From an uncultured Bacilli bacterium (GTDB taxonomy: Bacteria > Bacillota_I > Bacilli_A > RF39 > UBA660): a stretch of 34,949 nt of DNA. The notes below the pieces were generated by a model. That model did no database searches and had not been told where the DNA came from. It saw nothing but the letters and a program-made list of their open reading frames with translations. Below are positions 1 through 34,949 of this stretch, piece after piece (position 1 is the stretch's first letter; each line of letters begins with the position of its first letter). A program made the position numbers and the translations under genes. The stretch covers positions 1 through 34,949 of the forward strand of contig CALVIZ010000011.1 of NCBI GenBank assembly GCA_944331865.1, written 5' to 3'.

Positions 1-76
<76 letters not shown>

Positions 77-123
77 TTGTGATAGAAAACTCGAACTTTC
101 AAAGTTCAAGGAGTAATAAATTG

Positions 124-147
124 CTAACAGAAATGTTAGTTTTTTTT
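124..147 (+). terminator. Rho-independent terminator after tRNA-Phe
   Basis: Perfect 6-bp stem CTAACA/TGTTAG with a GAAA loop, followed by eight T. It lies 47 bases beyond the tRNA CCA end. A smaller perfect palindrome, GAACTTT-C-AAAGTTC (93-107), sits between them. Confidence 0.8.
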
Positions 148-448
148 AATAGAAAAAATTTAGAAATGGTTTGCAAATTTATGCATTACTATTAATAAAC
201 TTGATTATTTAATGGTTGATAAGTGTAATAATATATTTAGTTGGTGGTTATATAAAGATTATGATGCCCAATTTTTTTATATTTAAAAAAACAAGCATTT
301 TGCTTGTCATATGAGACTCTATTTCTAACAAAGTAACACACTTTCCATTTGATAATGTCAATTTTTAAATTACAATAAATATTATAATTTTCAAAACTCC
401 ATAATGAAAATATATTTTATTTCATTTATAATTACAAAGTCTTTCAAT
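148..448. other. AT-rich intergenic stretch without a convincing gene
   Basis: I see no supported gene here. The only clear element is a minus-strand terminator at 284-307. A 25-codon plus-strand ORF from the ATG at 212 has no ribosome binding site and was rejected. Confidence 0.5.
284..307 (-). terminator. Terminator for the 685-1020/449-685 gene pair
   Basis: Read on the minus strand, the stem ACAAGCA/TGCTTGT with a 3-base loop is followed by a run of seven T. It lies about 140 bases beyond the stop of the small gene at 449. Confidence 0.7.
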
Positions 449-685
449 TTATATATTAATTTCTTTTTTTGCTGCTTCTACAAATAAAGGTAATAATTTT
501 GTAGTTAAATCTTTATCATCAGTTTCAACAAGTTCATCATTATCTTCATAACAAAATTTAGGATTATCATTACTATTTTTATCTAATAAATAATAATAAT
601 TTTTATTATCGTAATTTATTTTACTGATTACAACATATTCATTGTTGTCATCTAGTGTTAAAATATCTTTAATATTAATTATCAT
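449..685 (-). CDS. Small acidic protein, DUF1292-like
   Basis: A 78-residue protein. The N-terminal pattern ILTLDDNNEY..., then an aromatic-rich YDNKNYYYLLDK strand and an acidic second half, resembles the DUF1292 (YrzB-type) family, whose members read roughly as ITLLDEEG-x-EYEGKKYYALL. The function of that family is unknown. There is no signal peptide or membrane segment. The start codon overlaps the stop of the upstream gene by one base (TAATG), so the two are probably translationally coupled. Family assignment rests on eye alignment only. Confidence 0.55.
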   Translation of the reverse strand: MIINIKDILTLDDNNEYVVISKINYDNKNYYYLLDKNSNDNPKFCYEDNDELVETDDKDLTTKLLPLFVEAAKKEINI

Positions 686-1020
686 TATCTCATACCTCTA
701 CTTTCTTTGCCTTCAAGCATTTCTAATTCACTTTTAATATCATCCACTTTATTTTCCAAATTTGTTTTTCTGCTAATTGATTCTATTAAGTTTTTTAACC
801 AATAAGCACTTAAGCCCATATCTGCTAACCCCAAAGATAAATAAATATATTGAATGATTTCATTTCTTTCGTTTGGCATAGCAGTATAGTAAACCATTGC
901 GCCAACAGCTGTTATACCAAGAAGAAAAGTATTTTTAATTGCTTCTTTATTTTCTTGAGAAATTTGTTCATTATAATGCTCTATTTTTTGAATCTTAAAT
1001 CTTTTTTGTTCGTCTGTCAT
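685..1020 (-). CDS. Small membrane protein with C-terminal coiled coil, unknown
   Basis: 111 residues. A charged N-terminus (to about residue 28) precedes two hydrophobic stretches (about 31-46 and 56-72). A charged, heptad-like C-terminal helix (about 80-106, ISRKTNLENKVDDIKSELEM) follows. The start is well set by AAAGGAGG seven bases upstream. It is the first gene of a two-gene unit with the DUF1292-like gene. I do not recognise the family; the topology fits a small membrane-anchored adaptor, but that is inference. Confidence 0.75.
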   Translation of the reverse strand: MTDEQKRFKIQKIEHYNEQISQENKEAIKNTFLLGITAVGAMVYYTAMPNERNEIIQYIYLSLGLADMGLSAYWLKNLIESISRKTNLENKVDDIKSELEMLEGKESRGMR

Positions 1021-1076
1021 ATTTAACCTCCTTTACAACTAAATTATAACATATTTTTACAATGTTTAAATGATTA

Positions 1077-1106
1077 TTTACAATTTTATTAAAGATGTAG
1101 TATACT
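1077..1106 (+). promoter_or_regulatory. Candidate promoter for tRNA-Thr
   Basis: TTTACA, 18-base spacer, TATACT. It points towards the tRNA-Thr gene about 107 bases downstream. The leader between them holds no recognised element. Confidence 0.45.
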
Positions 1107-1212
1107 TATATTAGTTAATGAGTTATTACTACTTATTAATGTTTGCTAGAAAAGTTATCTTTTTCTTTACAGGCATCATAAATTTAAACTAGCGACTGTC
1201 TTTTTATTAATC

Positions 1213-1286
1213 GCCGTAATAGTATAATGGTATTACAAATCCATGGTAAGGATTAAATCAGTGTTCAATTCACTGTTACGGCACCA
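1213..1286 (+). tRNA. tRNA-Thr (anticodon GGT)
   Basis: 74 bases with encoded CCA. Acceptor stem GCCGTAA/TTACGGC, anticodon stem AATCC/GGATT around the loop ATGGTAA, and T stem CAGTG/CACTG. The D stem has only three good pairs (GTA/TAC). G1-C72, C2-G71 and anticodon bases G34-G35-U36 match known threonine identity elements. Confidence 0.92.
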
Positions 1287-1327
1287 GTTTGATTACTATT
1301 TATATTTTTATATTAATATAATAAATA

Positions 1328-1366
1328 AAAACTACTAGTTTATTTTTCACTAATAGTTTTTTTATC
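1328..1366 (+). terminator. Terminator after tRNA-Thr, shared with the convergent gene
   Basis: A 12-bp inverted repeat AAAACTACTAGT/ACTAATAGTTTT with one C-A mismatch is followed by a T run on the plus strand. It overlaps the 3' end of the minus-strand gene ending at 1340 and may serve both strands. Confidence 0.65.
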
Positions 1367-1639
1367 TAAAGATTTAATATAATCCTTTAATAAAGCACCA
1401 TATTGTAATTGTGTAATCCATAGCATTGTATAGGAAATGAAAGCTCCGGTAAATGCAACTATAGTAGTAACATCAATATCGTCTTTCATTATACTTAAGA
1501 TAATTCCTAATACAAACAATATAAAAAAAGTAATAATTGGAAGTAATGAAAATATATATGCTCTTCTACCAAATCCTGTTTTATTAAAATCTTGAGCAAC
1601 TTTTTTTACTTCTTCAAAACTTAGTTTGTAAATATTCAT
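1340..1639 (-). CDS. Small two-span membrane protein, unknown
   Basis: 99 residues. A charged N-terminal stretch (FEEVKKVAQDFNKTGFGRRAY) is followed by two hydrophobic spans at about 29-50 and 59-76 and a short lysine-rich tail, so both ends are probably cytoplasmic. A GGAGG-like site lies just upstream of the ATG. It stands alone between the tRNA-Thr terminator and the S1 gene. I cannot name a family. Confidence 0.7.
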   Translation of the reverse strand: MNIYKLSFEEVKKVAQDFNKTGFGRRAYIFSLLPIITFFILFVLGIILSIMKDDIDVTTIVAFTGAFISYTMLWITQLQYGALLKDYIKSLDKKTISEK

Positions 1640-1728
1640 ATTTTCCTCCCTTCTGTTTTTAGAATAACATAAATATAACCTAAATACATAAAAAAAGTAA
1701 GATATTTTAGGACTTTACGTAAAATACA

Positions 1729-2082
1729 TTACTTTTTATTATATTCTCTAATTTTTTCATCTATCCAAATAGGTAATTTTTCTTTTAATGGTAAAAATCC
1801 TTTTCTTGTTTCTACTATTCTGTTACCATCATCTTCAGTTTTATAATATATATTTTTTATTGATAAACGCAATTGTTTTGTTTTATAATCAACATCTATA
1901 ACTTGGCAATAAATTATTTCATTAATATGTACAAAATCATTTATATCTTTAACATAATCATTTGATATTTCAGAAATATGGCATAATCCTGTATAATCAT
2001 TTTCACTTTTTATAAAAATACCATAATCAGTTATTCCTGTAACTGTGCATTTTATTATATCTCCATTTTTTATTTTAGGCAT
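1729..2082 (-). CDS. S1-domain RNA-binding protein, YugI/GSP13-like
   Basis: 117 residues. Residues 4-75 form a typical S1 (OB-fold) domain: GDIIKCTVTGITDYGIFIK, then GLCHISEIS, then a hydrophobic IIYCQVIDVDY strand and KQLRLSIKN. The rest is a short basic tail. The length and single-domain layout match the general stress protein 13/YugI/CvfD group, which binds ribosomes or RNA and acts post-transcriptionally. The start is supported by GAAGGTGA upstream and by its own promoter at 2106-2134. Assignment to the S1 fold is firm, to the subgroup moderate. Confidence 0.85.
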   Translation of the reverse strand: MPKIKNGDIIKCTVTGITDYGIFIKSENDYTGLCHISEISNDYVKDINDFVHINEIIYCQVIDVDYKTKQLRLSIKNIYYKTEDDGNRIVETRKGFLPLKEKLPIWIDEKIREYNKK

Positions 2083-2105
2083 GTTTTCACCTTCTATATA
2101 TAATT

Positions 2106-2134
2106 AGTATAACAAATAATTATTTACTTAACAA
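2106..2134 (-). promoter_or_regulatory. Promoter of the S1-domain gene
   Basis: On the minus strand TTGTTA, 17-base spacer, TATACT, ending about 24 bases before the ATG. Its -35 box directly abuts the -35 box of the divergent nifU promoter. Confidence 0.7.
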
Positions 2135-2151
2135 GTTTTTGCCTTTATAAT
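2123..2151 (+). promoter_or_regulatory. Promoter of the NifU-domain gene
   Basis: TTTACT, 17-base spacer, TATAAT, ending 17 bases before the ATG at 2169, so the leader is very short. Confidence 0.65.
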
Positions 2152-2168
2152 ATTATTTGGTGATATTA

Positions 2169-2393
2169 ATGGAAAAAAAAATTATAGAAATAATTGATCA
2201 AATAAGACCTTATCTTATTTTAGAAGGTGGCGATATTGAATTTGTTAAATATGAAGATGATTATATTTATGTTAAAGTTACTGGAACATGTAATAATTGT
2301 GATTTGTTAGGCAGTGAAATTAATGATGGTATATTTAATTTATTAAAAGAGGAAATTCCTACTTTAAAAGGAGTTATAAATGTTAATTTATAA
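2169..2393 (+). CDS. NifU C-terminal-domain Fe-S scaffold protein
   Basis: 74 residues, consisting only of the NifU C-terminal domain (YutI/NfuA type). This domain holds a transient Fe-S cluster between two subunits and passes it to apo-proteins. Visible are the N-terminal helix IIEIIDQIRPYLILEGGDIEFV, a central beta strand and the CNNC metal-binding motif in GTCNNCDLLG, followed by a C-terminal helix. I chose the ATG at 2169 because GGTGAT sits four bases upstream; a TTG at 2157 lies on the ribosome binding site itself. Its 3' end overlaps the convergent yutH-like gene by 11 bases. Confidence 0.88.
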   Translation: MEKKIIEIIDQIRPYLILEGGDIEFVKYEDDYIYVKVTGTCNNCDLLGSEINDGIFNLLKEEIPTLKGVINVNL

Positions 2394-3309
2394 GCCAATC
2401 TATTTTTTCAATGGGTGCATATTTAGATATTTCTAAATATGCATTTTTTAAAAATAATTCATATTCTTTATTTTTCTTAATAATATTAACTAATTTTTCT
2501 TCTGATTCATCATTGTTCATTATATTTTCATATAAATCAAAATAATATGATGGATATAATAATCTTGCATATAACATATGATATTCATAAATAGATAATG
2601 TTTTTATTTGTAAATAATATTTTAATTCCTCAATTACTTCTTCAGCATTATCACTTGCAAAAAACATTGCTTTTAAATATTCTGCAATATCTCTTACTTC
2701 TAAATCAAAAATAAATGCTAGAGGATTTAAAAAATTAAGTTTATAATTTGGATAAAAAATACGTCGATGAGCTAATGTAATTTTGGCATTATTTAAAGCG
2801 TTATATTTTAAATTAGTATTATTTACATAACTTATTGCATTTTCTGCTAATCCTAAATAATAACTAAATGAATCTTTTATTACAGTTTTATTAATTCCTA
2901 ATTCTCTTATTTGATATTCAAAATAATCCATTTTTTGTGTCCATAAATTACTCCAATTATTGCGATATAATTTGCTTGTATTATAATTTAATGTTAGTTT
3001 GTTAGCAATATTAATCATATCAAATATGTCATATTCTTCATTATAATTGTTTACTGACATTAATATATAATCAAAATTATTTATTTTAGTTAGATATTGC
3101 CCATTTCTATTAATTATTATATTATGAACATCAATTCCTTTTTCTTTCATATTATTAACACAAATCAATATATCATTTAATTCTTCAATATTACGATTAA
3201 AATATACAAAAAAGAAATCTTGATTTTGATACTTAAAAAAGTATTTGCCATCTTGTTCTTTTAAATCATCAATATCAATATTGTAATAATATTTAATCGT
3301 TTCCTTCAT
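2383..3309 (-). CDS. YutH/CotS-like spore-coat pseudokinase
   Basis: 308 residues resembling the aminoglycoside-phosphotransferase-fold proteins YutH and CotS of Bacillus spore coats. A small N-lobe (about 1-90) is followed by a helical C-lobe. The catalytic-loop equivalent reads LAHRRI rather than HGD-x4-N, and the metal-site equivalent reads DLEVRDIAEYLK, like the D-x-SRDLAEWI of YutH. The catalytic Asp is therefore missing and I infer a degenerate kinase. The gene sits beside a NifU-type gene (YutI), YutD and YunB, which recalls the yut/yun region of Bacillus subtilis. It has its own promoter-like TATAAT at 3315-3320 directly after a terminator. Confidence 0.6.
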   Translation of the reverse strand: MKETIKYYYNIDIDDLKEQDGKYFFKYQNQDFFFVYFNRNIEELNDILICVNNMKEKGIDVHNIIINRNGQYLTKINNFDYILMSVNNYNEEYDIFDMINIANKLTLNYNTSKLYRNNWSNLWTQKMDYFEYQIRELGINKTVIKDSFSYYLGLAENAISYVNNTNLKYNALNNAKITLAHRRIFYPNYKLNFLNPLAFIFDLEVRDIAEYLKAMFFASDNAEEVIEELKYYLQIKTLSIYEYHMLYARLLYPSYYFDLYENIMNNDESEEKLVNIIKKNKEYELFLKNAYLEISKYAPIEKIDWLIN

Positions 3310-3321
3310 ACTAAATTATAT

Positions 3322-3348
3322 AAAAAAAATAGGTTTTAATACCTATTT
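3322..3348 (-). terminator. Terminator of the operon ending with the repeat-bearing gene
   Basis: Read on the minus strand: AAATAGGT/ACCTATTT stem with a 6-base loop and eight T. It lies between the stop at 3343 and the yutH-like gene and separates the two units. Confidence 0.8.
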
Positions 3349-4215
3349 ATTAAATTTTGCTACTAATGCATCAAACATATTTTCACAAGCTTTTAAAAAT
3401 GCCTCTTTATCAGCAGTAAAATCTACTGAAACTTCTTCAGTAGTTTCTTCATTAATAGGATTTACTACTGGTTGGTCCATTATTGGAGCTTCAACTTGTG
3501 AATTTTGTGGTGCTTCTGGCATTACGGGACTTACTTCTGGGGTTACTGAAATTGGTGTCGGAGTCGTAACTTCAGGACTTGTTGGAGTTACTTCTATATT
3601 TGGACCAACTGGTGCTGGACTTACAGTTTCAGGAGTCATTTGAGCTACATCAACGTTTGGAACAACTGGTGCTGGACTTACAGTTTCAGGAGTCATTTGA
3701 GCTACATCAACATTTGGAACAACCGGTGTTGGGCTTACAACTTCGGGTGTCATTTGAGCTATATCAGTATTTGAAACTGATGTAGGATTTACAACTTCAG
3801 GACTTGCTGGTGCAATATTAGGACTTACTGTTTCTGAAACTGGTTCTATTGGAGTTGTTTCTCCATCTTGGGGATTATAATTGTTTTTTAGTGCTTCAAA
3901 TGATGCCACTGGTAATGTTAATTGAGTAAAAAACACTTCATCACCCATTAATGTATCTTCAACTTTAACATAATCTACTTGGTTGCCTGCTATAATCATT
4001 CTTAAATTTTCTTTTACAGCATTCCATTCATTTTGATCTATAATTTTTATTAATTTATTGTTATCTAGTTTAGATACTAAAATAATTGGTAAGCCCATTG
4101 TTCCATTCATTTCATTATCTAAAACTGTATATATTCCATTATTGCCCCTAAAAGCAGTAATCAATGGCTTTTCTATCATTGTTCCGTTAGTTAAATTAAT
4201 TTTTATTTTTTCCAC
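3343..4215 (-). CDS. Unknown protein with Pro/Thr-rich repeat linker
   Basis: About 290 residues in three parts. An N-terminal globular domain (about 1-115) contains GLPIILVSKLDNN and QLTLPVASFEALKNNY. A Pro/Val/Thr/Ser-rich linker (about 120-240) contains tandem 19-residue repeats (AQMTPETVSPAPVVPN). A short C-terminal helix (about 265-290, AFLKACENMFDALVAKF) follows. No signal peptide or membrane span is visible, so it is probably cytoplasmic, with the linker separating two binding modules. I favour the GTG at 4215 as start because AAGGGA lies nine bases upstream; an ATG at 4233 has no such site. Family not recognised. It ends the operon with yutD and yunB. Confidence 0.75.
   Translation of the reverse strand: MEKIKINLTNGTMIEKPLITAFRGNNGIYTVLDNEMNGTMGLPIILVSKLDNNKLIKIIDQNEWNAVKENLRMIIAGNQVDYVKVEDTLMGDEVFFTQLTLPVASFEALKNNYNPQDGETTPIEPVSETVSPNIAPASPEVVNPTSVSNTDIAQMTPEVVSPTPVVPNVDVAQMTPETVSPAPVVPNVDVAQMTPETVSPAPVGPNIEVTPTSPEVTTPTPISVTPEVSPVMPEAPQNSQVEAPIMDQPVVNPINEETTEEVSVDFTADKEAFLKACENMFDALVAKFNK
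3599..3769. repeat. Three tandem 57-bp repeats inside the Pro/Thr-rich linker
   Basis: Units at 3599-3655, 3656-3712 and 3713-3769, each beginning TTTGGAxCAAC on the plus strand. The first two differ at only a few bases; the third is more diverged and is followed by a decayed partial unit. Each unit encodes 19 residues, so copy-number change keeps the frame. Confidence 0.9.
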
Positions 4216-4260
4216 ATTTATCAATCCCTTCATTTATCTTTAATAATTATAACAAATTAA

Positions 4261-4545
4261 CTATTCTTTTTCAACTATCCTTTTAATTATAAAATATTTA
4301 CAATCAAATGCACAATTTTTATTTATATATTCATCTACTTTATTATAATCATTTAATGGTCTAAAATTTTTATTGTTTTTTTCATTAAAACCTTTTAATC
4401 TTACTTTACCATATGCATAATCGCCTAAAATATAATCAAAATTATCAAAATATTCTGTTATTTTTTCTTCTAAATCTGATATATCAAGGGCATCTTTATA
4501 ATTTTTTATTACTTCATATCTTTTATTATCTATTACTATTTCCAT
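4261..4545 (-). CDS. yutD: YutD family protein (DUF1027)
   Basis: 94 residues matching B. subtilis YutD along its length. The central block FDYILGDYAYGKVRLKGF corresponds to YDYIVGDWGYGQLRLKGF, and the C-terminal block CAFDCKYFIIKRI to CNFGCAYFVLKKV. Two Cys (in CAFDC) are retained. It is a small soluble protein of unsettled function. AGGAGC lies three bases before the ATG, and the gene starts seven bases after the previous stop, so it is in the same operon as yunB. Confidence 0.85.
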   Translation of the reverse strand: MEIVIDNKRYEVIKNYKDALDISDLEEKITEYFDNFDYILGDYAYGKVRLKGFNEKNNKNFRPLNDYNKVDEYINKNCAFDCKYFIIKRIVEKE

Positions 4546-4552
4546 AATGCTC

Positions 4553-5380
4553 CTATATAACTATAAATGTAAGTATTCCTACTACCATTATTATTGTACA
4601 TATGATACTTAAAACTAATAAAATATCTACATAACCATTCCCCGATGTTACTTTGTTATTTTCTCTTTCTATAGCTTCAATAGCTTTATCTAATAAATAT
4701 TCTTTATTTATAGCATTCTCTCTTATTTTAAAATAATCATATACTTGACTATTAATTTTATCAACTTCATTAGCATCCATTTGATATAAATCATTCATAC
4801 TGTAATTTAATAACTCATATGCTTTAACATTTAAGTAATGCTTTTCTCTTGTTTTAACTTGTTTTACATTTTCTTTCATTTGTTGCCTAAAATATCTATC
4901 TATTTCTAAAACATCTTCAGCCATTAAAAAGTTATATGATACTTGTAATGGATTGGGTGAATATGGGGTATATAATAAATTATAAAAATCTTGTACTTCT
5001 TTTTCTTTTAATTGAAAATTTAATTTCTTAGCAATTAACATATCTATTAATAATTTTTGAACAGATATAAAATAAGGATTAGGCTTTTTAACTATTTTAT
5101 CTTTTTGTTCTTTTTCTATATCATAATAAACTTGTAAATCCGAAAAAAAGATATCTAATTGGTATTTTGAAAATCCATATTTTGTTAAGTTGCTTTTTAA
5201 TAAATCTTCATCATTTATTACTAATGGATTAACTATATCAAGTTCACTATATAAAACTATTAACATTCTTATTACTATTACTAAAAATGAATTGTATATT
5301 ACCCCTTTAGGTTGTTCTACACTTTTTAAATAATCATTTATAGCTTGAGTAAATGCTTCATTTATAAATACGTGTTCCAT
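4553..5380 (-). CDS. Tail-anchored helical protein, unknown
   Basis: 275 residues. A largely helical cytoplasmic part (1-245), rich in Lys, Glu and Tyr, ends in one strongly hydrophobic C-terminal span (about 250-275, ILLVLSIICTIIMVVGILTF), the layout of a tail-anchored membrane protein. The start has GGGTGAG upstream. It lies between yunB and yutD in a closely spaced operon. No family recognised and no catalytic motif seen. Confidence 0.75.
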   Translation of the reverse strand: MEHVFINEAFTQAINDYLKSVEQPKGVIYNSFLVIVIRMLIVLYSELDIVNPLVINDEDLLKSNLTKYGFSKYQLDIFFSDLQVYYDIEKEQKDKIVKKPNPYFISVQKLLIDMLIAKKLNFQLKEKEVQDFYNLLYTPYSPNPLQVSYNFLMAEDVLEIDRYFRQQMKENVKQVKTREKHYLNVKAYELLNYSMNDLYQMDANEVDKINSQVYDYFKIRENAINKEYLLDKAIEAIERENNKVTSGNGYVDILLVLSIICTIIMVVGILTFIVI

Positions 5381-5413
5381 ACACTCACCCTACTCTAAAT
5401 TATAGCACAATTT

Positions 5414-6142
5414 TTATTCTAGGGGAATAGATAAAGCTGTACTTTTTTCAGTTATTATGCCTCCATAAAACTCTGGTACGGTTCCATTAATTACTTGGGA
5501 TGCGATTAAAACATCATATTCTAGTGATATTTCATTATCTGTAACTGGACTAATTAATTCTTGACTAACTTCTATTGTTACATAAAGCTCTACTAAGGCA
5601 TTGTTTATTCCATATTCTGTAATTTTACTTTTTATGTTAGTAAGCATTGTTCCTATAAAATTTACTTTAATATATATTTTAGGGCCTAAATTTGATAATA
5701 GTGCATAATTGCTGGACATAAATAATGGATATTCTAAAATTAATCCATTTTTATTTACTTTTATATTATTATCTTTTATGTCTGCAAATTTACCTTGTTC
5801 TAAATCACTTATTAAATGATTTAATTCTTTAGATACTTTTTCTAACACTATATAAGCTTTGTCTAAATTAAAATCTACGTATAATATTTCATCTTCATTA
5901 TTTTTATTTATTATTAATATATTTTCTAAAGATTCTTGATCTAATATATCATGACTTATATTGTTACTTAAAAATGACTTAATAAATTTATTAATTTTGG
6001 CTTCTGCTACATCTATTATTTTAGGACTTACTTTTTTATTATAAATATTAAATAAACATATTGTAAAAAAAATTATCAAGAATATTACTCCAATAACTAT
6101 TCTTGATAATTGATATTTTTTTCTTAATCGAATCCTATTCAT
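5414..6142 (-). CDS. yunB: Sporulation protein YunB homologue
   Basis: 242 residues with one N-terminal membrane span (about 15-33) after a basic start, then an extracytoplasmic domain. Diagnostic segments match B. subtilis YunB: LLSNLGPKIYIKVNFIGTML, ITEYGINNALVELYVTIEV and NGTVPEFYGG. YunB is a sigma-E-controlled sporulation protein whose loss lowers sporulation in B. subtilis; its biochemical role is unknown. Upstream spacing of 16 bases to the acidic membrane protein suggests co-transcription. No clear ribosome binding site precedes the ATG. Confidence 0.85.
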   Translation of the reverse strand: MNRIRLRKKYQLSRIVIGVIFLIIFFTICLFNIYNKKVSPKIIDVAEAKINKFIKSFLSNNISHDILDQESLENILIINKNNEDEILYVDFNLDKAYIVLEKVSKELNHLISDLEQGKFADIKDNNIKVNKNGLILEYPLFMSSNYALLSNLGPKIYIKVNFIGTMLTNIKSKITEYGINNALVELYVTIEVSQELISPVTDNEISLEYDVLIASQVINGTVPEFYGGIITEKSTALSIPLE

Positions 6143-6158
6143 ATTAAATAATATGAAG

Positions 6159-6998
6159 TTATTCTATAATAAATGATTTAATGAATAAAAATAAACCAAC
6201 TAAAAAGCAAATTATTACTAAGGCTATTAGTATTTTTATTGCTACACTTAATCCTTTTTCATCATCTTCATCTTTAAAATCTGCTTTATTAAATAAACTA
6301 TTTGTGTAAAATGAATCATCTATTGTTTCTTCTTTAATTACATTTTCTTTCTTTTCTTCTTTTTCTTCAGTTCTTTCCTCATTTAACTTTTTCGTAATTT
6401 CTGAAGTCATTCCCTCATATACTTCTGTATTTTCACTACCCTTTAATTCTGTTAGTAAATCTAAGGGATTGTCTTCTTTATTTTCTTCTTCAGTTAGTTT
6501 TTCACTTATTTCATTAATCTTTTTTTCATTTATACTAATTGTATTTATTAACTCAATTAAATCTTCTTCTGCCTTTGTTGGCTCAGTTTTTTCTTCTTTG
6601 CTTTCATCTTCTAAATTTAATTTGTTTAAAATATCAAATTGCGTATTGCGAAGTTTTTTAGCTCTAGCTTCTTCATATGTTTCTTCTTTTTCATCTTTAG
6701 CTTTTTCTAATATTATATTTAAGTCATATTCTTTAGTTTTTACTTCATCTATTTTTTCTTCTTCTTCAGGTAAATCTATTCTAATGCTTCTTCTTTTGGG
6801 AGCATTATTGTATTTTGTGTCTAATATCTTTTTAATCTTTTCAATATCAATCTCTGGGTCTTGATTACCAATGACTGTTGCATTGCTACGCACACTAAAA
6901 TTATCTAAACTAGATTCATTAATCTTTTTATATAGTTCTTCATTTTTTGCTACCCTAGATAAGTTTTGATTATTATACTTATTCATTCTCGATTCCAT
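6159..6998 (-). CDS. Acidic, disordered protein with C-terminal membrane anchor
   Basis: 279 residues from the preferred ATG at 6998, which has AGAGG upstream. The first ~245 residues are rich in Glu, Lys and Asn with long charged helices (about 90-220) and no globular motif. One hydrophobic span at the C-terminus (IKILIALVIICFLVGLFLFI) would anchor it in the membrane with the body in the cytoplasm. An extension to 7055 would add a hydrophobic N-terminus without a binding site and would run under the ferredoxin promoter, so I rejected it. It probably begins the operon continuing into yunB. Family not recognised. Confidence 0.72.
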   Translation of the reverse strand: MESRMNKYNNQNLSRVAKNEELYKKINESSLDNFSVRSNATVIGNQDPEIDIEKIKKILDTKYNNAPKRRSIRIDLPEEEEKIDEVKTKEYDLNIILEKAKDEKEETYEEARAKKLRNTQFDILNKLNLEDESKEEKTEPTKAEEDLIELINTISINEKKINEISEKLTEEENKEDNPLDLLTELKGSENTEVYEGMTSEITKKLNEERTEEKEEKKENVIKEETIDDSFYTNSLFNKADFKDEDDEKGLSVAIKILIALVIICFLVGLFLFIKSFIIE

Positions 6999-7054
6999 AA
7001 TAAAAACCTCTATTAAAATAATAACATAAATTCTAAAATTTTTAAATATAAACA

Positions 7055-7083
7055 TTGATTTTAAAAAAATAATTTACTATAAT
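7055..7083 (+). promoter_or_regulatory. Promoter of the ferredoxin gene
   Basis: TTGATT, 17-base spacer, TATAAT, followed by AAGGAGG and the ATG at 7101. A near-consensus housekeeping promoter. Confidence 0.8.
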
Positions 7084-7100
7084 TATACAAGGAGGATGTT

Positions 7101-7307
7101 ATGAAAAAAATAGAAATTAATAATTGTATTGGTTGTGGGGCTTGTATTGCTATGGACCCAGAACATTTTGAATTTGATGATAATTTATCAAGTGTTAAAA
7201 GTAATGATAATTTAGATAGTGATGCTTTGCAAAATGCTATTGCTTCTTGTCCTGTTGGAGCTATTAAAGTTACTGATGACAATACAGATGAAAATAATGA
7301 AAACTAA
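7101..7307 (+). CDS. fer: Ferredoxin, single [4Fe-4S]
   Basis: 68 residues. Cluster ligands are Cys9, Cys12 and Cys15 in CIGCGAC, and Cys50 in CPVGAI, the arrangement of monocluster Bacillus-type ferredoxins. It is a small acidic electron carrier in the cytoplasm, with an acidic tail (DDNTDENNEN). An excellent AAGGAGG site and promoter precede it, and a bidirectional terminator follows, so it is monocistronic. The redox partner cannot be told from the context. Confidence 0.93.
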   Translation: MKKIEINNCIGCGACIAMDPEHFEFDDNLSSVKSNDNLDSDALQNAIASCPVGAIKVTDDNTDENNEN

Positions 7308-7331
7308 AAAAAGCTTGTAAAGAGCTTTTTT
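7306..7331. terminator. Bidirectional terminator between fer and rluB
   Basis: AAAAAAAGCT and AGCTTTTTT form the stem around a 7-base loop. It lies between the ferredoxin stop and the convergent rluB stop and has T runs in both reading directions. Confidence 0.75.
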
Positions 7332-8052
7332 ATTTATTTTTAGCTAAACTATACAATTTTTTTATTTCTTTTATAGTTAAAGCACGATATTCACCAGATT
7401 TTAAATCTTTTATATCTAGAAAACCATAGCCAATTCTACTTAATTTTAATACTTCTATATTTAATTCATTAAATATTTTTTTTACAATGTGATTTCTACC
7501 TTCAATTATTGTTAATTCTAAAATCATAGTGTTTTTTTCTTTGTTAATATTTTTTATCTTTAGTTTTCTTACTTCAACTTTACGATTATCAATTAATATT
7601 CCTTTTTTTATTTGATGTATTTCATCTTTATCTAAAATTTTATTTATTTTAGCTATATAAGTTTTTTCTATTTGAAATTTTGGGTGCATTAATGTATTAG
7701 CAAAATCTCCATCATTAGTTAGTAGTATCAATCCTGTAGTATCATAATCTAATCTTCCTATAGGATAAATTCTAGCATCTGTATTAATTAAATCAACTAC
7801 TGTTATTCTACCTCGATTGTCTTCTACTGAACTTACTACACTCCTTGGTTTGTTTAAAATGTAATATTCATGTTTTATATCTTTATTAATTATGATTCCA
7901 TCAATACTTATTACATCATTACTATCAACTTTAGTTCCTAATTCTGTTATTATTTTGCCATTTACCATAACTTTTTTCTTTCGAATTAAATCTTCAGCTT
8001 TTCTTCTTGATGTATATCCATATTGTGCGATTAGTTTTTGTAATCTTTCCAC
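7330..8052 (-). CDS. rluB: 23S rRNA pseudouridine synthase RluB
   Basis: 240 residues. An S4 RNA-binding domain (about 1-60, ERLQKLIAQYGYTSRRKAEDLI) is followed by the RsuA/RluB catalytic domain with GRLDYDTTGLILLTNDG; the Asp of RLDYDTTG is the catalytic residue (about position 102). It isomerises uridine in 23S rRNA helix 89 in the characterised family. I take the GTG at 8052 as start: GGTGAT lies four bases upstream and family members begin MERLQK. A GTG at 8061 overlaps that site. It follows dacB-spmA-spmB, the order also seen around ypuL in B. subtilis. Confidence 0.92.
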   Translation of the reverse strand: MERLQKLIAQYGYTSRRKAEDLIRKKKVMVNGKIITELGTKVDSNDVISIDGIIINKDIKHEYYILNKPRSVVSSVEDNRGRITVVDLINTDARIYPIGRLDYDTTGLILLTNDGDFANTLMHPKFQIEKTYIAKINKILDKDEIHQIKKGILIDNRKVEVRKLKIKNINKEKNTMILELTIIEGRNHIVKKIFNELNIEVLKLSRIGYGFLDIKDLKSGEYRALTIKEIKKLYSLAKNK

Positions 8053-8083
8053 ATTAATCACCAGTTAAATTATATCATAGGTA

Positions 8084-8602
8084 TCAAAAAAATAACATAG
8101 TTATTAAAAATGCAACTGTTATACCTACTAAATCTGCAAATAAACCTACTCCTAAAGAATATCTTATCTTTTTTACACCAATTGAACTAAAATAAAGTGC
8201 TAAGACATATATCGTTGTATCAGTACAGCCTTGTAATACACTAGCTAGTCTTCCAATATATGAATCTGGACCATAATTTATAAATATATCATTCATTATT
8301 GCAAGCGATGCTGTCCCCGATATTGGTCTTAATAATGCCATAGGCATAATTTCTAATGGAATATTTATAATATCTAGTACTGGGGAAAGTACTCCTAAAA
8401 ATTCATTTACAAAATTACTATCTAAAAAAACATTTATTGCAAAAACCATAGCTATAATTGATGGAAATATGTTAAACGATATTAATAATCCTTCTTTTGC
8501 TCCTTCTAAAAAAGCATCATAAATATTTATTTTTTTTCTAAATCCATAAAAAATAACAAAAACAATAAAAACAGGAATAACTATTTTGGAAAATGTATTC
8601 AT
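8084..8602 (-). CDS. spmB: Spore maturation protein B
   Basis: 172 residues, a polytopic membrane protein of the nucleoside-recognition (Gate) superfamily. Matching stretches to B. subtilis SpmB include YDAFLEGAKEGL, MALLRPISGTASL, YGPDSYIGRLASVLQG and TDTTIYVLALYFSSIGV. SpmA and SpmB are needed for full dehydration of the spore core in Bacillus and Clostridium. The ATG overlaps the spmA stop by four bases (ATGA). Confidence 0.93.
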   Translation of the reverse strand: MNTFSKIVIPVFIVFVIFYGFRKKINIYDAFLEGAKEGLLISFNIFPSIIAMVFAINVFLDSNFVNEFLGVLSPVLDIINIPLEIMPMALLRPISGTASLAIMNDIFINYGPDSYIGRLASVLQGCTDTTIYVLALYFSSIGVKKIRYSLGVGLFADLVGITVAFLITMLFF

Positions 8603-9183
8603 TTATTATTTCTCCTTTTACGAATAAAATAATCTAGTAGTAATCCCCCTAAACTAGAACAAAATGTAGCTATTACTCCTGGAAGAATAATTTCTGATGG
8701 ATTAGCTGATCCATGAGCTATGCGAAGTGCTAAAACAGTTGTTGGAACAATTGTTACTCCTGCTGTATTTAAAACTAAAAAGGTTATCATTGCTGTTGAT
8801 GCCGTATCTTTTTTTTCGTTTATTTTTTGAAGTTCACTCATTGCTTTTAATCCAAATGGTGTTGCTGCACTTCCTAGCCCCATCATGTTGGCAGCTATAT
8901 TTGATGCTATATATCCTAATGCTTTATTGTCTTTGGGTATAGTGGGAAATAACTTTGATAATAATGGTTCTACTAATTTAGCAAACCGTTTTAATAACCC
9001 AGATTCTTCAGCAATCTTCATTATTCCTGTCCATAATACAATTATAGGAAGAATTGAAAGCATTAACTCTAATGCTTTATTACCATTTGTTAAAATACTA
9101 TCATTTATTGTATCTAAATTGCCAGTTAAAAAAGAAAAACCAATACCTATAAGTATCAAAAATAACCAAATGTAACTTACCAT
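8599..9183 (-). CDS. spmA: Spore maturation protein A
   Basis: 194 residues, polytopic. It aligns with B. subtilis SpmA throughout: MKIAEESGLL, SKLFPTIPKDNKALGYI, ASNIAANMMGLGSAATPFG and LNTAGVTIVPTTVLALR, ending in a basic RKRRNNK tail. It starts seven bases inside dacB and runs into spmB by ATGA, so dacB-spmA-spmB is one tightly coupled operon, as in Bacillus. Confidence 0.94.
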   Translation of the reverse strand: MVSYIWLFLILIGIGFSFLTGNLDTINDSILTNGNKALELMLSILPIIVLWTGIMKIAEESGLLKRFAKLVEPLLSKLFPTIPKDNKALGYIASNIAANMMGLGSAATPFGLKAMSELQKINEKKDTASTAMITFLVLNTAGVTIVPTTVLALRIAHGSANPSEIILPGVIATFCSSLGGLLLDYFIRKRRNNK

Positions 9184-10253
9184 TTAAGCCACCTTAATAT
9201 TTTTTGCCACCATGTTAACTTTACTTTATTTTCTTCTTTAGTAACATATATTTCTACTTCTTTTATTAATTCATCTTTTAAATATATCTTGGCTTTTCCT
9301 ACTATATCTTTGGTTTTATAATTATTATCTTTGTATAATTCATATTCTATTTTTATACCTTTTTCTTCCTTTGGTAGTATCGGAATGTAAACATCTTCTT
9401 TTATATATAAAGTATCAGCTTTATATTCAGTATCATTTTTTATTATAAATTTGTTTTTATCTAATACTTTTAAGGCTTTATAATTTCTAAAAGTGCTTTC
9501 ATATAAATTTAAGTGATCATTAAAATCATTTGGGTCATTTAAAGTAACTATTACTAAATCTATATTATTGCTACTTGCAGTTGTTACTAAAGTTCTTCTA
9601 GCTTTTTGAGTAAATCCAGTTTTACCTCCAGTAATAAATTCATAATTATGTAATAATTTATTTTTATTTGTCCAACTATAACTTTTTTTATTAGTTTTTA
9701 CTTGATAATTTTTAGTTTTAAATATTTCTTTGAAAATATCATTTTGCATAGCATATTTAGTTAGTAATGCCATATCATAAGCGGTTGATAAATTACCTGT
9801 TCCATCACTTTCTTCTAAACCATGAGCATTGTAAAAATAACTGTTTTCCATACCTATTTTATCAGCGGTTTCATTCATTAACATTGCAAAATTATCCATA
9901 TTACCTGCAATGTTTTTAGCAATTACTACCGCTGCGTCATTACCACTTCTAAGCATTAAACCATATAATAAGTCTTTTAAAGTTAATTTTTCTCCCATTT
10001 CTATATATATGGCACTACCATAAGCTTCTAGAACTTCTTCTTTAACTTCATATACATCATCTAAATTTCCATATTCTATTGCAACAATGCATGTCATTAT
10101 TTTGGTAATACTTGCTATTAGTCTTTGTTCATTGATATTATTTGCATAAAGAATTCTATTGCTATTTAAATCCATTACTATACTACTACTTGCTATTGCT
10201 AATACCCTTATTGGTAAAATCATTAATATTAATCCAAAAATTAACTTTTTCAT
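9177..10253 (-). CDS. dacB: D-alanyl-D-alanine carboxypeptidase, DacB type
   Basis: 358 residues. A secretion signal (about 1-19) is followed by the S11 peptidase domain with all three active-site motifs: Ser48-I-T-Lys51, Ser103-Gly-Asn105 and Lys211-Thr-Gly213. A PBP5-like C-terminal beta domain (about 260-345) and a basic, Trp-rich amphipathic tail (WWQKILRWLKW) for membrane attachment follow. It removes the terminal D-Ala from peptidoglycan stem peptides. DacB (PBP5*) trims spore cortex in Bacillus; linkage to spmA and spmB supports that subtype over the vegetative DacA. AGAGGTAATG precedes the ATG. Confidence 0.92.
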   Translation of the reverse strand: MKKLIFGLILMILPIRVLAIASSSIVMDLNSNRILYANNINEQRLIASITKIMTCIVAIEYGNLDDVYEVKEEVLEAYGSAIYIEMGEKLTLKDLLYGLMLRSGNDAAVVIAKNIAGNMDNFAMLMNETADKIGMENSYFYNAHGLEESDGTGNLSTAYDMALLTKYAMQNDIFKEIFKTKNYQVKTNKKSYSWTNKNKLLHNYEFITGGKTGFTQKARRTLVTTASSNNIDLVIVTLNDPNDFNDHLNLYESTFRNYKALKVLDKNKFIIKNDTEYKADTLYIKEDVYIPILPKEEKGIKIEYELYKDNNYKTKDIVGKAKIYLKDELIKEVEIYVTKEENKVKLTWWQKILRWLKW

Positions 10254-10361
10254 ATCATTACCTCTATAAAAAGATATGATTTTATAAATAAAATATGTGC
10301 TTCATAAAAATGTATAATTTTTTTGGATTATGTGTTAAAATAGAAAACAAGGTGAAATTTT

Positions 10362-11120
10362 ATGGGTTTAAAAATTAAATTTTATATATTTGAAGTATTA
10401 GAAGAATTAAAACAAGATAGTGAAACTAATTCAGCATTAATAAAAAAATTAAAAGAAGTAATGCCTTTTTATGATGATTTACCAGATGAAGAATTTTTTA
10501 ATAAATTAGATTATTTTTTGGGTATAAGAGATAAATCTATATTTTTTATTATCTATGCTCAAAATAAAGATTTTTGGGATAAAAAAGATATAATGTTTAT
10601 CGGAGACTTCTGTTCCTTTTTAGCAAAATACGATATCGCTATTGACTATTATAATGCCTATATCAATGTTTTCTTTAAAGAACCTAATTATTCTTTAATT
10701 GTTAACATATGTAGTAGCAATTATGGTTTTTGTTATTTAGCTTTATTAGATTTGTTATTTCTAAACTATAACATTTTAACTGCAAAAGATGAAATAACTA
10801 AAGTGTTAGAAAACATGTATAAAATTAGTACTCAACCTTTTTATAATATACCAGGTATTTATAGATATTTAAACGATGTATTAAACAATTTAACTAAAGA
10901 TGACTTGGTGGTGGATTTTGAAAGTTTTAGATTACTTAATCAATTAAAGTCTTGGGATGCTTTGAGTGATGAGGATTTAAAAAAACAAATTATTCAGGAA
11001 CTAGCTGATGTATTATCACAACCTATTGGTGATGATGAAAAACTTGCTTTGTGTTTAAATGTAATTAGAAATTATAAAATAGATACTTTAAAAAGAATTA
11101 AGCCAAATGAAAATGAGTAA
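10362..11120 (+). CDS. Helical cytoplasmic protein, unknown
   Basis: 252 residues, predominantly helical and without signal peptide or membrane span. It starts at an ATG with AAGGTGA eight bases upstream. The middle (FLAKYDIAIDYYNAYINVFF, then LALLDLLFLNYNILTAKDEI) has a helix-pair rhythm reminiscent of TPR-like repeats, but I cannot assign a family. It stands alone, divergent from dacB and convergent with a lipoprotein gene. Its last four residues are encoded by the terminator stem. Confidence 0.72.
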   Translation: MGLKIKFYIFEVLEELKQDSETNSALIKKLKEVMPFYDDLPDEEFFNKLDYFLGIRDKSIFFIIYAQNKDFWDKKDIMFIGDFCSFLAKYDIAIDYYNAYINVFFKEPNYSLIVNICSSNYGFCYLALLDLLFLNYNILTAKDEITKVLENMYKISTQPFYNIPGIYRYLNDVLNNLTKDDLVVDFESFRLLNQLKSWDALSDEDLKKQIIQELADVLSQPIGDDEKLALCLNVIRNYKIDTLKRIKPNENE

Positions 11121-11140
11121 TTTTTTTACTCATTTTCATT
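11106..11140. terminator. Bidirectional terminator built from both coding ends
   Basis: Perfect 15-bp inverted repeat (AATGAAAATGAGTAA and its complement) around a five-T loop. It contains the last codons and stops of the convergent genes ending at 11120 and 11126. Confidence 0.85.
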
Positions 11141-11674
11141 ATATATACCATGAATTTTTTCTAAATCTTCTTGAGATAAATCACTAACTTGCCATATTCC
11201 ATCTTCATTTTTTTCAACATTAAAATTAATTGTATAGTTAATAGTTTCAGTGTTTTTTTGCATTAAATCTAGTTTATAATCTAAAAACTTTGTTATATCA
11301 TAATTATTTGATTCATCATAAAATTCTTCGCTATGCTCATTTAAATAATTATTAGCTTCTTTTTGCACTTTTCCTAAATTATATACTGTTATTTTTGTTT
11401 CTACAATTGCTATATTTTCATTGTATTCTTCACTTATTATTTCATATGTTAAATCAGTGTATTGTTTTCGTAATATATCTCGGTATTGATCTTTTTGTTC
11501 TTCATTTAAATTTTCTTCTTTTTCTATAACATTATCCATGTCTTCAATAACTGATGCACTTAAATTACGATATTGATCTAGAAAGTCTTCAACTGCCCCT
11601 TTCGCGGTATTATTAGAACAACTGCATCCTACTAAAAATAATCCCACTACTAAAATTAATAATACTTTTTTCAT
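11126..11674 (-). CDS. Lipoprotein, unknown
   Basis: 182 residues. A lipoprotein signal with lipobox LVGC (Cys17) predicts attachment to the outer face of the membrane. The mature part begins with a helix (AVEDFLDQYRNLSASV) and continues with alternating strands (YEIISEEYNENIAIVETKITV, INYTINFNVEKNEDGIWQVSDL), a layout like NTF2-like DUF4878 lipoproteins. That likeness is by pattern only. It is last in a minus-strand run after the DUF3603-like gene. Confidence 0.8.
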   Translation of the reverse strand: MKKVLLILVVGLFLVGCSCSNNTAKGAVEDFLDQYRNLSASVIEDMDNVIEKEENLNEEQKDQYRDILRKQYTDLTYEIISEEYNENIAIVETKITVYNLGKVQKEANNYLNEHSEEFYDESNNYDITKFLDYKLDLMQKNTETINYTINFNVEKNEDGIWQVSDLSQEDLEKIHGIYNENE

Positions 11675-11713
11675 AATTCACCCTATTTGTATTATTAACT
11701 TAAATATTTTTAT

Positions 11714-12343
11714 TTATACATTATTATAACTCAATCTTATTAAATTATATATTGTAATTTCTCTATCTGATAACTTGTCTTGTAATTTTTTGTTCATCTC
11801 ACTATATATTTTTATAATATCATCATTGTCTTTTAAAAACCATTCATTATATAAATATTTTAATTTGTCTATTTCTTTGTTTTTATATAGCAAATCTATT
11901 TCTTTTTTTATAAATCTTTTTATATTATCTTCTTTTCTTAAATTTTTATTAAATACAATTTTTTTAGTTATTTCATAATTTAATTTATATACCGGTATTG
12001 TAAATATTGTTTCTATTACTCCTAGTTCATCATCAACTTGTAAAAAACTACGATATATGCTTTGGCCAAAATCATTAAATTCTAAAGCAATTGCTCCATT
12101 TTTACTAACAAATAAAGCAACATATTTTAAAGTTTTATTTTTTAATTCAGTTTTATTATTTATTATATCTAAAAATTCAGTATCTACTTTAATTTCATTA
12201 TTTATTAAATCTTTAAATGTTTTTAAATTAATTTGAAATATAGGAATCTTTTTTATTATATCAATATTATCTTCTTCTTCCCATTCATAAAACATATAAT
12301 TGTCTTCTTGAAAATTTAAAACTATATCATAATAGTAGTTCAT
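11714..12343 (-). CDS. DUF3603-like protein
   Basis: 209 residues. The N-terminus (YYYDIVLNF..., FYEWEEEDNIDIIKKIPIFQI) resembles DUF3603 proteins of Bacilli, which begin YDVWVNW...YEWRKDDSVELLDQVPLL. The function is unknown and no membrane segment is seen. The C-terminal half is a Lys/Glu-rich helical region ending REITIYNLIRLSYNN. The ATG overlaps the upstream stop by four bases, so it is coupled to the small membrane gene. Family assignment from memory, moderate confidence. Confidence 0.6.
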   Translation of the reverse strand: MNYYYDIVLNFQEDNYMFYEWEEEDNIDIIKKIPIFQINLKTFKDLINNEIKVDTEFLDIINNKTELKNKTLKYVALFVSKNGAIALEFNDFGQSIYRSFLQVDDELGVIETIFTIPVYKLNYEITKKIVFNKNLRKEDNIKRFIKKEIDLLYKNKEIDKLKYLYNEWFLKDNDDIIKIYSEMNKKLQDKLSDREITIYNLIRLSYNNV

Positions 12344-12537
12344 GTAATATTCCTCCTTATACCTTTATATATAAATAAACTTCCAATAATTAATAACCAA
12401 AAAGCACAACTTCTAATAATAAAATAAACAAATTCTAAAAATGTATACCCTAAAGTAAATAAGTTTAAATATAATATTATTAAAAATAAACTTATACTTA
12501 TTAGTAAACTTCCTATTATTAAAAAAAATATTCTCAT
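12340..12537 (-). CDS. Small two-span membrane protein
   Basis: 65 residues, almost entirely two hydrophobic helices (about 3-27 and 34-57) with a short basic end (KGIRRN). It is translationally coupled by ATGA to the following gene. No ribosome binding site precedes the ATG, but a TATAAT sits exactly seven bases before it (12545-12550), which would fit a leaderless transcript. Family not recognised. Confidence 0.6.
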   Translation of the reverse strand: MRIFFLIIGSLLISISLFLIILYLNLFTLGYTFLEFVYFIIRSCAFWLLIIGSLFIYKGIRRNIT

Positions 12538-12576
12538 ATTTAAAATTATATGATAAAATACTTTAGGTGATACATT

Positions 12577-13173
12577 TTGAAAAAAATATTAATTATTTTA
12601 ATCAGTTTGTTATTATTAAGTGGTTGTAACGATACTAAAAATCCAATTGTAACAATGGATATTGAAGACTATGGCACTATAAAAATTGAATTATATCCTA
12701 AATATGCTCCGAATACTGTTGCTAATTTTATTAGTTTAATTGAAAGTGGATTTTATGATGGTTTATCATTTCATCGCTCTGTTCCAGGCTTTGTTTTACA
12801 AGGGGGAGATCCTTCTGGAGATGGAACTGGTGGACCCGATTATAGTATTTTGGGAGAATTTAAAGAAAACGGCTACAACAAAAATACATTAAGTCATACT
12901 CGCGGTGTTATTTCAATGGCTAGAAGCAATGATTATGATTCTGCAGGAAGCCAATTTTTTATCGTTTTAGATGATTCCGCAGCATATTCTTTGGATGGTT
13001 TATATGCTGGTTTTGGTAAAGTTATCGAAGGTATGTATATAATAGATGATATAGTTGAAAATGAAAAAGTTGCTGATGAATATACTGGTTTGTTAGAAGA
13101 AAATGTTATAATTACAAAAGTTACGGTTGATACTTTTGGAAAAACTTATGATGTAAAAAAATTAAATGCCTAG
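12577..13173 (+). CDS. Cyclophilin-type peptidyl-prolyl isomerase, lipoprotein
   Basis: 198 residues. The lipobox LSGC (Cys17) anchors it outside the membrane. The cyclophilin domain (about 25-190) shows FHRSVPGFVLQGGDPSGDGTGG, with the catalytic Arg of FHR, the ARSNDYDSAGSQFFI segment that lines the proline pocket, and LDGLYAGFGKV. It isomerises X-Pro bonds and probably helps fold exported proteins. The start is TTG: GGTGAT lies five bases upstream and no ATG is suitable. Unlike classical cyclophilins it ends with a short extra strand (VDTFGKTYDVKKLNA). Confidence 0.92.
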   Translation: MKKILIILISLLLLSGCNDTKNPIVTMDIEDYGTIKIELYPKYAPNTVANFISLIESGFYDGLSFHRSVPGFVLQGGDPSGDGTGGPDYSILGEFKENGYNKNTLSHTRGVISMARSNDYDSAGSQFFIVLDDSAAYSLDGLYAGFGKVIEGMYIIDDIVENEKVADEYTGLLEENVIITKVTVDTFGKTYDVKKLNA

Positions 13174-13185
13174 TGCATTTTTTTT
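13164..13185 (+). terminator. Terminator of the cyclophilin gene
   Basis: AAATGC/GCATTT stem with the gene's TAG stop in the loop, then eight T. Confidence 0.75.
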
Positions 13186-13218
13186 AAAATTAATATATAA
13201 TTATAATGGTGAAGCAAT

Positions 13219-14028
13219 ATGAATATAATTACTTATATTATCTTAGGTATAATTCAAGGTATTACAGAACCTATTCCTGTTTCTAGTAGTGGTCATATAT
13301 TTTTATTTAAAAATATTTTTAATACTAATATCTTTAATACTTTAAATTTTGAAATTATTTCTAATTTTGGATCTTTTATAGCTATCTTCATAATTTTTTG
13401 GAAAGATATTAAAGAATTAATTGTGGCATTTTTTTCTTATATCTTTAAAAAAGATACTAGAAAAAAATATGAAACTAAATTTAGATATGCTTTATTTGTT
13501 ATATTAAGTACTATACCAGTTGGTATTACAGGTTTTCTTTTTAAAGATAAGTTAGAAAGTCTATATTCCTTAAAGGGTTTAGCTATTGCCTTTTTAATTA
13601 CTGCTTTAGCTTTATTTATTGTTAGAAATATTAAAGGTACTAAAGATGATGCTGATATAAAATTAAAAGATGCTTTATTAATTGGACTATTTCAAGCAGT
13701 TACAATTATTCCAGGGATAAGTAGAAGTGGTACTGTATTAGTTGCTTGTTTGCTTTGTAATTTAAAAAGAGATACGGCTTTAAAATATACTTTTATGTTG
13801 TATTTCCCCGTTAGCGTTGGTACTCTTATCTTGGGTGTTAGCGACCTTGCTAATACTAATGAACTTGCTAGTATGTTAGTTCCTTATCTTGCAGGCATGA
13901 TTGCTGCAGGTATTGTTACTTTCTTTTCTTATAAATGGCTAAGTAATTTGGTTAAAAATGGTAAACTATGGAAGTTCTCAATATATTGCGTTATACTAGC
14001 ATTGTTTATATTTATTTATTTTAGGTAG
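13219..14028 (+). CDS. uppP: Undecaprenyl-diphosphatase UppP/BacA
   Basis: 269 residues, polytopic. Both family motifs are present: E17-PIPVSSSGH (about 17-26), and PGISRSGTVL near residues 165-174 with the active-site Arg. It dephosphorylates undecaprenyl diphosphate so the lipid carrier can be reused in wall synthesis; activity of the family also gives bacitracin tolerance. GGTGAAG precedes the ATG. It forms an operon with the beta-lactamase-fold gene seven bases downstream. Confidence 0.95.
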   Translation: MNIITYIILGIIQGITEPIPVSSSGHIFLFKNIFNTNIFNTLNFEIISNFGSFIAIFIIFWKDIKELIVAFFSYIFKKDTRKKYETKFRYALFVILSTIPVGITGFLFKDKLESLYSLKGLAIAFLITALALFIVRNIKGTKDDADIKLKDALLIGLFQAVTIIPGISRSGTVLVACLLCNLKRDTALKYTFMLYFPVSVGTLILGVSDLANTNELASMLVPYLAGMIAAGIVTFFSYKWLSNLVKNGKLWKFSIYCVILALFIFIYFR

Positions 14029-14035
14029 TGATGAT

Positions 14036-15001
14036 ATGAAAAAAAGAAGAAGAAAAAGAAGATTAATCATAGTAATATTTGTATTATTAATTATATTAGG
14101 TTTTTTATTGTTTATTTATTTTTCTAATAAACAAAAACTAAAGGAATATGAAAATCAGTTGACAAAGATAAGTTTAAAAATTAAAAATAATAATACTTAT
14201 GCTAGTTGTTTAATTACACCATATAAAAGTGATAAAGTTGATCAGTTATATGATGATTTATTAAATAGTTTAAATACTTCTTTGGTATCTATTTATTTTG
14301 AAGATATTTATAATGATTATACATTAACTTTAAATGAAAATACTATTTATTATAATGCTAGTATTATTAAATTATTTGATGCTTCTTATATAATAGATAA
14401 TAAAATTGATTTAAATGATACTATTACTTTTAATAATACATATAGAAGTTTAGCTAAAGAAGGCTTGCTTGATTATGCTTTAAATGAAGAAGTACCAATT
14501 AAAGATGTTTTATATTATGCAATTTCTGTAAGTGATAATGGAGCACATAGAATGCTTACTGATTATATAGGAATTAGTAATTTAAAAGAATATGCTAAAA
14601 AAACTTTAGGTATCACTTTAAGAATAACTGATACTGAAAGATATGGCAGTTTAAGTGTTAATGATACAAATATATTATTAAAACATTTATATAGTTTATT
14701 ACAAAATAATGATGAATATAGTAATTTATTAAAAGATGCTATGAATAATGATTATTGTAATTTTTTAAGTTTTGATGATATCGAAATTTTACATAAATAC
14801 GGCTATTACAGTTCATATTTACATGATATAGGTATTTATAATAGTAGTAATCCTTATTTAATATCTTTATTTACTTTATATGGGAATCCTGATAAAGGTG
14901 GAAGTGATAAAATAAATAATTTAAGTAAAGAAATATATAATATATATAAAACTAATTTAGATGAAAAAGAAGAATATTGTTATAATTTAGCATATAACTA
15001 A
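14036..15001 (+). CDS. Membrane-anchored serine hydrolase of the class A beta-lactamase fold
   Basis: 321 residues. A very basic N-terminus (KKRRRKRR) and one membrane span (about 10-28) put the domain outside the cell. The penicillin-recognising motifs are Ser109-I-I-Lys112 and Ser166-Asp-Asn168. The third motif is Lys253-Tyr-Gly255 rather than KTG or KSG, and I see no ExxxN omega loop. True antibiotic hydrolysis is therefore unlikely; a role in wall peptide processing is more plausible. It directly follows uppP with a TAGTGAT site and is probably co-transcribed. Exact substrate unknown. Confidence 0.78.
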   Translation: MKKRRRKRRLIIVIFVLLIILGFLLFIYFSNKQKLKEYENQLTKISLKIKNNNTYASCLITPYKSDKVDQLYDDLLNSLNTSLVSIYFEDIYNDYTLTLNENTIYYNASIIKLFDASYIIDNKIDLNDTITFNNTYRSLAKEGLLDYALNEEVPIKDVLYYAISVSDNGAHRMLTDYIGISNLKEYAKKTLGITLRITDTERYGSLSVNDTNILLKHLYSLLQNNDEYSNLLKDAMNNDYCNFLSFDDIEILHKYGYYSSYLHDIGIYNSSNPYLISLFTLYGNPDKGGSDKINNLSKEIYNIYKTNLDEKEEYCYNLAYN

Positions 15002-15013
15002 TATTCTTCTTTT
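14965..15013. terminator. Bidirectional terminator between convergent genes
   Basis: Perfect 14-bp inverted repeat AAAAGAAGAATATT/AATATTCTTCTTTT around a 21-base loop. It overlaps the 3' end of the beta-lactamase-fold gene and reaches the stop of the surface-protein gene, about 70 bases from the unusual 3' segment of the latter. Confidence 0.75.
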
Positions 15014-16766
15014 AATTTATACGTATTGGGTCACTACTAGTCCCAGATCCACTGACATAAGTTGTGGAAGATGTTAGATAAAAGACTGGCCGGACCGCAT
15101 TGTGGTTAAGGTACACATAGGGGTTGTTGAGGTGACCCGAATTGTTCACCATAAAGGCAAGATCGGAACTACTCGAGATACGAGAAATTGTCCATTCGAT
15201 TAGTCCCATGTACATCCAATTATTATTTTTAGCATTATCATAAGAAATCATTCTTGTTGTCCAATAACTATTGCTTGCTGCATATCCATAATCACTTACA
15301 TACATTAATCCTATTTTTGCACTATATGTTGTTCCACTACTTTCGGCATTATAAAATGTTTTTGGTGTTGCACTATATGTTGAATATCCTCCTACATACC
15401 ATGTATGCGTTGCTATTTTATTACTCCATGTTGTTCCTATATAACTCAAATATGAACTGTTTAAATTTGTTTTATTTAGTCTTGATTCACTCCATGTGTT
15501 TGTTGAACTTTCTCCATTACTTCTATTCCAGTAATATATTGCTATATTACTTTGGCTCATGTTTCCTTTATAATAACTTGATGACCCCCCCCATGAACTT
15601 TGATAATCTCCGTGATAATCTCCTCCTGAGCCTGTCATTGTTGTTGTCGTATAATCTGCTTTTATTAGTTTTACTTCACTACCAAATACTCCGATGATTC
15701 GATATAAGTTATCACTTGGACATGTAGCTGCATCAGACCCAAAACATACATAGTTATTTGGATTTGCCCCTGCATATCTATAACTATTGTCTCTTGCACT
15801 ATTTGCTAGGCTTCTTGTATGATAATATATTCCATTTGAACCTTGACTTGTATATTGACTTTTTATACATGTTGCTAAATTTGTGCCAGTATTGCAAATA
15901 TATGTTACACTTTCTGTCTCCGCATTTATTGTATATACATTTGAATCTACTCCATTTGTGTCTTTTACATATACTTTTATTGTGTATGTTGTTCCCATAC
16001 TTAAACCTGTAAATGTTTTAGTATTACTTGTACTACTTGTGTATGCACCATTATTTATTGAATAATAATATGTTGCTACACTATTTGTTCCTCCACTTGC
16101 TGATACACTTATACTTATTGTATCATTTGTTGTATCTGTTACTGTTACAATATTTACTTTTGGATTTACATACGCATTTGTTGTTACTTGTACTGTTTCT
16201 TCATTTGTTTCATATCCTAATGTATCTTTTGCATATACTTTAAATTTATATGTTGTTCCATAATTTAAGTTACTAAATGTATATGTATTACTTGTACTTT
16301 CTTCATATGATTGTCCATCATCTTTACTAAAGTAATATTTTTCTATTGGGTTTTCTCCAACTTCTGTTGTTACTGTTAAAGTTACACTATTTGTTGTTTT
16401 AGTATTTGTTACATTAGTTATTTTTGCTACATTATATTTATCAAAATAAACATAACATTTATCTGATCCACTACTTATTAGTTTTACTATGTTAGTTTTT
16501 CTATCATATACTAATTCTCCACCTCTTTCACAACCGGATAGTTCATTATTAAAAGCATAACCATCCCCCGGCCATGTACTAGCAGAAGATTTTTTATAAG
16601 TTCCATCATCTTGTTCTAACATTAAAGTTAAAAATCCATTTGTATTTACATTTGGTTTTGTTTTATTACTTTCTTCTTCTTTTGTTTTTGGTATTAATAA
16701 ATATACTCCTACTACTAATATTATAAATGTACTAAATATTATTAAATTTCTTTTTTTATTTTTCAT
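15012..16766 (-). CDS. N-terminally anchored fibronectin type III surface protein
   Basis: 584 residues. A basic start and one membrane span (about 8-26) without a clear cleavage site suggest a type II anchor with the body outside. Two fibronectin type III domains follow (about 113-196 and 202-288; each with TYKFKVYAKD or TYTIKVYVKD), then a large C-terminal domain rich in Ser, Tyr, Asn and Trp (about 292-584). This contains IGLMYVSDYGYAA, WTISR and VRPVFYL and ends GTSSDPIRIN. I recall many paralogues of this C-terminal type in gut Firmicutes; a binding or adhesive role is inferred. The last ~65 codons differ strongly in codon use, and a G8 run lies in codons for WGGS. GGTGAT precedes the ATG. 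Confidence 0.8.
   Translation of the reverse strand: MKNKKRNLIIFSTFIILVVGVYLLIPKTKEEESNKTKPNVNTNGFLTLMLEQDDGTYKKSSASTWPGDGYAFNNELSGCERGGELVYDRKTNIVKLISSGSDKCYVYFDKYNVAKITNVTNTKTTNSVTLTVTTEVGENPIEKYYFSKDDGQSYEESTSNTYTFSNLNYGTTYKFKVYAKDTLGYETNEETVQVTTNAYVNPKVNIVTVTDTTNDTISISVSASGGTNSVATYYYSINNGAYTSSTSNTKTFTGLSMGTTYTIKVYVKDTNGVDSNVYTINAETESVTYICNTGTNLATCIKSQYTSQGSNGIYYHTRSLANSARDNSYRYAGANPNNYVCFGSDAATCPSDNLYRIIGVFGSEVKLIKADYTTTTMTGSGGDYHGDYQSSWGGSSSYYKGNMSQSNIAIYYWNRSNGESSTNTWSESRLNKTNLNSSYLSYIGTTWSNKIATHTWYVGGYSTYSATPKTFYNAESSGTTYSAKIGLMYVSDYGYAASNSYWTTRMISYDNAKNNNWMYMGLIEWTISRISSSSDLAFMVNNSGHLNNPYVYLNHNAVRPVFYLTSSTTYVSGSGTSSDPIRIN
15018..15225 (-). other. Compositionally distinct 3' segment, putative variable region
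   Basis: By hand count 15021-15220 is about 45% G+C (89 of 200), against about 32% in the next 60 bases upstream in the gene. Arg codons switch from AGA to CGT and CGG, and Ala, Val and Leu codons become GCG, GTC, CTC. Many codons are NNC or NNT (CAC CTC AAC AAC CCC TAT). The segment encodes WTISR through VRPVFYL to the C-terminus. See the findings for the retroelement interpretation. Confidence 0.6.
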
Positions 16767-16815
16767 AGTATCACCAATTATATTTTATAATTATTAATAA
16801 TTAAATAATTATTTT

Positions 16816-16858
16816 TACATCTAATAAGAAGTAAATACATTACATTTAATTAGATGTA
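16816..16858. promoter_or_regulatory. Operator-like inverted repeat in the surface protein/XRE divergon
   Basis: TACATCTAAT (16816-16825) and ATTAGATGTA (16849-16858) are exact inverted copies, 23 bases apart. The right arm also belongs to a tighter imperfect palindrome, TACATTTAATTAGATGTA (16841-16858). It lies between the divergent start codons of the surface protein and the XRE regulator, whose likely binding site it is (inference). Confidence 0.55.
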
Positions 16859-16884
16859 TAAGAAAATATGTTTAGTGATTAATA

Positions 16885-17115
16885 ATGTATATAAATAGAT
16901 TAAAAGAAATAAGAGAAGATAAATCTTTAACTCAAAGTGATATTGCTAAAGTATTAAGTACTACTCAACAACAATATTCTAAGTATGAATTAGGTATACA
17001 AATTATTCCTTTAGAAAAGATTAATATTTTAGCAAATTACTATAATACTTCAATTGATTATTTAGTTGGAAGAACAGATATTAGAAAGCCATACCCTAAA
17101 TCAATATTAAACTAA
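16885..17115 (+). CDS. XRE-family transcriptional regulator
   Basis: 76 residues. Residues 4-62 are a Cro/CI-type helix-turn-helix: RLKEIREDKSLTQSDIAKVL, STTQQQYSKYELG, then IPLEKINILANYYNTSIDYLVGRT. It has a short basic tail and no sensor domain. Divergent from the surface-protein gene, with the dyad at 16816-16858 between them, it probably regulates that gene or itself. An AGTGAT site lies upstream of the ATG. Confidence 0.9.
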   Translation: MYINRLKEIREDKSLTQSDIAKVLSTTQQQYSKYELGIQIIPLEKINILANYYNTSIDYLVGRTDIRKPYPKSILN

Positions 17116-17248
17116 TATATGACATTTTGTCATGTATTAGTTTGATTTCGCCAAAAAATAGCTTTTTTGTCTGAATTATATTAATATATGACAAGTTGTC
17201 ATGTATTTTATTAATTCCGTCAAAAAAAGGCTTTTTTGACGGAATTTT
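17113..17248. repeat. Tandem duplication, 69-bp period, two dyads and two hairpins
   Basis: Two gap-free copies with a 69-bp offset. Each starts with TAATATATGACA and a dyad ATGACA-NNN-TGTCAT (17119-17133 and 17188-17202), then a hairpin with A6 and T6 arms. The second hairpin (17213-17246) is a perfect 15-bp stem, the first is decayed. It fills the gap between the XRE gene and fic. Confidence 0.8.
17213..17248 (+). terminator. Terminator of the XRE gene
   Basis: 15-bp perfect stem from AATTCCGTCAAAAAA and its complement with an AGGC loop, ending in four T. It works in either direction by symmetry. Confidence 0.65.
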
Positions 17249-17249
17249 G

Positions 17250-17278
17250 TAGACAAAGTTATTTATTTATGATATTAT
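17250..17278 (+). promoter_or_regulatory. Candidate fic promoter
   Basis: TAGACA, 17-base spacer, TATTAT, immediately after the hairpin. The implied transcription start (about 17285) excludes the TTG at 17283 as the fic start codon. Confidence 0.5.
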
Positions 17279-17303
17279 TTGATTGAAAGGAATTGTGGTT
17301 ATT

Positions 17304-18368
17304 ATGGAAAAATTAGAAAATCTACCTTTAAAAAATGATATTGAAACTTCAAATATTTTGAAGCAATTATCTAAATCTAGTAGAGCTTTAGCGGAACTTA
17401 AAGGTATTGCCCAAACTTTACCTAATCAAAATGTTTTAATTAACGCAATCATGATTAATGAAGCTAAAACAAGTTCTAGTATTGAAAATATAGTAACTAC
17501 CTATGATGAAATATATAAGGCTATGGTATTAAAAGATAATGTATCTTCTGCTGCTAAAGAAGTTGTAGATTATAGAACAGCTATGTGGAAAGGTTTTAAT
17601 TTAGTAAAAAGAGATAATATTATAACAATTTCTACAATTGTAGAAATTCAAGAAAATATTGAACATAATACCGCAGGTATAAGAAGTGTTCCTGGCACAG
17701 TTATTAAAAATAATCAAACTAATGAAATTATATATACTCCGCCACAAGATAAAGATGAAATATTGTTTTATTTAAATAATTTAGTAACATATATTAATGA
17801 AGATTGTGATACTTTGGATCCATTAATTAAATTGGCAATAATCCATTATCAATTTGAAAGTATTCATCCTTTTTATGATGGTAATGGTAGAACTGGAAGA
17901 ATTCTTAATATATTATATTTAGTTATGGCTAAATTATTAGACGCCCCTATTTTATATTTAAGTAAATATATTATTAAAAACAAAATGGAATATTATGAGT
18001 TATTTCAAGAAACTAGAAAAACTAATAATTATGAAAATTGGATTATATATATATTAAAGGGGATTGAAACTACTGCTTTAGAAACTATTAATATTATAAA
18101 TAAAATAAATGATGAAATGCTAAAAACTAAAAAAGAATTACAAGATAAAACAAAGATTTATTCAAAAGAATTATTAGAATCTTTATACTTTGATTTTTAT
18201 ACTAAAACTAATTATATTGAAGATAGATTAGGAATATCAAATAGAACTGCTTTAAGATATTTAAATATATTAGAAAAAAATGGCATTTTGAAATCTGAAA
18301 AAATAGGTAGAGAAAGAATTTATATAAATGAAAAGTTATTTAATTTAATCAAACAATTTGAAAATTAA
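17304..18368 (+). CDS. Fic family protein (class II) with winged-helix C-terminus
   Basis: 354 residues from the ATG at 17304. An N-terminal helix carries the inhibitory motif SSSIEN (about 57-62; Glu61). The Fic core has HPFYDGNGRTGR (catalytic His188). The C-terminus has a winged-helix module (about 305-350, YIEDRLGISNRTALRYLNIL then ILKSEKIGRERIYI). Fic enzymes usually transfer AMP to a hydroxyl side chain of a target protein; the N-terminal motif places this one among self-inhibited class II enzymes. The target is unknown. AAAGGA lies 12 bases upstream; a GTG at 17295 is an alternative start. No antitoxin gene is adjacent. Confidence 0.93.
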   Translation: MEKLENLPLKNDIETSNILKQLSKSSRALAELKGIAQTLPNQNVLINAIMINEAKTSSSIENIVTTYDEIYKAMVLKDNVSSAAKEVVDYRTAMWKGFNLVKRDNIITISTIVEIQENIEHNTAGIRSVPGTVIKNNQTNEIIYTPPQDKDEILFYLNNLVTYINEDCDTLDPLIKLAIIHYQFESIHPFYDGNGRTGRILNILYLVMAKLLDAPILYLSKYIIKNKMEYYELFQETRKTNNYENWIIYILKGIETTALETINIINKINDEMLKTKKELQDKTKIYSKELLESLYFDFYTKTNYIEDRLGISNRTALRYLNILEKNGILKSEKIGRERIYINEKLFNLIKQFEN

Positions 18369-18397
18369 AAAAGGAAGAATTAATCGTCTTCCTTTTT
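18368..18397 (+). terminator. fic terminator
   Basis: AAAAAGGAAGA/TCTTCCTTTTT stem with an 8-base loop right at the fic stop; the T run ends it. The rest of the gap to 18544 holds no supported gene. Confidence 0.75.
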
Positions 18398-18544
18398 AAA
18401 AGTGTGAGTTTTGAGTTTATATGTTAATTGTGTATAGTTTGTAATATTGTATTACACTTTTTCTAGCTTATTAGCATCCCTCCTTTATTACAATTTAATC
18501 ATACTAAACGATTATGAAGTTTTTGTGTTGGATGAATGAAATAA

Positions 18545-19930
18545 TTATATTTTAATTTTAAAATAGAATGTTGAGCCTTTTTTTAACACTGACTTGACAC
18601 CATATTCAAAATCATGTAATTCTAATATTTGTTTTACTATTGATAAACCTAAACCCGTTGATACAACATTTCTTTGATGTTTTTTATCACTCTTATAATA
18701 TTTATCCCATATATATGGTATTTCTTCTTCTTTTATTCCCTTTCCAGTATCAATTATTTCTACTAAATAACTTCTTTTTTGTTTAGTTACTCTTATTGTA
18801 ACTAATTTGTCATCTCCAGTATAATTTATAGCATTATTAATTAAATTATATATAACTTGATTAATTTTTTTCTTATCTGCTTTTATCCATATTTCTTCTG
18901 GCATTTCTACATTAAATGTGTATTGTTCTGTTTCTTTTATTATTTGATATCGATTTATAATTGATTTTATTTCTTCTGCTAGGTTAAACTTTTCTAATTT
19001 TAATGTATCAGCATTAGATTGCATTCTTGATAAATCTAGTATATCATTAACTAATACGGTTAATCTATCTGTTTCATCTACTATAATATCTAAATGTTCG
19101 TTCATTTTCTTTCGATCTTTATAAGATATATCTTTAATCATTTCAGCATAAGCTTTAATCATTGTTAATGGGGTTTTTAAATCATGTGATACATTGGCCA
19201 TTAAATCTCTTCTAAGTTCGTCTGTTTTTGCCATTTCTTTTTGAGCCTGAGTTAGTGTTTGAGCAAGTTCATCTATTTCTTTAATTCCCGATTCTTTAAA
19301 TTCTACATTGTAATCGCCGTTTCCTAACTTTTTAGCTTTTTTAGTTATTTCAGCAATTGGATCTGTTAGTTTAGTAGATAAAAATATTGAAATAGTTACT
19401 GCTACAAATATACCTAAAAAACATACATACATTAATTGTTGCTTAATTATTAATGTAAAATCAGATATATCTTCTAAATTTGAATAAATAAAAGTATATT
19501 GATTATTATTTTTTAAACCATATAATAACGCCGCAACTTGTTTGTCAAAATTAACAAACTGATATGCTTTAAAATTGGCATCAGCATTAATAAAGTTAAC
19601 CATTAGTTCTTGTACTTTAGTATTTTCATTTTTTAAAGCACAACCTTTCATATTAGTATTATAACTATTATAGTTACCATAGTCATCTATTACTAATATG
19701 CATACTTCATTTTGATATGATATGTCTTGTAATAAATTATCTAATTCAGTTTCATTAGCATCTTTTATCGAAGATACAATATTGTCCATGTTTGATATTT
19801 GTTCTTTTTCATAATAAAAATCAAATATCCAAGCTTGGCATATCCATAAAAGTAAAATTATAACAACATTAAAAACAAGTAAATATATTAATGTCTTTGA
19901 TTGAATACTAGTTTTTCTTTTCTTCTTCAT
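18545..19930 (-). CDS. Sensor histidine kinase
   Basis: 461 residues from the ATG at 19930. There are two membrane spans (about 14-34 and 166-187) with an extracellular sensor of ~130 residues. A HAMP domain (about 187-240), a HisKA domain with His249 in NVSHDLKTPL, and an ATPase domain follow with N box NLINNAINYTG, G1 DTGKGI and G2 TGLGLSIVKQI. It phosphorylates the neighbouring regulator. It begins inside the response-regulator gene, so coupling through the overlap replaces a ribosome binding site, which I do not see. A TTG six bases earlier is possible but less likely. Signal unknown. Confidence 0.93.
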   Translation of the reverse strand: MKKKRKTSIQSKTLIYLLVFNVVIILLLWICQAWIFDFYYEKEQISNMDNIVSSIKDANETELDNLLQDISYQNEVCILVIDDYGNYNSYNTNMKGCALKNENTKVQELMVNFINADANFKAYQFVNFDKQVAALLYGLKNNNQYTFIYSNLEDISDFTLIIKQQLMYVCFLGIFVAVTISIFLSTKLTDPIAEITKKAKKLGNGDYNVEFKESGIKEIDELAQTLTQAQKEMAKTDELRRDLMANVSHDLKTPLTMIKAYAEMIKDISYKDRKKMNEHLDIIVDETDRLTVLVNDILDLSRMQSNADTLKLEKFNLAEEIKSIINRYQIIKETEQYTFNVEMPEEIWIKADKKKINQVIYNLINNAINYTGDDKLVTIRVTKQKRSYLVEIIDTGKGIKEEEIPYIWDKYYKSDKKHQRNVVSTGLGLSIVKQILELHDFEYGVKSVLKKGSTFYFKIKI

Positions 19931-20582
19931 ATTCAAACTTATATCCCATTCCCCGAACTGTTACAATCATGTTTTTATATTTACCTAAATGTTTTCTTAA
20001 AGTTTTTACATGAGTATCTATCGTTCGATCATCACCATAAAAATCATATCCCCATATGTTACTTAACAAATTTTCTCTAGTTAATGCTATATTTTTATTG
20101 TCAATAAAACATTTTAATAAATCATATTCTTTAGGTGTTAAATATATTTTTTTATTATCTATATATACATCATGAGCAACATTATCTAATTTTATCCCCG
20201 CTATTTGATATACTTCTTCTTTTGTATCTTTTCTTTTTGTTATAGCTTTAATTCTTGCTACTAGTTCTTTAGGACTAAATGGTTTAGTTACATAGTCATC
20301 TATTCCTAAATCAAATCCTATTAGCTTATCATATTCTTCTCCCCTAGCAGATAGCATTATAAAAGGTATATCTTTTATCTTTTTTATCTCTCTGCATGCG
20401 GAATAGCCATCCATTTTAGGCATCATAATATCCATAATAATTATGTCAAAATCATTATTTCTTACTTTATCTATAGCTTCTTCACCATTTTCAGCTTCAG
20501 TAACTTTCATTTTTTCTAATAATAAATATTCTTTTATTACATCTCTGATTAATTTTTCATCATCTACTACTAAAACATTCAT
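19908..20582 (-). CDS. OmpR-family response regulator
   Basis: 224 residues. Receiver domain with acidic pair Asp7-Asp8, phospho-acceptor Asp51 in IIIMDIMMPKMDG, Ser in MLSAR and Lys in VTKPFSP. A winged-helix DNA-binding domain follows (about 128-220; YLTPKEYDLLKCF, GDDRTIDTHVKTLRKHLG, VRGMGYKF). GGTGATGTC precedes the ATG. It is co-transcribed with its kinase and probably with the 130-residue gene upstream. Promoters it controls cannot be told from this window. Confidence 0.95.
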   Translation of the reverse strand: MNVLVVDDEKLIRDVIKEYLLLEKMKVTEAENGEEAIDKVRNNDFDIIIMDIMMPKMDGYSACREIKKIKDIPFIMLSARGEEYDKLIGFDLGIDDYVTKPFSPKELVARIKAITKRKDTKEEVYQIAGIKLDNVAHDVYIDNKKIYLTPKEYDLLKCFIDNKNIALTRENLLSNIWGYDFYGDDRTIDTHVKTLRKHLGKYKNMIVTVRGMGYKFEYEEEKKN

Positions 20583-20632
20583 GACATCACCAAGTCTTAT
20601 TATATATACAAATTGTGAAAATGGAATGAAAT

Positions 20633-21025
20633 TTATCTACTTACTTTTTCAGTATTAAATAAAGCTATACTTTTTATTGCTATGGGTTGATTTGCCATCT
20701 TACATATATTAGTAATATTTTCACCATTAATTATATATTTATCTATTGCAAAAATTTCTTTTTTAAAGCCACCGAATAATATAGTATACATTTCTATATT
20801 TATTTCATCAATTACTTCAATTTCTGTAGAAAAAGGTAAAGTTTCATTATTTACATTTATTATTCCCTTGGCAATTATTTTTCCTTCTCTATTTTTTTTA
20901 AATGTTATTTCTATAATTTCACCATTTTGTAATATAGTTAAGTTACTAATTAAATATTTATAATATTCTACTTCTTGTTCTGTTAATACCGAGTTGTACG
21001 GATCATCTAATAATTTTACATCCAT
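20633..21025 (-). CDS. Unknown protein heading the two-component operon
   Basis: 130 residues, soluble, mostly beta strands by pattern (GEIIEITFKKNREGKIIAKG, LPFSTEIEVIDEINIEMYTILFGGF). No signal peptide and no motif I recognise. It has a well-formed promoter at 21047-21075 and AGGTGAT before the ATG, and only 50 bases separate it from the response regulator. A role linked to that signalling pair is possible from position only. Confidence 0.7.
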   Translation of the reverse strand: MDVKLLDDPYNSVLTEQEVEYYKYLISNLTILQNGEIIEITFKKNREGKIIAKGIINVNNETLPFSTEIEVIDEINIEMYTILFGGFKKEIFAIDKYIINGENITNICKMANQPIAIKSIALFNTEKVSR

Positions 21026-21046
21026 AAATGTTTATCACCTAAATTA

Positions 21047-21075
21047 ATTATACCAAATATTTTGATTATATTCAA
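21047..21075 (-). promoter_or_regulatory. Promoter of the two-component operon
   Basis: On the minus strand TTGAAT, 17-base spacer, TATAAT, about 21 bases before the ATG at 21025. Confidence 0.75.
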
Positions 21076-21076
21076 T

Positions 21077-21096
21077 TAAAAAAACTCCAATGGAGT
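21077..21096 (-). terminator. Terminator after the YtxH-like gene
   Basis: Read on the minus strand: an ACTCCA/TGGAGT hairpin with a very tight loop and a T run. It stands just beyond the stop at 21098 and before the two-component promoter. Confidence 0.6.
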
Positions 21097-21097
21097 C

Positions 21098-21499
21098 TTA
21101 TTTTTCTTCTAACTTATCAACAATTTTTTGTAATGCATTTGCTGTTGCTTCTTTTAATTCTTTAGTTGTTTTTTCTAATACTGGAGTTCCTTTTGCTACT
21201 GCTAATTTGTATAAATCTTCAGCCTTTTTTTGAATTTTTTTAGCTTTTTGTTTGGCTATTTTTAATACTTTTTCTTTGTCTAAGGTTTTTAATTCTTCTT
21301 GTAATTCATCTACTTTTTTAAGTATCATTTCTTTTACATCTTCAGTTTTTAAAGCCTTAGCTTGTTCTACAATTTCATCTAATTTTTTCTTAATATCAGC
21401 TCTGGTTTCTTTACCAGACTTTGGAGCAAATAATACTCCTAAACCTGCACCAACTAAAGCCCCAGCAACAAATTTACCAATACCACTATTCTTCTTCAT
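21098..21499 (-). CDS. YtxH-like protein
   Basis: 133 residues from the preferred ATG at 21499, which has AAAGGA five bases upstream; an ATG six bases earlier is closer to that site. The N-terminal glycine-rich span GKFVAGALVGAGLGVLFAPKSGKETR is the YtxH domain hallmark, with a lysine-rich coiled-coil body (about 35-133). YtxH proteins are stress-linked envelope-associated proteins of unclear function. The gene begins inside the upstream YtxG-like gene and the pair also occurs as neighbours in Bacillus (ytxG-ytxH). Confidence 0.85.
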   Translation of the reverse strand: MKKNSGIGKFVAGALVGAGLGVLFAPKSGKETRADIKKKLDEIVEQAKALKTEDVKEMILKKVDELQEELKTLDKEKVLKIAKQKAKKIQKKAEDLYKLAVAKGTPVLEKTTKELKEATANALQKIVDKLEEK

Positions 21500-21779
21500 A
21501 ATCATCCTTCTTTCTTTTCTTTTTAAATAATAATTTGCTAAATATTGAGCCTGCTATATCAACAATTCTATCTGTAAATGCCGCAAGTTTGTCAGTTGTG
21601 AAATCTATTAAATTAAAAACATTGTTTAATGATTCTACTTTTTCATTTACATTATCGACTACTTTTTCAACTTTATTCATTGTTATTATAGTTTTAATTC
21701 CTAAAATTATGCCTACTAATAATAAAATTATTAATAAAATATAAATAACTAATGGTAAAAAAGTTAGCCAAAATTCCAC
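21486..21779 (-). CDS. YtxG/DUF948-like membrane protein
   Basis: 97 residues. One N-terminal membrane span (about 5-28) is followed by a predicted coiled coil (VEKVVDNVNEKVESLNNVF) and a basic, then acidic tail. The layout fits DUF948 (YtxG). It starts at GTG with GGTGAT five bases upstream; its first base is the last base of the previous stop (TAGTG), so it is coupled to the disordered-protein gene. Confidence 0.75.
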   Translation of the reverse strand: MEFWLTFLPLVIYILLIILLLVGIILGIKTIITMNKVEKVVDNVNEKVESLNNVFNLIDFTTDKLAAFTDRIVDIAGSIFSKLLFKKKRKKDDYEEE

Positions 21780-22678
21780 TAGTAATCACCGTCCTCTCTG
21801 TTGTCATACATTGAATCGATTAAATCAAATAAATCATTTTCTAATGTATCTTCATCTTCTTCCTCTTCTTGTTCTATTTTCCTATTTGGGGATATTTCTT
21901 CTAATTCCTCATCTATTTTATCATAATCATCTAATTCATCAGTAGATTTATCTTTTTTATCCATTTTTATTTCTATATCTGCAGTATCTTCTAATAACTC
22001 ATCTATTGTTTTTACTTTCTTTTGCTTTTCTAATTCATTTTCTTTTAATTTTACCGTTACTGTTTCTTCATATACTGTTTCTTTTGGTTCTTCTAGTATT
22101 TCTACTTCTCCAAAAGCTTTTTTTCTAACACTTTCTATATCTAAATTATTTTGTCTGTTTTCTTCAGTTACATCTTTAATGTCTTCTACTTTATAATCTT
22201 CATTTAATATCCCATATACTGGCGATATTATTGGTGATGGTTTAAACTTTTTCTTTTCAACTACTTCTCTTGTTTCTGTTCTTTCATATCTACCAAAATC
22301 ATATCGTTTTTCTATTTTTTTCTTCTTTTCATATTCTAATACATTTGTTGGAGAACTCTTTTTTTGTTGGCGATTCATCGTTGAAGAAAATTCTTCTTCA
22401 TCAAAATCAGGAAATGGAAATGTATTTTCTGATTTAAACAAATCCCTTTCACTCATTGTATCAAAATTTGGTGTTTCTCTTACTACTTTTGGTTGTTCTT
22501 TTATAACTTCCTTTGGCTCTTCAACCTTTGTATATGTTTGTGTTGGCCTTGATATTTCTATTTTTTCCGCTATTGGTTTTTTTTCTTCTTTTCTTTCTTC
22601 TTTTATTTTTAAAGTGTCATTTTCTTCTATTTCTTCATCTTCAAATAATATATCTTTAATTTTATTAAATAATCCCAT
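21779..22678 (-). CDS. Disordered acidic protein with an SPVYG motif
   Basis: 299 residues from the ATG at 22678 (AAAGGTGA upstream; a GTG at 22687 overlaps that site). It starts with an amphipathic GLFNKIKDILFEDEE helix that may touch the membrane. The rest is rich in Glu, Lys and Asp without globular pattern, apart from one hydrophobic linear motif, PSPIISPVYGIL (about 149-160), and a C-terminal helix LENDLFDLIDSMYDN. I have an impression of similar motifs in envelope or division-associated proteins of Firmicutes but cannot name the family. It precedes ytxG and ytxH in one operon. Confidence 0.7.
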   Translation of the reverse strand: MGLFNKIKDILFEDEEIEENDTLKIKEERKEEKKPIAEKIEISRPTQTYTKVEEPKEVIKEQPKVVRETPNFDTMSERDLFKSENTFPFPDFDEEEFSSTMNRQQKKSSPTNVLEYEKKKKIEKRYDFGRYERTETREVVEKKKFKPSPIISPVYGILNEDYKVEDIKDVTEENRQNNLDIESVRKKAFGEVEILEEPKETVYEETVTVKLKENELEKQKKVKTIDELLEDTADIEIKMDKKDKSTDELDDYDKIDEELEEISPNRKIEQEEEEDEDTLENDLFDLIDSMYDNREDGDY

Positions 22679-22692
22679 ATTATTCACCTTTC

Positions 22693-23331
22693 CTAGTTTA
22701 TTAAATCTGTGTCTGGTACTATTTCTTCTACTGGTTTATAATCATCTGGATCTATTAGCACCGTTTCATTATCATTTCCATTGGTATTAAATATATCCAT
22801 CTCTTCTTCAGCATAGTTTAATACATCATCTTCTAATAAATTAGCTATTATATTATCATTATACTCAATGCTCCGAAGGATGCTTATAGCAGATATCATA
22901 CTTAATTTAATATCTTTTTTATCTACTATCACTTCTATTTTAGCATAATTATACATAATTTCAACTAAATATTTATCATTTTCATATAAATTTACTTCAA
23001 TATATCCATATTTATCATCATTTTTAATACTTGCTGAAAATTCACTATTACTATTTTTTTCGTAATTAAATTCAACCTTTTTTTGATAACTTACGGCATC
23101 TACATATAAATAATATAAATATTGTCCATCACTTAATATTTCATTAAATAGTGATGCATCTTCTACTTGCATTCCTCTAGGTATGTAATATTTATACCCC
23201 GTTCGATATTCGTTAGGTTTAGACCCTACATAACTAAAATTGTTAGCTATTTCTGTATAACTTAAATCATTTATATTGGTACAACCCGTAAGAGTTAATG
23301 TTAGCAAAATAATTATAAATATTTTTTTCAT
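22693..23331 (-). CDS. Lipoprotein, unknown
   Basis: 212 residues. Signal with lipobox LTGC (Cys17). The mature domain (about 25-165) is beta-rich: PRGMQVEDASLFNEILSDGQ, then YLYYLYVDAVSYQKK and YGYIEVNLYENDKYLVEIMY. An acidic, extended tail (EEEMDIFNTNGNDNE to PDTDLIN) follows. First gene of the operon with the disordered protein and YtxG/H-like genes, with only 14 bases to the next gene. Family not recognised. Confidence 0.78.
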   Translation of the reverse strand: MKKIFIIILLTLTLTGCTNINDLSYTEIANNFSYVGSKPNEYRTGYKYYIPRGMQVEDASLFNEILSDGQYLYYLYVDAVSYQKKVEFNYEKNSNSEFSASIKNDDKYGYIEVNLYENDKYLVEIMYNYAKIEVIVDKKDIKLSMISAISILRSIEYNDNIIANLLEDDVLNYAEEEMDIFNTNGNDNETVLIDPDDYKPVEEIVPDTDLIN

Positions 23332-23350
23332 TTTCTTTCCTCGTTATATT

Positions 23351-23379
23351 ATTATATCAAAAAAATTGCCACTAATAAA
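23351..23379 (-). promoter_or_regulatory. Candidate promoter of the lipoprotein operon
   Basis: TTTATT, 17-base spacer, TATAAT on the minus strand. It overlaps the hairpin that terminates the upstream ATPase gene. Confidence 0.45.
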
Positions 23380-23387
23380 GTAGCAAT
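23361..23387 (-). terminator. Terminator of the AAA/DUF4143 gene
   Basis: On the minus strand ATTGCTAC/GTGGCAAT, 7-base loop, then a run of seven T. The stem has a G-U pair that works only on this strand, so it is directional. Confidence 0.78.
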
Positions 23388-23419
23388 CATTAATTTGTCC
23401 TTATTGGTATAAAATCTTT

Positions 23420-24733
23420 TTATAAATCTTTTAAACAAAATGTAGCATATAAAGGAATTGTTTTTAAATTATCTTTTAATCCAAAATTTTTTGCGGAAAT
23501 CTTAACCATTAATTTTGGACTATATTTTTTATTATATGTCTCAAGTGATTTAGACTTCATGTCTGTACCTGCTTTTACTTCAATTGGGATTATTCGACTA
23601 TCTTTTTGAATTATAAAATCAACTTCGGAAACTGCAGATGAATTATCCTTTCTACTCCAATAACTTAAATCATATCCCATTTTCATAAGTTCTGTAGCAA
23701 CATAATTTTCTACTAATATTCCTTTATACTTTAAATCATTATTCATAAGAACATCAACACTTGTAATACTTGCTAGATTACAAAGAATACCAGTATCATT
23801 TAAGTATAATTTAAATGAATCATAATCATAATATATTTTTAATGGATATTCTGGTATTGTTACATTGTAACAAGGCAAAACGAGTAAACTTGATATTAAC
23901 CAATCAAGTGCAGTGATGTAATCCCTTTTCCTGTTATCTTGTATGTCAATCTTTGCAAATGTAAATTTTTGATTACTTTTAGCTAATTGCTTAGGAATAT
24001 CATTGTATATTCTTTCAATTCTAATATTTTCTTTATCATCTTTGGTATATTTTTTCATATCTAGAATATATGAATTTATTATGTCTTTAATTAAATCTTT
24101 ATTCATTTCTGATAGACTTTGATTATGATTAATATAATTTTGAATTATATTAGGCATTCCCCCTAAAAATAGGTATCTATTAAATTCATTCATTAATTCA
24201 TCATGTAAAAGACATTCACTATTATTTTTAAATGATTCTTTTATAAATTTAATATATCTTTCTTTGCCTATTGCCCATAAATATTCTTCAAAGTCCATAG
24301 GATACATTTTTTCTTTATGAACTTTACCAACTGGATATGATGTCGTTAGTCTTTTAAGTTTTACTCCCAAAAGTGAACCAGCACAAATAATATTGGTATA
24401 TCCTTGTTCACAAAATAGTTTTAAGGCTTCAATAAATTTTTCACTTTCTTGTACTTCATCAATAAATAATATTGTGTTTTTATCTTTCAAATTAATATTA
24501 TATGTTTCTTCTAACATTTCTACTTTTTTTGAAAAAGTATCGAGTTCATTAAAATATTTTATTAATCGATCATCATCAAATAAATTAATATAACAATAAT
24601 TTTTGTAATTTTTTTGACAATATTCATTAATAATGTAAGTCTTGCCTACTTGTCTTGCTCCAACTACCATTAATGGCATTTTATCTGGTAATTTGTCCCA
24701 ATTTGTTAAAACATCATAAAATTTCCGTTTCAT
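23420..24733 (-). CDS. AAA ATPase with DUF4143 domain
   Basis: 437 residues. An AAA_14-type ATPase domain (about 15-180) has Walker A GARQVGKT (25-32), Walker B ILFIDEVQ, and GSLLGVKL followed by SYPVGKV. The DUF4143 region (about 200-405) ends in a nuclease-like VSEVDFII...IIPIEVKAG signature, reminiscent of PD-(D/E)xK folds. These genes are widespread and often horizontally mobile; their function is unsettled. The promoter at 24753-24782 and three 33-bp repeats lie directly upstream. It is monocistronic. Confidence 0.9.
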   Translation of the reverse strand: MKRKFYDVLTNWDKLPDKMPLMVVGARQVGKTYIINEYCQKNYKNYCYINLFDDDRLIKYFNELDTFSKKVEMLEETYNINLKDKNTILFIDEVQESEKFIEALKLFCEQGYTNIICAGSLLGVKLKRLTTSYPVGKVHKEKMYPMDFEEYLWAIGKERYIKFIKESFKNNSECLLHDELMNEFNRYLFLGGMPNIIQNYINHNQSLSEMNKDLIKDIINSYILDMKKYTKDDKENIRIERIYNDIPKQLAKSNQKFTFAKIDIQDNRKRDYITALDWLISSLLVLPCYNVTIPEYPLKIYYDYDSFKLYLNDTGILCNLASITSVDVLMNNDLKYKGILVENYVATELMKMGYDLSYWSRKDNSSAVSEVDFIIQKDSRIIPIEVKAGTDMKSKSLETYNKKYSPKLMVKISAKNFGLKDNLKTIPLYATFCLKDL

Positions 24734-24752
24734 GAATTTATCACCCAGTTAA

Positions 24753-24782
24753 ATTTTACCCTATTTTTTTAGTAAATGTCAA
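24753..24782 (-). promoter_or_regulatory. Promoter of the AAA/DUF4143 gene
   Basis: Consensus TTGACA, 18-base spacer, TAAAAT on the minus strand. The -35 box borders the repeat array. Confidence 0.65.
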
Positions 24783-24785
24783 TGA

Positions 24786-24876
24786 TTTTGGCGAAAAGCG
24801 GAACATAAATTTCATTGTTTTTGGCGAAAAACGGAACATAAATATAGTATTTTTTGGCGAAAAACGGAATGTGTTA
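24786..24876. repeat. Three direct repeats with an exact 33-bp period
   Basis: Copies begin at 24786, 24819 and 24852 with the core TTTTGGCGAAAAACGGAACA (first copy AAAAGCGG; third diverges after GGAA). Spacing is three helical turns. They lie upstream of the -35 box of the AAA/DUF4143 gene and run up to the trmB stop. Confidence 0.88.
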
Positions 24877-25470
24877 GTCTTTCTTAACGTCAATATATTT
24901 AATTTTTATACCATTTTTACTAAACTTTTCTTCATATTCAGTTTCTATATTATCAATTTCTTCACTGTGTAAATCATAACTTATCTTAACTATTTTATAT
25001 CCATGATTAATAAATGAGTCAATACTATATAAAAATAAATTATCATTATCAGTTTTCATGATGATGTGAGCGTTGTTTTTAAAAAGTATATCGTAAGTTT
25101 CTAAATATTTTTGAGAAGTTAATCTTCTTTTTGCATGTCTTTCTTTTGGCCAAGGGTCAGAAAAATTTAAATAAATTGTGTCTATTTTATTTTCTAATAT
25201 TTCTGGTAAGTTTATGGCATCAGTTATTAATATTTTTAAATTTTTAGGTTTGTATTCATTAATTCTTTTTATTGCAACACTTGCAACACTAGAATATTTT
25301 TCTACTCCTATAAAGTTGTATTCTGGATATTTTAAAGCCATTTCTAATATAAATTTTCCTTTACCCATTCCAATTTCTAAATGAATAGGATTGGTATTGT
25401 CAAAACCATTATAATAATAATCACAATTATTTATTACTAAATCTTTATCTTTAGGATTACGCATTCGCAT
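24874..25470 (-). CDS. trmB: tRNA (guanine-N7-)-methyltransferase
   Basis: 198 residues. SAM-binding motif HLEIGMGKGKF (about 30-40), IGVEK after the second strand, ITDAINL, and the catalytic and tRNA-binding block NFSDPWPKERHAKRRL. The N-terminus MRMRNPK is typical. It methylates G46 in the variable loop of tRNAs. GGAAGTG lies before the ATG. It is slightly shorter than the Bacillus enzyme but complete. Confidence 0.95.
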   Translation of the reverse strand: MRMRNPKDKDLVINNCDYYYNGFDNTNPIHLEIGMGKGKFILEMALKYPEYNFIGVEKYSSVASVAIKRINEYKPKNLKILITDAINLPEILENKIDTIYLNFSDPWPKERHAKRRLTSQKYLETYDILFKNNAHIIMKTDNDNLFLYSIDSFINHGYKIVKISYDLHSEEIDNIETEYEEKFSKNGIKIKYIDVKKD

Positions 25471-25523
25471 TTTATAACACTTCCTTTAAAAAAACATATA
25501 TTATTGATAGAGAGGAGTTACAT

Positions 25524-25817
25524 ATGAAAAAAAATAGAAATTCTTTTTTTACCGAAGCTAATATGTCATATTCCGGCTACAACCCTAATATGAATATGGC
25601 TCCAAATATGCCCTATCAAGCTCAATCAAGTTATAATTATTATGCAGGTATGATGCCTAATCAACAATACTCTAATCCTACTGATACTATAGATAGTAGA
25701 CTTGCTAAAATGGAACGACAAATTAATAGATTAGAACATCGCGTTAGTAAATTAGAATCTCTAAATACAACTTATATTACCGAAGAAGATAATTCAAGTA
25801 ATATGTATATGATTTAA
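25524..25817 (+). CDS. Asn/Met/Tyr-rich small protein, coat-like
   Basis: 97 residues. The first ~55 residues are low-complexity with NPNMNMAPNMPYQAQSSYNYY, resembling spore coat or other structural proteins of Firmicutes. The C-terminal part (about 58-85, SRLAKMERQINRLEHRVSKL) is a strong coiled coil that could trimerise or dimerise it. GAGAGGAG precedes the ATG. It ends four bases inside the convergent Cse60-like gene. Coat function is a guess from composition and neighbours. Confidence 0.7.
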   Translation: MKKNRNSFFTEANMSYSGYNPNMNMAPNMPYQAQSSYNYYAGMMPNQQYSNPTDTIDSRLAKMERQINRLEHRVSKLESLNTTYITEEDNSSNMYMI

Positions 25818-25984
25818 TTGTATATTATTAATGCACTAAAACAATATAATTGTTCTTCACCACATACTGCAATTGCCACTTGATACTTGATATCTATTAT
25901 ATCAAATTCCCCAGAATTTAGAAAGCTATTTATTGAGTTTTCTAAATCTTTTTCATGTGATTCATCAAATACTTTTACTTTCAT
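25814..25984 (-). CDS. Cse60-like sporulation protein
   Basis: 56 residues, easily lost to length cut-offs. It begins at an ATG with GGTGAT upstream. The sequence MKVKVFDESHEKDLENSIN, then IIDIKYQVAIAV and the ending FSALIIYN follow the pattern I know for the sporulation protein Cse60 family (FDEEHEKDLE... DIQYKVAVA ... YSAMVIY). In Bacillus that gene is expressed early in the mother cell; the function is unknown. Its stop overlaps the end of the convergent coat-like gene by four bases. Confidence 0.7.
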   Translation of the reverse strand: MKVKVFDESHEKDLENSINSFLNSGEFDIIDIKYQVAIAVCGEEQLYCFSALIIYN

Positions 25985-26031
25985 TTATATCACCAATTTT
26001 ATTATACATTAATAATTTTGCATTTTTTGTC

Positions 26032-26067
26032 AAAAAAAATTAGTTAACTTAAATATTAACTAATTTT
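26032..26067 (-). terminator. leuS terminator
   Basis: On the minus strand AAAATTAGTTAA/TTAACTAATTTT, 12 perfect pairs, 8-base loop and eight T. The stem begins at the leuS stop codon. Confidence 0.88.
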
Positions 26068-28876
26068 ATTTAACTACTATGTTTACTATTCTACCTGGTA
26101 ATACTATTATTTTAATTATTTCTTTACCTTCAATATGTTTTTTTACATTATTTTCATTTAATGCTTTTTCTTTGGTTAATTCAATATCTTCATCTATAGC
26201 TACTTTTATTGCTGCCCTAGTCTTACCATTTACTTGAACACCTATTTTTTTTTCTTTATCAATTGTTTTTTCTTCATCATATTTTGGCCATGAAGTTTCA
26301 CAAAGTGGTTTATAGCCTAATTCTTCATTTAACTCTTCTGTTGTATGTGGTGCTATAGGATTTAATAATGTTAATAATAAATGATAATCTTCCCTTGTAA
26401 TGTGTTCTTGTTCTTCATATTTGTTAGTTAATATCATTAATGTAGATATTGCTGTATTATAACCCATATGAGTTAAGTCATATTCAACTTTTTTAATACT
26501 TTTGTTAATTATCGTTTCTAAGTCTTTAGAATATTCATTTCCTTCGATAACTTTGTCTTTTAAACGTATTACTTTGTCTAAGAATCTTTTGCATCCTTTA
26601 AGAGAATCTGTATTCCATGGACAATCTAGTTCATAATCTCCCATAAATAGTTCATATGTTCTTAAAGTATCTGCTCCAAATTCTTTTACTATATCATCTG
26701 GATTAATAACATTACCTTTTGATTTACTCATTTTTTGATTGTCACTACCTAAAACCATTCCATGACTTACTCTAGTCCAAATCATTTCTTTATTTGGTAC
26801 TAAACCAATATTGTATAAAAATTGTACCCAAAATCTTGCATATAATAAATGTCTTGCAGTGTGCTCCATTCCCCCATTGTACCAATCAACTTTATTCCAA
26901 TATTTTAATGCATCCATTGAAGCAAATTCTTTGGTGTTGTGTGGGTCCATAAATCTTAAGAAATACCATGAAGATCCCGCCCAGTTAGGCATTGTATCAG
27001 TTTCCCTTTTAGCGGCATCTCCACATTTTGGACATGTAGTGTTTACCCAATCAGTTATCTTTGCTAGTGGGCTTTCTCCAGTATCTGTTGGCTCATATTC
27101 CGCAACATCCGGAAGTAATAATGGTAAATCTTTTTCATCCATTGGTACCCAACCACATTTTTCACAGTAAATCATAGGAATTGGTTCTCCCCAGAATCTT
27201 TGTCTTGAAAAAATCCAATCACGCATTTTATAGTTGACTTGTTTGTTACCACATTTGTTTTCTTCTAAAAATTCTAACATCTTGGCTATTGCTTCATCTT
27301 TATTTAAACCATTTAGAAATTCTGAATTAATGTGTATGCCATCACCTACCATTGCTCCCGGTTTAATAGCATATTCAAATGTCTTTTTGTGTAATTCGTC
27401 TGTAATTTCTTTTTCTATTACTTCTTTAGTTACCCATTCTATATCAAATTTTTCATCTTCATCTAAGTTTTGTTCTACTTTTTCATTATCTATTAATTTA
27501 AATAAAAATCCTGTTGATTCTATATTAAAATATTTATCTTTGTTATATGCATAATAATGATGATTAATTTTAGATAATTCATGAACTAATTCAAAATTTT
27601 CATAACCAGTTTCTTCCAAAATTTCTCTTTTAGCACATTCTAGTGGAGTTTCATTTTCTTTAATTGTTCCACCAATAAATAGTCTGCCACCTAACTCATG
27701 CCAATTAATCGTTAAATATTTATCATTTTTTTCATCATAAAGTATTGCTACTATTGAATTCTTTTTGGTTTCATTATTTGCTTTTTTACCAGTTTCTTCT
27801 TCTAATACTTGAATAATTGGTATATTAAATTTAATTGCAAAATCATAGTCTCTTTCATCATGAGCTGGAACAGCCATAATGGCTCCGGTACCATAACTAG
27901 CTAATACATAATCACTTATATAAATAGGTATTTTGTTGTTGTTTACGGGATTAATAGCATATGCTCCAGTAAATACACCTGTTTTATCTTTATTTAATTC
28001 TGTTCTTTCTAAATCATTTTTTAAAGAACATGCATGCTTGTAATCTGCTACTTCTTTTTTGTGTTCTTCAGTTGTTATGATATCTACTAATTTGTGTTCT
28101 GGTGCAAGTACACAATATGTTGCTCCAAATAATGTATCACACCTTGTTGTAAATACCGTAAATTCTTCATTACAGCCATCTACTTTAAAGATAATTTCAG
28201 CACCAATAGATTTTCCTATCCAATTAATTTGACCTAATTTAACCTTTTCCGCAAAGTTTGTATCATCTAATCCCTTAAGTAAGTCTTCTGCATAATCGCT
28301 CATACGTAACATCCATTGACTTTTTTCTTTTTGAACTACTTGAGTTCCACATCTTTCGCAAACCCCACCAGCTGCATCTTCATTTGATAAAACGGTTTTA
28401 CAATTTGGACACCAATTAACTGGAACTGTTGCTTTGTATGCCATATCATGTTCATAAAATTTTAAAAATTGCCATTGGGTCCATTTGTAATATTCTGGAT
28501 CTGTTGTTGAAAATTCTCGATTCCAATCAAATGAAAATCCTAGCGTTTTCATTTGATTTTTAAATGTTACAATATTTTTAGCAATTGCTTCTTTAGGATG
28601 TATATGATTTTTTATTGCATATTGTTCTGCAGGTGCTCCAAATGCATCAAATCCCATTGGAAATAAAACATTGTATCCTTGCATTCGCATCATTCTTGCC
28701 ATTGCATCTTGAGCAGTATAACTTCTTACATGTCCTACGTGTAAACCTGATCCTGATGGATACGGAAATTCTACTAATATATAATATGGTTTTTTATCAC
28801 TTCCAGTTTCGGCTTTAAAACTTTCGTGTTCATCCCAATATTTTTGCCATTTTTCTTCAATTTTTTTGTTTTCCAT
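26066..28876 (-). CDS. leuS: Leucyl-tRNA synthetase with inserted Nudix domain
   Basis: 936 residues, about 100-130 longer than usual bacterial LeuRS. Class I motifs are present: HVGH (46-49, in PYPSGSGLHVGH) and KMSKS in QKMSKSKGN. Zinc-type Cys pairs occur in CPNCK/CERCG and CEKCGW/CPKCG. The CP1 editing domain starts near 225 (FTTRCDTLFGATY, AVPAHDERDYDFA). Inside it, residues ~373-505 form a complete Nudix domain with box G403-x5-E409-x7-R417-E-I-x-E421-E422-x-G424. The editing domain resumes at GAMVGDGIHINSEFLNGL. It charges tRNA-Leu and the T-box upstream controls it. It overlaps the preceding membrane gene by 20 bases. Confidence 0.97.
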   Translation of the reverse strand: MENKKIEEKWQKYWDEHESFKAETGSDKKPYYILVEFPYPSGSGLHVGHVRSYTAQDAMARMMRMQGYNVLFPMGFDAFGAPAEQYAIKNHIHPKEAIAKNIVTFKNQMKTLGFSFDWNREFSTTDPEYYKWTQWQFLKFYEHDMAYKATVPVNWCPNCKTVLSNEDAAGGVCERCGTQVVQKEKSQWMLRMSDYAEDLLKGLDDTNFAEKVKLGQINWIGKSIGAEIIFKVDGCNEEFTVFTTRCDTLFGATYCVLAPEHKLVDIITTEEHKKEVADYKHACSLKNDLERTELNKDKTGVFTGAYAINPVNNNKIPIYISDYVLASYGTGAIMAVPAHDERDYDFAIKFNIPIIQVLEEETGKKANNETKKNSIVAILYDEKNDKYLTINWHELGGRLFIGGTIKENETPLECAKREILEETGYENFELVHELSKINHHYYAYNKDKYFNIESTGFLFKLIDNEKVEQNLDEDEKFDIEWVTKEVIEKEITDELHKKTFEYAIKPGAMVGDGIHINSEFLNGLNKDEAIAKMLEFLEENKCGNKQVNYKMRDWIFSRQRFWGEPIPMIYCEKCGWVPMDEKDLPLLLPDVAEYEPTDTGESPLAKITDWVNTTCPKCGDAAKRETDTMPNWAGSSWYFLRFMDPHNTKEFASMDALKYWNKVDWYNGGMEHTARHLLYARFWVQFLYNIGLVPNKEMIWTRVSHGMVLGSDNQKMSKSKGNVINPDDIVKEFGADTLRTYELFMGDYELDCPWNTDSLKGCKRFLDKVIRLKDKVIEGNEYSKDLETIINKSIKKVEYDLTHMGYNTAISTLMILTNKYEEQEHITREDYHLLLTLLNPIAPHTTEELNEELGYKPLCETSWPKYDEEKTIDKEKKIGVQVNGKTRAAIKVAIDEDIELTKEKALNENNVKKHIEGKEIIKIIVLPGRIVNIVVK

Positions 28877-29387
28877 TTTTTACCCAACCTTTCTTTACTA
28901 AATGTCTTCCTAATAATTCATATAATGCATATATTAATGCAAATAACAAGACAAATCCTATTAACATTTTATATGGTAAATCCCATGGTATTAAATATAT
29001 TATTACAAATACCGCGGATATTATAAATGAATTTATGAGTGAAGATAATATAAATACATAATTTAAATTCATCTTATTAATATCTAAATTAAATTTTGGT
29101 ATTATTAACGAAAATCCTAGAAAATCTTCAATTGTTTTATTTTTTTCCTTTTCTTTACTTTTTTCTAATTTATTATTATCGTTTATTAAAGAAATATTAT
29201 TGTTTACTTGTAACTTTTTTTTACCTACATTCAGTTTGGTAGTTACAGAAAATGCTAATAAGTCTTTTGGCGTTTTATTTTTTTCTATTTTCTTATAACC
29301 CTTTTTTAAAATTAAAAAATAATTTATAACAAATACGATTATAAAAATAGCTATTCCCCATATTAATGTTATTAAGTGATTATCCAT
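28857..29387 (-). CDS. Membrane protein between T-box and leuS, unknown
   Basis: 176 residues with three hydrophobic spans (about 6-27, 108-131 and 137-159). A charged cytoplasmic loop (30-100) contains two similar stretches, NKTPKDLLAFSV and NKTIEDFLGFSL, an apparent internal repeat. GGAGGATAT precedes the ATG. It is the first gene behind the leucine T-box and overlaps leuS, so it must be made when charged tRNA-Leu is scarce. I do not recognise the family and see no transporter motif. Confidence 0.78.
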   Translation of the reverse strand: MDNHLITLIWGIAIFIIVFVINYFLILKKGYKKIEKNKTPKDLLAFSVTTKLNVGKKKLQVNNNISLINDNNKLEKSKEKEKNKTIEDFLGFSLIIPKFNLDINKMNLNYVFILSSLINSFIISAVFVIIYLIPWDLPYKMLIGFVLLFALIYALYELLGRHLVKKGWVKNGKQKN

Positions 29388-29400
29388 ATATCCTCCATAA

Positions 29401-29582
29401 AAAAAAGGTGAACCTAAAGGACGAGTTTCCCCGTGGTACCACCTTATTTACTTCTTATTAATTGATAAAGGAATTACCCTAATACATCCAAAAGCAAGTT
29501 CAATTAATTCTTTTATTAGTTTTCACCAACCACTAACTCTCTATTAAATATCCTTAATTTACTACTCTTTTTTCTTCTGCTT
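29401..29582 (-). promoter_or_regulatory. T-box riboswitch, leucine-specific
   Basis: On the minus strand the leader has the T-box signature GGTGGTACCACGG (29431-29443) and stem I elements AGAGAG with GGTTGGTGAAA (29524-29543). The candidate specifier CTT (Leu) lies in TTGAACTTGC (29496-29498). The terminator pairs AAGGTG with CACCTT and ends in T7 (29401-29446). Uncharged tRNA-Leu would favour the antiterminator and allow expression of the downstream membrane gene and leuS. Confidence 0.92.
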
Positions 29583-29589
29583 ACAAGTT

Positions 29590-29618
29590 ATTATATTAAA
29601 TTTCCGCTAAATATTCAA
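29590..29618 (-). promoter_or_regulatory. Promoter of the T-box/leuS transcript
   Basis: TTGAAT, 17-base spacer, TATAAT on the minus strand. The -35 box and spacer lie in the last codons and stop of the GH31 gene; the -10 box directly follows that stop. Confidence 0.75.
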
Positions 29619-32004
29619 GTAGTTTTATAAACATTCGCACAAATCTTTTATCTAATCCTTTTAATTTTCTTATTTTTATTCTCTTAGTTTTTATATCTAA
29701 ATCACTAAAGAATATACTTGCTAATTCTTCTTTAATACTAGTTTTAATTTTTAAATCACTAATAATTGAATTAACATCTTCATTAATTATTCTTACTGCA
29801 TTGATTTCAATATCTTTACCTTTACAATTTATTGTTAATTGTTTAGTTGTATCTACTTTTTTTACATCAACTATAAAATCATTTTCATCTTCATAGCAAT
29901 TATATTCTAAATTGGCTTTGTCACCATTAATAAAAATTTCTACTTTGTCTGCTACTCTTGTATTTCTAAACCTAATTTTATAATCTCTAAAGTGGGGAAT
30001 AATTTGTGTTTTCCCTTCAACTGGATGAATTATCAATGTGTAATTATTTTGTAAATAATTATAATCTATTGCTGTTACTATGTAAAATCCATCTTTGTAT
30101 AATTTCGTTACACCATCATCTTCATATAACTTAAATATATTGCTTTCACCAGGAAAAACATGTATTTCCATACTTTCTGGTGGTGTAGTGTCATTGATAT
30201 TTTCACTTAAATTTGCCAGTGGTATTATGCCTCCAGCTTTAACAAAGATTGGATATTCTTCTTCTTTATAAAATACTACATATCTTTTATTACCAACAAA
30301 CTTTTTACCAGTTTTAAAATCATACCATATTCCTTTAGGTAAGAATATCCTTTCAACTGATCTATTCATTGTTGGTTCTTTTGTTTTAGTAATCGGTGCT
30401 ATAAACATTTCTTTACCAAAATAATATTCATTGCGATATGTTGGTTCATCATATATTTCTGGATATGAATAATATATTGGTTGGATAATTGGCCTTCCTG
30501 TTTTAGAATATTCATATGCTGCTGTATATAAATATGGTATTAGTCTTTGCCTTAACCAACAATATTCCCTTGCTATATTAAATGTTTCAACATCCCATGC
30601 CCATGGCTCTCTTTTATAATATATTCCTCTTTTAGCACTAAATCTAAATATTGGACTAAATGTTGAAAATTGAACATACCTTACATATAATTCACTATCT
30701 TCAATTCCATCTTTGTATCCGCCAACATCATGACTCCACCAAGATATGCCTTTGTTTGCAGCTAAGGAATTGTAAAATGGCAAATATTTTAAGGTATTCC
30801 AACTGACAATTGTTTCACCAGAATATAATATTCCCGCATTGTGTGGTGCAACTAATGGACTTCTAGTTAATACTAAAGGTCGATAATTCTTTATTTTGGT
30901 AAAATCCTTATTATAATAATAACTTAAGGCTTGTAACGTGCTTAAATCTTTTTTATAATCAATCCAAAATACATCAATATTTTGTTCAAGTAAAGGATCT
31001 ATTAAATGATGAACAAATAAAGCCATAAATGTTTTGTCTAAAACATTAAATGGAATAGTTATTCCATCTCCAACATTTAACTCTTGGGCAAAGTTTGCAT
31101 ATCTATCTTCTTCTTTTCTTATTCCTTCACTTGGGTCTATGTTTAATCCTACTTTTACTCCCCGTTCATGCATATATTTTATAAATTCATTAGGTTCCGG
31201 AAATAAATCTCTATTAAAAGAAAAACCTGTCTTATATAAATTATAATTGCTTGAATCTTTTATGTGCCAAAATTCACTTAATAATAATACTGAAAATGGT
31301 ACTCTGTTTTTATTAAATATTTTTATTAAATTTTTTGCATCATTAAAATTGTATATTTTTTCCCTATTCCACCATACTCCTAAAGCATATCTTGGTATTA
31401 ATTCCGGATAGCCTGTTAGCATAAAATAATCCTTTAAACATAACCCAAAATCTCTTTTATACATAAATAAGTATAAATCTACTTTGTTGGGATTAGGTTT
31501 TGTTAAAAAACCACTGCCATCAATTTCAAAATTGGCTGAGTCATCAAGTAAAACAAAACCATCAGTTGAATAAAGCCCTTTGTCAAGTTGAACACTACCT
31601 TTGTAGTTATCTAAACTTACTGCTCCACCTTTAAAATTCCTTGCTTCTGGTTGACCATAATACCATGTCTTATCAGTATTTAATAAGTTTACTTTTAAAT
31701 ATGAATCTGGTGCAAATTTAGGTCCTAAAAATGGTTTGTTTTTTAAATATTGTAAAGAAAAATAATTTGTTGTTATTACTATGTATTTTTCATCTTGTTC
31801 TACTTTAAAGGTCGGTGTTGCAAATTTTCTGTTTTTTACTAAAGTCGTTGGGGCATCAGAAAAATGGCCATCTAAACTATATTCCATGCGAACTAATCTT
31901 TCTGATAAAACAGTTATACGATAATGTTCGCCTTGAAATACAACTTGATCGCTTGCTACGGTTTTAGATAAATCTGGAGCAAAATGCATATCAAAACCAG
32001 CCAA
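29596..32004 (-). CDS. Glycoside hydrolase family 31 (alpha-glucosidase-like)
   Basis: 802 residues. An N-terminal beta-sandwich (about 15-185) is followed by a catalytic barrel (about 200-550) with FWIDYKK (nucleophile Asp349), WWSHDVGGY (about 422-430) and FSPIFRF, then C-terminal beta domains (about 560-740) and a basic tail. The segment that normally holds the acid/base Asp reads YSGETIVSW, so Glu397 stands where SGD is common. No signal peptide, so it is intracellular; it probably cleaves alpha-glucosides from imported sugars. Start TTG with GGGTGAT four bases upstream. It follows trpS by 31 bases. Confidence 0.88.
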   Translation of the reverse strand: MAGFDMHFAPDLSKTVASDQVVFQGEHYRITVLSERLVRMEYSLDGHFSDAPTTLVKNRKFATPTFKVEQDEKYIVITTNYFSLQYLKNKPFLGPKFAPDSYLKVNLLNTDKTWYYGQPEARNFKGGAVSLDNYKGSVQLDKGLYSTDGFVLLDDSANFEIDGSGFLTKPNPNKVDLYLFMYKRDFGLCLKDYFMLTGYPELIPRYALGVWWNREKIYNFNDAKNLIKIFNKNRVPFSVLLLSEFWHIKDSSNYNLYKTGFSFNRDLFPEPNEFIKYMHERGVKVGLNIDPSEGIRKEEDRYANFAQELNVGDGITIPFNVLDKTFMALFVHHLIDPLLEQNIDVFWIDYKKDLSTLQALSYYYNKDFTKIKNYRPLVLTRSPLVAPHNAGILYSGETIVSWNTLKYLPFYNSLAANKGISWWSHDVGGYKDGIEDSELYVRYVQFSTFSPIFRFSAKRGIYYKREPWAWDVETFNIAREYCWLRQRLIPYLYTAAYEYSKTGRPIIQPIYYSYPEIYDEPTYRNEYYFGKEMFIAPITKTKEPTMNRSVERIFLPKGIWYDFKTGKKFVGNKRYVVFYKEEEYPIFVKAGGIIPLANLSENINDTTPPESMEIHVFPGESNIFKLYEDDGVTKLYKDGFYIVTAIDYNYLQNNYTLIIHPVEGKTQIIPHFRDYKIRFRNTRVADKVEIFINGDKANLEYNCYEDENDFIVDVKKVDTTKQLTINCKGKDIEINAVRIINEDVNSIISDLKIKTSIKEELASIFFSDLDIKTKRIKIRKLKGLDKRFVRMFIKLLEYLAEI

Positions 32005-32035
32005 TTACATCACCCTTTTCTATATTAAAATATTA

Positions 32036-33124
32036 TCATTTTTCACTGTATTTAGCAACTATTTCTTTTTTAAAATATAAGCTATCAAAATAATTTATTT
32101 GCATATGATCTTTTACTTCTTTTAAAGTTTCACTTGCATAACTTCTAGCTATTTCTGTTCCTTTTTCTAATACTTCATAAACATATTCTATATTATTTTC
32201 TAATTCATGCCTTTTTTCCCTAATTGGTCTTAAAAAATCTTGTAATATATTGTTTAAAAACTTTTTAATTACTACATCCCCTAAACCACCTTTTTGATAA
32301 TGACTTTTTAATTCATCTAAGTTTTTATAATTTGGTAAATATTTAGCAAAATCACTATCTTTAGCAAATACATCTAAATAAGTAAAAACTATGTTTCCTT
32401 CAACTTGGCCCGGATCTTCTACTCTTATATGATTAGGATCTGTATACATACTCATTACTTTTTTCTTGATTGTTTCTTCATCATCTGATAAATAAATACA
32501 ATTATTTAATGATTTGCTCATTTTAGCATGACCATCAGTTCCTGGTAGTCTTTTTTCATATTCGTTTTCAGGAATCATTGCTTCAGGCATAACTAATGTT
32601 TCTCCATATATGCTATTAAAACTATGAACTATTTCTCTGGTTTGTTCTATCATTGGTGCTTGATCTACACCAACTGGTACACATGTTGCTTTAAATGCTG
32701 TAATATCTGCCGCTTGGCTTATAGGATAATTTAAAAAACCCATTGGAATGCTTTTTTCAAAATTTCTTAATGCTAGTTCATTTTTTACTGTAGGATTTCT
32801 TTGTAAACGACTTAAAGTTACTAAATTCATATAATAATATGTTAGTTCTGTTAATTCACTTACTTCAGATTGAATAAATATAGTTGTTTTATTTGGATCT
32901 ATTCCACATGATAAATAATCTAATGCTACTTCGATTACATTGTCTCTTACTTTACTAGGGTTATCAAAATTATCCGTTAGTGCTTGAGCATCTGCTATCA
33001 TAATAAATACTTTATCAAAATTACCGCTATTTTGAAGTGCAACTCTATTTTTTAAAGATCCTACATAATGCCCTAAATGTAATTTTCCTGTAGGTCTATC
33101 TCCAGTTAATATTATTTTTTCCAT
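32036..33124 (-). CDS. trpS: Tryptophanyl-tRNA synthetase
   Basis: 362 residues. Class I motifs: H16-LGH19 in TGDRPTGKLHLGHYVGS and KMSKS at 201-205. Further family blocks are FIMIADAQALTDN, PMGFLNYPISQAADI, CVPVGVDQ and MYTDPNHIRVEDPG. It charges tRNA-Trp. GGTGG lies before the ATG and I find no T-box upstream. It probably shares a transcript with the GH31 gene downstream. Confidence 0.97.
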   Translation of the reverse strand: MEKIILTGDRPTGKLHLGHYVGSLKNRVALQNSGNFDKVFIMIADAQALTDNFDNPSKVRDNVIEVALDYLSCGIDPNKTTIFIQSEVSELTELTYYYMNLVTLSRLQRNPTVKNELALRNFEKSIPMGFLNYPISQAADITAFKATCVPVGVDQAPMIEQTREIVHSFNSIYGETLVMPEAMIPENEYEKRLPGTDGHAKMSKSLNNCIYLSDDEETIKKKVMSMYTDPNHIRVEDPGQVEGNIVFTYLDVFAKDSDFAKYLPNYKNLDELKSHYQKGGLGDVVIKKFLNNILQDFLRPIREKRHELENNIEYVYEVLEKGTEIARSYASETLKEVKDHMQINYFDSLYFKKEIVAKYSEK

Positions 33125-33224
33125 TGTTAACCACCTATTAATAATTATATCACGGTAATTTAATAAAAACTATGGGAAATTTAAAAGAAGTGTTATAATA
33201 AAATTATAAAAAGGAGAAAAATTT

Positions 33225-34595
33225 ATGAAATATGAAACTAATTCAAAATTAATTAAACCAGGACAAATATTTGTGGCTATAGTTGGTAATACTGTTGATG
33301 GTCATGACTATATTCATGAAGCTATAAAAAATGGAGCTGCTAAAATAATTGCTCAAAAGCCTATTAAGGTAGATATTCCATATGAAATTGTTCCTTCTAC
33401 TGAAGAATATCTAAAAGAACATTTAAAAAATGAATATCAAGATAAAATAAACAAAATAAGAATTATTGGTATTACTGGTACAAATGGTAAAACTACTACG
33501 GCTTTTTTAACTTATCAATTGCTTAATTTGTTAAATGTTGATTGTGCTTACTTAGGTACCATCGGGCTTAAATATCATGATAAAAATGTGGAAATGAATA
33601 ATACTACCCCTGATATTTTAACTTTTTATAAAATATTGTTGGAACTAGTCAATGAAAATTGTAATACTTTAGTTATGGAAGTAAGTTCTCATGCTCTTTC
33701 TTTTGAAAGAATCTATGGAATAAAATTAAAAGTTGCTGCTTTTACTAATTTAACTGAAGATCATTTGGATTATCATAAAACTATGGAAAATTATTTAATG
33801 GAAAAATTAAAAATTATTAATTACCTTGATGATAATAAAATACTCATTGTAAATGGAGATGATCCAGCAAGTGAAAAATTTATTGAAAAAAATAATAATA
33901 ATGGTATAACTATTGGTTTTAATAAAAAATTTACTTATTATATTTCAGATGTTAAAATTTATCCTGATCATACTGATATAAATTTTACTTATGATAATAA
34001 AAATTATTTTGTTTCTACTGATTTAACAAGTAAGTTTAATGTTTATAATTATATGACTTCTCTTGCTATAGTTCATTCTTTAGGTGTTGATATTAATAGT
34101 ATTATTAATAAAACTAATGAAATTAAGGCTCCAAAAGGTAGGTGTGAAGTTCATAAAGTTAATAATGCTTACGTTGTTATTGATTATGCTCATACTCCTG
34201 ATGCGGTTGAAAAAGTGATTAGTGCTTATAATGAACTAAAAACTAAAAGAGTAATAACTATTGTTGGTTGTGGTGGTGATAGAGATCCTATTAAAAGACC
34301 TATTATGGGTGATATTGCAACTAAATTAAGTGATTATGTTATTTTAACTAGTGATAATCCAAGAACTGAGGATCCTAAAAAGATTATGGATGATATAGTA
34401 AAGGGTGTTACCACTACAAATTATGAAATAGAACTCGATAGACATAAAGCTATTATAAAGGGATTAGAATTATTAAATCCAGATGATATTTTACTAATTT
34501 TAGGAAAGGGCCATGAAGATTATCAAATTATTGGTAGAGAAAAAATACATTTTGATGATGCAGAAGAAGTAGAAAATTGGGTTAAAAATCACTAA
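33225..34595 (+). CDS. murE: UDP-N-acetylmuramoyl-tripeptide synthetase MurE
   Basis: 456 residues. It has Mur ligase motifs GTNGKTTT (P-loop, about 85-92), MEVSSHAL, NLTEDHLDYHKTMENY and VIDYAHTPD. The amino-acid selection motif D377-NPR380 followed by TED marks enzymes that add meso-diaminopimelate rather than lysine. The N-terminus begins directly at a TNSKLIKPGQIFVAI block, about 20 residues shorter than typical MurE. AAAGGAG precedes the ATG. It acts in the cytoplasm in peptidoglycan precursor synthesis. The gene is isolated from other mur genes. Confidence 0.95.
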   Translation: MKYETNSKLIKPGQIFVAIVGNTVDGHDYIHEAIKNGAAKIIAQKPIKVDIPYEIVPSTEEYLKEHLKNEYQDKINKIRIIGITGTNGKTTTAFLTYQLLNLLNVDCAYLGTIGLKYHDKNVEMNNTTPDILTFYKILLELVNENCNTLVMEVSSHALSFERIYGIKLKVAAFTNLTEDHLDYHKTMENYLMEKLKIINYLDDNKILIVNGDDPASEKFIEKNNNNGITIGFNKKFTYYISDVKIYPDHTDINFTYDNKNYFVSTDLTSKFNVYNYMTSLAIVHSLGVDINSIINKTNEIKAPKGRCEVHKVNNAYVVIDYAHTPDAVEKVISAYNELKTKRVITIVGCGGDRDPIKRPIMGDIATKLSDYVILTSDNPRTEDPKKIMDDIVKGVTTTNYEIELDRHKAIIKGLELLNPDDILLILGKGHEDYQIIGREKIHFDDAEEVENWVKNH

Positions 34596-34612
34596 AATAA
34601 TACAAAAAACTA

Positions 34613-34641
34613 TTGCAAAATAAATGCCTTGATGTTATAAT
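34613..34641 (+). promoter_or_regulatory. Promoter of tRNA-Gly
   Basis: TTGCAA, 17-base spacer, TATAAT, ending 18 bases before the tRNA. A TGCCTTG/CAAGGCA inverted repeat (34625-34631 and 34651-34657) flanks the -10 box and start region. Confidence 0.82.
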
Positions 34642-34659
34642 TTTTACACACAAGGCAAT

Positions 34660-34733
34660 GCAGGTGTAGTTTAATGGTAGAATAAGAGCCTTCCAAGCTC
34701 CTGACGTGAGTTCGATTCTCATCACCTGCTCCA
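34660..34733 (+). tRNA. tRNA-Gly (anticodon TCC)
   Basis: Acceptor stem GCAGGTG/CACCTGC, loop CTTCCAA with anticodon TCC, T loop TTCGATT, encoded CCA. The outermost anticodon-stem pair is an A-C mismatch. D arm GTTTAATGGTAGAA is typical of bacterial tRNA-Gly. Confidence 0.95.
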
Positions 34734-34742
34734 TTTGAATAC

Positions 34743-34780
34743 AACTTACGGACTGTAAAAAGTTCGTAAGTTTTTATTTT
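34743..34780 (+). terminator. Terminator of tRNA-Gly
   Basis: AACTTACGGAC pairs with GTTCGTAAGTT (one G-T pair) around an 8-base loop and runs into T-rich sequence. Confidence 0.85.
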
Positions 34781-34831
34781 ATATAAATATTAAACTTTAA
34801 TGTTCTCTTTCTAGGAAGGAGGATATTTTTT

Positions 34832-34949
34832 ATGCTTGAATTTAAAACTATAGTAGAATTTAAACCTAACCAAAAAATAATAGAACTTATTAAAAACTAC
34901 ACTTGCAAAACTAAAAAAGGAAAAATTAAAGTTCTTCTACATACTAATT
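34832..34949 (+). CDS. Start of an unidentified gene, cut by the window end
   Basis: 39 codons open to the window edge, with an excellent GGAAGGAGG site upstream of the ATG. The peptide begins MLEFKTIVEFKPNQKIIELI and is lysine-rich. Too short to assign; no membrane segment so far. Confidence 0.65.
   Translation, partial: MLEFKTIVEFKPNQKIIELIKNYTCKTKKGKIKVLLHTN

Follow-up and report, generated by a model that had tools for sequence, protein, structure and literature searches.

The TvpA-type diversity-generating retroelement (DGR) of Treponema denticola is chromosomal and has several dispersed targets with a C-type lectin fold, 2 to 7 per isolate. Two DGR types occur in this species, and targets are left over after loss of the reverse transcriptase (RT) and the template repeat (TR) (PMC4891356). 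DUF6273 has been described before as a target domain of DGRs. In Faecalibacterium prophages, the variable region (VR) lies at the C terminus of this domain, and the "tentaclin" DGRs of gut phages share both this target domain and its resemblance to C-type lectins (PMC11792537, PMC10743442). Targets of the nd12 phage type additionally carry fn3/Ig domains (PMC11792537, PMC10743442). Thiohalocapsa PB-PSB1 has nine DGR loci with 15 targets and 21 VRs, belonging to conflict systems, and evidence for action in trans (PMC10907252). The DGR of Bordetella phage BPP-1 (mtd/TR/bRT/Avd) has a single target, adenine-directed differences between VR and TR, Avd, a GC-rich VR end at the initiation-of-mutagenic-homing (IMH) element and a spacer between the TR and RT genes.

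Here we describe a DGR target in the genome of an uncultured Bacilli bacterium. The window (the whole 34,949-nt stretch of DNA that was analyzed) contains a gene for a putative surface protein, and we consider, with a probability of about 0.9, that positions 15086 to 15189 (minus strand) of this gene are a remote VR of a DGR. Apart from the single target of BPP-1, the listed features of the T. denticola and BPP-1 systems have parallels here, as do the many targets of Thiohalocapsa and the domains of the phage targets. In contrast to T. denticola, the genome belongs to another bacterial class and its 1.19 Mb include about 25 family members, with targets that have a DUF6273-type domain as well as an fn3 region, and with a MutS domain I-like (MutS_I) accessory ORF. 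This added ORF, the many remote targets and the stem-loop-less window copy also distinguish it from BPP-1, while the nine loci of Thiohalocapsa contrast with one family of surface proteins here. Furthermore, the lectin-like domain is C-terminal and not N-terminal as in tentaclins, and whereas phage and prophage DGRs are phage genes, the targets are dispersed over the bacterial genome. The viral contigs searched contained no close relative of the RT and no exact VR/TR-end pattern, and a viral origin of the DGR was therefore rejected.

Composition sets the VR apart from its surroundings. Its G+C content is 48.1% (44.7% in 15060-15200), compared to 32.5% over the adjoining 510 upstream bases (15190-15700) and 25.2% across the window, and adenine on the coding strand amounts to 23% within the VR versus 45% upstream. 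Only two places in the window have 104-nt stretches as GC-rich as the VR, the other being the tRNA gene at position 1. A reading of the DNA that preceded this analysis, made from the sequence only, had noted an abrupt shift in composition at the 3' end of the gene. The measurements against flank and window show that this observation was real. However, the altered stretch, given there as ~65 codons, is about 35 codons long, and the last 24 codons of the gene are common to the paralogues. The sequence GCGGTCCGGCCAGTC, which the same reading placed after the variable stretch, is indeed present. The features are listed in the table.

Table. Features of the window gene and of the DGR locus on contig C1 (positions without a contig name refer to the window)
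Feature	Location	Strand	Basis or remark
Target gene, 584 aa	15012..16766	-	ORF, profile and structure matches
N-terminal membrane anchor (predicted hydrophobic segment)	Window gene, N terminus		Translation
Fibronectin III region	Window gene, fn3 match aa 118-193		Profile match
C-type-lectin-like domain (predicted), DUF6273 kind	Window gene, aa ~285-584, C-terminal		Model and fold comparison
VR, about 104 nt, 34-35 codons	15086..15189	-	Alignment with paralogous VRs and the TR of a sister species
GC-rich VR end GCGGTCCGGCCAGTC, at IMH position	15084..15098	-	Sequence, template comparison
Constant 3' end of window gene, FYLTSSTTYVSGSGTSSDPIRIN	15015..15083	-	No strong stem-loop here
Inverted repeat between two convergent genes	About 14972..15013	.	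Gene ends 15001 and 15012
Paralogue of window gene (target)	C1 3649-5307	-	
Non-coding TR	C1 ~3285-3391	-	
MutS_I-like ORF	C1 2584-2958	-	
avd-like ORF	C1 2219-2587	-	phrog_3206, NF033474
DGR RT	C1 2121-1178	-	RVT_1, phrog_1423 reverse transcriptase

In agreement with the sequence-only reading, the window itself contains neither an RT nor a template. The RT search of the 1.19-Mb, 57-contig assembly gave one RT on contig C20 and one on C1. The C20 enzyme was rejected as a DGR enzyme: it is a retron-type RT (RT_Ec107-like, E 5e-119). Its gene (L001:1273-2301, G000:C20; PADLOC RT_Ec107-like) adjoins a CTP synthase-like gene. On C1, the order of the elements is target-TR-MutS_I-avd-RT, so that the retroelement-type RT sought in the genome was found together with a TR and avd. 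Profile matches and the motif LPIGN(M/V)(T/S)SQ assign the C1 RT to the DGR clade. The best PDB match of its profile is 8ub7 (E 2e-24), the BPP-1 bRT complex, and group II RTs rank behind. Among annotated phage RTs, that of phage nd12 is one of the nearest (38%). The putative Avd accessory protein matches phrog_3206, "Avd protein of DGR," with E 3e-6, and NF033474 with E 2e-6, the latter under its curated cutoff.

The differences between the TR near the RT gene and the VRs are adenine specific. Between the C1 TR and the adjacent VR, 15 of the 30 template adenines are changed, but only 2 of the 73 other bases (P = 3.6e-8; because the sites are not independent of one another, this and all following P values only indicate the size of the effect). 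The VR on C42 differs from the same TR at 17/30 adenines and 3/73 other bases (P = 7e-9). The C1 RT is the only DGR RT in the assembly, and compared to its relatives its frame is disrupted twice, near codon 8 and codon 170 (L024:1178-2230, G000:C1). The assembly thus contains no intact DGR RT, and the broken frame reflects either decay of the element or an assembly error. A gene for a PDDEXK_2 transposase-family nuclease is located directly downstream of the RT operon (L024:1-834, G000:C1).

The C1 TR was rejected as the template of the window VR, from which it differs at more than 22 of the 73 non-adenine positions. Instead, the window VR groups with VRs on C6, C33, C5 (two) and C4. A template inferred from the own-genome VRs of this group was used as the query over 30 genomes of the genus. 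The best match (G005:C3:62579-62680; 92%, above any VR) is a real TR in a sister species, named TR2. It lies between a VR gene and the MutS_I, avd and RT genes, and differs from the neighboring VR gene at 14/34 adenines and 1/67 other bases. The VRs on C11, C6, C5 and C33 of the own genome are polymorphic at 30 of the 34 TR2 adenines, compared to 9 of the 67 other sites (P = 1.4e-13). No adenine preference was detected in the 300 columns upstream of these VRs, which served as a control (30/131 A versus 47/169 non-A). When the template was predicted from the other three VRs, the window differed from it at 19/40 adenines versus 3/61 other sites (P = 5e-7). The alignment of paralogues proposed in the sequence-only reading therefore bore out its expectation: the VRs differ almost only at template adenines, and the upstream flank shows no such bias.

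Direct comparison of the window VR with the sister-species TR, a stand-in because its own template is absent from the assembly, gave differences at 13/34 adenines and 9/67 other bases. Most of the latter are common to the own-genome VRs, which fits template divergence. A genome-wide search for a template, which had also been proposed, was thus successful in that a TR exists on C1, but the exact template of the window was identified from a sister species. The own assembly contains no full TR of this second class, only truncated TR starts (C17:96-123 and C42:6710-6737). These starts (L079:77-140, G000:C17; L078:6690-6760, G000:C42) continue into TTGATTAGAAyAArCTAAAAAGA, which resembles the 3' end of a target gene, e.g., that on C4; it looks as though the TR end and the VR-gene end had been joined by a deletion. 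Of the 114 contig ends, at least 13 are no more than about 140 bases away from the target gene family or DGR sequence, and this clustering makes it plausible that a second cassette is missing from the assembly. The template of the window VR was probably either lost or not assembled.

At the 3' end of the window VR, comparison with the templates points to a GC-rich IMH: GCGGTCCGGCCAGTC corresponds to the near-identical ends GCGGTCCGGCCAGACC of the sister-species TR2 and GCGTGCGGCCAGACC of the C1 TR. A strong stem-loop after the VR, with -9 to -14 kcal/mol, is present in the copies on C1, C42, C6, C4 and C17. According to the folding energies, no such structure follows the IMH directly in the window copy, and it is also absent in other remote copies. 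The hairpin at 15027-15045, which had been pointed out previously, was rejected as the DGR stem-loop, since it is weak (-2.4 kcal/mol) and no better than chance (z 0.2). When the stem-loop is lost in the reconstituted BPP-1 system, homing is impaired without being abolished; the structure is strongly stimulating but not strictly required (PMC12875486). The 14-bp inverted repeat reported near the gene end is real. Located between convergent gene ends, it looks like a terminator, probably one that acts in both directions, and is unlikely to be part of the DGR.

The fn3 region and the N-terminal hydrophobic segment suggest that the window protein is surface anchored. Its C-terminal domain adopts a C-type-lectin-like fold in the AlphaFold model (aa 285-584; pLDDT 94.7). 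The closest structural match of the modeled domain is the N-terminal part of the Thomasclavelia ramosa IgA peptidase (VIA Z 16.2; 199 aligned residues with 18% identity, window 15015-15914, minus strand). Lower Z scores were obtained for the C-terminal domain of Legionella Lcl (6.5) and for PvdO (6.3), and many C-type lectins, including mammalian ones, matched with modest values of 4 to 5. The sequence profile of the domain matched no solved lectin, and the likeness is seen by fold comparison alone. In a profile search, DUF6273 was matched by 16 of the 58 family members. A role of the lectin-like domain in ligand binding appears likely.

The own genome contains about 25 paralogues (25 with a readable C-terminal end and one cut by a contig end, counted by eye). 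At least nine of them carry VRs of two template classes. Two further paralogues, on C17 and C20, have GC-rich, VR-like ends, and most remaining members have A-rich ends like ordinary coding sequence. In the genus, the RT is present in 23 of the 30 genomes, and the target domain in all of them, with 13 to 72 match segments per genome (segments, not genes). At several loci, VR/TR pairs recovered de novo show 12 to 20 adenine changes and no non-adenine mismatch. The named records are metagenome assemblies of uncultured Bacilli.

The state of the window VR could be explained in different ways. It is possible, at odds well short of even, that the diversification of the VR goes back to a DGR, that the template and RT of this DGR have since been lost or broken, and that the VR is now frozen. 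The disrupted frame of the own RT, the lack of the second-class TR in the assembly and the missing strong stem-loop of the window copy are consistent with such a history, and T. denticola isolates without RT and TR retain target genes (PMC4891356). However, the own-species VRs have few non-adenine changes even at third codon positions (the 3/61 of the window mentioned above), which argues for little decay after diversification, and the contig ends in or beside the gene family leave room for an unassembled second cassette.

Many paralogues have near-identical flanks, and VR classes occur with as well as without a stem-loop, as might be expected if gene conversion exchanged VR blocks between the ~25 paralogues, with no retroelement acting directly on the window gene. 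We consider this quite improbable, since every VR has its own pattern of changes on template adenines, and recombination alone yields no such pattern; gene conversion could still spread variants made by the DGR. Ordinary diversifying selection on a binding loop would suit a surface protein with amino-acid-altering changes, but it is extremely improbable given the adenine statistics: selection alone would not be expected to give so sharp a boundary, such a codon composition and, within the same stretch, almost no changes at non-adenine sites.

The reading of the window stretch as a remote VR agrees with the proposal in the sequence-only reading that the 3' end of the gene is a retroelement target. 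The genome contains an RT, avd, a TR and VRs, the variation is adenine directed, and many dispersed targets share two template classes. Judged from the sequence comparisons, the window VR was diversified by DGR chemistry, most likely acting in trans. In the proposed mechanism, a template RNA (TR and spacer) would be copied by the error-prone RT with the help of Avd, and template adenines would give rise to random bases in the cDNA. Homing at the GC-rich end that resembles an IMH, the cDNA would then take the place of the VR in target genes. Most of the rewritten codons read AAY in the template, from which many different residues could arise but never a stop. These codons would fall in the C-type-lectin-like stretch of an anchored surface protein, and the resulting surface binders would form a family whose specificities are scrambled. 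The target proteins are probably displayed at the surface, and the DGR may be active today. The mechanism is already known; what stands out is how many targets are dispersed over so small a genome, and that some targets have no stem-loop.

Chromosomal DGRs occur in uncultured gut Bacilli whose genomes are close to 1 Mb, and there they are aimed at a large surface-protein family and not at phage tail fibers. The method of a large metagenome survey of DGRs is, by its own statement, blind to remote targets (PMC8144416), and the own genome shows how many of them such a survey can miss. If active, the DGR would let these bacteria vary their contacts with host, mucus or phages. A wider proposal, tentative and as a whole rather unlikely, is that in this genus of gut Bacilli with small genomes, tens of genes per genome are given over to a single family of surface lectins, and that one or a few DGR cassettes act in trans to hypermutate a subset of these genes, stem-loop-less targets included. 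If true, this would mean a dedicated, genome-wide diversification of binders, stem-loop-independent homing and frozen members that serve as stored variants.

Additional observations were made in the sister genomes and in the window. A group II intron of 1897 nt with a maturase (Rfam RF02005, RF00029; L140:6439-8335, G005:C3) interrupts the DGR RT by splitting the codon that encodes the second D of YMDD, the catalytic motif, and joining of its flanks restored YMDD and a 358-aa frame. The same 5' junction of the intron was found in G003:C1 (L144). Here, one retroelement breaks another at its active site. The DGR RT on G005:C8 (L141:4624-5700) has YMND instead of YMDD, yet between its TR and VR 17/27 adenines are changed, compared to 0/57 other sites. 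In the window, a T-box leader (29414-29585, minus strand) is located upstream of the ORFs 28857-29387 and 26066-28876.
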